Assembly: GCA_021324615.1 (NCBI GenBank)
Contig: JAJPIT010000044.1
Coordinates: forward strand, 1-50,820
Length of the DNA: 50,820 nt
From: Terriglobia bacterium
Lineage (GTDB): Bacteria > Acidobacteriota > Terriglobia > Bryobacterales > Bryobacteraceae
Reading direction: 5' to 3'
Part shown: piece by piece, positions 1 to 50,820 of the stretch
Layout of the letters: each line of letters opens with the position of its first letter
How positions within the stretch are numbered: the stretch's first letter is position 1
Translations under genes and position numbers: made by a program
The notes under the pieces: model-generated
Seen by the model: only the letters and a program-made list of their open reading frames with translations
Told to the model about the DNA's origin: nothing
Database searches by the model: none

Positions 1-183
1 ACGACGGACGTGACGGGTGTGGCGACGCTGCCGGAGGGGATGGAGATGGTGATGCCGGGCGACAACGTGAATCTTACGGTGGAGCTGATCACTCCGGTGG
101 CGATGGACAAGGGGCTGCGGTTTGCGATCCGCGAAGGCGGCCGGACGGTCGGGGCGGGGACGGTGACCGAGATTCTGGAGTAA
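1..183 (+). CDS. tuf: Elongation factor Tu, C-terminal fragment
   Basis: The window opens inside this gene; only the last 60 codons and the TAA stop are present. The translation contains the typical EF-Tu domain III ending, with MVMPGDNV followed by [16 protein letters not shown] and the C-terminus TEILE. EF-Tu is the GTPase that delivers aminoacyl-tRNA to the ribosome in the cytoplasm. Finding it directly before rpmG, tRNA-Trp, secE and nusG is the usual bacterial order, which supports the call. The G domain lies outside the window. Confidence 0.97.
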
Positions 184-187
184 AGGT

Positions 188-340
188 ATGCCGCGCGAAC
201 AGATAACGCTACAGTGCACTGAGTGTAAACGCAAGAATTACACCAGCATGAAGAACAAGAAGACCATGACGGAACGGCTGGAGCTGAAGAAATTCTGCCC
301 GTTCTGCCGTAAGCACCATCCGCACAAGGAGATCAAGTAA
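188..340 (+). CDS. rpmG: 50S ribosomal protein L33
   Basis: A 50-residue protein starting [10 protein letters not shown], the normal length for L33, a component of the large ribosomal subunit near the E site. Two CxxC pairs, C10/C13 and C37/C40, can bind zinc, so this is the zinc-containing (C+) form. The ATG lies 4 bases after the tuf stop, so the two genes are probably co-transcribed. The only doubt is the usual one for short genes, and the tuf-rpmG-trnW-secE order removes most of it. Confidence 0.97.
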
Positions 341-351
341 ACTAAAAGCGG

Positions 352-426
352 AGGGGCGTAGGTTTAACGGCAGACCAGCGGTCTCCAAAACCGCGAGTGG
401 GGGTTCGAATCCCTCCGCCCCTGCCA
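352..426 (+). tRNA. tRNA-Trp (anticodon CCA)
   Basis: Acceptor stem AGGGGCG (352-358) pairs with CGCCCCT (416-422), followed by discriminator G423 and an encoded CCA (424-426). The anticodon arm GCGGT-CTCCAAA-ACCGC presents CCA, which reads UGG (Trp). The T-loop TTCGAAT is standard. A tRNA-Trp between rpmG and secE is a frequent bacterial arrangement. Confidence 0.97.
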
Positions 427-487
427 TCGCGCCCCGCGGGGGCGCCGCGCTCGCGCGCGGGATCGGTTTCCAGGAGCAGCACGAGAT

Positions 488-727
488 ATGGCCGCAGAAG
501 AGATGACATTTCCGCAGCGGGCGGCGAGCTGGCCGGCGCGGGTGAAGAATTATTTCGAAGAATTGCAGATGGAGATGCGCAAGGTCACCTGGCCGTCCTG
601 GAAACAGGTGCGCTCCACGACGGCGGTGGTGATCGCCTTCGTTTTTCTGATTTCCGCGTACTTCTTCGTGGTGGACAACATTATCAGCCGCATCATTAAC
701 AAGCTTTTCGATACGTTTACGAAATGA
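488..727 (+). CDS. secE: Preprotein translocase subunit SecE
   Basis: A 79-residue protein of the short, single-span SecE type. Residues 20-40 carry the conserved cytoplasmic amphipathic helix ([19 protein letters not shown]), and residues 45-65 form one hydrophobic membrane segment. SecE stabilises SecY in the SecYEG channel that exports proteins across the inner membrane. An AGGAG lies about 12 bases upstream of the ATG. The stop overlaps the region where nusG initiates, so translational coupling is likely. Length, motif and position before nusG all agree. Confidence 0.96.
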
Positions 728-735
728 AGGCATCC

Positions 736-1377
736 ATGCCAGACGAGATTACCCCCGGGGAACAGGATCATTTGGACGGCGAAGCGCCGGAGGCGGCCGG
801 GGCGGACCAGCCCGCCGCGCCCGAACAGCAGCCTTTGCCCGAAGAATCGACCAAAAAGTGGTTTATCATTCACACCTACTCGGGATTCGAGCAGAAAGTG
901 GCGGATTCGCTGCGCAGCCGCGCGGAAGCCTTCGGATTTGCGAACCAGATCGGCCAGATCCTGATCCCGACCGAAGAGGTGGTTGAGCTGAGGGGCGGTA
1001 AGAAGGTCACCAGCAAGCGGCTGCTGTATCCGGGTTACGTGCTGGTCGAGATGGACATGAACGACGAGCTGTGGCACGCGGTGAAGGCCACGCCGCGGGT
1101 GACCGGCTTTGTGGGCGGCGGCAACATGCCGGTGCCGCTTTCCGCCGATGAGGTCAATTCGATTCTGTACCGGCAGGCGAGCTCGGCCGAGCGGCCGCGG
1201 CCCAAGCTTACGTTTGAAAAGAACGAAACGGTGCGCATCATCGACGGGCCGTTCAGCAATTTTTCCGGCAAGGTGGACGAGATCAATCCGGAGCGCAACA
1301 CGCTGCGCGTGCTGGTGACCATTTTCGGCCGCGCGACGCCGGTGGAACTCGATTTTTTACAGGTGGAAAAAATTTAA
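736..1377 (+). CDS. nusG: Transcription termination/antitermination factor NusG
   Basis: NusG binds RNA polymerase and links it to Rho or to the ribosome. The NGN domain begins at [13 protein letters not shown] and includes the conserved [11 protein letters not shown] and [10 protein letters not shown] segments. The KOW motif is seen in [18 protein letters not shown] near the C-terminus. The chosen ATG (736) has AAGG five bases upstream and gives 213 residues. An ATG at 724, overlapping the secE stop as ATGA, would add four residues. The first ~40 residues form an acidic, Pro/Ala-rich extension that shorter NusG proteins lack. Confidence 0.96.
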
Positions 1378-1380
1378 ACC

Positions 1381-1809
1381 ATGGCGAAGAAAGTTACCGC
1401 GCAGGTGAAACTGCAAATCCCGGCAGGCAAGGCGACTCCGGCGCCGCCGGTGGGCACCGCTCTTGGCCCCCAGGGCGTAAATATTATGGAGTTTTGCAAG
1501 GCGTTCAACGCCAAGACGTCGGGCAAGGATCAGGAAGGCCTGATTATTCCGGTGGTGATCACCATTTACTCGGACCGCTCGTTCACCTTCATCACCAAAA
1601 CGCCGCCGGTGCCGGTGCTGATCAAGCGCGCGGTGAACCTGGCCAAAGGCTCGGCGGAGCCGAACAAGAATCGCGTCGGCAAGATCACGCTGAAACAAGT
1701 CGAAGAGATCGCCAAGATCAAGATGCCGGACCTGAACTGTTTCTCGCTCGAAGCGGCGATGAATTCGGTGAAGGGCACGGCGCGGTCCATGGGCGTGGAC
1801 GTCGTTTAG
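1381..1809 (+). CDS. rplK: 50S ribosomal protein L11
   Basis: A 142-residue L11, full length for the family. The N-terminal domain has [19 protein letters not shown] and the C-terminal rRNA-binding domain ends near [10 protein letters not shown]11 forms the GTPase-associated centre with 23S rRNA. It follows nusG by 3 bases. In most bacteria rplA, rplJ, rplL and rpoBC follow, but here the next gene is an unrelated hydrolase after about 50 bases, so the cluster is interrupted. Confidence 0.97.
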
Positions 1810-1859
1810 CGCCCGCGGCCTGACGCGCGAAAAAACACGTTAGTGTTACCATAGCCGCG

Positions 1860-2783
1860 ATGAGGCTGTGTTTCTTTCTTCTTCCCGCGAGCGCCGCGAT
1901 GGCGCAGGATGTCGTGCGCACCGCCGATCCGATCAAGCGCGGATTTCAGCTGAGCGATTTCCCGCGAACCGTCCAGGTATCGGCGAACGTTTACACCTAC
2001 GAGGATTTTCATGCCGGCGCGGAAAAGTTCACCACCACGAATATGTTCGTCGTGACGAGCGAGGGCGTTCTGCTCTGCGACGCCCAGGGCAATCCCGAGG
2101 CGACGCGCAAGGAAGTGGAAGCAATCGCCAGGATCACCCCGCGGCCGATTAAATGGGTGGTGATCGCATCGGATCATGGCGATCATACCGGCGGCAATTC
2201 CTCCTTGCCCGCCGGCATCACGTATTTCATTCATCCCAATTCCAAGGCGATTCTCGACCGGCAGGCGGAGAACGCCAAGCGCCCGCCGAGCTGGAGGCTG
2301 CCGGCGGACGCGGTCCTGGTGCCGGATAAAAAAGATCTGAATCTCGGCGGCGAGCCGGTGCAGATTTTGTTTCTCGGGCGCGCGCACACCGGCGGGGATC
2401 TGAGCGTGTACCTGCCGCGGCAGAAGATTCTGTTCCTGAGCGAGACGTTTTTGAACCGTGTGTTTCCGGCGATGCGGTCGGCGTATCCGAGCGAGTGGCT
2501 GAAGGCGCTCGATCAGGCGGAGAAGATCGACGCGAACATTTATATTCCGGGACACGGGTTCACCGAAAAGGCCGCGGTATCAAAAGAAGAATTGCATGAG
2601 TATCATCGCGCGCTGAAAGCGGTGATCGATGAAGCGACGCGATTGTACAAAGCCGGCGTTCCCGTGGATGAAGCGGTGAAGCAGGCGAACTGGGGCGAAT
2701 ACGCCTCCTGGACGCTGGCGAGCTCGCAGGGACCGATCGCGGTCCGCAGAGTGTACGAAGAGTTGAGCGGAAAACTGCAATAG
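1860..2783 (+). CDS. MBL-fold metallo-hydrolase, probably exported
   Basis: A 307-residue metallo-beta-lactamase-fold protein. The N-terminus is short and hydrophobic with an alanine-rich cut site (ASAAMAQ), suggesting export to the periplasm. The metal motif reads SDHGDHTGGN (104-113): H106, D108 and H109 are present, but the first histidine of the HxHxDH motif is replaced by S104. H176 (GRAHTGGD) and H232 (IPGHG) supply later ligands, and the usual GD ligand strand reads SETF at 194-197. The substrate cannot be told. No clear ribosome-binding site is visible. Confidence 0.85.
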   Translation: MRLCFFLLPASAAMAQDVVRTADPIKRGFQLSDFPRTVQVSANVYTYEDFHAGAEKFTTTNMFVVTSEGVLLCDAQGNPEATRKEVEAIARITPRPIKWVVIASDHGDHTGGNSSLPAGITYFIHPNSKAILDRQAENAKRPPSWRLPADAVLVPDKKDLNLGGEPVQILFLGRAHTGGDLSVYLPRQKILFLSETFLNRVFPAMRSAYPSEWLKALDQAEKIDANIYIPGHGFTEKAAVSKEELHEYHRALKAVIDEATRLYKAGVPVDEAVKQANWGEYASWTLASSQGPIAVRRVYEELSGKLQ

Positions 2784-2859
2784 AAGGCGCCGTACAACAA
2801 CTCGCGCCTTCAGCGTAAGCGGGGCGGCCGCGGCAGACCGCAACCGGCTCCGGAAGATT

Positions 2860-2879
2860 GGCCGCCGGGCGCGGCGGCC
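2860..2879. terminator. GC-rich hairpin between convergent genes
   Basis: GGCCGCC (2860-2866) and GGCGGCC (2873-2879) form a 7-bp stem with a 6-base loop between the convergent MBL gene and the Oar-like receptor gene. It could terminate transcription from both sides, but neither side has a good T-run, so the call is weak. Confidence 0.3.
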
Positions 2880-2884
2880 CAGGC

Positions 2885-5800
2885 TTAAAAATTCAGCTTC
2901 AGCGCGAGCTGCAAAATGCGGCCGGTGCTATCCACAGTGGAGGTGATCTGGCCGAAGTTCGAGTTGCTGATGTTGGCGTTCGGGTTGGAGAAGATCGGAT
3001 TGTTGAAGATCTTGAACGCCTCGGCGCGGAACATAAGGTTGCCCTGCTCGCCCAATTTGCGAATCGGGAAAATCTTCGAAATCGCCAGGTCGAATCGCTC
3101 CGCTCCCGGGCCGCGGAGGATGTTGCGTCCCAGGCCGCCGAACAGCGAGCCCGCGCCGCTGTCGCCGCTCACGCCGTTGTTGCCGATCACGTAAGTGCCG
3201 CTTCCCGAGCCCTCCTGGGGCGTCAGTCCGGTCAGGATCGTTCCGGCGGGAAGATTGGGCACTACCGCGAAACAGGCCGCGTTCATATAGTCCTTGATGT
3301 TTTGCGTGACGGATCCGGGCGTTTTGATGGTGGAGCAGACGCCCGCGTTGGCGCGGATGGTGACCGAGCCGTTCAGGCCGGCCAGCCCGCCGCCGTTGGT
3401 GCTGGTGATCGAAAACGGCAGGCCTGACTGGATCGTCCAGACGCCGCCCAGACGCCAGTTGCCGATGGTCTGGCCGAGGACCCCGGTCTTCGGTCCGGGG
3501 AGATCCCACAGGCCGGTGAAAACGAAGCGGTGGGTGAGATCGAAATCGGAAACGCCGCGGTTGAGCGCGGGCACAAGCTGGTTGCCAGTGAAGCTGTCGA
3601 GGTCGGAACCGGTGGGTCCGGAGTCGTCGTCGGTGGACTTGGAAAAGGTATAGTCCATCTTGAATTGAAAACTCTTGGCGAAAGCGTGCCGGGCCTCGAT
3701 CAGCAGGCCGTTGTAATGCGAATAACCCTCATTGGTGACCAGATTCAAGCCGGCCGGCGAGAATCCGGGGACGGGAACGCGAATTGAGGCGTTGGCGTTG
3801 GAGTTTTGCGTCACCGAATATCCGTTGGCGAATCCTGCGGCGGCGATGAGGGGGTTATTGTAGGTCATCGGATTGGACGAGTTCACCAGCAGCGCCTGAT
3901 TCAAACTTGGCTCGACCAGAAGGTTCACGCCGCGCGAGCCGACGTAACCGGTTTCGAGCACCCACCCGGCGGGGAGCTGCGTCTGCACCGTGAAGTTATA
4001 CTGCTGCACGTAGGGTGTAACCAGATTCCGCAGGAATCCATAGAGAGACTGGGAGACGGCGGTGGTGCCGTCCGGATTCACGAAAACCGGCGCGCCGGCC
4101 GCCGTGAATTTTCCGCTGAACTGGCCGATGGTGGGAAGAATCGGGAACTGGTTCGGCTGCGGCAAACCCGCCGGCCAGGGATTGGCGAGAACATCGCTGC
4201 CGACAACGGCGGTTCCAGAGGCGAGATACTGCTCCACCCACGGCGGCGAGGCGATGAGCTGCAAAAGCGTCTGGCCGGAGGTGCGGATGTAATAGACCCC
4301 GAATCCGCCGCGCAGCGCGATCTTGCCGTTGCCCAGAAGGTCGTAAGCCGCGCCGACGCGAGGAGCGAAGTTGGTGTTGTTGCTGTTGGTGAGCGTGGTA
4401 TTGCTGACGCCCGGCGTGGCGAGCGGGCTCTTCAGGCTGGCCGGGGAAACAAAGCCGGCCAGCACGCAGCTTCCGCCTCCGGCGGCGACGCAAGCCGGAG
4501 TGATGCGGCTGGGATCGAAGTTGCCGACCTTGCCGTTCAAATCGTAGGGGAATCCCAGATAGTCGTAGCGCAGGCCGAGATTCAGCGTGAGCCGGCGGGT
4601 GATGCGATAATCATCCTGCGCGAAGCCCACCGCATCCTGCGCGCGGTAATTGCGCGGGAACGAACCGACGTCGATCTGAAGACGATTCGGCGTGCCGGTC
4701 AGAAACGACGCAAAGTTGGGGAAGCTTATGCTGCCGCGCGAGCCGTAATCGTTCTCGTAGTTCCAGCCGTAGCGCCGATTCTCGATACCCAGGCGCAGGG
4801 TGTGTTTCCCGCGGGTCCAGGAAACGGTATCGCCGATGGTGATGGTCGTCGTACCGCCGTGAGTGAAACTGTTCACGCCGATGCCGCCGAAGCTGAGCAG
4901 GCCGCTTACGGAAAACGCCGGGATCCCGGGGTAGGTTGCGGCGTCCCACTTCTGCTCGCCGATATCGCTGACCTTTACGTTTTCCACTCCTTCGTTGATC
5001 GACTTGATATTGGTGAAGCCGGCGCGAAACTCGTTCAGCAGCGACGGCGAGAAGGTTTCCGTGTCGGTGAGCGCCAGGTGGTTGTTCTTGGCCGGCGAGT
5101 TCAGCCCCTGGCCCAGGGTGACGCCGCCGCCGGTCGGATTGAATTGAGCGATGTCGGCGTAGAAGAACTGGCCGGCGAGATGATTGTTCCGGAACAGATT
5201 CCGGTCCACGGTCAGAGCTTCCTGATCTTCGTTGTAGATGGTCGGCTCGGAGATGACGATCGAGCCGATGCTTCCCGGGCCGGTGCAGTTCGGCACTCCA
5301 GCGCAGGTGCCGGAGGGGTAAAGCAGGCCGCCATAGGGACCCTTGGCGTTGAGAATATTGACGGCCACTGGATCGATGGCCGACGGATTGACGCCGAAAG
5401 CGGCGCCCAGAGTCGCCGCCGTGCGGACCGCGGGCAGCACCGGCTGCGAGCCGCTGATCAGGCTGGAGACGCCATTCTTCTGCCGCGTCCCCTGATAGGA
5501 AAAGAACCAGAACGTGTCTTTCAGCTTCGGCACCGGCCCGCCGACTTCGCCTCCGAACTGATTCTGCAACAGCACCGGCACGGGCTTGCCGGAGATATTG
5601 GCGAAGAAATCATTGGCGTTCATGTCGTTGCTTCGATAGAATTCGAACGCGCCGCCGTGAAACTTCTCGGTGCCGGAGCGCAGCACAACGTTGATATTGC
5701 CGCCGGAGGCGCGGCCCTGGCTCGCGTCGTACATGCTGGTGCTGACGCGGAATTCGCCCACCGCGTCGGGATTGGGAACCGGCACGCTCGCCAGGCTGTT

Positions 5801-6424
5801 GCTGCCGAAATTATTGGCGTCGATGCCGTCCAGCACGAAATTGTTGACGGTCGCGCGGGAGCCGGCGACGTCGAGAATCGGCGCTCCGCGGCCCACCGTG
5901 GCCGCGCTCTGGATCCGGGCCGCCGTGCCGGCCTGCATCGCCGTCAAATCCAGAAAATTGCGCGTCGGCAGCGGAATGTCGCGGATCTGCGTGCCGGTGA
6001 TGACGTCGCCGGTGGTGGCCGTGCGCGTATCCACCGCGGTGAAGCTTTCGGTGACCTCGGCCACCGTGCTCACCTGTCCGACCTTTAGCTTCACCGAGGC
6101 GTTGGTGACCTTGGTCACATCCACCCGCACATCGTTGAGCTGCGCTGTTTCGAATCCTTGCGCGGTCACCTTGATCTGATAGTTGCCCGGCGCCACCAGC
6201 GGAAACACGAAGGTGCCGTCGTTTTGCGTGGTAGTCTGGCTGGTCGCGCCGGTATCGCGGTTGATGAGCTCGACCTGCGCTCCCGGAATTACCGCGTTCT
6301 GCGGATCGGTGACGGTGCCCTGAATGGCGCCGGTGGACGAACTGATCTGCGCGCGAGCCTGGTCCCAAACCACGGCCCACGCCGCCAACAAGCACAATGC
6401 GGCGATTCGCTTCTGGATTTTCAT
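2885..6424 (-). CDS. Oar-like TonB-dependent outer-membrane receptor (1)
   Basis: An 1179-residue protein. Residues 1-25 are a signal peptide with an ARA cut site before Q26. Residues ~34-115 are a carboxypeptidase-regulatory-like beta domain (GAIQGTVTDPQNAVIPGA). A plug domain follows at ~125-240, with NNFVLDGIDANNFG, and then a long beta-barrel ending in Phe (LALKLNF), the usual outer-membrane assembly signal. Such proteins are numerous in Acidobacteriota and probably take up large substrates or sugars; the ligand is unknown. The open frame extends 19 codons upstream, but the ATG at 6424 starts the signal peptide and has GAGG just before it. Confidence 0.9.
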   Translation of the reverse strand: MKIQKRIAALCLLAAWAVVWDQARAQISSSTGAIQGTVTDPQNAVIPGAQVELINRDTGATSQTTTQNDGTFVFPLVAPGNYQIKVTAQGFETAQLNDVRVDVTKVTNASVKLKVGQVSTVAEVTESFTAVDTRTATTGDVITGTQIRDIPLPTRNFLDLTAMQAGTAARIQSAATVGRGAPILDVAGSRATVNNFVLDGIDANNFGSNSLASVPVPNPDAVGEFRVSTSMYDASQGRASGGNINVVLRSGTEKFHGGAFEFYRSNDMNANDFFANISGKPVPVLLQNQFGGEVGGPVPKLKDTFWFFSYQGTRQKNGVSSLISGSQPVLPAVRTAATLGAAFGVNPSAIDPVAVNILNAKGPYGGLLYPSGTCAGVPNCTGPGSIGSIVISEPTIYNEDQEALTVDRNLFRNNHLAGQFFYADIAQFNPTGGGVTLGQGLNSPAKNNHLALTDTETFSPSLLNEFRAGFTNIKSINEGVENVKVSDIGEQKWDAATYPGIPAFSVSGLLSFGGIGVNSFTHGGTTTITIGDTVSWTRGKHTLRLGIENRRYGWNYENDYGSRGSISFPNFASFLTGTPNRLQIDVGSFPRNYRAQDAVGFAQDDYRITRRLTLNLGLRYDYLGFPYDLNGKVGNFDPSRITPACVAAGGGSCVLAGFVSPASLKSPLATPGVSNTTLTNSNNTNFAPRVGAAYDLLGNGKIALRGGFGVYYIRTSGQTLLQLIASPPWVEQYLASGTAVVGSDVLANPWPAGLPQPNQFPILPTIGQFSGKFTAAGAPVFVNPDGTTAVSQSLYGFLRNLVTPYVQQYNFTVQTQLPAGWVLETGYVGSRGVNLLVEPSLNQALLVNSSNPMTYNNPLIAAAGFANGYSVTQNSNANASIRVPVPGFSPAGLNLVTNEGYSHYNGLLIEARHAFAKSFQFKMDYTFSKSTDDDSGPTGSDLDSFTGNQLVPALNRGVSDFDLTHRFVFTGLWDLPGPKTGVLGQTIGNWRLGGVWTIQSGLPFSITSTNGGGLAGLNGSVTIRANAGVCSTIKTPGSVTQNIKDYMNAACFAVVPNLPAGTILTGLTPQEGSGSGTYVIGNNGVSGDSGAGSLFGGLGRNILRGPGAERFDLAISKIFPIRKLGEQGNLMFRAEAFKIFNNPIFSNPNANISNSNFGQITSTVDSTGRILQLALKLNF

Positions 6425-6488
6425 TTCCTCACACCCCTTCTCTGAGCGCCGCCCCTGCCGGCCGCGGCGCATTTTCGACAATGCGCAG

Positions 6489-6497
6489 ATTCTACCA
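6489..6497 (-). promoter_or_regulatory. Possible extended -10 promoter for the receptor gene
   Basis: On the minus strand this reads TGG followed by TAGAAT, an extended -10 element (TGn plus a 5/6 match to TATAAT), about 65 bases upstream of the receptor ATG. No convincing -35 box is present, which extended -10 promoters tolerate. Untested. Confidence 0.4.
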
Positions 6498-6642
6498 CAT
6501 TGAGTGCCGGGCGATCCGAGAAACAGTGGAAACTGCGCTAGCGGCCGGATTCCACGGCGGGATGGTGGATCGGAAGGACACAGCCCGCGCCCTCCGCTGT
6601 TCTGGATGCCCGGGATGCTAAGTTTGCATAAGGGAGGGCGAC

Positions 6643-7047
6643 ATGAAGGGTTTCAAGCAGTTCATGATGCGGGGCAACGTCGTCGATCTTGCCGTCGCGG
6701 TGGTGATGGGCGCCGCATTTGGAGCCGTGGTCACGGCCCTGGTCAAGGATCTGATCACGCCGCTGATCGCGGCGATTGTGGGCAAGCCCGATTTCTCGGC
6801 CATACAGTTTGAGATCAACTCCAGCAAGTTTCTCCTCGGGGACTTCGTCAACGCGCTGTTGTCGTTCCTGCTGGTCGCCGCGGCGGTCTATTTCTTCGTT
6901 GTGCTTCCGGCCAACGCGCTGCTGGCGAGAATGCGCCGCGGGGAAGCTCCTCCGGATCCGACGACGAAAGAATGCCCGGAGTGCCTGAGCGTGATTCCGA
7001 TCGCCGCCCGGCGCTGCGCCTTCTGCACATCGCCCCTGCCGGAGTGA
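6643..7047 (+). CDS. mscL: Large-conductance mechanosensitive channel MscL
   Basis: A 134-residue MscL. It has the N-terminal amphipathic segment MKGFKQFMMRGNVVDLAVAVV, TM1 (~12-38), a periplasmic loop and TM2 (~69-93). The homopentamer opens under membrane tension to release solutes during hypo-osmotic shock. The C-terminus differs from E. coli: after RMRRGE it carries a small zinc-ribbon-like motif with C111, C114, C125 and C128. A GGGAGGG ribosome-binding site precedes the ATG. The stop is one base from the stop of the convergent E1 gene. Confidence 0.95.
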   Translation: MKGFKQFMMRGNVVDLAVAVVMGAAFGAVVTALVKDLITPLIAAIVGKPDFSAIQFEINSSKFLLGDFVNALLSFLLVAAAVYFFVVLPANALLARMRRGEAPPDPTTKECPECLSVIPIAARRCAFCTSPLPE

Positions 7048-7048
7048 A

Positions 7049-9136
7049 TCAGAAGGACAGGATGCGCTCGGCTTCCTGCGCGATGGTTTCGGTCTGCGGA
7101 AGCGTCTCCGCCTCCAGGACTGGGTGATAGCCGACCCAGGTGTCCAGCGCGGCGACGCGTCCGACCGGGGCGTCGAGCGAGGTGAACAGTTCACTGGCGA
7201 TTCGCGCCGCGATCTCCGCGCCGAAGCCGAAGGAAAGCACGTCTTCGTGCGCGATCACCACGCGGCTGGTCTTTTCCACACTGGCGCGAATGGCGGCCCA
7301 GTCGTAGGGCGCCAGCGTGCGCAGGTCGAGAATCTCGATGGTCGTGCCGGGACGGCGCTGCTCGATCTGGGTGGCGGCCTGAAGCGATTTCTGCACCAGC
7401 GCGCCGTACGTCACGATGGTCAGATGCGCGCCGGGCTTCACCAGCCGGGCCTTGCCAAACGGGATCGTAAAATCGGGGCCGGGGTGCGGGCTGCGGTTGT
7501 ACGGCTCGCGGTAAAGGCGCTTATGTTCGAGGAACATCACCGGATCGTCGCAGCGGATGGCGGTGCGCAGCAGCCCGCAGGCGTCCAGCGCGTTGGAGGG
7601 AAACACGACCCGCAGTCCGGGAATGTGAGTGAAAATGGATTCGCCGCACTGGCTGTGATAAATGGCGCCGCCGTTCAGATAGCCTCCGATGGCGACCCGG
7701 ATCACCACCGGCGCGGACCAGGCGTTATTCGAGCGCCAGCGAACCGTCGCCAGTTCATCCCGGATCTGCATCATCGCGGGCCAAATATAGTCGAAAAACT
7801 GAATTTCAGGAACCGGCTTCAGCCCGCGCTCGGCCATGCCGATGGCGCGGCCGACAATGCCGGCTTCGGCCAGCGGGGTGTTGAAGCAGCGCTGCGCGCC
7901 AAAAACAATTTGCAGCCCCTGTGTCGCCTTGAACACGCCGCCCTTGCCTTTGACTTCGGCCAGGTTGGCCTCGCGGCTGGCGTCGGCGACGTCTTCTCCG
8001 AACACCACGATACGCTCGTTGCGGCGCATCTCTTCGTGCAGGGTAAGATTGATCTCATCGACCATGGTGCGCGGCGGGCCGGAGAACTGGGGCTCGGATT
8101 CGAATTCCTCCGAGGTCGGGTCGACGCGGTCGGAATAAAGATAGCGCAGGGAAGAGCCCTTTTCGGGTGGCGCGGCTTTGAGCGCGCGCTCGGTCGCCTC
8201 CTGCACATCGACATCGACTTCGTGGGTGAGCAGCTCGACGCCATGCCGGTCCAGAAAACCCTCCGAGATGAGCCACTCGGGATAGCGCACGATGTGGTCG
8301 CGGGCCGCTTCGGCCTCGCGCTCAGCCTTGGTCTTGTACAGCTTTTCATCGTCGGAAAGCGAGTGGCTGTAGGGCCGGATACAGGTGGCATGCACCAGAA
8401 CCGGGCTGCGGCGGGAGCGGCACCAGGCGACCGCCTCGGACATGGTGGCGTAGGAGGCCACCAGGTCCGTCCCGTCGCAACGGAGAACCTTCAGATCCGG
8501 AAAGCCGGAGACGAGCTTGGAAATATCGCCGCCGGCAGTCTGTTTTTCCACCGGAACCGAAATCGCGTAACCGTTGTCTTCCACCAGATAAATGATGGGA
8601 AGACGCTCCAGGCAGGAGATGTTCAGCGACTCCCAAAATTCGCCTTCGCTGGTGGCGCCGTCGCCGGTGGTGACAAGGGTGACCGCGTCCGAATGGGGAT
8701 CCAGGCGGCGGTTGGCGTCCGCGCATCCAACGGCTTGCAGAAATTGCGTTCCGGTCGGCGACGACGCGGTGACGATGTTGAGCCGTTTCGAGCCCCAATG
8801 CGACGGCATCTGGCGCCCGCCGGAAGCGGGATCGGCCGCCGCGCCGACAGCGCCCTGCATCATCTCTTCGGCGGTGACGCCGAGCGCCAGACACATGGCG
8901 CGGTCGCGGTAGTAGAGATAAAACCAGTCATGGCCGGGGCGCATGGCCAGACCCGCGGCGCAGGAGATCGCTTCGTGCCCGGCTCCGCTGATCTGGAAAA
9001 AAATCTTGTTCTGGCGCTTCAACAGAATCTCCCGGTCATCGAGGCGGCGGGACAGATACATGATTCTGAAAGCGCGGATGAGCTCTTCGCGTCCGAGGCT
9101 GGCCGGCTGGACGGAGGTGGTTGTGCTGGTAAGCAT
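7049..9136 (-). CDS. Fused alpha/beta 2-oxoacid dehydrogenase E1 component
   Basis: A 695-residue thiamine-diphosphate enzyme in which E1 alpha (~15-335) and E1 beta (~358-695) are one polypeptide. The alpha half has the ThDP motif from GDG (158-160) to N188 and the [11 protein letters not shown] loop found in branched-chain E1. The beta half begins at [17 protein letters not shown] and includes VFGEDVAD and the Tkt-like C-terminal domain. It would decarboxylate a 2-oxoacid and pass the acyl group to lipoyl-E2; a branched-chain or pyruvate substrate is likely (EC 1.2.4.x). No E2 or E3 gene is nearby. Confidence 0.9.
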
Positions 9137-9226
9137 GTGCCGATCTCAGTTTATCAAGGGATGAAGGAAACCGAAACCTGACCGGCGCGGATTTTCCTCC
9201 GCGGCGGGCTTTGCGGGCCGCCCTCC

Positions 9227-11713
9227 CTAGAACGAAAAGGTGAGCTGGCCTTCGAAGGTTCGCGGCGTCACGAAATGCGTGCCGCTGAAGGTGGACAGGA
9301 AGTTGTAAAGCGCGTCCACGTTGGTCAGATTCGTAATGGTCAACTGCAACTTCACATGCAGACGCTCGCGCGTGTACAGATTGTCCGTGCCGACCCCCAG
9401 ATCCAGCAGATTGCGCGGAGCCACTCGCGTCGGATTGTGATCGGGATTGTAGGTTCCCGGGGCGGGAATCACCAGGCGGGCGGCGCCAAAGGCCGCATCG
9501 CAGGAGGTGATGGGGTGATTCAGCGCGGCCACCTGCGCTCCGCAATAGAACCCCACCGCCGCCTGCTGATCCGCGTCGAGCGCCAGCAGATCGGCGAGGC
9601 CGGTCACCGCCCCCGCCACCTCGCCGCTGTCGTAGCGCCAGGTCAGCGCGATCCACGGCTTTTTCTTCACCGGAGCTTCATAGCGAAGATAGGTGGTCTG
9701 CTGGAAGGCCTGGTCGTGATCGATGCGGAACACGCTCGTGTTTACCGGCGAATTGAAAATTAATCCTCCCGTTTCGGGCGGAAAATACCGCGCGCGCGTG
9801 TGACCGAAGGACATGAATCCGCTGAATCCATGGGTGGGCGTCAAGTTGACGCGCCCGTCGACGCCGTCGATCTTGGACTTGTACCAGGAGATGGGAAATA
9901 CCAGCGGCGTATCGAGCAGGGTGTCGAAATCGAACGCTCCGTGCGTATATTTCCAGAAATAATCCGACGAAATGACGATCTTTTTGCCGATGCTCTGCTC
10001 CAGGCCCACGTTGTACTGATCACGGCGGCCGGGTTTGAGCGGCGTTTGCCCGTAGGCGCCCAGCGCATTGGCGGCCAGCCCTCCGACGCCCGTTTCGCTC
10101 GAAAGAATCAGATTTTCGTTGTACGGCGTTTCGAGGGTGTGCGAATATCCGGCGCGAAACACCGTTCCGGTGCGCTTCACATGATAGGCGGCGCCGCCGC
10201 GCGGCTCAAACGCGTTTGCGTGCGAGATGCCGCGGTAAAAGTCGGCGCGCACGCCGCCATTCAGCGTCCAGTGGGCGAGCGTCAGCGAATCCTGCGCGTA
10301 CCAGGAATATTCGTCGATGTTGGCGCCTCCGGCAAAGGCCAGGTAATGGCCGCCTTCGGTCAGATCGAAGGGAACCAGGCCGGGCTGCGTGGCCGGATCG
10401 ATGAATCCGGGCTGCGTAATCGCGAACCGGAAGTCCTCGTGCAGCGCCGTGCGCTCGATCTGAACTCCGGTTTTGAAGTTATTGGCGGCCTTCACCCAGC
10501 TCACGTCGCCGCGCGAGCCGAAATTTTTCAGCCAGCGTTTCTCGCCGATCGTCGCCGGCTGATCGTTAAACGGATCGCGGCTGGGATCATAGTTGACGAA
10601 ATCCTCCCGGAGGTAGGGATTAAGGGTGAGCACCATGGAGGGGCTGAAGGTGTGGACCCAGTTGGGCGCGATGCTGAAGGTTTGCGTCAACTGCCGCTGA
10701 TCCTGGCCGGCGCTCTGTTGATCGTAGGTGTTCGGAATCTGGAACCAGTTGCGCGCCAAAAACAGATTGACGTGCGCCGAATCGTTCTGCCCCGGCTGAT
10801 AATCGAGGCGCGAAAAAATCGTTTCGCTGTTGCCGATATCGTGCATCGGATCGAGCTCCGGCGTGTCCAGAAAGCGGCCGGTGCGATTGGAGTCGGCGGC
10901 GATGAAGAATCCGAATCGCTTCAGTCCGAAGCCATAGTCGAAATCCTCGCCATAGGATCCGAACGTGCCGTAGTGCAGCGTCAGATCGCCGAAGGGATGG
11001 TCGGAGCCGAGGCCGGAGCGGGTCACCGCCGTCGCCACCAGGCTGGTCTTATCGCCGAATTCCGCGCTGGGCGTCGAGGTGGTCAGTTCCATCGACTGGA
11101 TCGCGTTCATCGGGATCTGCGTCGAAAATTGTTTGGACTGCTGATCCGTAATCGGCTGGCCATCCACGTACAACGAACTCTGGGCGTGATCGCCCAGAGG
11201 ATGATAAAAACCGTTGGAATCGGCGACGACCCCGGGACTGGCCAGCGTGATCAGGTCCGCCATGCCGGAGCCGGCCGACAGCGGCATCTTATTAAACAGG
11301 TTCGCGTCCATGTCGGTGTGCGAGGAGGGGACGGTCTCCAGCAAATCCTGGCCGGTTGCTTCCACGTTCACCTGCGTGGTTTCTCCGGCCAGCTCCAGCT
11401 TGAACGTGATGGTCACCGGAACGCTGCTGCGCACTTCGACGTCCTGCGATTTGGGGCTGAATCCCTGCGCCGTGACCTGAACGTGATACGGATTCGGCGG
11501 GATGTTGTGGAACGCGAACGCCCCATCCTCGCCGGTGGTCACCGTGCGGGTATAGCCGGAAACCGGATTGGATAACGTTACGGTCGCCGAAGGGACCAGC
11601 GCGCCGCTCGGATCGGTCACCGTGCCTTCAACGGTTCCCGCTCCGGTGGAGACTTGAGCGAAGCCGCGCGCGGCGCAGAGCAGGGCGGCGAAAACGCACC
11701 AACGTACAAACAC
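9227..11713 (-). CDS. Oar-like TonB-dependent outer-membrane receptor (2)
   Basis: About 828 residues from a GTG at 11713, which starts a signal peptide (VFVRWCVFAALLCAARGFA, cut before Q20). A carboxypeptidase-regulatory-like domain follows (VEGTVTDPSGALVPSATVTL), then a plug with SSLYVDGQPITDQQ, then a barrel ending in LTFSF with terminal Phe. It is shorter than the other two receptors in the window. The start is uncertain: the frame continues to a TTG at 11755, and the only AGGAG (on the minus strand) sits between the two. The ligand is unknown. Confidence 0.85.
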   Translation of the reverse strand: MFVRWCVFAALLCAARGFAQVSTGAGTVEGTVTDPSGALVPSATVTLSNPVSGYTRTVTTGEDGAFAFHNIPPNPYHVQVTAQGFSPKSQDVEVRSSVPVTITFKLELAGETTQVNVEATGQDLLETVPSSHTDMDANLFNKMPLSAGSGMADLITLASPGVVADSNGFYHPLGDHAQSSLYVDGQPITDQQSKQFSTQIPMNAIQSMELTTSTPSAEFGDKTSLVATAVTRSGLGSDHPFGDLTLHYGTFGSYGEDFDYGFGLKRFGFFIAADSNRTGRFLDTPELDPMHDIGNSETIFSRLDYQPGQNDSAHVNLFLARNWFQIPNTYDQQSAGQDQRQLTQTFSIAPNWVHTFSPSMVLTLNPYLREDFVNYDPSRDPFNDQPATIGEKRWLKNFGSRGDVSWVKAANNFKTGVQIERTALHEDFRFAITQPGFIDPATQPGLVPFDLTEGGHYLAFAGGANIDEYSWYAQDSLTLAHWTLNGGVRADFYRGISHANAFEPRGGAAYHVKRTGTVFRAGYSHTLETPYNENLILSSETGVGGLAANALGAYGQTPLKPGRRDQYNVGLEQSIGKKIVISSDYFWKYTHGAFDFDTLLDTPLVFPISWYKSKIDGVDGRVNLTPTHGFSGFMSFGHTRARYFPPETGGLIFNSPVNTSVFRIDHDQAFQQTTYLRYEAPVKKKPWIALTWRYDSGEVAGAVTGLADLLALDADQQAAVGFYCGAQVAALNHPITSCDAAFGAARLVIPAPGTYNPDHNPTRVAPRNLLDLGVGTDNLYTRERLHVKLQLTITNLTNVDALYNFLSTFSGTHFVTPRTFEGQLTFSF

Positions 11714-11851
11714 GCCATCTATTTTGCCGAAGCGGGAGGCCAAGCTCCTACCCAAATCGGATGAGCGGGCCCAGATCCGTGATCAGCGGGCGCCAGACGG
11801 CGGCCAGCGGGACCGCCGCGGGGCGGCGCCGGCGCATGGGAAAATGGCTTC

Positions 11852-13138
11852 TTGAGCACTTTCTGGATCAAAAATTTCGGCTGCCGCGCCTCACAAGCCG
11901 ACGGCGCGGCGCTTGCAGCCGGCCTGGCGGCGCGCGGGCTCTCTTCGGTCAGCGATTTTCGCCAGGCCGAAGTGGTCGTGTTGAACACATGCACGGTCAC
12001 CTCCACGGCCGATGAGGAGGTGCGGCAGATGATCCGCCGGATTCACCGGCAGAGCCCGTCGGCGCGGATCGTGGTGACCGGATGCTACGCCCAGCGCGCG
12101 CCGGAAGAGATCGCGGCGATGGACGGCGTGGCGCTGGTGGCGGGAAATTCGCATAAAACGAAGATTCCCGAGCTTGTTTTTGCCGATTATCACGGCGAAA
12201 TTGCGGTCGGAGATATTTTCGATCAGAGGGATTTTCTTTCGGCGCCGGTCGAGGATGCCGCCGGGGACCGCACCCGGCCCAATTTAAAGATTCAGGACGG
12301 CTGCAACCATCGCTGCTCCTTCTGCATTATTCCTTACGTACGCGGCCGCAGCCGCAGCGCGCCGGCCGAAAGCGTGATCAGCCAGGTTCGCGCGCTGGCG
12401 GAAAAATACCGCGAGGTCGTGCTCAGCGGAATCAATCTGGGGCGCTGGGGGCGCGATCTTCCCGGCCGCACGCGGCTGGTGGATCTGATTCGCCGGATTT
12501 TGGAGGAGACCGGCGTCGAACGGCTGCGGCTCAGCTCGGTGGAGCCGATGGATCTTTCCGACGAACTGCTGGGCCTGATGGCCGAATCGGATCGAATCGC
12601 GAAACACGTTCACGCTCCGCTGCAATCCGGCTGCGATGCGGTTCTGCGGCGGATGCGCCGCAAGTACCGCCGGCGCCATTACGAGGACCGCATTCACACG
12701 GCCCGGTCGCTGATGCCGGACTGCGCGGTGGGCGCCGACGTGATGACCGGCTTCCCCGGCGAAACCGACGCCGAGTTTGCCGAATCGCTCGCCTTTATCG
12801 ACGCGCTGCCTTTCACGTATCTGCACGTGTTCACATATTCGGAGCGGCCGGGCACGCCCGCGGCATCCATGCCTCAAGTTCCGATCGAAATACGAAAAGA
12901 ACGGACGCGCATCTTGCGCGAACTTGCTTCGCGCAAGAACCTGGAGTTCCGCCGGGCCATGGTCGGACGCGTACTTTCCGCGGTGACGCTCGAGGAGGGC
13001 ACAGCGGCGCTGAGCGAAAATTATCTGAAGATCACGCTGGCCGCGCCGCGGCCGGCAAACCGCCTCATCGACGTGCGCATCGGCGGCATCGCGGGCGACC
13101 GGCTGACGGAAGCCGGCGCGCTGGCAGTGCTTCACTAA
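11852..13138 (+). CDS. mtaB: MtaB/MiaB-family tRNA methylthiotransferase
   Basis: A 428-residue radical-SAM methylthiotransferase. The N-terminal UPF0004 domain has its three cluster cysteines C11, C47 and C78. The radical SAM motif is C151-NHR-C155-SF-C158. A C-terminal TRAM domain begins around residue 370. The family adds a methylthio group to a modified adenosine at tRNA position 37. The 428-residue length and CNHRCSFCIIP favour MtaB (t6A to ms2t6A) over MiaB or RimO. It starts at TTG; no in-frame ATG or GTG lies close upstream. Its 3' end overlaps the next, convergent gene by 4 bases. Confidence 0.88.
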   Translation: MSTFWIKNFGCRASQADGAALAAGLAARGLSSVSDFRQAEVVVLNTCTVTSTADEEVRQMIRRIHRQSPSARIVVTGCYAQRAPEEIAAMDGVALVAGNSHKTKIPELVFADYHGEIAVGDIFDQRDFLSAPVEDAAGDRTRPNLKIQDGCNHRCSFCIIPYVRGRSRSAPAESVISQVRALAEKYREVVLSGINLGRWGRDLPGRTRLVDLIRRILEETGVERLRLSSVEPMDLSDELLGLMAESDRIAKHVHAPLQSGCDAVLRRMRRKYRRRHYEDRIHTARSLMPDCAVGADVMTGFPGETDAEFAESLAFIDALPFTYLHVFTYSERPGTPAASMPQVPIEIRKERTRILRELASRKNLEFRRAMVGRVLSAVTLEEGTAALSENYLKITLAAPRPANRLIDVRIGGIAGDRLTEAGALAVLH

Positions 13139-13311
13139 TCCTGCTCGTCGTACTCTTCGTCGTCATCCAAATCGCCGTCGCCTGCGAGTCCCTCCGGGCC
13201 GGGTTCTTCCACATCCCAGTCGTCCAGATCATCTTCCTCCCGGTCTCCCGCCTGGTGGAGGTTTTCCTCCACGCTCCCCAATTGCCGGCGAATCTCGGGC
13301 ACTTTGGCCAT
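13135..13311 (-). CDS. Small, highly acidic hypothetical protein
   Basis: A 58-residue protein starting MAKVPEIRRQLGSVEENLHQ and ending in an Asp/Glu-rich tail. I count 24 Asp/Glu against 4 Lys/Arg. An AAGGGG ribosome-binding site lies about 8 bases before the ATG, which supports translation. No domain is recognised. The basic, helix-prone N-terminus with a disordered acidic tail could suit a nucleic-acid mimic or a chaperone-like role, but that is speculation. It is convergent with the methylthiotransferase gene and divergent from the acetyltransferase gene. Confidence 0.6.
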   Translation of the reverse strand: MAKVPEIRRQLGSVEENLHQAGDREEDDLDDWDVEEPGPEGLAGDGDLDDDEEYDEQD

Positions 13312-13456
13312 AGCATTATCCCCTTTCGGGACGGATGGACAATAGTGAGACCTGCGCGGCGGCGGCGTGTTTCGCGCCGCCGGCATTTAACCGCTTCGCG
13401 GAGCCGACACGCATGCCGCTCTTCCGGACGGCGATAAGCTGGAATCAGGAGAAGTT

Positions 13457-13828
13457 ATGGCGGAAAAGATCGATCCGGTCGAAGAGGCATCGGAAGAATC
13501 GTTCCCGGCCAGCGATGCGCCTTCCTGGACGGTGCGGGATGCTCCGGAAGCGGCGGTAATTCATAACTCCGCCGGGCGCCGGTTTGAAGTATCCATGCAC
13601 GGGGGAAGGGCGTTTCTCGATTATCAGCTCGCCGGAGGCGAGCTCACGCTCCGCCACACCGAAGTGCCGCCGGAGCTGCGCGGGCGCGGCGCGGGAGGAG
13701 CGCTGGTTCAAGCGGCGCTTGATTTTGCGCGGCGCGAAAAGCTGAAAGTGATCGCCGCCTGCCCGTTCGCGCGCGCCTGTCTCCAGCGCCAGCCCCCGCC
13801 TCCCGGTGTGGATATAATTACGGCGTGA
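13457..13828 (+). CDS. GNAT-like N-acetyltransferase (YjdJ type)
   Basis: A 123-residue protein. Residues ~35-115 match the short GNAT form of the YjdJ/Acetyltransf_CG group: FLDYQLAGGELTLRHTEVP, then the acetyl-CoA-binding loop PELRGRGAGGALV, then a helix and strand with CPFARACLQR. The substrate is unknown. Residues 5-24 (IDPVEEASEESFPASDAPSW) form a Ser/Glu-rich extension of a kind I recall from other small bacterial proteins. AGGAGA precedes the ATG by 5 bases. The stop overlaps the next start as TGATG, so it is probably coupled to the peptidase gene. Confidence 0.82.
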   Translation: MAEKIDPVEEASEESFPASDAPSWTVRDAPEAAVIHNSAGRRFEVSMHGGRAFLDYQLAGGELTLRHTEVPPELRGRGAGGALVQAALDFARREKLKVIAACPFARACLQRQPPPPGVDIITA

Positions 13829-15408
13829 TGCCTCGAACGGCCGCGCTGTTGCTTGCTTCCCTGACGCTTTTTGCCTCCGATTTGGCGCGGGAGGGAGTGC
13901 GATGGTGGTCGCACGTTCAGGTTCTGGCCGACGACAAGATGGAGGGCCGCAATACGGGCAGCGAAGGCCATCGCAAGGCGGCCCGCTTCGTCTCCACCGA
14001 GTTCGAACGCGCGGGGCTGAAGCCGGCGGGAACCTCCGGCTATATCCAGCCGATCGAATTCGGCGTGCGCAAACTCGATGAGCCCGCCTCCAGCCTGGCG
14101 ATCGTCCGCAAGGGCGCAGTGACTCCGCTGGTGCTGGGCGACGATGCCTCTTTCAGCTTGCGCGCGGATCTGGCGCCCGACGTGGATGCACCGGCGGTGT
14201 TTGTCGGCTTCGGCCTGGTGGTGCCCGAAAAGGGAATCGACGATCTGGCCGGACTCGACCTGAAGGGCAAGATCGCTGTTTTTCTGACCGGCGGGCCCTC
14301 CTCGATTCCGAGCGCGCTCAAGGCGCACTACTCCTCCGCCGCGGAGCGATGGAAAGCGATGCAGAAGGCCGGCGCGATCGGCCTGGCGTCGATTCCGAAT
14401 CCGCGATCGATGGATATTCCGTGGGAGCGGGCGCGGCTGGCGCGTTTGAATCCGACGATGAGCCTGGCCGATGAATCCGCGTCGGAATCGCGCGGCGAGC
14501 AGTTCGCGATCAACGTGAATCCGGCGCGAGCCGAGAAGCTTTTCGCCGGCTCCGGCCATAGTTTCGCGGAAATTTTGAAGCTGGCCGACGCGGACCAGAA
14601 GCTGCCGCGGTTCCCGCTCGGCTTGAATTTCCGGGCGCACGTCAAAATCGATCGATCGCGCGTCGAATCGCAAAACGTCGTCGGGCTGCGGCCTGGCGAG
14701 GACCCGGCGCTCAAGAACGAGTACGTGATTTTTTCCGCGCACCTGGATCACCTGGGCGTGGGCGAGCCGATCCATGGCGACCGGATTTACAACGGCGCCA
14801 TGGACGACGCTTCCGGCGTCGCGTCGCTGATCGAGATTGCGACATTAATGAAGGAAGCGAATGCGCACCTGAAGCGCAGCGTCCTTTTTCTGGCGGTTAC
14901 CGGCGAGGAGAAAGGCGAGCAGGGGTCGCTCTATTTCGCCACTCACCCGACCGTGCCGAAGTCCGCGATTGTCGCCGATATAAATATGGACATGTTCCTG
15001 CCGCTGTTTCCGCTGAAATATCTGGAGGTGCAAGGTCTGGCGGAATCGACGCTGGGCGATGACATTCGGGCGGTTTGCGAAAAAGCCGGCGTCCAGGTGC
15101 AAGCCGATAAGGAACCGGATAAGAACCGTTTTATCCGCAGCGATCAGTACAGCTTCATCAAGCAAGGCGTTCCGGCTCTGGCGTTCAAATTCGGCTGGAT
15201 CCCCGGCAGTCCGGAGGAAAAAACGTTTCAGGACTGGATCAAATATCGCTACCATGCTCCATCCGACGATTTGAGCCAGCCCGTGGACAAGACCGCGGCC
15301 GCGCAGTTCAATCGCATTCTGCTCGATTTGGGCGAGCGGGTGGCGAACGCCAAGGACCGCCCGCGCTGGAAGCCGGACAGCTTTTTCCGGCGGTTCGCCA
15401 GTGAGTAA
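13828..15408 (+). CDS. M28-family metallopeptidase with PA domain
   Basis: A 526-residue exported aminopeptidase-like protein. It has a hydrophobic N-terminus (1-17), a PA-domain insertion (~115-240, GFGLVVPEKGIDDLAGLDLKGKIAVF) and a catalytic M28 domain. The dinuclear zinc ligands can be read as H305, D326, E361, D388 and H476, with E360 as general base (TGEEKGEQG). It probably removes N-terminal residues from peptides in the periplasm or outside. The ATG at 13828 overlaps the acetyltransferase stop; a GTG at 13825 would add one residue. Confidence 0.9.
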   Translation: MPRTAALLLASLTLFASDLAREGVRWWSHVQVLADDKMEGRNTGSEGHRKAARFVSTEFERAGLKPAGTSGYIQPIEFGVRKLDEPASSLAIVRKGAVTPLVLGDDASFSLRADLAPDVDAPAVFVGFGLVVPEKGIDDLAGLDLKGKIAVFLTGGPSSIPSALKAHYSSAAERWKAMQKAGAIGLASIPNPRSMDIPWERARLARLNPTMSLADESASESRGEQFAINVNPARAEKLFAGSGHSFAEILKLADADQKLPRFPLGLNFRAHVKIDRSRVESQNVVGLRPGEDPALKNEYVIFSAHLDHLGVGEPIHGDRIYNGAMDDASGVASLIEIATLMKEANAHLKRSVLFLAVTGEEKGEQGSLYFATHPTVPKSAIVADINMDMFLPLFPLKYLEVQGLAESTLGDDIRAVCEKAGVQVQADKEPDKNRFIRSDQYSFIKQGVPALAFKFGWIPGSPEEKTFQDWIKYRYHAPSDDLSQPVDKTAAAQFNRILLDLGERVANAKDRPRWKPDSFFRRFASE

Positions 15409-15494
15409 TTCCGCGGCCGCTGTTTTTGCGGCCGAAGACGGCGGCGCAGTTTTTCATGGCCAGCGCTGGCGGCGCAGTCCCGGATCGAGCGGCG

Positions 15495-16670
15495 TCACCG
15501 CGCGGCCTGAGGGAAGACCAGCGGCGTGTCCACAGGGAGCTTGAGCAACTCCTGGTACAACGCCCGATACCGGCCGGACATAAGTTCTTGAGTATGGCCG
15601 GTCCGGAACAGGCGCAGGGCGCTGGCGGCCTTTTCGGCGGCCAGCCGCGGATCGCTCATCAGAGCTCCCATCGCCTCGGCCAGCGCTGCGGCGTTCTTCA
15701 CGGGCACAATCAAGGCTCCCTCGCCATGGGCGACCGGTTCCAGATTGCCGCCGATGGAGGTCGCCACCACCGGCTTTCCCGCCGACATCGCCTCCAACAG
15801 CGAAATAGACATGCCTTCGTGCAGGCTTGGCAGAACGACAATGTCGGCCGCGTTCAATAAATCCGGTATGTCGTTCCGGAAGCCGGCGAAAAGCACCGTG
15901 CCGCTGAGTTGGGCGCGCATGACTCGCCGTTCAAGCGCGGGGCGAAGCGGGCCATCGCCCGCCAGCACCACGCGAAACGGCCGATCGGGGAATCGCGGGC
16001 GCAGCAAAGCGGCGGCGTCGATGAGGTATTCGAGCCCCTTGCCATGAAACAAGCGTCCGGGAGTGAGAAACACCGTTTCAGCCCCGGAGATTTGCAGCTC
16101 ATCGCGAACCTGCCGCGCGTCCCTGCGGATCAGCCGCTGAACGTCGGGAATTCCGTTGGGAATCGCGACGATCTTTTCGGGTCCGCCGATCTTCCACCGC
16201 AATCCCCAGTCGCGATGATAGTGGCTCACCGTGACAATGCGATGGCAGCAGCGCGCGGCATATTGTTCCAGCGTGCGCCAAACCAGCGACGACACCGCGC
16301 CCGACTCTTCGTGAAACGGGAAACTGTGCGCCGTATGGACAATGGCCGGAATCCCCGCGCGAAATGCGGCAAGGCGGCCTACAAATCCCGCCTTCGAGGT
16401 GTGAGTATGCACCAGGTCGTAGGGATTCGCTTTCAGAAAGCGATACAGCTTATGAAGCCCGCGCAGATCGCGCCAGGGGCGGATATCCCGCCAGATCACG
16501 TTTAAATCCACGACGCCCATGCCGCGCGACCGGAACATCTTCTGGCAAACCGGATCGGTCGCCAGAACGTCGACCTGCCATCCGGCCTCCTGCGCCATTT
16601 CGGCGAGCGCCACAATAATGCTTCCTCCGCCGCCCCACTTCGAATCCCCGAGGATGTGCAGAATTCTCAT
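15495..16670 (-). CDS. GT4-family glycosyltransferase
   Basis: A 391-residue GT-B-fold enzyme, the last gene of the polysaccharide operon. The N-terminal acceptor domain starts MRILHILGDSKWGGGGS and has HTHTSKAGFVGRLAA. The C-terminal donor domain has LTPGRLFHGKGLEYLIDA and the nucleotide-sugar motif HEGMSISLLEAMSAGKPVVA (E-x7-E). It transfers a sugar from an NDP-sugar to a growing lipid-linked repeat on the cytoplasmic side. It starts one base past the capD-like stop. It is the only glycosyltransferase in this cluster. Donor and acceptor are unknown. Confidence 0.9.
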   Translation of the reverse strand: MRILHILGDSKWGGGGSIIVALAEMAQEAGWQVDVLATDPVCQKMFRSRGMGVVDLNVIWRDIRPWRDLRGLHKLYRFLKANPYDLVHTHTSKAGFVGRLAAFRAGIPAIVHTAHSFPFHEESGAVSSLVWRTLEQYAARCCHRIVTVSHYHRDWGLRWKIGGPEKIVAIPNGIPDVQRLIRRDARQVRDELQISGAETVFLTPGRLFHGKGLEYLIDAAALLRPRFPDRPFRVVLAGDGPLRPALERRVMRAQLSGTVLFAGFRNDIPDLLNAADIVVLPSLHEGMSISLLEAMSAGKPVVATSIGGNLEPVAHGEGALIVPVKNAAALAEAMGALMSDPRLAAEKAASALRLFRTGHTQELMSGRYRALYQELLKLPVDTPLVFPQAAR

Positions 16671-16671
16671 A

Positions 16672-18627
16672 TCAGGAAAACGCCGGAATGGAAGCCGGCT
16701 TGGCCGGCTCGGGCGCGGGCATGGAAGCGCGCGCGGCGCCTGCCTTGGCCCTCTTCCAGCGCTCGCTTGGGCGATACTCCGGAACCAGGTCCTGAATGTG
16801 CTCGACGATGGCTGTTTCCGCCCGCTGATCGGTCAGGCGGCGAAGCTCGGCCAGCCAGGATACGATCGAGCTCCACTCCGGCGGGGTCTGGCGGAAGATT
16901 TTGATTTTTTGATGACCGGTCGGCAGAACTTTTTCGGCCGGCAGGTTCGTTTCTTCGAAAAGCTTTTCGCCGGGGCGCAGGCCGGTGAAGCGAATATCAA
17001 TATCCTGATACGGAACAAGCCCGGCCAGGCGGATCATGTTGATGGCCAGGTCGAGCACCCGCACCGGCTCGCCCATATCCAGAACGAAAATCTCCGATCC
17101 TTTGCCCATGGCGTGCGCGCACAGCACCAGGGAGACCGCTTCCGAGGCGGTCATGAAATAGCGCTGGACGTCGGGATGAGTGACTTTCACCGGCCCGCCG
17201 CACTGGATCTGCTGCTGGAAAATCGGCACCACGCTGCCGTTGCTGCCCAGCACGTTTCCGAAGCGCACGGAAACGCACTTGGTATTCCGCCCTTCGCGCG
17301 AGGAGGCCGAAGCGGAGACGATCATTTCGCAGACCCGCTTGGTGGCGCCCATCACGTTGGTCGGATTCACCGCCTTGTCCGAAGAGATCATCAGAAAGTT
17401 CGGGACGCGATACTGCTGGACGGTTTGAATCAGATTGAGCGTTCCAAAAATGTTGTTGTGCACCGCCTCCAGAACATGCGTCTCCATCATCGGGACGTGT
17501 TTATACGCCGCGGCGTGAAACACCGAGTCGACCGGGCACTGGCCGAAGACCTGATCCAGACGTTCGCGGTCGCGAATGTCGCCAAGCGCGGGAACAAAGT
17601 CGAGCTCCGGATATTTGTCGCGCAGCTCGCACTCGATGCGGAACAGATCGCTCTCGGCCTGATCGAAGGCGATCAATCGCGACGGATGGAAGCGCGCGAT
17701 CTGCCGGCAGAGCTCGGATCCGATCGAACCCGCGGCTCCGGTGACCAGCACGCACTGTCCGGCCAGACGCTCGCGCACCGGCGCTTCGTCCAGTTGCACG
17801 GCGGGCCGGCCGAGCAGGTCAGTCACCGCCACGTCGCGGATCTGTTCGGCGAGCACCTTGCGATTCAACAGATCGCCCAGGCCGGGAATGGTTTTGCAGG
17901 GAATGTGCGCGGCCTGGCAGTTCGCCACCGCTTCCCGCCGCTCGCGCCCGCTGGCCGATGGCATCGCGATCACGATCTCCTCCACGCGCGCCCGGTGGCG
18001 GTTCAGATGGGCGACGATGGAGGCGGCCTGGCGCCCGCAGCCGAGAACGCGCACGCCCATCAGCGCCGCGCCGCGCTTCGACTCATCATCGTCGAGAAAT
18101 CCGACAACGTGATAGCCCAGAGATTTGTTTCCCCGAATCTCGCGCAGCAGCGTTGCGCCCGCCTCGCCCGCTCCGTAAATCAGGATATTCTTCCGCTTCT
18201 GCCCGGGCGTGCGCCGTCCCGCCGAGTCCAGGTAAAAACGTCCGGCATAGCGCAGGACCAGCGTGGAAAGACAGCAGACCAGAAAGTCGATCACGCAGAT
18301 GGAGCGGGAAAAACCGCCGGGAAAGTACAGGCTCGTGAGCAGCGCCACAACCAGGGTGAACACCGCCGAAGCCAGCAGGTTGATCATCAGCAGCCGCCGC
18401 AGATCGCACAGCTCGGCAAACATCCATAGGCTGCGGTGCAATCCGGCGAGATAAAAGACCGGCGCTTTGGCCGCCGCCGCGGCGATCAGCATCATCGCCA
18501 GAATGACCAAGACCCGCCGCGGGATGGCAAAGTCAAAGCGCAGCTCGAAGGCCGCCAGGCAGGAGAACAAAACCGCCGCCAGGTAGCCGATCGCCGCCCC
18601 GAATTTAGAGACCCGGTGAGTACTCAT
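16672..18627 (-). CDS. CapD/WbpM-like nucleotide-sugar 4,6-dehydratase
   Basis: A 651-residue membrane-anchored protein of the large CapD/WbpM/PglF type. Four hydrophobic segments lie within ~10-125. A first Rossmann domain (YGAGEAGATLLREI, ~151-164) is followed by the catalytic short-chain dehydrogenase domain with TGAAGSIGSE (296-305). The active-site stretch is SSDKAVNPTNVMGATKR (415-431), with Met426 and Lys430 in the places used by this family instead of Tyr-Lys. It would convert UDP-GlcNAc to a 4-keto-6-deoxy sugar. The DegT aminotransferase encoded just upstream in the operon is the natural next step. Confidence 0.9.
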   Translation of the reverse strand: MSTHRVSKFGAAIGYLAAVLFSCLAAFELRFDFAIPRRVLVILAMMLIAAAAAKAPVFYLAGLHRSLWMFAELCDLRRLLMINLLASAVFTLVVALLTSLYFPGGFSRSICVIDFLVCCLSTLVLRYAGRFYLDSAGRRTPGQKRKNILIYGAGEAGATLLREIRGNKSLGYHVVGFLDDDESKRGAALMGVRVLGCGRQAASIVAHLNRHRARVEEIVIAMPSASGRERREAVANCQAAHIPCKTIPGLGDLLNRKVLAEQIRDVAVTDLLGRPAVQLDEAPVRERLAGQCVLVTGAAGSIGSELCRQIARFHPSRLIAFDQAESDLFRIECELRDKYPELDFVPALGDIRDRERLDQVFGQCPVDSVFHAAAYKHVPMMETHVLEAVHNNIFGTLNLIQTVQQYRVPNFLMISSDKAVNPTNVMGATKRVCEMIVSASASSREGRNTKCVSVRFGNVLGSNGSVVPIFQQQIQCGGPVKVTHPDVQRYFMTASEAVSLVLCAHAMGKGSEIFVLDMGEPVRVLDLAINMIRLAGLVPYQDIDIRFTGLRPGEKLFEETNLPAEKVLPTGHQKIKIFRQTPPEWSSIVSWLAELRRLTDQRAETAIVEHIQDLVPEYRPSERWKRAKAGAARASMPAPEPAKPASIPAFS

Positions 18628-18642
18628 AATCTTGGTGGACCA

Positions 18643-19878
18643 TCATTGTTCCGATGCCGCGGTGGACTGAAGGGTGCGCGCCGGCGCACGCGAGGAACGC
18701 GCCAGATCCTTTACCGTGTTGGCGACGTAGAGAACCTGCTCCTCGGTCATCGCCGGATAAAGAGGCAGCGACACCAGACGCGGGTACAGCTCCAGCGCGC
18801 GGCGGCATGGCTGCTCGCCGAGCGACATCTTTCCGAAATACGGATGCCTCGGAATCGGGATGAAATGAACGCTGGCGCCAATGCCGCGCCGCCGCAGATC
18901 CTCGATGAACTCGTAGCGGTCGATGCGCAGCCGGTCCAGATTCAGCCGGAGCATGTACAGATGCCAGGCGTGGCGCGAGCCGGGGCGATCCGGCGGGATC
19001 TCCACCTCGGCGACCTCCCCCAGCACGCGATTGTAGATTTCCGCGTAACGCCGCCGCGCCGCGATGAACGATTCCAGCTTCCTCAACTGATGAATGCCGA
19101 TGGCGGATTGCAGATCCGAAAGGTTGTATTTAAAGCCCCGCGCCACCACCTCGTAGTACCAGCTCCCGTGCTCGGTGTAGCGGTTCCAGGCATCGCGGCT
19201 CATTCCATGCAGCGTCAGCATGCGCATGGTGTGGGCCAGCTCCTTGCTGCCGGTGGTGATCATGCCGCCTTCGCCGGTGGTCAGATTCTTGGTCGCGTAG
19301 AAGCTGAACACCACCGCGTCGCTGGCCCGCTCGTTCTCCTGGCGCGGAGAAGCGCCGATCGGAACGCCTTCGTAGTGCGCGCCCGCGGCGTGCGCCGCGT
19401 CCTCAATGACGAATAATCCATGCTGGCGCGCCAGCTCCCAGATCGGGCCCATCTGGCAAGGCAGGCCGGCCAGATGTACCGGAAGGATCGCGCGCGTGCG
19501 CGGAGTGATCGCCCTGGCGACCTGCTCCGGATCGACATTGCCATCCGGTCCGACGTCGGCGAGAATCGGCTTGGCCCCGACATGCAGAATCGTGTGCACC
19601 GTCGAACAAAACGTCAGCGGTGTCGTGATCACCTCATCGCCTTCGCCGATGCCCAGCGCCGCCAGCGCGACATGCAGCCCCGCGGTGGCCGAATTTACAG
19701 CGACCGCGCAGCGCGCGTTCACGTACCGCGCGAAGTCCTCTTCAAATTGCGCTGTGCGCGGTCCCGTGGTCAGCCAGCCGGAGCGGAGGGTTGCCTCCAC
19801 TTCTCGAATTTCTTCCTCTCCGATCGACGGCCGGTGAAAGGCAATGAAAGCGGGATCCGCGGAAATTCGGTTACCCAT
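18643..19878 (-). CDS. DegT/DnrJ/EryC1 PLP-dependent sugar aminotransferase
   Basis: A 411-residue enzyme of the DegT family. The PLP lysine is K197 in SFYATKNLTTGEGG; the cofactor-binding aspartate lies in VIEDAAHAAGA (~157-167). The family aminates 4-keto (or 3-keto) NDP-sugars with glutamate. Paired with the CapD-like dehydratase it would make a UDP-4-amino-4,6-dideoxy sugar, as in bacillosamine or pseudaminic acid routes; the exact sugar cannot be told. The start overlaps the end of the polymerase/ligase gene by 8 bases. Confidence 0.92.
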   Translation of the reverse strand: MGNRISADPAFIAFHRPSIGEEEIREVEATLRSGWLTTGPRTAQFEEDFARYVNARCAVAVNSATAGLHVALAALGIGEGDEVITTPLTFCSTVHTILHVGAKPILADVGPDGNVDPEQVARAITPRTRAILPVHLAGLPCQMGPIWELARQHGLFVIEDAAHAAGAHYEGVPIGASPRQENERASDAVVFSFYATKNLTTGEGGMITTGSKELAHTMRMLTLHGMSRDAWNRYTEHGSWYYEVVARGFKYNLSDLQSAIGIHQLRKLESFIAARRRYAEIYNRVLGEVAEVEIPPDRPGSRHAWHLYMLRLNLDRLRIDRYEFIEDLRRRGIGASVHFIPIPRHPYFGKMSLGEQPCRRALELYPRLVSLPLYPAMTEEQVLYVANTVKDLARSSRAPARTLQSTAASEQ

Positions 19879-21166
19879 AGATGGCGCTCCTTAGTGAGGA
19901 TGCAAAACGTGCCGGAAAAACCAGGCGGGGCCGGCGCTCGCGCCGGGCGGCGGAATAACTGGCGGCGATTAAGGCGAACGTCATCCACCAGTGCCGCTGA
20001 TAAAACGCTTCGATGCCCAGCGACATGCTGGTCATCAGGAGCAGGCCCAGAATCAACCCGAAAACGACCGGTTTTTCGCTCCGCGGCGCCAGACGATAAG
20101 CGGCGCGGGCGCGCAGCGCGAACGACAGCAGGAATCCTCCAAAGACGGTGAACCCGATCAGGCCGAACTCCGTCAAAAACCAGATCGGGGAGTTGTGGAT
20201 GATGGTCTGCTGCTGCTGGTAGAACGAGCCTAGGCCGATTCCAAAAAACGGGTGATGCACGAAATCCGCCAGGCCGGAGGAAACCAGATCGAAGCGCGAT
20301 CTCCCCGCGCCGGTGTCCACCTCGGGGCGGAACGCCAGGTGTTCAAAGAGCGATAACGACTGCCGCCCCATGACGACCATCGTCACGGCCGCGCCGCACA
20401 ACAGCAGGAACAGCGCGCGCATCGCCGTCGCGAATCGGGTGAAGAACAGAAACACGAACACGATCGCCAGACTGATCCAGGAGGTCCGCGAGAAGGAGAC
20501 CAAAACTCCGGCGGCCAGCGTCAGCCGCGCGAAAATCAGAAACGTTTTCCGGAACAGCGGCTGTCCCGAGGAACAGGCGCCTTCGCACATCACCAGCGTG
20601 CTGGCCACCAGACCGCCGTAGGCGTTGGCGTCGCCCATCAATCCGGCCAGGCGCAGGCCGTTGTCGGCCACGAACGGAGAATCGATGCCGAAGCGCGTCG
20701 ACGCAACCCAGGCAAGCACTCCCACGATGTTCTGCGCGACCACGCTCACAATGAACGCCCGCATCACCATGCGGATGCTGTGCCAGTTCCGGGCCGCCGA
20801 GGTCAGAAACGCATAGGCGAGAAAAAGAATGAACAGCCCGATGTCCTTATTCAGGTAAACGTAGCGCGGGAGGCTGCCCTCGCGGACCGCCACCGAGAGC
20901 GTGCTCGCCGCAAACAGCGCCAGCAGCGCGTACTGCCACGGCGACCACAGTTCGCGGCGGTAGCGCAGGTTCGGAAACTCCAGCACCGCGATCAGCACCA
21001 GGATAATGTCCGAAGCGGAATAGGAGATCATCTCCGCCGAGCCCTGGTACTGATAGGGAAGAAGCGCGGCCCAGATCATCAACAGCCTGGTCATCCAGGT
21101 CAGGCGCGGCGTGCGTTCCGCCGCTTGCGCCGGCAGCCAGGGCATCGGCGCATTCATCGCGGTCAT
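19871..21166 (-). CDS. O-antigen ligase/Wzy-like polymerase, membrane protein
   Basis: A 431-residue protein with about ten hydrophobic segments and a long periplasmic loop. The loop contains GIGLGSFYQQQQTIIHNSPI, the Wzy_C-type signature. Proteins of this family either polymerise lipid-linked repeats (Wzy) or ligate them to an acceptor (WaaL); the two cannot be separated by sequence. With wzx, wzc and wza in the same operon, polymerase is the more likely role. The ATG at 21166 overlaps the flippase stop as ATGA, which decides against the longer frame up to 21232. Confidence 0.87.
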   Translation of the reverse strand: MTAMNAPMPWLPAQAAERTPRLTWMTRLLMIWAALLPYQYQGSAEMISYSASDIILVLIAVLEFPNLRYRRELWSPWQYALLALFAASTLSVAVREGSLPRYVYLNKDIGLFILFLAYAFLTSAARNWHSIRMVMRAFIVSVVAQNIVGVLAWVASTRFGIDSPFVADNGLRLAGLMGDANAYGGLVASTLVMCEGACSSGQPLFRKTFLIFARLTLAAGVLVSFSRTSWISLAIVFVFLFFTRFATAMRALFLLLCGAAVTMVVMGRQSLSLFEHLAFRPEVDTGAGRSRFDLVSSGLADFVHHPFFGIGLGSFYQQQQTIIHNSPIWFLTEFGLIGFTVFGGFLLSFALRARAAYRLAPRSEKPVVFGLILGLLLMTSMSLGIEAFYQRHWWMTFALIAASYSAARRERRPRLVFPARFASSLRSAIYG

Positions 21167-22512
21167 AGGCCCGAACCCCAGGAGTCCGTCAGCGCTGGCA
21201 GCACCGCCTCGCTTCCGCCCGGGCTCAGGCACACGCGGCCGACCAGCACCGCCGCGATGGCCATGTGCAGCGCCGAGGCGATCAGCGGCGCGGCCGCCGC
21301 GCCCGCCAGCCCGAAGCGCGGGACCAGAATCGCGCAGGCCATGGCGTTGGTGGCCACCACCGCGGCGAACATCGGCACCTGAACGCGGAATCTCTTCGAG
21401 CTATCCAGGCCTCCCATCAGCAGCGAGGCCACCGCGCTGCATCCGCTGGCCGCCGTCAGCCATACCAGCACTCCCGCGTACGGCGCATAGTCCGCTCCAT
21501 AAAGAACCAGCAGCACCTGCGGGCCGAGCCACACGATGCCGAGCGTCGCCAGCACGCCCAGTCCCGCCGCCATCCCGCCCATCTTCACCAGCAGGGACTG
21601 GAACGCGCCCATTTTGCCGTTCACGTAATAGCGCGCCAGCTTCGGCACCGCCGCGGCGCGCATCGCGTCGGCCACCGTGCTGATGGCGGTCATGGTGTAG
21701 GCCATGATCGAAAACACGCCGAGGTCGGTTTCCCCCATCGCCGATTGCACGAAGTAGCGCGGAACGTTCATGTTCAGCGACGCCAGCGTCATCACGATGC
21801 CCAACGGAAAGGCGATCCGCGCCAGCGTCCACTGCCGGGAAAACGTGTAGCGGGGGCGCAGCAGCTTCCAGCGGCCGATCCAGCCCAGGGCCGGCTCTCC
21901 GGCCGCCAGAAAGCGCTGCCCGCGCCGCGCATCGAACAGCAGCAGCGAGATGAACCAGGCCAGCGCCATCGCGCTCACGCCCCACAAAACGTCGCGCGTG
22001 AAGTACAGCGCGGCGCTCATCGCGGCCACGCTCAGCGCGCCGCGGATCATCATCGACGTGCCGGTCTGATCCAGGTGATCGTGCAACTGGAACAGGCCGT
22101 AGAAGACGTCGCTCATCGATTCGATGGATTTGGCCGCCGCCACCGCGATCACCACCAGCATGGTTTTGGGCTCGTGCGAGATCACCGCGGCGATGGCGGC
22201 GATGACGAAAAAGGCGAGCGTCGTCGTTACCGTGCGCAGCCCCAGATATTCGGAGAAGCGATAGGCGCGATGCACGTCGGTCGCCTGCACGACCTTCAAT
22301 TGCAGATTCGCCAGCATGATGACCGGCGTCGAAATCGCCAGCCCCAGCGAAAACTGCCCCACCATCAGCGGGGTGGTCCGCTTGGCCAGTACGATAATGA
22401 TCGCCCACTGGCAAAGCGCGTAGAAGATGTTTCCCGCCAGCGTCCACAGAAAGTTCCGCCGGAGGGACAACCCCGCGCCCGCCGCCAGCGGAGTTTCCAC
22501 CGAAGCCGTCAT
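21163..22512 (-). CDS. Wzx-like polysaccharide flippase
   Basis: A 449-residue polytopic membrane protein beginning MTASVETPLAAGAGLSLRRN, with about 12-14 hydrophobic segments in the MOP (Polysacc_synt) pattern. It would move undecaprenyl-linked repeats across the inner membrane. The frame remains open for another 300 codons upstream, but that part is the shadow of the kinase gene. The ATG at 22512 overlaps the wzc stop as ATGA, so the start is well placed. Coupled at both ends to its neighbours. Confidence 0.9.
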   Translation of the reverse strand: MTASVETPLAAGAGLSLRRNFLWTLAGNIFYALCQWAIIIVLAKRTTPLMVGQFSLGLAISTPVIMLANLQLKVVQATDVHRAYRFSEYLGLRTVTTTLAFFVIAAIAAVISHEPKTMLVVIAVAAAKSIESMSDVFYGLFQLHDHLDQTGTSMMIRGALSVAAMSAALYFTRDVLWGVSAMALAWFISLLLFDARRGQRFLAAGEPALGWIGRWKLLRPRYTFSRQWTLARIAFPLGIVMTLASLNMNVPRYFVQSAMGETDLGVFSIMAYTMTAISTVADAMRAAAVPKLARYYVNGKMGAFQSLLVKMGGMAAGLGVLATLGIVWLGPQVLLVLYGADYAPYAGVLVWLTAASGCSAVASLLMGGLDSSKRFRVQVPMFAAVVATNAMACAILVPRFGLAGAAAAPLIASALHMAIAAVLVGRVCLSPGGSEAVLPALTDSWGSGL

Positions 22513-24812
22513 GAGTTTCGCGGGACTCCGTGCGCCAGCACCACTTGCGTTTCCTGTGCCGCGTAGCCGTACCGGCCGCGGTAGGCGTAGTCTCCGTAGG
22601 CCCCCGCCGACTTCGGATTCCAGTCGTTCAGGATGGTCCCCAGAATCGGAATGCGATCCCGCATCAGTTGATCCACCACCGCCAGCGCCGTGCGCCGGTC
22701 GGTTTGATTGGCGCGGAACACCACAATGACACCGTCGCTGCTGCGGGCCATCACCCGCGCGTCGGCGAACTCCAGCGTCGGCGGCGCGTCGATGATGACA
22801 TGGTCGAACTCCTCCCGCAGCCGGTCCAGCAGGCGAACCACGCGCGGGGAATAAAGATAATTGAAGATGCCGTCCGGGCAGGGGCCGCTCGGCAGCAGAA
22901 ACAGATTCGGAATCGAGGTCCGCTGCACCAGTTGGTCCATCGGAAGGTCGAGCACTGACTCCCTTTCGCACAGCAGGTCGCTCAATCCCGAAGAGTTCGC
23001 CACGTCGAAGATGTCGTGCAGCCGCGGCCGCCGCAAATCTCCGTCGATCAGCAGAACGCGGTGCTTGATCTCGGCCAGAGCGATCGCCAGATTGCTCGAC
23101 ACCGTGGTTTTCCCCTCGCCCGGCCGCGGGCTGGTCACCACCAGCACGCGCGGGCTTTCGCCGTTGCGGGCCGGCAGCAGGATCGACGCCAGCACCGCAC
23201 GGAAAGACTCTGAAAATTCGGAATCCTTCTGTTCCCAGGCGATGCGCTCCACCCGCGCGTCCTTGCCCGCGGAGCGAAGCAGCCGCGCGCCGGCCGGGCC
23301 CAGCCGCGGCGCCGGCGGAATGGCGCCCAGCTCCGCCAGCAGCGGGCTGATCGCGACCATCTCGCCCGGCGAGCGGATGCTGCGGTTGCTCTGTTCCAGC
23401 AGCATCGCGCATCCGATCCCGCAGATCATTCCGGCGAACAAGCCGATGGCGATATTCAACGGCGGGTTCGGCTTATAGGGCGTCGCCGGCGGCTCCGCTT
23501 TCCCCACCACCCGCACGTTGGTGGGGCGGATCGCCGACGCCACGCGCGCCTCGCTCACCTTCTGCACCATCGAATCGTAGACCTGGCGCGTGGTGTCCAA
23601 CTGATGCTTCAGCGCGTTGTAGTGATCCAGCTTCACCGCCAGTTCGGCCACCGCCGCCGCCTGCGCATTGTAGGCCTTCGCCAGCAGCTCCTCGCGCTCC
23701 TTGGCCGCCGCATAATCGTTCTGCACCCGGCGATGGGTGGTCGCAGTCTGCCGCTTCAGCAGATTTTCCAGGTCGGTGATCTGCGCCTGAAGCTGTACGA
23801 CCTTGGGATTTTCCGGAGTGTAGATGGTCTTCAGCTCCGCCAGTTTCTGCCGCAGATCGCTCAGCTTCATTTCATACTGCGCCGTGGCCGGATTCTCGGC
23901 CACGCCATCGCTGTCCCCGCTGGCGGAGAGCTGATAGAGCGGCTCTTTGGCGATGCGGTCGGCTTGCGCCTGCGCGAGCGATGCTTGCAGCAGCCGCAGC
24001 TTTTGCGCCGCGATGTTTTCCTGGCCGTCGGTGATCAGCAGCCCCGCCTGCCGCTGATAGTTGGTCAGCGCGGCCTGATCCCGGTCAAGCTGCGCCTTCA
24101 CGTCGTTTAGCTGGGGATCCAGCCATTGTTTCACCTGCTCGGCCGCGCGCCAGCGCGACTCCACGTTCTGCGCCTGGAAAACCTCCACCAGGGTGTTGGG
24201 AAAGTCGGCGGCGAGCTGCGGATCGGTGGAGTCGAAAACGATCTCGATAATGCGGCCCTGCCGCGGCGGAATGATCTTCAGATTGCGCTTGGCTTCCTGC
24301 ACCGCGGCCGTCAGCGGCGCCGGCGAAGGCGCCGGCGGAAGCGCCAGAAGCCTGCGCATCCGGTCCATCAGCCCCGGATGCGGCAAAAAATCCGGCCGCT
24401 GGTCCAGGTTGAGCTTCTTCACCACCTGCTCGACCAGCCCGTCCTGTCCGAGAATTTGCGCCTGCGTCTGAACGTAGGCATCGTTGCCGAAGTTGGAAGA
24501 CGTGGCCGTCGGATCGATTTCTTTCAGGTTCAGAAAGTTTTCATTGACGTCCTGAACCTCGATCGAAGTTTGTCCCTGATACACCCGCGGGGAAAGGTAG
24601 GCGATCACGCCGCCGGCCAGAACTCCGGCCAGCAGAAACGCCCCCACCGTCCACTTCCGGCGCCAGAGTGTGTGCAGATAATCCGCCGGGGTGATTTCCG
24701 CCTCTTCCGGCGGATCGTTGGGCGCGATCAGGTAGGGAACCGGCCATCTTCCCGTCTTGCCCGGCAGGGCCTTCGGCGCGGCCTCCGGGATATATCCGTT
24801 TATGTTCCGCAT
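22509..24812 (-). CDS. wzc: Wzc-like polysaccharide co-polymerase and BY-kinase
   Basis: A 767-residue inner-membrane protein. A Wzz domain (~40-130) has TM1 at ~55-73, a long periplasmic coiled-coil region follows (~235-420), then TM2 at ~453-472. The cytoplasmic tyrosine-kinase domain has Walker A SPRPGEGKTT (K568), Walker A' VLLIDGDLRRPR (586-597) and Walker B VIIDAPP (672-678). The tail carries five tyrosines (739, 742, 744, 748, 750) for autophosphorylation. It sets chain length and couples polymerisation to export through Wza. The start at 24812 has GGAGGAAA about 14 bases upstream; the longer frame has no support. Confidence 0.93.
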   Translation of the reverse strand: MRNINGYIPEAAPKALPGKTGRWPVPYLIAPNDPPEEAEITPADYLHTLWRRKWTVGAFLLAGVLAGGVIAYLSPRVYQGQTSIEVQDVNENFLNLKEIDPTATSSNFGNDAYVQTQAQILGQDGLVEQVVKKLNLDQRPDFLPHPGLMDRMRRLLALPPAPSPAPLTAAVQEAKRNLKIIPPRQGRIIEIVFDSTDPQLAADFPNTLVEVFQAQNVESRWRAAEQVKQWLDPQLNDVKAQLDRDQAALTNYQRQAGLLITDGQENIAAQKLRLLQASLAQAQADRIAKEPLYQLSASGDSDGVAENPATAQYEMKLSDLRQKLAELKTIYTPENPKVVQLQAQITDLENLLKRQTATTHRRVQNDYAAAKEREELLAKAYNAQAAAVAELAVKLDHYNALKHQLDTTRQVYDSMVQKVSEARVASAIRPTNVRVVGKAEPPATPYKPNPPLNIAIGLFAGMICGIGCAMLLEQSNRSIRSPGEMVAISPLLAELGAIPPAPRLGPAGARLLRSAGKDARVERIAWEQKDSEFSESFRAVLASILLPARNGESPRVLVVTSPRPGEGKTTVSSNLAIALAEIKHRVLLIDGDLRRPRLHDIFDVANSSGLSDLLCERESVLDLPMDQLVQRTSIPNLFLLPSGPCPDGIFNYLYSPRVVRLLDRLREEFDHVIIDAPPTLEFADARVMARSSDGVIVVFRANQTDRRTALAVVDQLMRDRIPILGTILNDWNPKSAGAYGDYAYRGRYGYAAQETQVVLAHGVPRNS

Positions 24813-24837
24813 TTTCAAAAAAAACTTTCCTCCGAAT

Positions 24838-25779
24838 CTAGAACGTGCGCCACACGGCGACGCCGACCGCCGCCGAAAGCGCCGCTTCGGCGATCTTCGC
24901 GCCGGCCTTCCTGGGCGTGCTGTCCGGCACGAACAAAATGTCATCGGCGCGCAGCGTGATATCCTCCGCTTTGCCTTCCTGAATTTTTCTGAGGTTCACC
25001 GGGATTTCTTTCCGCTCCATCGATCCCGGCACCAGCCTCAGGATTTTGGCGTCCTGCGGTTTGGGCTGGGGTCCCAGGCCCTCGGCCATCGCCAGCGCTT
25101 CCAGCGCGGAGATGTTCTGGCGGTTGGTCAGCAGGATCGGTCCCGGCTTCTTCACGTCGCCGATCACCGAAACATGCTCGGCCGGAGGCACCGTGATCAC
25201 GTCGTGCGGCTGGATCAGAATGTTTTCCGCGGGATTCCTCGCCGCCAGAATATCGGGAATATTCACTTGCGCGACGTTGTATTTCCCGGTTGGATCCCGC
25301 GTGGCGTTCAGCAGCGGAATCGGCCCGCGCTCCACCTCCCGCGCGATCTTGATCGTGGTGCCCGCGTCCGGGCGCAAGCCGCCGGCGAGCGCAATCACCT
25401 CCATCAGCGTCTTGTTGCCTTGCAGTTGCCGCACGCCCGCCTGGTTCACCGCGCCCATCACCGTCACCGGCTGGCTGCCGTAGTCGGCGATGTCGATGGA
25501 CACCTGCGGATGAAGCACCAGCTTCTTCAGCCGCTCGAGGATCTCCGCGCGCAGTTCGTCCAGCGTCAGTCCGGCCGCCTTCACCTTGCCGATTTCCGGC
25601 AGATCCAGATAGCCCGCCGGATCGATGCGAAACGGTTTGTCGGTGATCTCGTCGACGCCCAGCGCCCAGATCTTCAACTGATCGTCCGGTCCCAGCACGT
25701 ATTCGTGCGGCGCCGGCGCGTTGTTGGCCTGTCCCAGCGCCAAAGCCGCGGCGAGAATCCCGATGATGGCGCGCTTCAT
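24838..25779 (-). CDS. Wza-like polysaccharide export protein
   Basis: A 313-residue periplasmic/outer-membrane export protein, probably the first gene of the operon. It has a signal-like N-terminus (MKRAIIGILAAALALGQ), a Poly_export domain (~26-100, YVLGPDDQLKIWALGVDEI), two SLBB-type domains (~105-190 and ~205-290) and a C-terminal amphipathic helix ending VAVWRTF that could span the outer membrane. There is no lipobox cysteine, unlike E. coli Wza. GGAGGAGGAA sits just before the ATG at 25779, which fixes the start; the frame extends a further 134 codons upstream without support. Confidence 0.9.
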   Translation of the reverse strand: MKRAIIGILAAALALGQANNAPAPHEYVLGPDDQLKIWALGVDEITDKPFRIDPAGYLDLPEIGKVKAAGLTLDELRAEILERLKKLVLHPQVSIDIADYGSQPVTVMGAVNQAGVRQLQGNKTLMEVIALAGGLRPDAGTTIKIAREVERGPIPLLNATRDPTGKYNVAQVNIPDILAARNPAENILIQPHDVITVPPAEHVSVIGDVKKPGPILLTNRQNISALEALAMAEGLGPQPKPQDAKILRLVPGSMERKEIPVNLRKIQEGKAEDITLRADDILFVPDSTPRKAGAKIAEAALSAAVGVAVWRTF

Positions 25780-26179
25780 TTCCTCCTCCATGTCCGGTTG
25801 ACCCGCGTTCCGTGTTCCCTCGCCGCCGCGCTCCGCCGGTTCCAGCCCGGCCCTGGACGCATTCTGGCGTTTTCTGGCGCCGCCCCGATGTGCGTCCGGA
25901 GTTTCACTTGCTTGCGCCGCCCGGCCGTCAAATCCATCCGTCATCCCGCGCGCGGCGAGACTACGGACCCGCTCACGCAAGGTTGCACGGCGTTTGCCAA
26001 TTCCCCGGCGCCGCGCCGGACTTATCGAATCGGAAGATTTACCGTGACGCCTCCGCGGCGCTGGTGGTAACTCGCGACCCAGGAGTGGTAGGGCCGTTCC
26101 TCGAATCGAGAGCACATTGCGCGCCTGGCCGGTTCGGCGGTATGGCAACGCCGTTGCTCCCCATCTTCGGCCGTGCTCC
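25780..26179. other. Gene-free interval between divergent operons
   Basis: This 400-base GC-rich stretch separates the start of the polysaccharide operon (minus) from the histidine-kinase gene (plus) and must contain promoters for both. No -10/-35 pair with good spacing was found on either strand. No tRNA, repeat or riboswitch is recognised. The minus frame is open throughout, but that reflects GC content. Confidence 0.5.
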
Positions 26180-27361
26180 ATGCCGGGGAACTCGGAAAAA
26201 AGGTTTCACACGACGATCAAGGATCCCGCCGCCGACGCTTTGGAAGCCCTCGCGCCCCATTCGCGCGAGCTGGTTGCCCGCTGGAACCGCGCCCTGCGCG
26301 GGCTCGGCTTGCGCGCCTCCGACTTTGCCGACGCCGCCCATCTGGACTTCGCCGCCGCCGCCGTCCGGCTTCGCAAGAGCACGTTTTCGTCGTTTCGCGC
26401 GGCGGCTCACCAGCGCGGAAGCCTGCTGGCCGGACGCGGGGTGCGCCTGGAATCGGTCATCGCCGCGCTCGACCGGCTTCTGGAGATCTGCCTGTCTTAC
26501 CTGACCCGCGCCGCGCCCAATCGGGCCACGCGGATTCTCGCGCTGACCCGGCTCCACGCCTCGCTGCTGTTGACCCTGGTGGCCGGCTACACCGGCACGC
26601 CGATGAGCCGCAAGGAAACCCTGGTGGAGGCCAGCGTTACGGAAGCCGAGCAGCGCTTCCACGGCGCTTCCGCCTATGTGACCCGCGTGTACGAGCGCGA
26701 GCGCCGGCGCCTGTCGCACGACCTGCACGACGAGATCGGCCACGATCTCATCCTGCTCAAGCTGTATCTGGAAATGATCAGCCTGTCGTTGAAGAAGGAA
26801 GGCGCCAGGGCCATCGAACCGCGCCTCAACGACGCCATCTCCATCGTCTCCCACGCCATCGATTCCGTTCGCCGCCTGGTCCTCGACCTGGGTCCCGCCG
26901 TGTTTGAGGAACTGGGATTCTTACCAGCGATCAAATCCTACGCCGACCAGTTTTCCTCCCGCACCAAAATTAACGTCACCGTGCAGGAAGGCTATTTGCC
27001 CGCAAACGTGCCCATGAGCCATCAGATCGCGCTGTACCGGTTGATGCAGGGCGCCTTGTCGAACGTGCTCAAGCACTCCCGCGCGCGCAACGTGAAGATC
27101 TCCATTGGAAGCCGGAACGACTCTGTGCTTATTATGGTGATAGAAGACGACGGCGTCGGTTTTGATCCGGGGGCGAGGCTGAGCCGCCGCTCCTTCGGGC
27201 TGACCGCGATGCGGGAGCGAGTCGAAGTTCTGGGAGGCCGGATTCACGTCCATTCGCGGCGTCGAACGGCCGCGAGCAAACAGCACGGAACCAGGATCGA
27301 GGTCGAGCTGCCCCTGCGCGGCACCCGCGCGGGCGATCTGAAAATCCGCCGTCAGGCATGA
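26180..27361 (+). CDS. NarL-type (HisKA_3) sensor histidine kinase, soluble
   Basis: A 393-residue kinase. The dimerisation/phospho-acceptor motif is RRRLSHDLHDEIGHDL, with H183 as the likely phosphorylated histidine. The ATPase domain has N295 (N-box), DDGVGFD at ~323-329 (G1) and FGLTAMRERVEVLGG (G2). The first ~165 residues are alpha-helical in character, with no clear membrane span and no recognised sensor domain, so it is probably cytosolic. It precedes a receiver gene by 17 bases. The ATG at 26180 was chosen over a TTG at 26117; neither has a Shine-Dalgarno sequence. Confidence 0.88.
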   Translation: MPGNSEKRFHTTIKDPAADALEALAPHSRELVARWNRALRGLGLRASDFADAAHLDFAAAAVRLRKSTFSSFRAAAHQRGSLLAGRGVRLESVIAALDRLLEICLSYLTRAAPNRATRILALTRLHASLLLTLVAGYTGTPMSRKETLVEASVTEAEQRFHGASAYVTRVYERERRRLSHDLHDEIGHDLILLKLYLEMISLSLKKEGARAIEPRLNDAISIVSHAIDSVRRLVLDLGPAVFEELGFLPAIKSYADQFSSRTKINVTVQEGYLPANVPMSHQIALYRLMQGALSNVLKHSRARNVKISIGSRNDSVLIMVIEDDGVGFDPGARLSRRSFGLTAMRERVEVLGGRIHVHSRRRTAASKQHGTRIEVELPLRGTRAGDLKIRRQA

Positions 27362-27378
27362 TGTCGAGGTGAGCGCGT

Positions 27379-27762
27379 ATGGCCAAAAAGGTCCGGATTT
27401 TGATCTGCGATGATCACGCGCTCTTTCGCGAAGGCGTGAAAACCATCCTCAGCTCCCAGTCCGATTTCGAAGTGGTCGGCGAGGCCGACGACGGCCGCCA
27501 GGGCGTCGAGCTCGCCGTGCGCCTCCATCCCGACGTCGTGCTGATGGACATCTCCATGCCGGTTTTGAAGGGTTTTGACGCCGCGCGGCGCATTAAGAAG
27601 GAACGTCCCGACGTCAAGGTCCTGATCCTCACCGTCTACGACGACGAAGATCTGGTCGCGCGCTGCCTGGACGCCGGCGCGTCCGGCTACATTTTGAAGG
27701 ATTCCCCACCCGCGCAGTTGACCTACGCCATCGAAGCCGTCAGCCGCGCCAGCAGTACATGA
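27379..27762 (+). CDS. Response regulator, receiver half (split NarL-type)
   Basis: A 127-residue CheY-like receiver. Acidic pocket D11/D12, phospho-acceptor D57 (VVLMDISMP), T85 and K107 are all present. It ends where the linker to the output domain should begin. The output HTH continues in the +2 frame from 27759. Together the pieces total about 216 residues, the usual NarL length. Inserting one G in the CGCGCCAG stretch (~27745-27752) would join them as AVSRGQQYMSPRVL. It is thus either one gene with a frameshift (real or a sequencing error) or two coupled genes sharing an ATGA. Confidence 0.85.
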   Translation: MAKKVRILICDDHALFREGVKTILSSQSDFEVVGEADDGRQGVELAVRLHPDVVLMDISMPVLKGFDAARRIKKERPDVKVLILTVYDDEDLVARCLDAGASGYILKDSPPAQLTYAIEAVSRASST

Positions 27763-28028
27763 GCCCCCGCGTGCTCACCGGCGTGATCCGCCACTTTATG
27801 GCGCATCCGGCCGAGCCCAAAACGGGTTACGACCTGTTGAGCGATCGCGAGCGGGAAGTGCTGGTGCTGCTGGCCGAGGGCAGCTCGCTTAAGGACATCG
27901 CGCGCAAGCTGAATCTGAGCGTCAAAACCATCGACGCCCACAAATATAATCTGATGCGCAAATTGAACCTGCACGACCGCAGCGAACTGATCCGTTACGC
28001 GATCCGCAAGCGGCTGGTCGAAGCCTAG
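27759..28028 (+). CDS. Response regulator, LuxR-type HTH half (split NarL-type)
   Basis: An 89-residue piece carrying a complete LuxR/GerE HTH: LLSDREREVLVLLAEGSSLKDIARKLNLSVKTIDAHKYNLMRKL, ending AIRKRLVEA. It has the DNA-recognition helix but no receiver. Its ATG overlaps the receiver stop (ATGA), which would allow coupled translation if the split is real. As a stand-alone protein it would bind DNA without phosphorylation control. The closest gene pair is the upstream kinase/receiver, and the divergent polysaccharide operon is a plausible target (inference). Confidence 0.75.
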   Translation: MSPRVLTGVIRHFMAHPAEPKTGYDLLSDREREVLVLLAEGSSLKDIARKLNLSVKTIDAHKYNLMRKLNLHDRSELIRYAIRKRLVEA

Positions 28029-28030
28029 AA

Positions 28031-29005
28031 TTACAACGCGGCCAGCGCTTCGAAGTCGGCGTTGCCGCCCGAAATAATCACGCCGATGCGTTCGATTCCG
28101 GCGGGCAGTTTCTTAAACAGCACCGCCGCCGCGCCCACCGCCCCGCTCGGCTCGGCCACGATCTTCATCCGCATCATCAGCAGCTTTACCGCCTCGCGGA
28201 TCTCGCCTTCGCTCACCAGCACAATGGCCTCCACGTTGCGCCGCAGAATCGGAAACGTCAGTGCGCCCGGCATTGTCGTTCGCAGCCCGTCGGCGATCGT
28301 GGAGGGCGTGTCGATCTGGACCCTTTCGCCCGCGGCAAACGATAAATATGTGTCGTTGGCCAGCTCCGGTTCAACTCCGAAGACGCGGATCCCCGGCCGC
28401 AGATGCCGCGCCGCGATCGACGATCCGGCGCACAGCCCGCCGCCGCCGACGCACACCACCAGCGCATCCAGATCGGGAACCTCTTCGAGCAGCTCCCGCG
28501 CCGCCGTGCCTTGCCCCGCGATCGTCCATGGATGATCATACGGCGGCACGATTGTCGCGCCGGTCTCGCGTGCGATCCGCCCGCTGATCTGCTCGCGCGT
28601 TTCGCCTCCGAAGCGGTCGTAGAAGACGATCTTCGCTCCGCGGGCCCGCGTGCCTTCGATCTTCGTCCTGGGGGCGTCCTCCGGCATCACCAGCGTCGCC
28701 GGAGCGCCCACAAACTCCGCCGCGATCGCCACCGCCTGCGCGTGATTCCCGGATGAGTGCGAAACCACCCCTCTGGCAAGCTGCTCCTTGGGAAGGGAGA
28801 GGATGAAATTCGCCGCGCCGCGGATTTTGAACGCGCCGCCGGTTTGAAAATTTTCGCATTTAAAAAACACCGAAGCGCCGGCCAGTGCATCGATCGAACG
28901 CGAGCTCAGCACCGGAGTCCGCTTGGCGATCGGCCGGATGCGCTCGGCCGCCCGGCGGATATCCTCATAAGTCACTTCAGTAACCGGCATGCTTATCGAC
29001 GACAT
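28031..29005 (-). CDS. Threonine/serine dehydratase (or serine racemase)
   Basis: A 324-residue fold-type II PLP enzyme of the short TdcB/serine-racemase type, without the C-terminal ACT domain of biosynthetic IlvA. K60 (GGAFKIRGA) binds PLP, the phosphate loop is GGGGLCAG, and SSGNHAQAVA is the substrate loop. It would deaminate threonine to 2-oxobutyrate or serine to pyruvate; racemase activity cannot be excluded. It overlaps the end of the upstream 2-hydroxyacid dehydrogenase gene by 29 bases. An ATG at 28990 is an alternative start. Confidence 0.88.
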   Translation of the reverse strand: MSSISMPVTEVTYEDIRRAAERIRPIAKRTPVLSSRSIDALAGASVFFKCENFQTGGAFKIRGAANFILSLPKEQLARGVVSHSSGNHAQAVAIAAEFVGAPATLVMPEDAPRTKIEGTRARGAKIVFYDRFGGETREQISGRIARETGATIVPPYDHPWTIAGQGTAARELLEEVPDLDALVVCVGGGGLCAGSSIAARHLRPGIRVFGVEPELANDTYLSFAAGERVQIDTPSTIADGLRTTMPGALTFPILRRNVEAIVLVSEGEIREAVKLLMMRMKIVAEPSGAVGAAAVLFKKLPAGIERIGVIISGGNADFEALAAL

Positions 29006-29906
29006 TCTGGAGCGGTTCGCCTTTCACGAAACGATGGAAATTTTCCACAAAAAATTGCAGCGCGCGCTCGCGCAGATCGGGCAGAAGATCGGCGCTATGC
29101 GGGGAAATCAGCACGTTTTCCAGCTCGAAAAACGGCGAATCGGGGGGCAGCGGCTCGGTTTCAAAGACGTCCAGCGCCGCGCCGCGGATCCGGTTCTCCC
29201 GCAGCGCCGCGATGAGCGCCTTCTCGTCGATCACCGGCCCGCGCCCGACGTTGATGATCACCGCGGTCCTCTTCATCGCGGCGATTTCGGCCGCGCCGAT
29301 CATTCCCCGCGTCTCGCGCGTCAGCGGGGCGCAAACCGCGGCGAAGTCGCACTGCGATAGAACCTCCCGCAGCTTGGCGCGCTCCCCGCGCCGGATGGTC
29401 AGAATGTTCATCCCGAATGCGCGCGCCCGTTCCTCCGCCGCGCGGCCGATCGAGCCGTAGCCGATGATGGCCAGCGTCTGCCCGTACAGTTCTCCGTGCT
29501 CGGCCGGCTTCCATCGCCGCGCGCGCTGATCCTCCAGATTCTTGCGCATATCGTAGGTGAAGAACAGCATCGCTCCCACGATCCATTCCCCCAGCGGCCG
29601 CGCAAACACGCCCCGCCCGTTGGTCAGCGGCACCTCGCTGGCGGCGATCTCCGGCGATAGGACCTTTTCGACTCCCGCCGCCGGCGAATGCGCCCAGCGC
29701 AGGCGCCTGCCCTGGCGGAACGCTTCCTGAAACAGTTCGCCGCCGCGAAAATCGCCGTTGAGCAGGACATCGGCCTCCGGCGCGGCCCGCAGGATCTCGC
29801 CGCGGTCGTTGGTCACGATCATGCGCGCCATGGATTTGAGCTGCCCCAAGGGCGCCAGATAGGCGGCCGCCGGGTCGGCCACCACCAGCAAAGTCAGATC
29901 GGGCAC
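28977..29906 (-). CDS. D-isomer 2-hydroxyacid dehydrogenase
   Basis: A 309-residue NAD(P)-dependent reductase. The dinucleotide motif is GYGSIG (149-154). The catalytic triad R222 (INVGRGPVID), E251 (FETEPLP) and H270 (ISPHSAD) is complete. It interconverts 2-oxoacids and D-2-hydroxyacids; the exact acid is unknown. It starts at GTG. Because the dehydratase gene overlaps its end, a link such as threonine to 2-oxobutyrate to 2-hydroxybutyrate, or serine to pyruvate to lactate, is possible but unproven. Confidence 0.9.
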   Translation of the reverse strand: MPDLTLLVVADPAAAYLAPLGQLKSMARMIVTNDRGEILRAAPEADVLLNGDFRGGELFQEAFRQGRRLRWAHSPAAGVEKVLSPEIAASEVPLTNGRGVFARPLGEWIVGAMLFFTYDMRKNLEDQRARRWKPAEHGELYGQTLAIIGYGSIGRAAEERARAFGMNILTIRRGERAKLREVLSQCDFAAVCAPLTRETRGMIGAAEIAAMKRTAVIINVGRGPVIDEKALIAALRENRIRGAALDVFETEPLPPDSPFFELENVLISPHSADLLPDLRERALQFFVENFHRFVKGEPLQNVVDKHAGY

Positions 29907-29985
29907 AAACTCCTAGAATAGCGGGAATCGGCGCCATGAACCGGCGGGCCCCTTTTTTACGCAATCCACTAAGGAGTACTCTGGA

Positions 29986-30009
29986 ATGACGCCTGAGGAC
30001 CAGGGATGA
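29986..30009 (+). CDS. Possible leader micro-ORF upstream of the kinase operon
   Basis: A 7-codon frame (MTPEDQG) with an excellent AAGGAG (29971-29976) nine bases before its ATG. Its TGA (30007-30009) overlaps the ATG of the first kinase (30006-30008). The kinase start itself has only CAGGG close by, so ribosomes may load at the micro-ORF and restart at the kinase. Nothing besides signal placement supports translation. Confidence 0.35.
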   Translation: MTPEDQG

Positions 30010-31313
30010 ACGCCGAAACGCTCTGCCTCGGCTGTATGCAGGACGATTCCGGCGCCGCCGTATGCCCGCGCTGCGGCTCGCCCTCCGCTCTGCCCGCGCG
30101 CAACGCCCTCCAACTCCCGCTCCGCACCGTGCTGCACAATCTGTATATCGTCGGCAAAGCCATCGGGCACGGCGGATTCGGCATCACGTATCTGGCCTGG
30201 GACACCGCCTCGCAGACCCGCGTCGCCATCAAGGAATATCTGCCAAAAGGAATCGCCGGACGCGCCCCGGCCGGCACGCTGGTGGTTCCTTACGAACAGA
30301 CGCGGCGCGAATTTCAGTGGGGGCTTAACCGTTTTCTCGACGAAGCGCGAACGCTTCAGCGCTTCCGTTGGCTGGCCGGAATCGTCTCGGTCGAAACCCT
30401 GTTCAGCGAAAACGGAACCGCGTATCTGGTCATGGAACACCTGGACGGCTGGACCTTCGAGGAATTCTTAACCAGCCGCGGCGGCTTCGTGCCCATGAAA
30501 ACCGCCATCCGGGTGATGCTGCCCGTCATGGACGCGCTCGGCGCGATTCACGCCGAAGGCATTCTGCACCGCGATATCAGCCCGGATAACATCTACCTGA
30601 CGCGCGCGGCTCAGGTGAAGCTGATCGACTTCGGCTCGGCGCGCAACGCGCTGATCCAGAAAAGCCGGCGCCTCTCCATCGTCTTAAAAGAAGGCTACGC
30701 TCCCGAAGAACAGTATCGCGCCAGCGGGATTCAAGGCCCCTGGACCGACGTCTACGCCACCGCCGCGACGTTCTATCACGCCATCACCGGAAAAATTCCG
30801 CAGCCCGCGCTGGACCGCCTGGTGAGGGACAGACTCGAACCGCCCGGCGCGCTCGGCATCCACTTGCCCCGCCCGGTAGAAGCGGCGCTGATGAAAGCTC
30901 TGGCGGTGCGGGCGGCGGACCGTTTCCAGTCAATACAGGATTTCCGGGCCGTGCTTACCGGAGAATCGGACCTGACGGCGCCGCCAACGCCGGCCCCTCC
31001 GCCCGCGCCAACGGCCGCCCGCAGGGTTTATGTTCCGGTGCCCGCCGTGCCCGCCCCGGCCGCCCCGGCTCCCGCCCGGCGCGCCAACCGCCGCTGGCTG
31101 ATTCCGGCGATCCTGGGACTGCTCGCGCTCCTTGCGCTGCTGGCCGCGCTCAGCCGCGCCGCCAGCTCCCGGCCCGCCGCACTGCAAGCCCCCGCCGCTG
31201 GATCGCATGCCATTGCGTCGCCGCCGGAGATGCGGTGCAATATAGAAATCCCGGAATATCGGAATGGGCCCGCACTTATCTTCCCGCTTCGCGCTTCCGA
31301 AGTAATGCGATGA
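30006..31313 (+). CDS. Ser/Thr protein kinase with N-terminal zinc ribbon (1)
   Basis: A 435-residue Hanks-type kinase. The N-terminal zinc ribbon has C7, C10, C20 and C23. The kinase domain (~45-320) has glycine loop GHGGFG (54-59), K76, helix-C E113, HRDISPDN with D190 and N195, DFG at 208-210, and GYAPEEQY in the activation segment, so it should be active. A Pro/Ala linker precedes one membrane segment (~364-384). Only about 50 residues follow, with no recognised domain. Its stop overlaps the next kinase's ATG (ATGA). It is paralogous to the following gene and probably arose with it by tandem duplication. Confidence 0.92.
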   Translation: MNAETLCLGCMQDDSGAAVCPRCGSPSALPARNALQLPLRTVLHNLYIVGKAIGHGGFGITYLAWDTASQTRVAIKEYLPKGIAGRAPAGTLVVPYEQTRREFQWGLNRFLDEARTLQRFRWLAGIVSVETLFSENGTAYLVMEHLDGWTFEEFLTSRGGFVPMKTAIRVMLPVMDALGAIHAEGILHRDISPDNIYLTRAAQVKLIDFGSARNALIQKSRRLSIVLKEGYAPEEQYRASGIQGPWTDVYATAATFYHAITGKIPQPALDRLVRDRLEPPGALGIHLPRPVEAALMKALAVRAADRFQSIQDFRAVLTGESDLTAPPTPAPPPAPTAARRVYVPVPAVPAPAAPAPARRANRRWLIPAILGLLALLALLAALSRAASSRPAALQAPAAGSHAIASPPEMRCNIEIPEYRNGPALIFPLRASEVMR

Positions 31314-33511
31314 ACCTCGCCACCATCTGCGTCGGCTGCATGGACAATGATACCGGCGACGCCATCTGCCCCAAATGCGGCAGCCCGTTCGATCTTCCCC
31401 CCAAAAATACGCTGCAACTCAAGCCGCGAAGCATGCTGCGCGATCAGTACCTGATCGGCCGCGCGCTGGGCCACGGCGGATTCGGAATCACCTATCTCGC
31501 CTGGGACATCGGCCTCGAAACAAGACTGGCGATCAAGGAATACATGCCCAACGGCGTGGCCGGCCGCGCCTCGGGCGAAACCAAGGTCTCCGCCTACTCC
31601 GACCAGACCCGCCAGGAGTTCGAATGGGGCCTCGACCGTTTCCTGGACGAGGCGCGCACACTTAAAAAGTTCAGCGATCATCCCGGAATCGTCTCGGTCG
31701 ACACGATTTTCCGCGAGAACGGCACCGCCTACCTGGTCATGGAGTACCTCGACGGCTGGACGCTCGAGGAATTCCTGCGCAAGCGCGGCGGAAAGATCGG
31801 ATTTGAAACCGCGCTGCGGATCCTCGCGCCGGTGCTCGACGCGCTCACCGCCGTTCACGCCGAGGGCATCCTGCACCGCGACATCAGCCCGGATAATATC
31901 TATCTCACCCGCGCCGGAAAAGTGAAGCTGATCGACTTCGGCGCCGCGCGCAACGCCCTCAGCCAGAAGAGCCGCAATCTCTCGATCATCCTGAAGGAAG
32001 GGTATGCGCCGGAGGAGCAGTACCGCGCCAGCGGCATTCAGGGGCCCTGGACCGACGTTTACGCCGTCGCCGCGACGCTCTATCACGCCCTCACCGGACA
32101 GGTGCCGCAGCCCTCGCTGGACCGCATGGCGGAAGATCGCCTGGCGCCGCCTACGCGGCTGGGCGCCGAAATCGCGCCCAATGTCGAAGCCGCGATCCTG
32201 AGGGCCCTGGCGATCCGGGCCCAGGATCGTTTCCAATCGGCCGAGGATTTTAAGAGCGCGCTCGAAGGGCAAATCGTCGTCGAAGCGCCGCGGCCGGCCA
32301 GCTACCATCCGGCCGGGGGTCCTGCTCCGGCGCCGCAGGAGTTGCCTCCGCCCGCGCCGGTTTCGGCGCATACCCCGCCGCCCATGCCGCCGCCTCCGCC
32401 TGCCGCCGCCTCCGCCAAACCGCGCTGGATCCTGCCGGCGGCATTCGGAGTCGTCGCGCTCGCGGCGGTCGCCTGGGTCCTGTTGCGCGTGCCCCAACCC
32501 GGCCCCGCCGGACCCAGCGGACCCAGCGGGTCCTCCAGCGATGCCGCCGCCAGCGGAGCGAGCGGTGCGGCCGGGACGTCTGCCGGACCAAGCGCCGGAT
32601 CCGGAACAACCGGCCCGTCCACGCAGACAAGCGGCCCCGGCGGCGCCACCTCAGGCGGCGCCACGTCCGGCCCCACCGGCCCCACCGGGTCGCCGTCGGG
32701 TCCCAGCAGCCGCCGCCGCGATAAGAATCAGGAGACGAGCCAGATTGGTTCCACCGGCGCGCCTACCGGATCGAGCAGTGCGCCTACCGGATCGAGCAGC
32801 GCGCCCACCGGCGCGTCCGGAGCTCCGGCTGGCCCAACCAGTTATCCGACGGCTCCCGCGGGCGCCACCGGGAGTCAGGCTACCAATTCGGCTGGCTCCA
32901 CAGCCGGGCCTCCCGGCGGCGGCGACAGCATCGTTCCCTTTCAGGATTATCCGCAGCCCGGACCGCCGAATGGCCGCCCCGGGGGCAACACCGACTACAA
33001 CAGCCTCCTCCAGCAGGCCAAAGATGCCTGGAGCAGCCGGAATTTCGCCGCCGTCCAGCAGCTTCTGACGCGCGCCATTCAGGCCGATCCCAATAACCCG
33101 CGCGCCTATTCTGGATTGGGCGAGTTGTATCTGTACATTTTCAACAACCCCGGCCTGGCCATGCAGAATTATCAGGCCGCCATCGCCCGCGGAGGCGAAG
33201 CCATCTTCCACGTGATGCACGATCACAGCGCCGATAGTTTCGTCACACACTGCCAGGGCTATCTGCGGATCTCGGCGAACGCCGTGCGCTACCAGCCGGT
33301 GCCGCAGACCATTCACGCCTTCCAGGTTTCCAAGGCGCAGATCCGCGAGGCGCGCAATAATCGCGAGCTGGCCCTCAACTTCAAGCGCGGGCGCATCCAG
33401 TTCCACTCCTTTCATATCCGGCTCAACGACGGACAGAACTTCAATTTCGCCGGGGAAAGCAGATCGGACGAAGCCGAGCGCCAGATGATCGTCGCCTTCA
33501 TCGGCCGCTGA
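31310..33511 (+). CDS. Zinc-ribbon Ser/Thr kinase with collagen-like linker and TPR (2)
   Basis: A 733-residue paralogue of the preceding kinase. It has a zinc ribbon C7/C10/C20/C23, K76, HRD at 189-191, N196 and DFG at 209-211, all intact. One membrane segment lies at ~372-392. Outside it is a Gly/Pro/Ser/Thr-rich, partly collagen-like linker (~397-540; GPAGPSGPSG, SGPTGPTGSPSGPS), then a TPR-like unit (~563-625; AIQADPNNPRAYSGLGELYLY), then an unrecognised, probably beta-rich domain (~632-733) with HxFxV and LNDGQNFNF. The frame opens 25 codons upstream, but the ATG overlapping the preceding stop is preferred. The 3' end overlaps the convergent flavoprotein gene by 14 bases. Confidence 0.9.
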   Translation: MNLATICVGCMDNDTGDAICPKCGSPFDLPPKNTLQLKPRSMLRDQYLIGRALGHGGFGITYLAWDIGLETRLAIKEYMPNGVAGRASGETKVSAYSDQTRQEFEWGLDRFLDEARTLKKFSDHPGIVSVDTIFRENGTAYLVMEYLDGWTLEEFLRKRGGKIGFETALRILAPVLDALTAVHAEGILHRDISPDNIYLTRAGKVKLIDFGAARNALSQKSRNLSIILKEGYAPEEQYRASGIQGPWTDVYAVAATLYHALTGQVPQPSLDRMAEDRLAPPTRLGAEIAPNVEAAILRALAIRAQDRFQSAEDFKSALEGQIVVEAPRPASYHPAGGPAPAPQELPPPAPVSAHTPPPMPPPPPAAASAKPRWILPAAFGVVALAAVAWVLLRVPQPGPAGPSGPSGSSSDAAASGASGAAGTSAGPSAGSGTTGPSTQTSGPGGATSGGATSGPTGPTGSPSGPSSRRRDKNQETSQIGSTGAPTGSSSAPTGSSSAPTGASGAPAGPTSYPTAPAGATGSQATNSAGSTAGPPGGGDSIVPFQDYPQPGPPNGRPGGNTDYNSLLQQAKDAWSSRNFAAVQQLLTRAIQADPNNPRAYSGLGELYLYIFNNPGLAMQNYQAAIARGGEAIFHVMHDHSADSFVTHCQGYLRISANAVRYQPVPQTIHAFQVSKAQIREARNNRELALNFKRGRIQFHSFHIRLNDGQNFNFAGESRSDEAERQMIVAFIGR
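32759..32821 (+). repeat. 21-bp tandem repeat inside the kinase linker
   Basis: Two adjacent 21-base units (32759-32779 and 32780-32800), each reading GCGCCTACCGGATCGAGCAG plus T or C, are followed by a degenerate third. They encode the APTGSSS repeats of the extracytoplasmic linker. In-frame length makes this a place where the linker could grow or shrink by replication slippage. Confidence 0.8.
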
Positions 33512-34736
33512 CGGATTCCGGATCCGCCCCGCGCTTCCGCCCTGCCGCCGGCCTGGCCGAAAACGGCTGGCGCAGCAGAACCTTCGCCCCCGCGGCCGCT
33601 GCCCGCGGATTGGAGGCCGCCAGGCGCCACAGCCAGCCGCCGCTCAGCCTGCTCTTTAATAGCTGGACGAACTGCGCGGGCGAAAGCAGCTTGACGATTT
33701 CCAGACGCTCATCCCATTTGCGGTCGTCCCATTGCGCAATGCGCCGGCTGATCCTATGAGCCAGACGCAGATCCGCGCCGAATTTATTTCGCCACGCGGT
33801 CTCCAGCCGCGCCAGCGATGCGCGCGATACATCGTTGCGCTCCAGCGCGCCGGCGACCGTATCCGCCGCCATCCGGCCGGCCTGGATCGCCCAGCGGATG
33901 CCTTCGCCGAGCAGGCTCGAGGCGTGCCCCGCCGCATCGCCGATGCCCGCGATTCCATCGCCGGTGAACACCGCGGCGAAGGTTTCCGCGGGAATCAATC
34001 CGGTGTGATGCTCCACCGGCTGCGCCTTCCTGAGCGAAGCAATCGACGCCACGAAACGGTCGAGAAAGTCCTGAGGTCTCTCCGCCGAATCCGGATGAAG
34101 AATGCCAACCCCCGCGCGCACCCGGTTCCGTCCCCAGGGAAAAACCCAGGCGTAGCCGGATGGCGCGGCATCGCTGCCCACCGCGAGGATCGCCTCATCG
34201 GGATTGCAGTACGGAGCGTACAGATCGTATTCAGCCCCGACTCCGAAACGGCGGAACCCGGGAGCCAGCCCCGCGCTTTTCAGAATCGCCGACCGGTAGC
34301 CCGTCGCATCGATCACCACGCGCGCCGCGATCTCCCCCTCCCTGGTGCGGACGCCGCGCACCGCGCCCCGCTCGAGGATGGCCGACTGTGCCGCCGTCGA
34401 TAGTCGAAGCGCGGCGCCCGCGGCGATGGCCCGTTCGGCCAGGAACTGAAACACGCCTCGAACGTCGATCACGCACAGCGCGGGCTGGTCGAACTCGAAT
34501 CGGGCTTCGTTGCCCGGCGACCGGAACACGACACGCCAAATCGGGTGGTACAGGTGGCCCGGAATCCCGAGCGTGTCCAACTCGTCGATGAAGCTCCCCC
34601 CGCTGGTGCGGATCGGCGACCCGATCTCGTGATTCCGCTCCACAACCACAACCGAGCAGCCGCGGGCGGCCAGCCCTGTGGCAGCGGAAAGCCCCGCCGG
34701 CCCCCCTCCGGCGATCACCGCGTCCCAGCAACGCAT
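33498..34736 (-). CDS. Geranylgeranyl-reductase-family FAD oxidoreductase
   Basis: A 412-residue flavoprotein. The N-terminal FAD-binding fold is AVIAGGGPAGLSAATGLAARG, ending its beta-alpha-beta unit in VVVVERN. The second FAD motif, GIAGIGDAAGHASSLLGEGI, is typical of the geranylgeranyl reductase family. Members saturate isoprenoid chains of lipids, quinones or chlorophyll; the substrate here is unknown. The ATG at 34736 is preferred over a GTG at 34745, with CAGG four bases upstream. It is convergent with, and overlaps, the second kinase gene. Confidence 0.85.
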   Translation of the reverse strand: MRCWDAVIAGGGPAGLSAATGLAARGCSVVVVERNHEIGSPIRTSGGSFIDELDTLGIPGHLYHPIWRVVFRSPGNEARFEFDQPALCVIDVRGVFQFLAERAIAAGAALRLSTAAQSAILERGAVRGVRTREGEIAARVVIDATGYRSAILKSAGLAPGFRRFGVGAEYDLYAPYCNPDEAILAVGSDAAPSGYAWVFPWGRNRVRAGVGILHPDSAERPQDFLDRFVASIASLRKAQPVEHHTGLIPAETFAAVFTGDGIAGIGDAAGHASSLLGEGIRWAIQAGRMAADTVAGALERNDVSRASLARLETAWRNKFGADLRLAHRISRRIAQWDDRKWDERLEIVKLLSPAQFVQLLKSRLSGGWLWRLAASNPRAAAAGAKVLLRQPFSARPAAGRKRGADPESVSGR

Positions 34737-35028
34737 AACCTGCACCTGATCATCGTACCAGGATGATTGTGCTATCCTGAAGCTTCCGAATAGGTTGGGT
34801 AGGTTTTCAGGGGCCGTCTCCGGGCGGAGCGGGGTAAGGCCGTCTCTTTAATGCTTATTCCGGATTCAAATTTCTGTCCTCGATTCCCATGTCTTTCAAA
34901 CTTCCCGGCTAAGGTGACCTTAGGTACGAATTAAGACAAGTCTTCGGCGTAAATGTAAGAGCCGGCTCGATTGATGAAAGTACTAGGACCGCTTATCATC
35001 GGGACGAAGTAACCAGGATTTGGAGCGT
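34737..35028 (+). promoter_or_regulatory. Long leader upstream of a response-regulator gene
   Basis: This 292-base interval is less GC-rich than its surroundings. TGC-TATCCT (about 34770-34778) looks like an extended -10, which would give a 5' leader of roughly 240 bases. The leader has GC blocks (GGCCGTCTCCGGGCGGAG) and CCGAATAGG / TTATTCCGG, which could pair imperfectly. No known riboswitch family is recognised. A separate small RNA is equally possible. Confidence 0.35.
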
Positions 35029-35778
35029 ATGACAACTATGACAGTCCCAACCCATGGAGGCCCCGGGGCCGCCGGCGACAAGGCGGATAAGAAAAAGGCA
35101 ACGGTTCGCATCGTCATCGCCGACGACCATCCCATTGTCCGCGACGGGCTAAAAAAACTGCTCCTTTTGGAAGACGACTTCGAAGTCGTCGGCGAGGCCG
35201 GCGACGGCCGCGAGGTTCTCGATAAAGTGCAGGAACTGGATCCGGACGTCCTGCTGCTCGATCTGCGAATGCCGAATCTCGACGGGCTGTCCGCGCTTCA
35301 GGCGCTCCAGCAAAACAACAAGCGCACGCGAGTCATCGTGCTGACCGCCTCAGAGGACAAGAACGAGTTCGTGCAGGCGATGAAACTCGGCTGTAGCGGA
35401 ATCGTCCTGAAGCAGACCGCGCCGGACCTGATCGTCAAGAGCATCCGCAAGGTCCATGCCGGCGAGATCTGGCTCGATTCCCACACCACCGCCGCGGTGA
35501 TGCGGCAGTTCCAGAGCGGCGCCGATGCCGTCGCCGGCGGCCCCTCCAAGGGCCGCGAGCGCAGCCCGCTCAGCGCCCGCGAACGGGAGATCGTCGCGCT
35601 GGTCGCCCAGGGCTACAAGAACAAGGAAATGGCCGAGAAGATGTTCATCAGCGAGCAGACGGTGAAGAATCATCTGCACAACATCTTCGACAAACTCGGC
35701 GTCTCGGACCGGCTGGAGCTCGCCCTCTACGCCATCCACAAGGGACTGCACCTGGCCGGCGAGCCTACCGTCCGGTAA
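35029..35778 (+). CDS. NarL/FixJ-type response regulator
   Basis: A 249-residue two-domain regulator. A short, Lys-rich N-terminal extension (1-26) precedes a receiver with D32/D33, phospho-acceptor D78 (LLLDLRMP), T106 and K128. The output is a LuxR HTH (~183-240; PLSAREREIVALVAQGYKNKEMAEKMFISEQTVKNHL split across helices). No kinase gene is adjacent, so it is an orphan in this window. The ATG at 35029 has GGAG upstream; a TTG at 35020 and an ATG at 35038 are alternatives. Targets are unknown. Confidence 0.92.
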   Translation: MTTMTVPTHGGPGAAGDKADKKKATVRIVIADDHPIVRDGLKKLLLLEDDFEVVGEAGDGREVLDKVQELDPDVLLLDLRMPNLDGLSALQALQQNNKRTRVIVLTASEDKNEFVQAMKLGCSGIVLKQTAPDLIVKSIRKVHAGEIWLDSHTTAAVMRQFQSGADAVAGGPSKGRERSPLSAREREIVALVAQGYKNKEMAEKMFISEQTVKNHLHNIFDKLGVSDRLELALYAIHKGLHLAGEPTVR

Positions 35779-35833
35779 ACGCCCCAGCACGCGTCCTGCA
35801 AACGCGGCCGCCCGCCGCCCCATCCCGCGCCGC

Positions 35834-35863
35834 TTGCGCCGGCGCCCGCTGTTGTATTATTAT
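35834..35863 (+). promoter_or_regulatory. Probable promoter of the arginine operon
   Basis: TTGCGC (35834-35839), 18 bases, then TATTAT (35858-35863) fits a sigma70 promoter. The -10 lies inside the upstream ARG box, so ArgR binding would block polymerase directly. TATTAT also occurs at 35855-35860, so the exact -10 is uncertain. Confidence 0.5.
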
Positions 35864-35888
35864 TCATTTGACTGAATAAAAATTCAGC
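35851..35888 (+). promoter_or_regulatory. Pair of ARG boxes (ArgR operator)
   Basis: Two 14-base cores match the ArgR consensus TGAAT-wwww-ATTCA. The downstream core, TGAATAAAAATTCA (35873-35886), is a perfect match. The upstream core, TGTATTATTATTCA (35853-35866), has one mismatch. Taken as 18-base boxes they are 2 bases apart, on the same DNA face, as required for hexameric ArgR. The second box ends just before the GGAGG ribosome-binding site of argF, and argR is in the same operon, giving autoregulation by arginine. Confidence 0.9.
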
Positions 35889-35898
35889 GGAGGCAAAC

Positions 35899-36816
35899 GT
35901 GGCGGTCCCGCTTCAAAATCTTGTTCGAACCACAACCCGGCGCCTGGCCAGCGATCTCGACCTCGGCGCCGACGCGCTGGCCGGCATCCTCGATCTGGCG
36001 GCGCAAATCAAGCGCGCACCGTCCCGTTTCGCGGACCGGCTGAAGGGGCGCTGCCTCGCGCTGCTGTTCGAAAAACCGTCGCTGCGCACCCGCTTCACCT
36101 TCGAACTGGCGATCAAGCAGCTTGGCGGCGATAGCGTCGTCAGCGCCGGACCCGTCGCGGGCCGGGAGCCCGTCAAAGACGTCGCCCGCAATCTGGAGCG
36201 GTGGACCGACGGAATCGTCGCGCGCGTTTTTTCCCAGACGACCATCGACGAGCTGGCGGCCTGGAGCTGCGTGCCGGTGATCAATGCGCTGAGCGATAAA
36301 TTTCACCCCTGCCAGGCGCTGGCCGACGTGCTGACGCTGCGCGAGCATTTCGGCGACCTTGATGGATTGAAGCTGGCCTTCCTCGGCGACGGCAACAACG
36401 TCGCGCATTCGCTGATGCTGACCGCCTCGCGGCTGGGCGTTCACGTCGCGGTGGCCACCCCGCGCGGATATGAGCCGGACGCGGCCATCGCCGCCCGGGC
36501 GGAGGGTCCGGTGACGATCACCAACGATCCGGCCGAGGCCCTGGACGGCGCCCACGCGGTTTACACCGACGTCTGGGCGAGCATGGGCCAGGAGGACGAG
36601 GCGGCGGAAAGGATTCCCATATTCGCGCCTTTTCAGGTCAATGAAGATCTGTTCGCCCAGGCGCGCCCGGACGCGGTCTTCATGCACTGTCTGCCGGCCA
36701 AGCGCGGCCTGGAGGTAAGCGAGGCCGTGCTGGAGTCGCCGCGGTCCGTGGTCTTCGATCAGGCCGAAAACCGGCTGCACACGCAGAAAGCCCTGCTGGT
36801 GGCGCTGTTGGGATAG
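35899..36816 (+). CDS. argF: Ornithine carbamoyltransferase
   Basis: A 305-residue enzyme that makes citrulline from ornithine and carbamoyl phosphate. The carbamoyl-phosphate motif is FEKPSLRTR (S61-R65). HPCQ is at 136-139, the ornithine loop DVWASMG at 224-230, and HCLPA at 263-267. The SMG loop and HCLPA favour the ornithine enzyme over the acetylornithine or succinylornithine forms. It starts at GTG with GGAGG five bases upstream; an ARG-box pair lies immediately before. First gene of the argFGH-argR operon. Confidence 0.95.
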   Translation: MAVPLQNLVRTTTRRLASDLDLGADALAGILDLAAQIKRAPSRFADRLKGRCLALLFEKPSLRTRFTFELAIKQLGGDSVVSAGPVAGREPVKDVARNLERWTDGIVARVFSQTTIDELAAWSCVPVINALSDKFHPCQALADVLTLREHFGDLDGLKLAFLGDGNNVAHSLMLTASRLGVHVAVATPRGYEPDAAIAARAEGPVTITNDPAEALDGAHAVYTDVWASMGQEDEAAERIPIFAPFQVNEDLFAQARPDAVFMHCLPAKRGLEVSEAVLESPRSVVFDQAENRLHTQKALLVALLG

Positions 36817-36858
36817 CGCCTCGCGCGCATCGCCGCCGGCGTCGGACAATTGAGGAAT

Positions 36859-38076
36859 ATGGCAAAACCCAAGAAAGTCGCGCTCGCGTATTCCGGCGGG
36901 CTGGACACATCGATTATTATTCCGTGGCTCAAGGAAACCTACGGATGCGAGGTCGTCGCCGTGTGCGGCGATATCGGACAGGGCGGCGATGAGCTGGCCG
37001 GGCTGGAGGCGAAAGCGAAAAAGACCGGCGCATCGGAGGTCCACGTCGCCGATATGCGCGAGGAGTTCGTGCGCGACTATCTGTGGAAGCTGGTCCGCGC
37101 CGGCGGCGAGTATGAGCACAAATATCTGCTGGGCACCTCGATCGCGCGGCCGCTGCTGGCGAAAAAACAGGTGGAGGTCGCCCTCGCCGCCGGCTGCGAC
37201 GCGCTGGCGCACGGCTGCACCGGCAAGGGAAACGATCAGGTTCGCTTCGAGCTGACCTATAAAGCGCTGGCGCCCCATCTGCCGGTGATCGCGCCCTGGC
37301 GCGAATGGTCCATCGTCTCGCGCGAGGACGCCATCGAATACGCCGCGCGCCACAACGTGCCGGTCTCGCAGACCACGGCCAAGATTTACAGCCGGGACCG
37401 CAACATCTGGCACATTTCACACGAGGGCGGCGCGCTCGAAGATCCGGCCAACGCCGCTCCGGAAGACGTGTGGATGTTGACCAGGAGCGCCAAAGACGCG
37501 CCGAATACTCCGGCAACGGTAGCGATCGGATTCGAGCAGGGCGTTCCGGTTTCGGTCAATGGCAAGCAGTACATTTCGGCGGCGGCGCTGCTGGAAGAAC
37601 TGAACGCGATCGGCGGCGAGCACGGCATCGGCCGCATCGATCTGGTCGAAAACCGCTTCGTCGGGATGAAATCGCGCGGCTGCTATGAAACGCCCGGCGG
37701 CACGCTCATCATGGCCGCCCATCGCGAGCTGGAAGCGCTGACGCTCGATCGCAACATGGCGCACTACAAGCAAAAGCTCGCGCTCGATTACGCCGAGCTG
37801 GTCTACAACGGCCTGTGGTTCACGCCCTTGCGCGAATCGCTGGACGCGTTCTTCGCCGAGGCGAGCCGCCCGGTTACCGGCGAGGTCGCGCTGCGGCTAT
37901 ACAAAGGAACGCTGGAGCCGGTCAGCCGCAAATCGCCCTATTCGCTCTATTCGCTCAATATCGCGAGCTTCACCATGGGCGCGGAATACGATCAGAAGGA
38001 CGCGCGCGGGTTCATCAATTTGATCGGCTTGCCGATCCAGGTGCGGGCCTCGCTCGCCTCCAAGGCCAAGGCCTAG
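36859..38076 (+). CDS. argG: Argininosuccinate synthase
   Basis: A 405-residue enzyme of normal length that joins citrulline and aspartate using ATP. The N-type ATP pyrophosphatase loop is LAYSGGLDTS (9-18). Other family blocks include GCTGKGNDQVRFE and YETPGGTLI. The ATG at 36859 follows GAGG by two bases; a TTG at 36850 is open in frame but less likely. It lies 42 bases after argF. Confidence 0.97.
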   Translation: MAKPKKVALAYSGGLDTSIIIPWLKETYGCEVVAVCGDIGQGGDELAGLEAKAKKTGASEVHVADMREEFVRDYLWKLVRAGGEYEHKYLLGTSIARPLLAKKQVEVALAAGCDALAHGCTGKGNDQVRFELTYKALAPHLPVIAPWREWSIVSREDAIEYAARHNVPVSQTTAKIYSRDRNIWHISHEGGALEDPANAAPEDVWMLTRSAKDAPNTPATVAIGFEQGVPVSVNGKQYISAAALLEELNAIGGEHGIGRIDLVENRFVGMKSRGCYETPGGTLIMAAHRELEALTLDRNMAHYKQKLALDYAELVYNGLWFTPLRESLDAFFAEASRPVTGEVALRLYKGTLEPVSRKSPYSLYSLNIASFTMGAEYDQKDARGFINLIGLPIQVRASLASKAKA

Positions 38077-38104
38077 GTTCGGCGGGGCCTGCGGCAAAGA
38101 CAAC

Positions 38105-39484
38105 ATGAAATTATGGGGCGGGCGGTTCGAAGCAGGACCCTCCGAAGTATTTGAGCGGTTTTCCGCTTCGCTGCACTTCGACAAACGGCTGGCCGACGCC
38201 GATATCCGCGGCTCGCAGGCCTACGCGCGCGCGCTCGAACGCGCCGGAGTCCTGACGCCGGAGGAGCGCGCAACGGCGGTGGCCGCCTTCGAGGCGATGC
38301 GCGCCGAGGTCCGGTCGCCCGCCTTTTTCGAAGGCGCCGAAGACGAAGACATCCATACGCTGATCATTCGCAAACTGAAAGAGCGCGCCGGCGGGATCGC
38401 GGATAAAATTCATACCGGGCGCAGCCGCAACGATCAGGTGTCGCTCGATATCCGGTTGTGGCTGCGCGATGAGATCGACGCCTCGCGCGATTTGCTGCGC
38501 GGCCTGCTCGCGGCGCTGCTCGAAATGGCCAGGCGCGATTCCCAGGCGATCGTTCCCGGATACACCCATACGCGCCGCGCGCAGCCGGTTCTATGGCCTC
38601 ATTATCTGCTCGCCTATTTTGAGATGTTCGCGCGGGATCACCAGCGCCTGGGCGAAGCGCGGAACCGGGTCAACGTGCTGCCGCTCGGCAGCGGAGCGCT
38701 GGCCGGCTCGGCGTTCCCCTTCGATCGCGAGGCCATCGCGCGGGACCTGGGATTCGACGCCATCAGCAAAAATTCCATGGACGTTTCCGGCGATCGCGAC
38801 TTCGCGCTCGACTTTCTTCATGCCGCCGCGATGACAATGCTTCATCTGAGCCGCCTTGCCGAGGACTGGATCCTGTATTCGGGCGAGGAGTACGGCTGGC
38901 TGCAATTGAGCGATGGCGTCACCAGCGGATCCAGCATGATGCCCCAGAAGAAAAATCCCGATTCACTGGAGCTGATCCGCGGAAAATGCGGCGCGGTCTT
39001 CGGCGGCTACGCGGGGCTGTTCCTGCTGATGAAGGGTCTGCCGATGACTTACAATCGCGACATGCAGGAGGATAAGCCGCTTCTGTTTGAAGCCGCCGAT
39101 CAGCTTCGCGGATCGCTCGAAATGGCCCGCGTGGTGGTGGAGACCACCCGCCTGAACCCCGCCCCGCCGCTCGCCGCCCTGGAAGAGAGCTGGGCGGTGG
39201 CCACGGATCTGGCCGACGCGCTGGCCCGGAGCGGCGTGCCTTTCCATCAGGCGCACCAAATCGTCGGCCGGCTGGTGCGCGAAAGCCTGCGCGATTCGAA
39301 AAAGCCGGGCGACTGGACCGCGGAAGCGCTGGCGCGTTTCGACGCCGCGTTCACGCCCGAAATGGCGCGCTATCTGCGGCCCCAGGAGGGAATCCGCACC
39401 CGGGAAATCGCCGGCGGAACCGGACCCGCCGCGGTTGCCGCGGCGCTCGAAGAAGCCGCGCGGCGGCTGGAACGGATGCGATGA
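38105..39484 (+). CDS. argH: Argininosuccinate lyase
   Basis: A 459-residue member of the fumarase/aspartase superfamily that splits argininosuccinate to arginine and fumarate, the last step of arginine synthesis. The signature loop TSGSSMMPQKKNPD (273-286) contains the catalytic serine. H155 in GYTHTRRAQP is the general-acid/base region, and HTGRSRNDQV (103-112) is the first conserved block. It follows argG by 28 bases, and its stop overlaps the argR ATG (ATGA). Confidence 0.97.
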   Translation: MKLWGGRFEAGPSEVFERFSASLHFDKRLADADIRGSQAYARALERAGVLTPEERATAVAAFEAMRAEVRSPAFFEGAEDEDIHTLIIRKLKERAGGIADKIHTGRSRNDQVSLDIRLWLRDEIDASRDLLRGLLAALLEMARRDSQAIVPGYTHTRRAQPVLWPHYLLAYFEMFARDHQRLGEARNRVNVLPLGSGALAGSAFPFDREAIARDLGFDAISKNSMDVSGDRDFALDFLHAAAMTMLHLSRLAEDWILYSGEEYGWLQLSDGVTSGSSMMPQKKNPDSLELIRGKCGAVFGGYAGLFLLMKGLPMTYNRDMQEDKPLLFEAADQLRGSLEMARVVVETTRLNPAPPLAALEESWAVATDLADALARSGVPFHQAHQIVGRLVRESLRDSKKPGDWTAEALARFDAAFTPEMARYLRPQEGIRTREIAGGTGPAAVAAALEEAARRLERMR

Positions 39485-39915
39485 ACAAAACTTATCGCCA
39501 GGGCCAGATCCTCAAGCTGATCCGCTCCCGCCGCCTGCACACCCAGGATGAGCTGGCGCGGGCGCTGCGCTCCATCGGGATTCCGGCCACGCAGGTGACC
39601 CTCTCCCGCGATATCCGCGAGCTCGGCCTGATCAAAACCCCCGACGGCTACGCCGAAGCCGTTCCGGACTCGGCCGCTGCGCCGGAAGTGGAGCCGCTGG
39701 TGCGCGAATTTGTGCGGGATGTCCGGGCGGCGCAAAACCTGCTGGTGCTGCGCACCCCTCCGGGACATGCCAACGCCGTCGCCGTGGCCCTCGACAACGC
39801 GGAGTGGCCGGAGGTCACCGGAACCATCGCCGGAGACGACACCATCCTGATCATCGCCCCCGACGCAAAAACGGCCGAATCGCTGCGCCAAAAATTTTTA
39901 GAGATGCTCCAATGA
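39481..39915 (+). CDS. argR: Arginine repressor ArgR
   Basis: A 144-residue transcription factor. The winged HTH is at ~1-65, with TQVTLSRDIRELGL containing the conserved Ser-Arg (S42/R43). The C-terminal hexamerisation and arginine-binding core ends with GTIAGDDTILI (114-124), where D119/D120 contact L-arginine in known family members. It should bind the ARG boxes at 35851-35888 and so repress its own operon when arginine is plentiful. Both ends overlap neighbours as ATGA. Confidence 0.95.
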   Translation: MNKTYRQGQILKLIRSRRLHTQDELARALRSIGIPATQVTLSRDIRELGLIKTPDGYAEAVPDSAAAPEVEPLVREFVRDVRAAQNLLVLRTPPGHANAVAVALDNAEWPEVTGTIAGDDTILIIAPDAKTAESLRQKFLEMLQ

Positions 39916-41348
39916 CCGCGCGCTGGTCGAAACTGTTTATTCCGACCCTGCGCGAAGATCCGGCGGAGGCCAGAAACGCCGCGCACCGGCTGCTGGTGCG
40001 CGCCGCCTACATGCGCCGGCAGGATTATTTGTATCTGGGGCGGCGCGCGCTGCGCAAGATCGCGGCCCTGTTCCGCCAGGAGCTGGAGGCCGCCGGCGCG
40101 CAGGAGATGCTGTGGTCCTCGCCCGCCGGCGCCTGGGCCATCGCCGCGGAAATCCGCAGCTACAGGCAGCTCCCGCAGATCTGGTATCGCCTCGGCGGAG
40201 GCACGCTCGAATGCTGGAGCTTCGGCGAGGCAGAGGCGTCCTGCCGGGGCGCGGTGCGGCGCGCCGCCGGCCGCTGCGGGGTCGATTTCATCGCGGGACG
40301 AAGCGAGTTCATCGCGCTGTCCGGACACGGCGAGCCGGTGTTGTGCGGCGGGGAAGAAGCCGCGTCGCTGGACGCCGCCGTGAGCCTGCCGCGCCCGCCC
40401 GCCGCCCCCGATCCGGAAGGCGATCTCGCGCCGGAATTGTTCCACACGCCGGGACAAAAAACCATCGCCGATCTTTCCGCGTTCACCGGACTGCCGGAAT
40501 CGTCGCAGATGAAGAGCGTGGTGATGGTGGCCGACGGAAAACCGGTGCTGGCCATGCTGCGCGGCGATCATCAGCTCAGCGAAACCAAACTCCGCGAGGA
40601 ATTGAGCGCCTCCGAGCTGCGTCCGGCCTCGGCCGCGGAGATCCGCCAGTGGTTCGGAGCCGACGCGGGATCGCTCGGCCCAGTCGGAGTCACCCATCTG
40701 CCGGTGCTGGCCGACGAGGCTTTGCGCGGCCGCCGCAACATGATCTGCGGCGCCAACCGCAACGATTATCATTTGCGCCACGTCACCCCGGGCGAGGATT
40801 TTTTCCCCCTTTTCGCCGATTTGAGAATGGCCCAGGAAGGAGAAACCTCTCTGGACGGCGCGCCGCTGGTGCTCGCCCGCGGGATCCCGCTGGCGCGCTT
40901 CCGCCCGCTGCGGAAGCAACTGACGGTGTCCGGCGAAAGCGGCGGGCCATCGCCGGTGAACGTATCGGCCGTCCGCGTGTTTTTCGAGCAACTGCTGATC
41001 GCCGCCGCAGAACAGCGCCAGGACGCCGACGGCCTCGCTCTGGCGCCCTCGATCGCTCCGTTCGACGTCTTGATCACTCCCGTGGCCAACGATGAGGCGC
41101 AGCGCGGCGCCGCGCGGGAGCTGTGCGAATCGCTGTGCGCGGCCGGCCTCGACACCCTGCTCGACGACCGCGACGAGCGGCCCGGCGTCAAATTTAAAGA
41201 CGGCGACCTGATCGGGATTCCCTATCGCGTCACCATCGGCAAAAAGCTGGCGCAGGGCCTGGTCGAGATCCGCGATCGCCGCGCCCGAACATCGGAAGAC
41301 GTCGCGCTCGCCGAAGCGGTCCGGTTCCTTCAAGGCAAATTGAAATGA
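39912..41348 (+). CDS. Prolyl-tRNA synthetase paralogue lacking class II motifs 2 and 3
   Basis: A 478-residue protein, about 90 shorter than bacterial ProRS. The N-terminus (1-70; WSKLFIPTLREDPAEA, AGAQEML) aligns with ProRS motif 1. The blocks around GPTHEEV and motif 2 (FRDE...RPR...REF) are absent: the text goes from SYRQLPQIWYR (83-93) straight to a divergent segment, then GVDF and SEFIALS (131-137). The INS editing domain is intact (~175-290; FHTPGQKTIADL, K201, GANRNDYH). Motif 3 GIGVSR is replaced by VNVSAVR (349-355). The anticodon-binding domain is well kept (SIAPFDVLITP, DDRDERPGVKFKD). It cannot be expected to activate proline. An editing or regulatory role is inferred. Confidence 0.85.
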   Translation: MTARWSKLFIPTLREDPAEARNAAHRLLVRAAYMRRQDYLYLGRRALRKIAALFRQELEAAGAQEMLWSSPAGAWAIAAEIRSYRQLPQIWYRLGGGTLECWSFGEAEASCRGAVRRAAGRCGVDFIAGRSEFIALSGHGEPVLCGGEEAASLDAAVSLPRPPAAPDPEGDLAPELFHTPGQKTIADLSAFTGLPESSQMKSVVMVADGKPVLAMLRGDHQLSETKLREELSASELRPASAAEIRQWFGADAGSLGPVGVTHLPVLADEALRGRRNMICGANRNDYHLRHVTPGEDFFPLFADLRMAQEGETSLDGAPLVLARGIPLARFRPLRKQLTVSGESGGPSPVNVSAVRVFFEQLLIAAAEQRQDADGLALAPSIAPFDVLITPVANDEAQRGAARELCESLCAAGLDTLLDDRDERPGVKFKDGDLIGIPYRVTIGKKLAQGLVEIRDRRARTSEDVALAEAVRFLQGKLK

Positions 41349-42451
41349 CGGACTGGAACGCGATCCGCGCGGAGTTCCCCGCGCTCGAAAAATGGACTTA
41401 TCTCAACTCGGCCACCTTCGGCCAGGTGCCGCGGCGGGCCGTGGAAGCCTGCGCCGGACATTTCGCGCGCCGCGACGAGCAAGCCTGCTCGGATTTTCTG
41501 GACTGGTTCGACGACGCCGACCGGCTCCGCGGCTCGCTGGCGAAGCTGATTCACGCCAGCCCGGATGACATCGCCTTTGTGCGGAACACCGCGGCGGCGC
41601 TCGGCCTGCTGGTCAATGGAATCGACTGGCGCTCCGGCGATAACGTGGTGACGCTGGCCGGCGAATTTCCGAATTATCTCTATCTGCCGGCGCTGGTGGA
41701 GCGGCGGGGCGTCGAATTTCGCGAAGCCCCCTGGCCGGGGCTGTTGGACGCGGTCGACGGCCGCACGCGCCTGGTCGCCCTCAGCGAAGTGAACTACGCC
41801 AGCGGTTTCCGCCCGCCGCTGGCGGAGATTTCGCGATTTCTCCGTGAACGCGGCGTGATTTTTTTCGTCGATGGAACGCAAAGCGTCGGCGCGCTGCGCT
41901 TCGATGTTCAAATCACGGATCCCGATGCGCTCGCGGCGCACGGATATAAATGGATGTGCTCGCCGATGGGCGCCGGTTTTTTCTATATCGCGCCGCGGCT
42001 GCGAAAAAAACTGCCGCCCAGCGAGGCCGGCTGGCGCAGCCATCGCGCCTGGCGCCAGGTCGACGATCTGCACCACGGCCCGCCCGAGATGGTCGAAGCC
42101 GCGGAAAAATACGAAGCCGGAGGATTGCCGTTCGCGCTCTTATACGCAATGGAAGCGGCGGTGAATCTGATGCTCGAAATCGGCCTGGACCGGATCGAGC
42201 AACGCGTGCTGGAACTGGCCTGCTCGGCGCGCGAGCGTCTGCGCCATTTGGGCGCGGAGGTGAACGAGACCGGCTCGCAGATTGTTGCCGCGAAATTCCC
42301 AGGCATCGATCCCTCGCCGCTGGCGCGCGAGTTGAAGTCGCGCCGCATTCTGGTCGCCGCGCGCCACGGCTTCCTGCGTGTCTCGCCGCATTTTTATAAC
42401 AATGCGGACGATCTGGACCGCCTGGCGTCGGAGCTGCGCCGGCTGCTCTGA
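41345..42451 (+). CDS. Class V aminotransferase-fold PLP enzyme
   Basis: A 368-residue fold-type I enzyme of the class V/cysteine-desulfurase-like group. PLP lysine K202 sits in HGYKWM, and D176 in FVDGTQSVGAL contacts the pyridine nitrogen. It starts YLNSATFGQVPRRAV, like isopenicillin-N-epimerase-type members. The active-site cysteine loop of true cysteine desulfurases is not evident. It is not ArgD, which is class III. The ATG overlaps the preceding stop (ATGA), making it the last gene of the arginine operon. Substrate unknown. Confidence 0.87.
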   Translation: MTDWNAIRAEFPALEKWTYLNSATFGQVPRRAVEACAGHFARRDEQACSDFLDWFDDADRLRGSLAKLIHASPDDIAFVRNTAAALGLLVNGIDWRSGDNVVTLAGEFPNYLYLPALVERRGVEFREAPWPGLLDAVDGRTRLVALSEVNYASGFRPPLAEISRFLRERGVIFFVDGTQSVGALRFDVQITDPDALAAHGYKWMCSPMGAGFFYIAPRLRKKLPPSEAGWRSHRAWRQVDDLHHGPPEMVEAAEKYEAGGLPFALLYAMEAAVNLMLEIGLDRIEQRVLELACSARERLRHLGAEVNETGSQIVAAKFPGIDPSPLARELKSRRILVAARHGFLRVSPHFYNNADDLDRLASELRRLL

Positions 42452-42462
42452 GTTTCCCCCCG

Positions 42463-43884
42463 TTACTTCGGGTCGGGCACCGCCGGCTTGGCGTAAACCT
42501 TTTCCAGCGAAGCCTTATATTCGGCGAACAGCTTCTGGATCCCTTCAAACTCCCGCTTCACCTGCCCCCGGTAATCGGGATGGGTCAAATAGTCGTAGAG
42601 CAGCGCCGTCATCGCCTGGGCGTCCACCTGGAAGCCGGAATGCCCCACGTCGGTCAGCGCGTCCTGTTCCATTTCGTAGGTGTGATTGGCCCAGTTGGAG
42701 GTTGCCGCCGAGAAGCCGACGCCGTGGATCGCGCTCGAAACGCTTCCGGTTTCCTCGTATCCTTGCGGCTTGCCGGGTTCCGCCTGGACCTTCACGGCTC
42801 CGTACTTTTTCAGATACGCGAAGGCCAGTTCATCGAGCGACGCTACCGAAATTCCATCGCGGTCCTGCCCGTAGGCGTCGATCTTCACTTTGGTCCCCGT
42901 CGCCAGCGCCGCGGCTTTCGCCGCGTTGTCCACATCCTCGCGAACCTGCGCCAGGTAAACTTCGTCCGGATAGCGGATGTAAAAATCGGCCGCCGCGCGG
43001 TCCGGCACAACGTTCGGAGCCGCTCCGCCTTCGGTAATCACGCCCTGGATCCGCGCCTCGGGCCGGATCGTCGAGCGCATCGCGTCAATATTGTTGAACA
43101 GGTGAATCACCGCCTCCAGCGCGTTGCGCCCGGCCCACGGCGTCATCTGATGCGCCGGCGCGCCGGTGAAGATGTATTTCACGCCGTCGATGTTCAGACA
43201 GCAGGTGCCGAATCCAGGGGCCGGCCGCGTGGTCTGGCTGGTCGAATGACTGCGGACCAGAAGATCGACGCCGTTGAAGACGCCCGCCTTGAACATCTCG
43301 GTCTTGGCGTTGGGCGGCATCATCTCTTCGCCGGGCGTGCCGAAGACGGTGACGCTGCCCGGCATGTGGGTCTTCTCCAGCAGCTCCGCGATGGCCACCG
43401 CGGCGGCAATTCCCACCGGCCCTTGCGCGCTGTGCTGGTCGCCGTGAAACGGCCGCGACGTGCCCCGCAGCGCGTCGTATTCGAGAATCACCCCCACATT
43501 CGGCGCGCCGTGATTTCCCTTGTATCGCGCGATGAACGCCGTCTTCAGATTGGCCACGCCCATGGTGACTTCAAATCCGTGCTGCTTCAGATAATCCGTC
43601 AAAATCCCGACCGACCGCGTTTCTTCAAATCCGATCTCCGGGTGCCGCGTAATATCGTCCGCCATCGCGAGCAGCTCTTTGTCCATCAATTCCTTCGCCC
43701 TGGCGACGGTTTGATCGCGCTGCGGGTTGGAAACCGTCAGCCGTTCGACGATGGTGCGGACGTCCAGCGCGCGCTCCATCTCGGACATTTTCAACAACAC
43801 GTCACGGGCGGCCTGGCGTTCGGTGGGCGTTTCCTGCGCCAGCAGGATTCCGCCGGCCAGGCAAATCATCACGGAAACTCTCAT
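42463..43884 (-). CDS. M20-family amidohydrolase, exported (AbgB-like)
   Basis: A 473-residue M20 metallo-hydrolase with a signal-like N-terminus (MRVSVMICLAGGILLAQ). Conserved blocks include HPEIGFEET, FHGDQHSAQGPVGIAAA (zinc region), GTPGEE and GAPAHQMTPWAGRNALEA (dimerisation domain). Such enzymes remove acyl or aminobenzoyl groups from amino acids or peptides. The HGDQHSAQGP form differs from the CGHD/CGHN motif of aminoacylases, so the substrate is uncertain. It is convergent with the aminotransferase gene, 11 bases apart. Confidence 0.87.
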   Translation of the reverse strand: MRVSVMICLAGGILLAQETPTERQAARDVLLKMSEMERALDVRTIVERLTVSNPQRDQTVARAKELMDKELLAMADDITRHPEIGFEETRSVGILTDYLKQHGFEVTMGVANLKTAFIARYKGNHGAPNVGVILEYDALRGTSRPFHGDQHSAQGPVGIAAAVAIAELLEKTHMPGSVTVFGTPGEEMMPPNAKTEMFKAGVFNGVDLLVRSHSTSQTTRPAPGFGTCCLNIDGVKYIFTGAPAHQMTPWAGRNALEAVIHLFNNIDAMRSTIRPEARIQGVITEGGAAPNVVPDRAAADFYIRYPDEVYLAQVREDVDNAAKAAALATGTKVKIDAYGQDRDGISVASLDELAFAYLKKYGAVKVQAEPGKPQGYEETGSVSSAIHGVGFSAATSNWANHTYEMEQDALTDVGHSGFQVDAQAMTALLYDYLTHPDYRGQVKREFEGIQKLFAEYKASLEKVYAKPAVPDPK

Positions 43885-43893
43885 GGGAAGACT

Positions 43894-43899
43894 ATTATA
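43894..43899 (-). promoter_or_regulatory. -10 box (TATAAT) for the M20 hydrolase gene
   Basis: A perfect TATAAT on the minus strand ends about 9 bases before the ATG at 43884. The position where a -35 box should lie is GC-rich and does not match. If used, the transcript would have almost no leader. Confidence 0.4.
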
Positions 43900-43973
43900 C
43901 TGCCGCCGGCCGCGGAGCCGGCGGAAGAAATCGATGTCCGCCGTTCCGCCGATTCCGCGGATAAAATGAACGG

Positions 43974-44693
43974 GTGAGGTTCGCCGCCGCCCTGCTCGCT
44001 TGCGCTTCGCTTCTGGCCCAGTCTCCGGCGAAGGTCGAATACACCTGCCCGCCCGAGGATATCGACGCCTTCGGATTATCTTGCGCGCCGGACGATCCCT
44101 GCCATGTGTTTCTCGAATTATCCTCGATTGAAGCGGCCGGGCCGAAACTGTTCGCGGCCGGAAATCTCCACACCGAATCGACCACGCTCTACGGCATTTT
44201 GCTTGCCAGCGAGGACGGCGGCAAAAACTGGACGGAGCCGCTGAAGCGCATCCGCGCCGCCGCTCTCGAACAGATCCAGTTCATCGACAACGCCAAAGGC
44301 TGGATCAGCGGCCAATCCATCGAGCCGCTGCCGCGCGACCCTTTTCTGCTGATCACGGACGATGGCGGAAATACCTGGCGGCAAAAAATGCTGTTCGACG
44401 ATTCGCGGTTCGCCTCGGTGGCGCAGTTCTGGTTTGATTCGCCGGAGGCGGGCCAGCTCGTCTTGGACCGCGAGCTTAACGGCCGCCCCCTGCACGAGCG
44501 CTATCAGACCAACACCGGCGGTGAAAGCTGGGAGCTGGAGGAGTCCACCTCCAAACCGGTGGTCCTGAAGACGCGCAAAGATGCGGTCTGGCGCCTTCGC
44601 GCCGACGGAAAAAGATACTATGCGCAGCGCCGCGGCCCGTCGGGGTGGGAGACCGTGGCCAGCTTCCCGATCGAGGTCGCCGACTGCAAATAA
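43974..44693 (+). CDS. Exported Ycf48/BNR-repeat-like protein
   Basis: A 239-residue protein with a short signal-like N-terminus (MRFAAALLACASLLAQS). It carries BNR/Ycf48-like repeats, seen as LASEDGGKNW, LLITDDGGNTW and TNTGGESWELE, which form beta-propeller blades. Four cysteines (two near 25-45, one at the C-terminus plus one in the signal) may allow disulfide bonding. The molecular role is unknown. It starts at GTG without a visible ribosome-binding site, so the start is the weakest part of the call. Confidence 0.75.
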   Translation: MRFAAALLACASLLAQSPAKVEYTCPPEDIDAFGLSCAPDDPCHVFLELSSIEAAGPKLFAAGNLHTESTTLYGILLASEDGGKNWTEPLKRIRAAALEQIQFIDNAKGWISGQSIEPLPRDPFLLITDDGGNTWRQKMLFDDSRFASVAQFWFDSPEAGQLVLDRELNGRPLHERYQTNTGGESWELEESTSKPVVLKTRKDAVWRLRADGKRYYAQRRGPSGWETVASFPIEVADCK

Positions 44694-44747
44694 ACGCGCC
44701 GAACCCCGCAGCGCGCGGATTCGCCTCCGGCGCGGCGCGCGTGCAGG

Positions 44748-44775
44748 TTGACAAAATCCCTTATTTTGATATTCT
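44748..44775 (+). promoter_or_regulatory. Sigma70-type promoter of the third receptor gene
   Basis: TTGACA (44748-44753), a 16-base spacer, then TATTCT (44770-44775). The -35 is a perfect match and the -10 has 4 of 6. The region is AT-rich against a GC-rich background. The leader to the ATG at 44862 would be about 80 bases. Confidence 0.75.
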
Positions 44776-44861
44776 ATTCAAAAGGTTTGTTGGATTTCCG
44801 GTCTAGGGTTTTGGGCCGGGAGAACAATTCCGCAAAGATTTATCCGAAAGGATTGGGGATT

Positions 44862-47800
44862 ATGAAAAAATACGCTTGGCTGCTGCTCGTGTGCGCGCTG
44901 TTGTGTGCGCTTCCGCGCCGGTCATTCGCTCAGTTGACCGCCACGGCGACGCTTCAGGGTACGGTGACCGATAAATCCGGGGGCGTGATTCCGGGAGCCG
45001 AAGTCAAGATTACCAACCGGGAAACCGGCGCGGTCCGCACCGACAAGACCGCCGGAAATGGCAGCTACGTGTTTAATCTGCTGCCAGCCGGCCACTACGA
45101 CGTGACCGTCACGATGCCCGGATTTGCCACCGGCGTTTACTCCAACGTCGAACTGTTCGTTTCCCGCACCACCACCGTCGACGCCACGCTTTCGCCCAGC
45201 CAGCAGACCCAGACGGTGACCGTGGAAGCGGCGGGCGCGGCGCTGGTCGATTTGCAGAAAACCGACGTCAGCCTGCCGATTACGCCGAGCGACGTCGAAA
45301 ATCTTCCGCTCAACGGCCGCGACTTCGTCAATATGGCGATTCTGGCGCCCGGCGCGCGGCCGGTGAACTCCTATGACCCGACCAAGGCCCGCATCGGCGT
45401 GTTCGCCACCAACGGCTCAGGGGGCCGCAACGTCAACGTCACGGTGAACGGCGTCGATGATCACGACAACACCGTGGGCGGCCCAGTGATGCAGCTTCCA
45501 CTGGAAGCGGTCCAGGAATTCAACATTTCCACCCAGCGCTTCTCCGCCGCCAACGGGCGCAGCGAGGGCGCGGCGGTGAACCTGATCACCAAGTCCGGCA
45601 CCAACCAGTTTCACGGCTCTTTGTTTTTCCAGGACCGCGATCAGGCCTTCGACACGCTGAACTACTTCGAGCAGACCGCGCATGGCGGCACCGGCCAGAA
45701 GGCGCCGTTCAGCCGGCAGCAGTTCGGCGGATCCATCGGCGGGCCGCTCAAGAAGGACAAAACGTTCCTGTTTTTCGCCATTGAGCGCTCCCGCGAGCAG
45801 ACCAGCATCAACACCAACCCCGCGGCTTACGCCGACGCTCAGGCGCTGACCAAAGTCAGCCTGCCGTACGGCATTCAAGTGGATCCGGTGCAGACCATCG
45901 CCACGCCTTATTACGACTGGCGCTATAATGGCCGGCTCGACCATGACTTGAACGACAAAAACCGCCTTTCGTTGAGCTACTCCAATCAGAACAACCGCGG
46001 GCTCAACGACCAGGCCTCCGGCAACAGCGACGGCTTCCAGACCAACTTCACCACCAATCAGCTCATCATCTCCAATGCGACGCTGAACTCGGTGATCTCG
46101 CCGACCATGGTGAACTCCTTCACGGCCGGCTATCAGTATTGGAACAATTTGATCGACGCCAACCAGTTCGTGCCCAATCTCTCCTTCCCGAACCTTTCGG
46201 CCGGAACCAATCCCAACGTGCCGCAGGAGAGTTATCAGGCCAAATGGCAGTTCAAGGACGATTACTCAATCAACCACGGGGCCCATTCGTTCAAATTCGG
46301 CGTCGATTATCTTTACGAGCCCAAGCTTGGCGGCTTCTTCGTCACCGATCCGACGCCAGCGATCAGCTTCTTCGACGATCCCACCAAGATTCTCTCCGAC
46401 CCGGCCGACTACCCGCAGGGCCTGGCGACTCCGGGCGCGGTGCAATCGATTACCGTTCCCAACACCGGGAACCCTTATTTTGCCGAAAACGCCAAATCGA
46501 TCGGTTTGTACGTCCAGGACGACTGGAAGGCCACCCGCCGGCTGACGCTGAATATCGGGCTGCGGTGGGACAAGGACTACGATTTGAATGGCGGCGCGCA
46601 GCAGGCCACCAGCAAAACCTATCTGGAACTGAAGGCGATCGGCAGTCCCTATGCTTACCGGCTGCCGCAGAATGAGAATCGCGACTTCAGCCCGCGGTTT
46701 GGTCTGGCTTACGACCTGACCGGCTCCGGCAAGCACGTGCTCCGCGCCGGCTACGGCCTGTACTACGGCCAGACGTTCCAGAACATTCCGCTGTTCATGG
46801 AACAGCAGGCCAACGCCACGGTCTTTACCACCATCAACTACACCAGCCCTGGCCCGGGGAGCCCCTCAGCGGCGAAGCTGCCCAACGGAGAGCTGTTGTC
46901 GGCCTGGCGCTTCGGGATCGATCCGCTGCCGCCGATTCCTCCGGGAACCTCGCAGTTGCCCACCGGATCCACCGGCTTCATCATGGATCCGAACTACCGC
47001 AATCCTTACAGCGAGCAGTGGAACGCCGGCTATAGCTGGCAGGCGACCAGCGATTCGGTGATTGAGATCGAATATATTCACGAACTCGGCTTGCACGAGA
47101 ACGAGCGCATCATCATCAACCCGCAGATCAACGGCGTGCGGAACACCACCGCCGCCTTCCAGGCCGCCGGTCTGCCGGTGCTGGGCCAGATCCGCGACGC
47201 CATGTCCAACGGCCGCAGCCGCTACGACGGCATGAACGTCTCCTATCGCAAGCGGCTGACCCGCAACTTCTCGATCAACGCCGCCTACGTGCTCTCAAAA
47301 GCGCGGGCCTACAACGGGAGCGCGGCTTCCTACGCCAACTCCCCCACCGACGAGCTGAACTGGTTCGCCCCGCACGATTACGGCCCGACGCCATCCGATG
47401 AGCGGCACCGCATCACTTTGAGCGGCTTGTTCAACCTGCCGTTCGGCATCACCGTATCGCCCATCATGCAGTGGGCGACCGGGCGCCCCTACAACCCGAC
47501 CGAAGGCATCAGCGACGTCTACGGGTGGGGCGGCGGCAACGGCGCCACGCACGCGATCGTTCTCAACAGCGATCCAACCAATCTGACCGCGACCAAGTCC
47601 TACACCGCCGCGCAACTGGTGGCTTGCCTGAACGCCAATACCTGCCATCAACTGCCCTACAATTATCTCCGCGGCGAGGACTTTTTCCAGCTTGACGCTC
47701 GCTTCGGCAAGGTCTTCCGGCTGGGTGAAAAACCCAGGCTCGAGCTGTTCTTCCAGGCGTTCGACCTGACCAACCGGGCCAATTTCGGTTCTTCGTACCA

Positions 47801-47912
47801 GGCCAGCATCCGGGCGGCGAACTTCATGCATCCGACAAATTTCATCGCCGCCTCCGGGGTGATCGTGCCCAAGTCCTTCGCCGGGGAGTTCGGCGCGCGG
47901 TTCAGCTTCTAA
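44862..47912 (+). CDS. Oar-like TonB-dependent outer-membrane receptor (3)
   Basis: A 1016-residue protein. The signal peptide is 1-23 (ending RRSFA before Q24). A carboxypeptidase-regulatory-like domain follows (~32-110; LQGTVTDKSGGVIPGAEV), then a plug with NVNVTVNGVDDHDN, then a barrel ending GARFSF with terminal Phe. The plug contains NLPLNGRDFVNMAILAPG, a common Acidobacteriota receptor segment. The ATG at 44862 has AAGGATTGGGG upstream and starts the signal peptide; the longer frame back to 44748 includes the promoter and is not real. Flanked by its own promoter and terminator, so probably monocistronic. Ligand unknown. Confidence 0.92.
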   Translation: MKKYAWLLLVCALLCALPRRSFAQLTATATLQGTVTDKSGGVIPGAEVKITNRETGAVRTDKTAGNGSYVFNLLPAGHYDVTVTMPGFATGVYSNVELFVSRTTTVDATLSPSQQTQTVTVEAAGAALVDLQKTDVSLPITPSDVENLPLNGRDFVNMAILAPGARPVNSYDPTKARIGVFATNGSGGRNVNVTVNGVDDHDNTVGGPVMQLPLEAVQEFNISTQRFSAANGRSEGAAVNLITKSGTNQFHGSLFFQDRDQAFDTLNYFEQTAHGGTGQKAPFSRQQFGGSIGGPLKKDKTFLFFAIERSREQTSINTNPAAYADAQALTKVSLPYGIQVDPVQTIATPYYDWRYNGRLDHDLNDKNRLSLSYSNQNNRGLNDQASGNSDGFQTNFTTNQLIISNATLNSVISPTMVNSFTAGYQYWNNLIDANQFVPNLSFPNLSAGTNPNVPQESYQAKWQFKDDYSINHGAHSFKFGVDYLYEPKLGGFFVTDPTPAISFFDDPTKILSDPADYPQGLATPGAVQSITVPNTGNPYFAENAKSIGLYVQDDWKATRRLTLNIGLRWDKDYDLNGGAQQATSKTYLELKAIGSPYAYRLPQNENRDFSPRFGLAYDLTGSGKHVLRAGYGLYYGQTFQNIPLFMEQQANATVFTTINYTSPGPGSPSAAKLPNGELLSAWRFGIDPLPPIPPGTSQLPTGSTGFIMDPNYRNPYSEQWNAGYSWQATSDSVIEIEYIHELGLHENERIIINPQINGVRNTTAAFQAAGLPVLGQIRDAMSNGRSRYDGMNVSYRKRLTRNFSINAAYVLSKARAYNGSAASYANSPTDELNWFAPHDYGPTPSDERHRITLSGLFNLPFGITVSPIMQWATGRPYNPTEGISDVYGWGGGNGATHAIVLNSDPTNLTATKSYTAAQLVACLNANTCHQLPYNYLRGEDFFQLDARFGKVFRLGEKPRLELFFQAFDLTNRANFGSSYQASIRAANFMHPTNFIAASGVIVPKSFAGEFGARFSF

Positions 47913-47934
47913 AAAACGGCAGCTCCAACTGACG

Positions 47935-47968
47935 GGCCGGCGGCTCCCCGCCGGCCTTTCTTTTTTTT
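47935..47968 (+). terminator. Strong Rho-independent terminator
   Basis: GGCCGGCGG (47935-47943), loop CTCC, CCGCCGGCC (47948-47956): a perfect 9-bp GC stem followed by TTTCTTTTTTTT. It lies 22 bases after the receptor stop and ends only 12 bases before the cupin ATG. Confidence 0.93.
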
Positions 47969-47980
47969 ACACTTCTGAAT

Positions 47981-48331
47981 ATGCCTACCTTGATCGCGGC
48001 GCCTGCGCGCATTCCCGTCCCCGGAGGCAAGCTGATCGAGGAGTACATCGGACGGGTGAACTCCAAGGACACGGCGCTCTCCATCGCGCACATGCGCAGC
48101 CCGGCGGGCTGGTCCGAACCGGGGCAGCGTCCCGAGTTTGACGAGTTCACCATCGTGCTTCAAGGCTCGGTCACGGTAGAATGCGAAGACGGAATCATCG
48201 AAGTGCCGGCGGGACAGGCCGTGATTACGCGGCGCGGGGAATGGATCCGCTACAGCACGCCGCGCGGCGCCGAGTATATCGCGGTTTGCGCCCCCGCGTT
48301 TTCGCCCGAAACGGCGCATCGGGACTCATGA
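47981..48331 (+). CDS. Small cupin-domain protein
   Basis: A 116-residue single-domain cupin. The barrel core reads FDEFTIVLQGSVTVECEDGIIEVPAGQAVITRRGEWIRYSTP, split over the two cupin motifs. The first motif has Asp/Glu (EFDEF) where many cupins have His-His, so metal binding is uncertain. The family ranges from sugar binding to dioxygenases; function here is unknown. The ATG is 12 bases after the T-run of a strong terminator and has no Shine-Dalgarno sequence. The stop overlaps the next ATG (ATGA). Confidence 0.8.
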   Translation: MPTLIAAPARIPVPGGKLIEEYIGRVNSKDTALSIAHMRSPAGWSEPGQRPEFDEFTIVLQGSVTVECEDGIIEVPAGQAVITRRGEWIRYSTPRGAEYIAVCAPAFSPETAHRDS

Positions 48332-48681
48332 AGCTGCGATTTTATTCCAATACTTTGCGATTCCGGCTGAGCCGGTCCGAGGTGGCGCGGCTGGCCGAGA
48401 CAGGGCGGGTGGAGGAATCCATCTCGTTCCCCCAACGCGAGCTGGCGTACGCAATCGAGCTGGGGGCTTCGCCGGAGATCACCGCGTCCTTCGATGGCGC
48501 GCGGATTCGCGTCGAGGTTCCCCGCGAGCAGGCCCGGAGCTGGATCGGCAGCGGACAGGCAGGGATCGAAACCCCCGGCGGATCGCCCAAAATCCTGATT
48601 GAAAAGGATTTTCAGTGCCTGCACAAGGAAGGCGCCGAGCAGGTCGACGCGTTCCCCAACCCCTTGATGGACAAGTTCTAA
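48328..48681 (+). CDS. Conserved hypothetical small protein
   Basis: A 117-residue protein starting MKLRFYSNTLRFRLSRSEVARL. It has the pattern of a small family I have seen beginning with 'MKIR..NSLR.RL..SEV' and ending near CLHKEGAEQVDAFPNP; I cannot name a function. It appears alpha/beta, without signal peptide or membrane span. His and Cys near the end (FQCLHKEG) could bind a metal. It is translationally coupled to the cupin gene (ATGA), so the two may act together. Confidence 0.7.
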   Translation: MKLRFYSNTLRFRLSRSEVARLAETGRVEESISFPQRELAYAIELGASPEITASFDGARIRVEVPREQARSWIGSGQAGIETPGGSPKILIEKDFQCLHKEGAEQVDAFPNPLMDKF

Positions 48682-48838
48682 AGCGAACAGGATCCGGAAG
48701 CCATAGCGGCGCGGGGCTACTCCGGCGCCCGGACCGGCGCCAGTAACTGGCGGGGGAAAGATCACGTCGTTTTTTTTGACGTTCACGGAAAATTCATAAG
48801 AAGATTCACAAATGGTAAGCGACCCTGCCCGGGCTGGA

Positions 48839-48868
48839 TTGACAGTGCCGTTTCGGAATCTTTATCAT
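48839..48868 (+). promoter_or_regulatory. Sigma70-type promoter of the ABC transporter operon
   Basis: TTGACA (48839-48844), an 18-base spacer, then TATCAT (48863-48868): a perfect -35 and a 5/6 -10. Expected start near 48875, about 48 bases before the ATPase ATG. A second partial -35 (TTGACG, 48776) has no matching -10. Confidence 0.75.
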
Positions 48869-48922
48869 GAGGTGTTATTCACGCTCACCAAGAGCGCCCT
48901 GGCTCGTCCTGAGTAATTCTAT

Positions 48923-49930
48923 ATGATCAAAGTCGAAGGGCTTACCAAGCGATACGCCCGTAAAATCGCAGTCGACAACATCTCTTTTGAGGTCGAAAAG
49001 GGCCAGATTGTCGGCTTTCTCGGCCCCAACGGAGCGGGCAAAACGACCACCATGCGCGTTTTGACCTGTTTTCTGCCGCCCACCGCAGGCAAAGCCTCGG
49101 TGGCCGGATTCGACGTGCTCGAACAGCCGCTCGAAGTCAAACGCCGGATCGGCTATCTGCCGGAAACGCCGCCGGTTTATCCCGAGATGGAGGTTCAGGA
49201 GTACCTGGAGTTCGTGGGCCGGATCAAGGGCGTGGCCAAGGACCAGTTGGCGAAACGTATCGCCGAGGTTGCGGAGGCGTGCGCAATCAGCGATGTCCGA
49301 AAGACGCTGATCGGGAAGCTTTCCAAGGGCTACCGGCAGCGCGTCGGCCTGGCGCAGGCGATCATTCACAATCCCGACGTTCTGATTCTCGATGAGCCCA
49401 CCGCCGGCCTGGATCCACACCAGATCATCGAGACGCGCGACTTGATCAAGGGCCTGGCCGCCCGCGGCGATCATACGATCATCCTTTCGACGCATATTCT
49501 TCCCGAGGTCGAGCAAACCTGCGAGCGGGTGATCATTATCGCCAAGGGAAAACTGGTGGCCATGGATACGGTCGCCAACCTGACCAGCCGCTTAAGGGGC
49601 GCCGAGACGGTGGCCGTCGAGGTGTTGGCCGAAGAGAGCCAGGCCGCCGCGGTTCAGAGAAAACTGGAGCAGGTCGCCGGGGTGAGCCGGGTGCTGGCCA
49701 ACCAGCACCGCGACGGCAAACTGAACTTTATGGTGGAGAGCCTGGAGGGCCGCACCATCCGCCCCGGTTTGGCCCGCGCGGTGATCGAATCCGGATGGAA
49801 TTTGAATGAATTGCACGCGGTGGGCCTGAGCCTGGAAGAGATCTTCCTGCAACTGACCGCCTCGCCGGAGAATACACGGCAGGAGGAGGCCGTCGCCGCC
49901 ACCGCCGCGCCCGTTGGAGAGTCACGATGA
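48923..49930 (+). CDS. ABC transporter ATP-binding protein (GldA-like)
   Basis: A 335-residue ATPase. Walker A GPNGAGKTT starts at 34 (K40). The signature is LSKGYRQR (133-140), Walker B VLILDE (153-158) and H-loop H191. A C-terminal extension (~230-335) is typical of GldA/NosF-type ABC-2 ATPases. With the following permease and GldG-like gene it forms a GldAFG-type exporter, named for Bacteroidetes gliding but widespread in non-gliding bacteria. The substrate is unknown. No clear ribosome-binding site; the stop overlaps the permease ATG (ATGA). Confidence 0.92.
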   Translation: MIKVEGLTKRYARKIAVDNISFEVEKGQIVGFLGPNGAGKTTTMRVLTCFLPPTAGKASVAGFDVLEQPLEVKRRIGYLPETPPVYPEMEVQEYLEFVGRIKGVAKDQLAKRIAEVAEACAISDVRKTLIGKLSKGYRQRVGLAQAIIHNPDVLILDEPTAGLDPHQIIETRDLIKGLAARGDHTIILSTHILPEVEQTCERVIIIAKGKLVAMDTVANLTSRLRGAETVAVEVLAEESQAAAVQRKLEQVAGVSRVLANQHRDGKLNFMVESLEGRTIRPGLARAVIESGWNLNELHAVGLSLEEIFLQLTASPENTRQEEAVAATAAPVGESR

Positions 49931-50691
49931 ACACCTTCACCATCGCCCGCAAGGAGCTGAACAGCTACTTCCGTTCCCCCATCGCCTACGGCGTGATGGC
50001 GTTTTTCGCGCTGATCGCCGGATATTTTTTCTATGTCGCGGTCGTGTTTTTCGTGCGGCGCGGCATGGAGAGCGCGATGATGGGCCAGAGCTTTCCCATG
50101 GACATGGGCGAAATGATTATCCGCCCGCTGTTTTCCAATATCAGCGTGATCGGGCTGTTCCTGATCCCGATGATCACCATGCGCCTGTTCGCCGAGGAGA
50201 AGCGCACCGGCACCATCGAGCTGCTGCTGACCTCGCCCGTCAGCGATCTGGAGATTATTCTCGGCAAGTGGCTGGGGGCGATGATCCTGTATGTGGCGAT
50301 GCTGGCCATCTCGGCGCTGAGCCTGTCGGTGCTGTTCGTCTACGGGCATCCGGACTGGAAGCCGATTCTGGTCGGCTATCTGGGGCTGCTGTTGCAGGGC
50401 GGCTGCCTGCTCGCCATCGGGACCTTCATCTCCAACTGCACCAAGAACCAGATCGTGGCCGGCGTGGCCGGCTTCGCCATCATGCTGCTGCTGTGGGTGC
50501 TCGACTGGGCGTCGTCGTTCGGCACAACGGTCACCGACCGGGTGATCAGCTACCTTTCGGTGCTCCAGCACTTCGACACGTTTTCGCGCGGGGTGCTCGA
50601 CAGCAAGGACATTGTGTTTTATTTGTCGGTGATTTTTGTGGGATTGTTTTTGACCGCGCGCTCGATGGAGTCGCTGCGGTGGAGAGCATAG
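49927..50691 (+). CDS. ABC-2 type permease (GldF-like)
   Basis: A 254-residue membrane protein with six hydrophobic segments. It starts MNTFTIARKELNSYFRSPIAY, the usual ABC-2 permease beginning, and has MRLFAEEKRTGTIELLLTSP, the coupling-helix signature of the GldF/NosY group. It would form the membrane channel energised by the upstream ATPase. Coupled by ATGA to the ATPase gene; the next gene starts one base after its stop. Confidence 0.93.
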   Translation: MNTFTIARKELNSYFRSPIAYGVMAFFALIAGYFFYVAVVFFVRRGMESAMMGQSFPMDMGEMIIRPLFSNISVIGLFLIPMITMRLFAEEKRTGTIELLLTSPVSDLEIILGKWLGAMILYVAMLAISALSLSVLFVYGHPDWKPILVGYLGLLLQGGCLLAIGTFISNCTKNQIVAGVAGFAIMLLLWVLDWASSFGTTVTDRVISYLSVLQHFDTFSRGVLDSKDIVFYLSVIFVGLFLTARSMESLRWRA

Positions 50692-50692
50692 T

Positions 50693-50820
50693 ATGAACAG
50701 CGGATGGATGAAGGCCCGGCAAACCCGGTTCACCGCCTACACGGTTCTTTATGTGGCCATCGTGATCGCGGTGGTGAGCGGCGTGAATTTCCTCGCCAAC
50801 CGGTATAACAAGAGCTACGA
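50693..50820 (+). CDS. GldG-like ABC transporter auxiliary protein, 5' fragment
   Basis: The first 42 codons of a gene cut off by the window end. It starts MNSGWMKARQTRF and has one membrane segment (~17-33), followed by VNFLANRYNKSY, typical of the start of GldG-type (ABC-2 intra-membrane, DUF4350-like periplasmic) proteins. Position after a GldA/GldF pair supports the call. The large periplasmic domain is outside the window. Confidence 0.75.
   Translation, partial: MNSGWMKARQTRFTAYTVLYVAIVIAVVSGVNFLANRYNKSY

Follow-up and report, generated by a model that had tools for sequence, protein, structure and literature searches.

Organization of the locus

The window, that is, the whole stretch of 50,820 nucleotides analysed here, carries on its forward strand a run of arginine genes. 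Three of them, which by sequence resemblance are probably argF (35899–36816), argG (36850–38076) and argH (38105–39484), are followed by argR (39481–39915), which scores 130.6 bits against TIGR01529 (cut-off 130.45). The next gene on the same strand, at 39912–41348, encodes a protein of 478 aa and is the subject of this work. Its start ATG overlaps the argR stop as ATGA, and its TGA in turn overlaps the ATG of a gene for a PLP-dependent class V aminotransferase or cysteine-desulfurase-like protein (41345–42451, also forward). The product of the latter is SufS/EgtE-like and stays under all family cut-offs. Further along, at 44748–47912, lies a long open reading frame of 1054 aa, presumably for an outer membrane protein of the TonB-dependent-receptor type.

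Two ARG-box-like palindromes are located before argF, 4 kb upstream of the gene under study, at 35853–35866 (one mismatch) and 35873–35886 (no mismatch). In a scan with the ARG-box consensus 0.25 such sites were expected, and two of the shuffled sequences also reached two. The ATGA coupling behind argR and the pair of ARG boxes described in the first-pass annotation are both present in the sequence. A promoter scan gave no promoter-like site and five terminator-like ones, which does not exceed what shuffled sequences yield. The 478-aa gene follows argF-argG-argH-argR and is probably co-transcribed with them.

Domain architecture and loss of the catalytic motifs

Below, D denotes the motif-less form derived from ProRS-II and F the full-length bacterial-type ProRS (proS family II); G000 is the window's genome, and the other G-codes are members of a set of 200 genomes from the order. 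D of the window begins with a retained N-terminal ProRS segment with a motif-1-like helix (residues 1–68, 39912–40115). It continues with a degenerate remnant of the catalytic domain, from which the GPTHEE, motif 2 and TGSIGG blocks are lost (residues 69–165, 40116–40406), and with the INS (tRNA_edit) editing domain (residues 166–310, 40407–40841). A degenerate motif-3 region, in which GIG is replaced (residues 311–378, 40842–41045), leads to the anticodon-binding domain, ABD (residues 379–478, 41046–41345), where the block DDRDERPGVKFKD is kept.

In Pfam D matches tRNA_edit at 179–292 with 94.5 bits (cut-off 25.5) and HGTP_anticodon at 385–474 with 74 bits (cut-off 21), and the search gives no further domain at E<=1. 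The best NCBIfam model is the proline--tRNA ligase PRK09194 with 288.5 bits, under its cut-off of 558. Alignment to the E. coli enzyme shows that D has lost or replaced the GPTHEE block, motif 2, the TGSIGG block and motif 3, so it lacks what defines a functional proS family II enzyme, and amino-acid activation is not expected of it. Retained are the motif-1-like segment, the ABD block and the key positions of INS: K201, D268, G280-A281-N282 and H287 of D align with K279, D350, GAN and H369 of E. coli ProRS, of which we take D350 and H369 to have roles in editing. D thus has the PF04073 domain together with the catalytic lysine and the GAN, aspartate and histidine positions of the INS superfamily.

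The AlphaFold model of D has a mean pLDDT of 93 and a pTM of 0.88, and its top match in the PDB is the ProRS of E. faecalis, 2j3l (E 4.5e-51, TM 0.77 by query length). Bacterial ProRS is therefore the nearest relative of D both among family models and among solved structures. The first-pass annotation had described a catalytically degenerate ProRS relative with both ends, INS and ABD kept and with motif 2, GPTHEE and motif 3 gone, and had proposed alignment and structure prediction as checks; all of this is borne out. In ordinary ProRS motif 1 and the N-terminal segment form the dimer interface, and since this segment is kept, D is possibly still a dimer.

The charging enzyme and tRNAs of the host

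The host assembly is 3.94 Mb long and 99.3% complete, and a full ProRS-II (F) was not found in it. The sole complete ProRS found is a single archaeal-type enzyme of 480 aa, with 499.8 bits against TIGR00408 (proS family I; cut-off 437). The second, complete ProRS anticipated by the first-pass annotation is thus there, and it is of the archaeal type. No PF04073 match other than that in D was found in this assembly, which leaves the archaeal-type ProRS without an INS domain. The tRNA survey covered 30 of the 39 tRNA matches, read as loci, plus one within the window. The three tRNA(Pro) found (TGG, CGG and GGG) are of the ordinary bacterial type with C1:G72 and A73, and the two tRNA(Ala) read have G1:C72.

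Distribution among relatives

The 200 genomes of the order were classed by searches for the D protein, for archaeal-type ProRS and for the catalytic part of F. F was found in 143 of them, D in 23 and archaeal-type ProRS in 74. The archaeal-type enzyme is present in 22 of the 23 D genomes versus 25 of the 143 F genomes (Fisher p 2e-13, kinship ignored). The one D genome where it was not detected, G127, is an assembly of 1360 contigs in which D itself is split over two. Left out of the D count as ambiguous were G173, G132 and G154, at contig ends, and G178, with a ProRS-II fragment cut at a contig end. Six genomes gave none of D, F and archaeal-type ProRS, and G178 gave only its fragment; together these seven show the measure of assembly gaps in the set.

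D and F were clearly found together in 0 of the 200 genomes, with one unsure case, the INS domain alone having been searched for in all 143 F genomes. Among these, second INS matches of ProRS grade are limited to G137, G103 and the F genes split over contigs in G122 and G129; all others are weak (E above 1e-7). The match in G137 is a fragment in a 268-aa frame where a contig begins (C209:19-252, 68% identical), and it could belong to D, to a second F or to an assembly duplicate. The match in G103 belongs to a second, divergent proS of 617 aa with a catalytic part (C262; 54% identity in the catalytic stretch). A similar proS-like gene stands beside the normal ProRS-II in G191 (C295; 53%).

Two F genomes carry short stretches that resemble the archaeal-type enzyme: G109:C80:4789-4956 is 75% identical to it and contains a stop codon, and G166:C119:42809-42907 is 85% identical. 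Both genomes have a full bacterial-type ProRS, and the two stretches are perhaps decayed archaeal-type copies, that is, replacement in the opposite direction.

Archaeal-type ProRS without D or F occurs in 27 of the 200 genomes, three of them unsure at contig ends. Nine of the 27 have no PF04073 match at all, and seven of the nine are genus-mates of the window's genome (G003, G050, G058, G075, G099, G140 and G162), which apparently have no INS-type proofreading of tRNA(Pro) whatever. Editing of the D type is thus dispensable, as judged from these relatives. Among the D genomes themselves, 19 of 23 have additional PF04073 matches. In a look for ProXp-ala we sampled 20 free-standing INS-like proteins from 15 genomes, and they form clusters of 11 (YbaK-like), 7 and 2. 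Of the one member tested per cluster, the first passes the YbaK cut-off and the others match 3op6 and 2cx5; 5vxb is absent among their structure matches at E<=0.01.

Beyond the set, at least three of 80 loci from the named genome collection are D by length and motifs (L127, L172 and L181), all in Bryobacterales. Across 396 genomes of the phylum, among the matches listed, only the window's own starts near the N-terminus, match shape being a rough criterion. The first-pass annotation had proposed searching relatives for the motif-less form next to argR or argH. The form does recur, in the 23 genomes; its place beside the arg genes recurs, among 22 D loci, only in the close relative G093. An assembly deletion as the cause of the missing motifs is unlikely, since this second species (86% identical) shares the layout and D is present in 21 further assemblies, 23 in all.

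D occupies the proS locus and seems to have arisen repeatedly

The PLP-dependent enzyme gene downstream of D in the window is a frequent downstream neighbour of proS in the family: it adjoins D in 15 of 23 D loci and F in 13 of 19 F loci. In one genus, G072 with D and G028 with F have common gene order on both sides, and neighbours are also shared between G120 and G148 (D) and G114 and G047 (F). By its locus in relatives, and by its nesting in the ProRS-II tree, D belongs to proS family II by descent.

The tree comprises E. coli together with 51 rows of F and 21 of D and was built after removal of the catalytic columns; the fragmentary G106 and G127 were left out. D rows are nested among F rows such that eight changes are needed, at least five of them forced by well-supported branches, in a tree whose bootstrap had not settled and some of whose D branches are long. 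There are four cases in which the F sisters of D also own an archaeal-type ProRS. G072 is sister to G028 (support 100/99), six D of genus g9 are sister to G044 and G053 (100/98), G056 is sister to G114, G133 and G199 (98/91), and G092 with G121 is sister to G171, weakly (83/53). The remaining D rows of genus g1 stand next to a group holding G028, G149 and G141. In G141, an F genome 82% complete and close to these rows, archaeal-type ProRS was not found. G134 is labelled in the tree as having the archaeal-type enzyme on the strength of a 58-residue fragment and is not so counted among the 200 genomes.

A single clade for 18 of the 21 D rows is rejected by the AU test (p 0.016), in which the tested group is defined by its trait and the long-branch rows G148, G095 and G068 were left out. 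Together with the nested positions, this disfavours a single origin of D. A pair test of D versus archaeal-type ProRS, with five pairs on well-supported branches, is without power, because the sister F genomes mostly have the archaeal-type enzyme too. The order F, then F with archaeal-type ProRS, then D with archaeal-type ProRS, then archaeal-type ProRS alone fits most of the tree data, its direction being our inference. As read from these sequences, F seems to have turned into D several times within the one family.

Conservation and selection

The positions K279, D350, H369 and G362 (E. coli numbering) are conserved in all 20 intact D and all 20 F compared. T109 and G447 are found in every F and in none of the intact D; R450, likewise present in every F, remains in nine of the 20 intact D. 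Pairs of D share a mean identity of 0.55 in INS and of 0.53 in ABD versus 0.31 in the alignable 40% of the catalytic stretch, and the INS of D averages 58% identity to that of full ProRS-II. ABD is present in all 20 intact D, its central block having single changes in a few (e.g., G006 and G148), and the motif-1 block is missing in three (G006, G068 and G148).

D lengths range from 391 to 533 aa by the chosen starts; G148 has 359 aa with an unsure start. The open frames of G120 and G095, of 542 and 546 aa, have a motif 2 region present in length and mutated, and from their sequences these two look like early stages of D. The most reduced forms include G078, G079, G087 and G100 of g9. The model of a small D of the g9 type (L172, 424 aa) has a mean pLDDT of 82, with INS and ABD well predicted and the remnant between them poorly.

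Comparison of the window with G093 gives dN/dS values of 0.195 for the N-terminal segment, 0.242 for the catalytic remnant, 0.084 for INS, 0.287 for the motif-3 region and 0.115 for ABD. For the adjoining argF, argG, argH and argR it is 0.06–0.14, and for the PLP-enzyme gene 0.17. Finite values in six D pairs lie at 0.05–0.37, so D is under purifying selection, with synonymous distances high in several pairs and some values not computable. The contrast of INS and ABD with the rest is, beyond G000/G093, clear only for INS in G085/G101; in the small D of g9 it is absent and the N-terminal segment is slowest. In the catalytic stretch dN/dS is 0.075–0.079 in the two F pairs with finite values versus 0.13–0.28 in D.

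These data bear on the alternative that D is a decaying pseudo-enzyme, a redundant proS in the course of being lost and at present functionless. The 27 genomes of the archaeal-type enzyme with neither D nor F, the faster evolution of the catalytic remnants than of INS in G000/G093 and the variable length of D agree with such decay. However, the 20 intact D have open frames and keep all checked INS residues through several independent losses, INS and ABD are constrained to a similar degree as the adjoining arg genes, and the dN/dS values of the six pairs point the same way. We consider mere decay quite improbable.

The arginine operon is incidental

The arg genes adjoin D in 2 of 22 D loci, namely in the window and in G093, while two other loci, in G152 and G106, lie at contig ends. 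G192, the sister of the window's genome and G093, has no arg genes beside D, and the arg operon thus looks like a recent neighbour in one lineage. The role tied to arginine that the first-pass annotation had offered is therefore not supported, and an arginine-specific role as the general function of D is rejected. The expression of D in the window may follow arginine supply by accident of place; for D as such the operon is incidental.

A related possibility is that D is a tRNA(Pro)-binding regulator, with INS as a sensor of charged tRNA, or a HisZ-like enzyme partner in arginine or proline metabolism. Such a role would be in keeping with the locus, in which argH, argR and D overlap downstream of argF and argG and a pair of ARG boxes stands in front. 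Yet a HisZ-like partner is recognized by a conserved operon with its pathway, and outside these two loci D sits in the proS locus; moreover, a sensor does not need the complete set of hydrolytic residues, all of which D keeps. We regard this role as very improbable.

Proposed function and mechanism

Taking motif loss, retention of INS and ABD and the distribution together, we suggest that D is probably a former bacterial-type ProRS that, once charging had passed to an archaeal-type ProRS, became a factor editing Ala-tRNA(Pro) in trans. Of the candidate roles listed in the first-pass annotation, trans-editing is the one that the evidence favours. The catalytic activity and substrate of D and the order of events are deduced here from sequence comparison.

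According to PMC3973320 and PMC11295145, the INS of E. coli ProRS has no intrinsic recognition of tRNA(Pro), and editing depends on ABD and on G35/G36; the K279A variant is editing-defective (PMC3973320). The same source gives 34% of bacteria as having a ProRS without a functional editing domain, with many relying on ProXp-ala; in the present family the old synthetase would take that place. PMC3973320 also poses as an open question how anticodon binding by ABD controls hydrolysis in INS about 70 A away.

We propose the following scheme. The archaeal-type ProRS would do the charging and, having no editing domain, can be expected to let some Ala-tRNA(Pro) escape. D would grip the anticodon loop of tRNA(Pro) with its retained ABD, so that the acceptor end reaches the retained INS site and the wrongly attached alanine is hydrolysed there in trans. 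ABD would have been kept with INS because INS cannot by itself tell tRNA(Pro) from other tRNAs. As for the aminoacylation site of the resident proS, it was no longer needed and would have been lost in place several times independently.

A variant of this scheme is that D edits in trans some other substrate (e.g., Cys-, Ser- or aminobutyryl-tRNA, or several tRNAs) or acts only in complex with the archaeal-type ProRS. Amino-acid choice differs among INS-like families, as PMC11295145 describes, YbaK works in complex with ProRS (PMC6344894), and most D retain the N-terminal segment. Against another substrate stand the INS of D itself, which is the orthologous ProRS INS at the identity given above, and the retained ABD, which selects tRNA(Pro). 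Such a variant seems to us unlikely, and we keep Ala-tRNA(Pro) as the proposed substrate.

Among the open-licence literature matches listed we found no paper on a ProRS reduced to INS and ABD. We lean towards regarding D as a new class of trans-editing factor, in which a whole synthetase shed its aminoacylation site and kept INS and ABD, with at least five independent origins in one family. If this is true, proofreading outlives its synthetase: the charging enzyme is replaced, and the editing half is kept by selection together with the tRNA-reading domain. Within the INS superfamily D would be the first protein of several domains, guided by the anticodon, that has work in trans as its sole job, and its family would hold a replicated natural record of synthetase replacement with proofreading retained. 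With independent conversions, dual-enzyme relatives and complete losers in one family, it becomes possible to test directly in which order the events took place and how far Ala-tRNA(Pro) editing is needed. D would also offer a natural enzyme for the question of ABD-to-INS control, without a working aminoacylation site in the way. Genes of the D type may well be annotated as proline--tRNA ligase.

Comparison with known systems

In bacterial ProRS, for example that of E. coli or of E. faecalis (2j3l), INS edits in cis. This enzyme is homologous to D along its length, provides the best fold match and occupies the same locus in relatives. D keeps its INS and ABD and, unlike it, has lost GPTHEE, motif 2, TGSIGG and motif 3.

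HisZ and EpmA are synthetase paralogues with new roles that keep or re-use the synthetase core. D is, like them, a synthetase paralogue without the original reaction, but it discards the core and keeps the editing and anticodon domains.

In reaction the nearest system is ProXp-ala, since the proposed deacylation of Ala-tRNA(Pro) would likewise make up for the cis-editing that an INS-less ProRS lacks. However, ProXp-ala is a single-domain protein that reads acceptor-stem bases (PMC3973320 and PMC11295145), whereas D, a direct descendant of ProRS, combines INS with ABD and remnants of the synthetase.

Duplicated ThrRS, T1 and T2, are known from a cyanobacterium. There, too, one copy is a trans-editing factor for the other; T1, unlike D with its lost motifs, aminoacylates in the zinc-bound state (both points from PMC4787780).

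In layout D agrees with ThrRS-ed, which works beside a separate charging enzyme without editing: editing and anticodon domains are present, the core is gone and another enzyme does the charging. The likeness is one of layout only, as ThrRS-ed belongs to a different synthetase family with a different editing domain from that of ProRS. The best models of D are those of ProRS and not of ThrRS, and the 11 families listed for it at E<=1 do not include PRK14938 (Ser-tRNA(Thr) hydrolase). ThrRS-ed is archaeal, while D is bacterial, stands beside an archaeal-type synthetase and has seemingly arisen repeatedly. With its editing domain joined to an anticodon-binding domain, as given in PMC11295145, ThrRS-ed of Sulfolobus is the nearest analogue of D.
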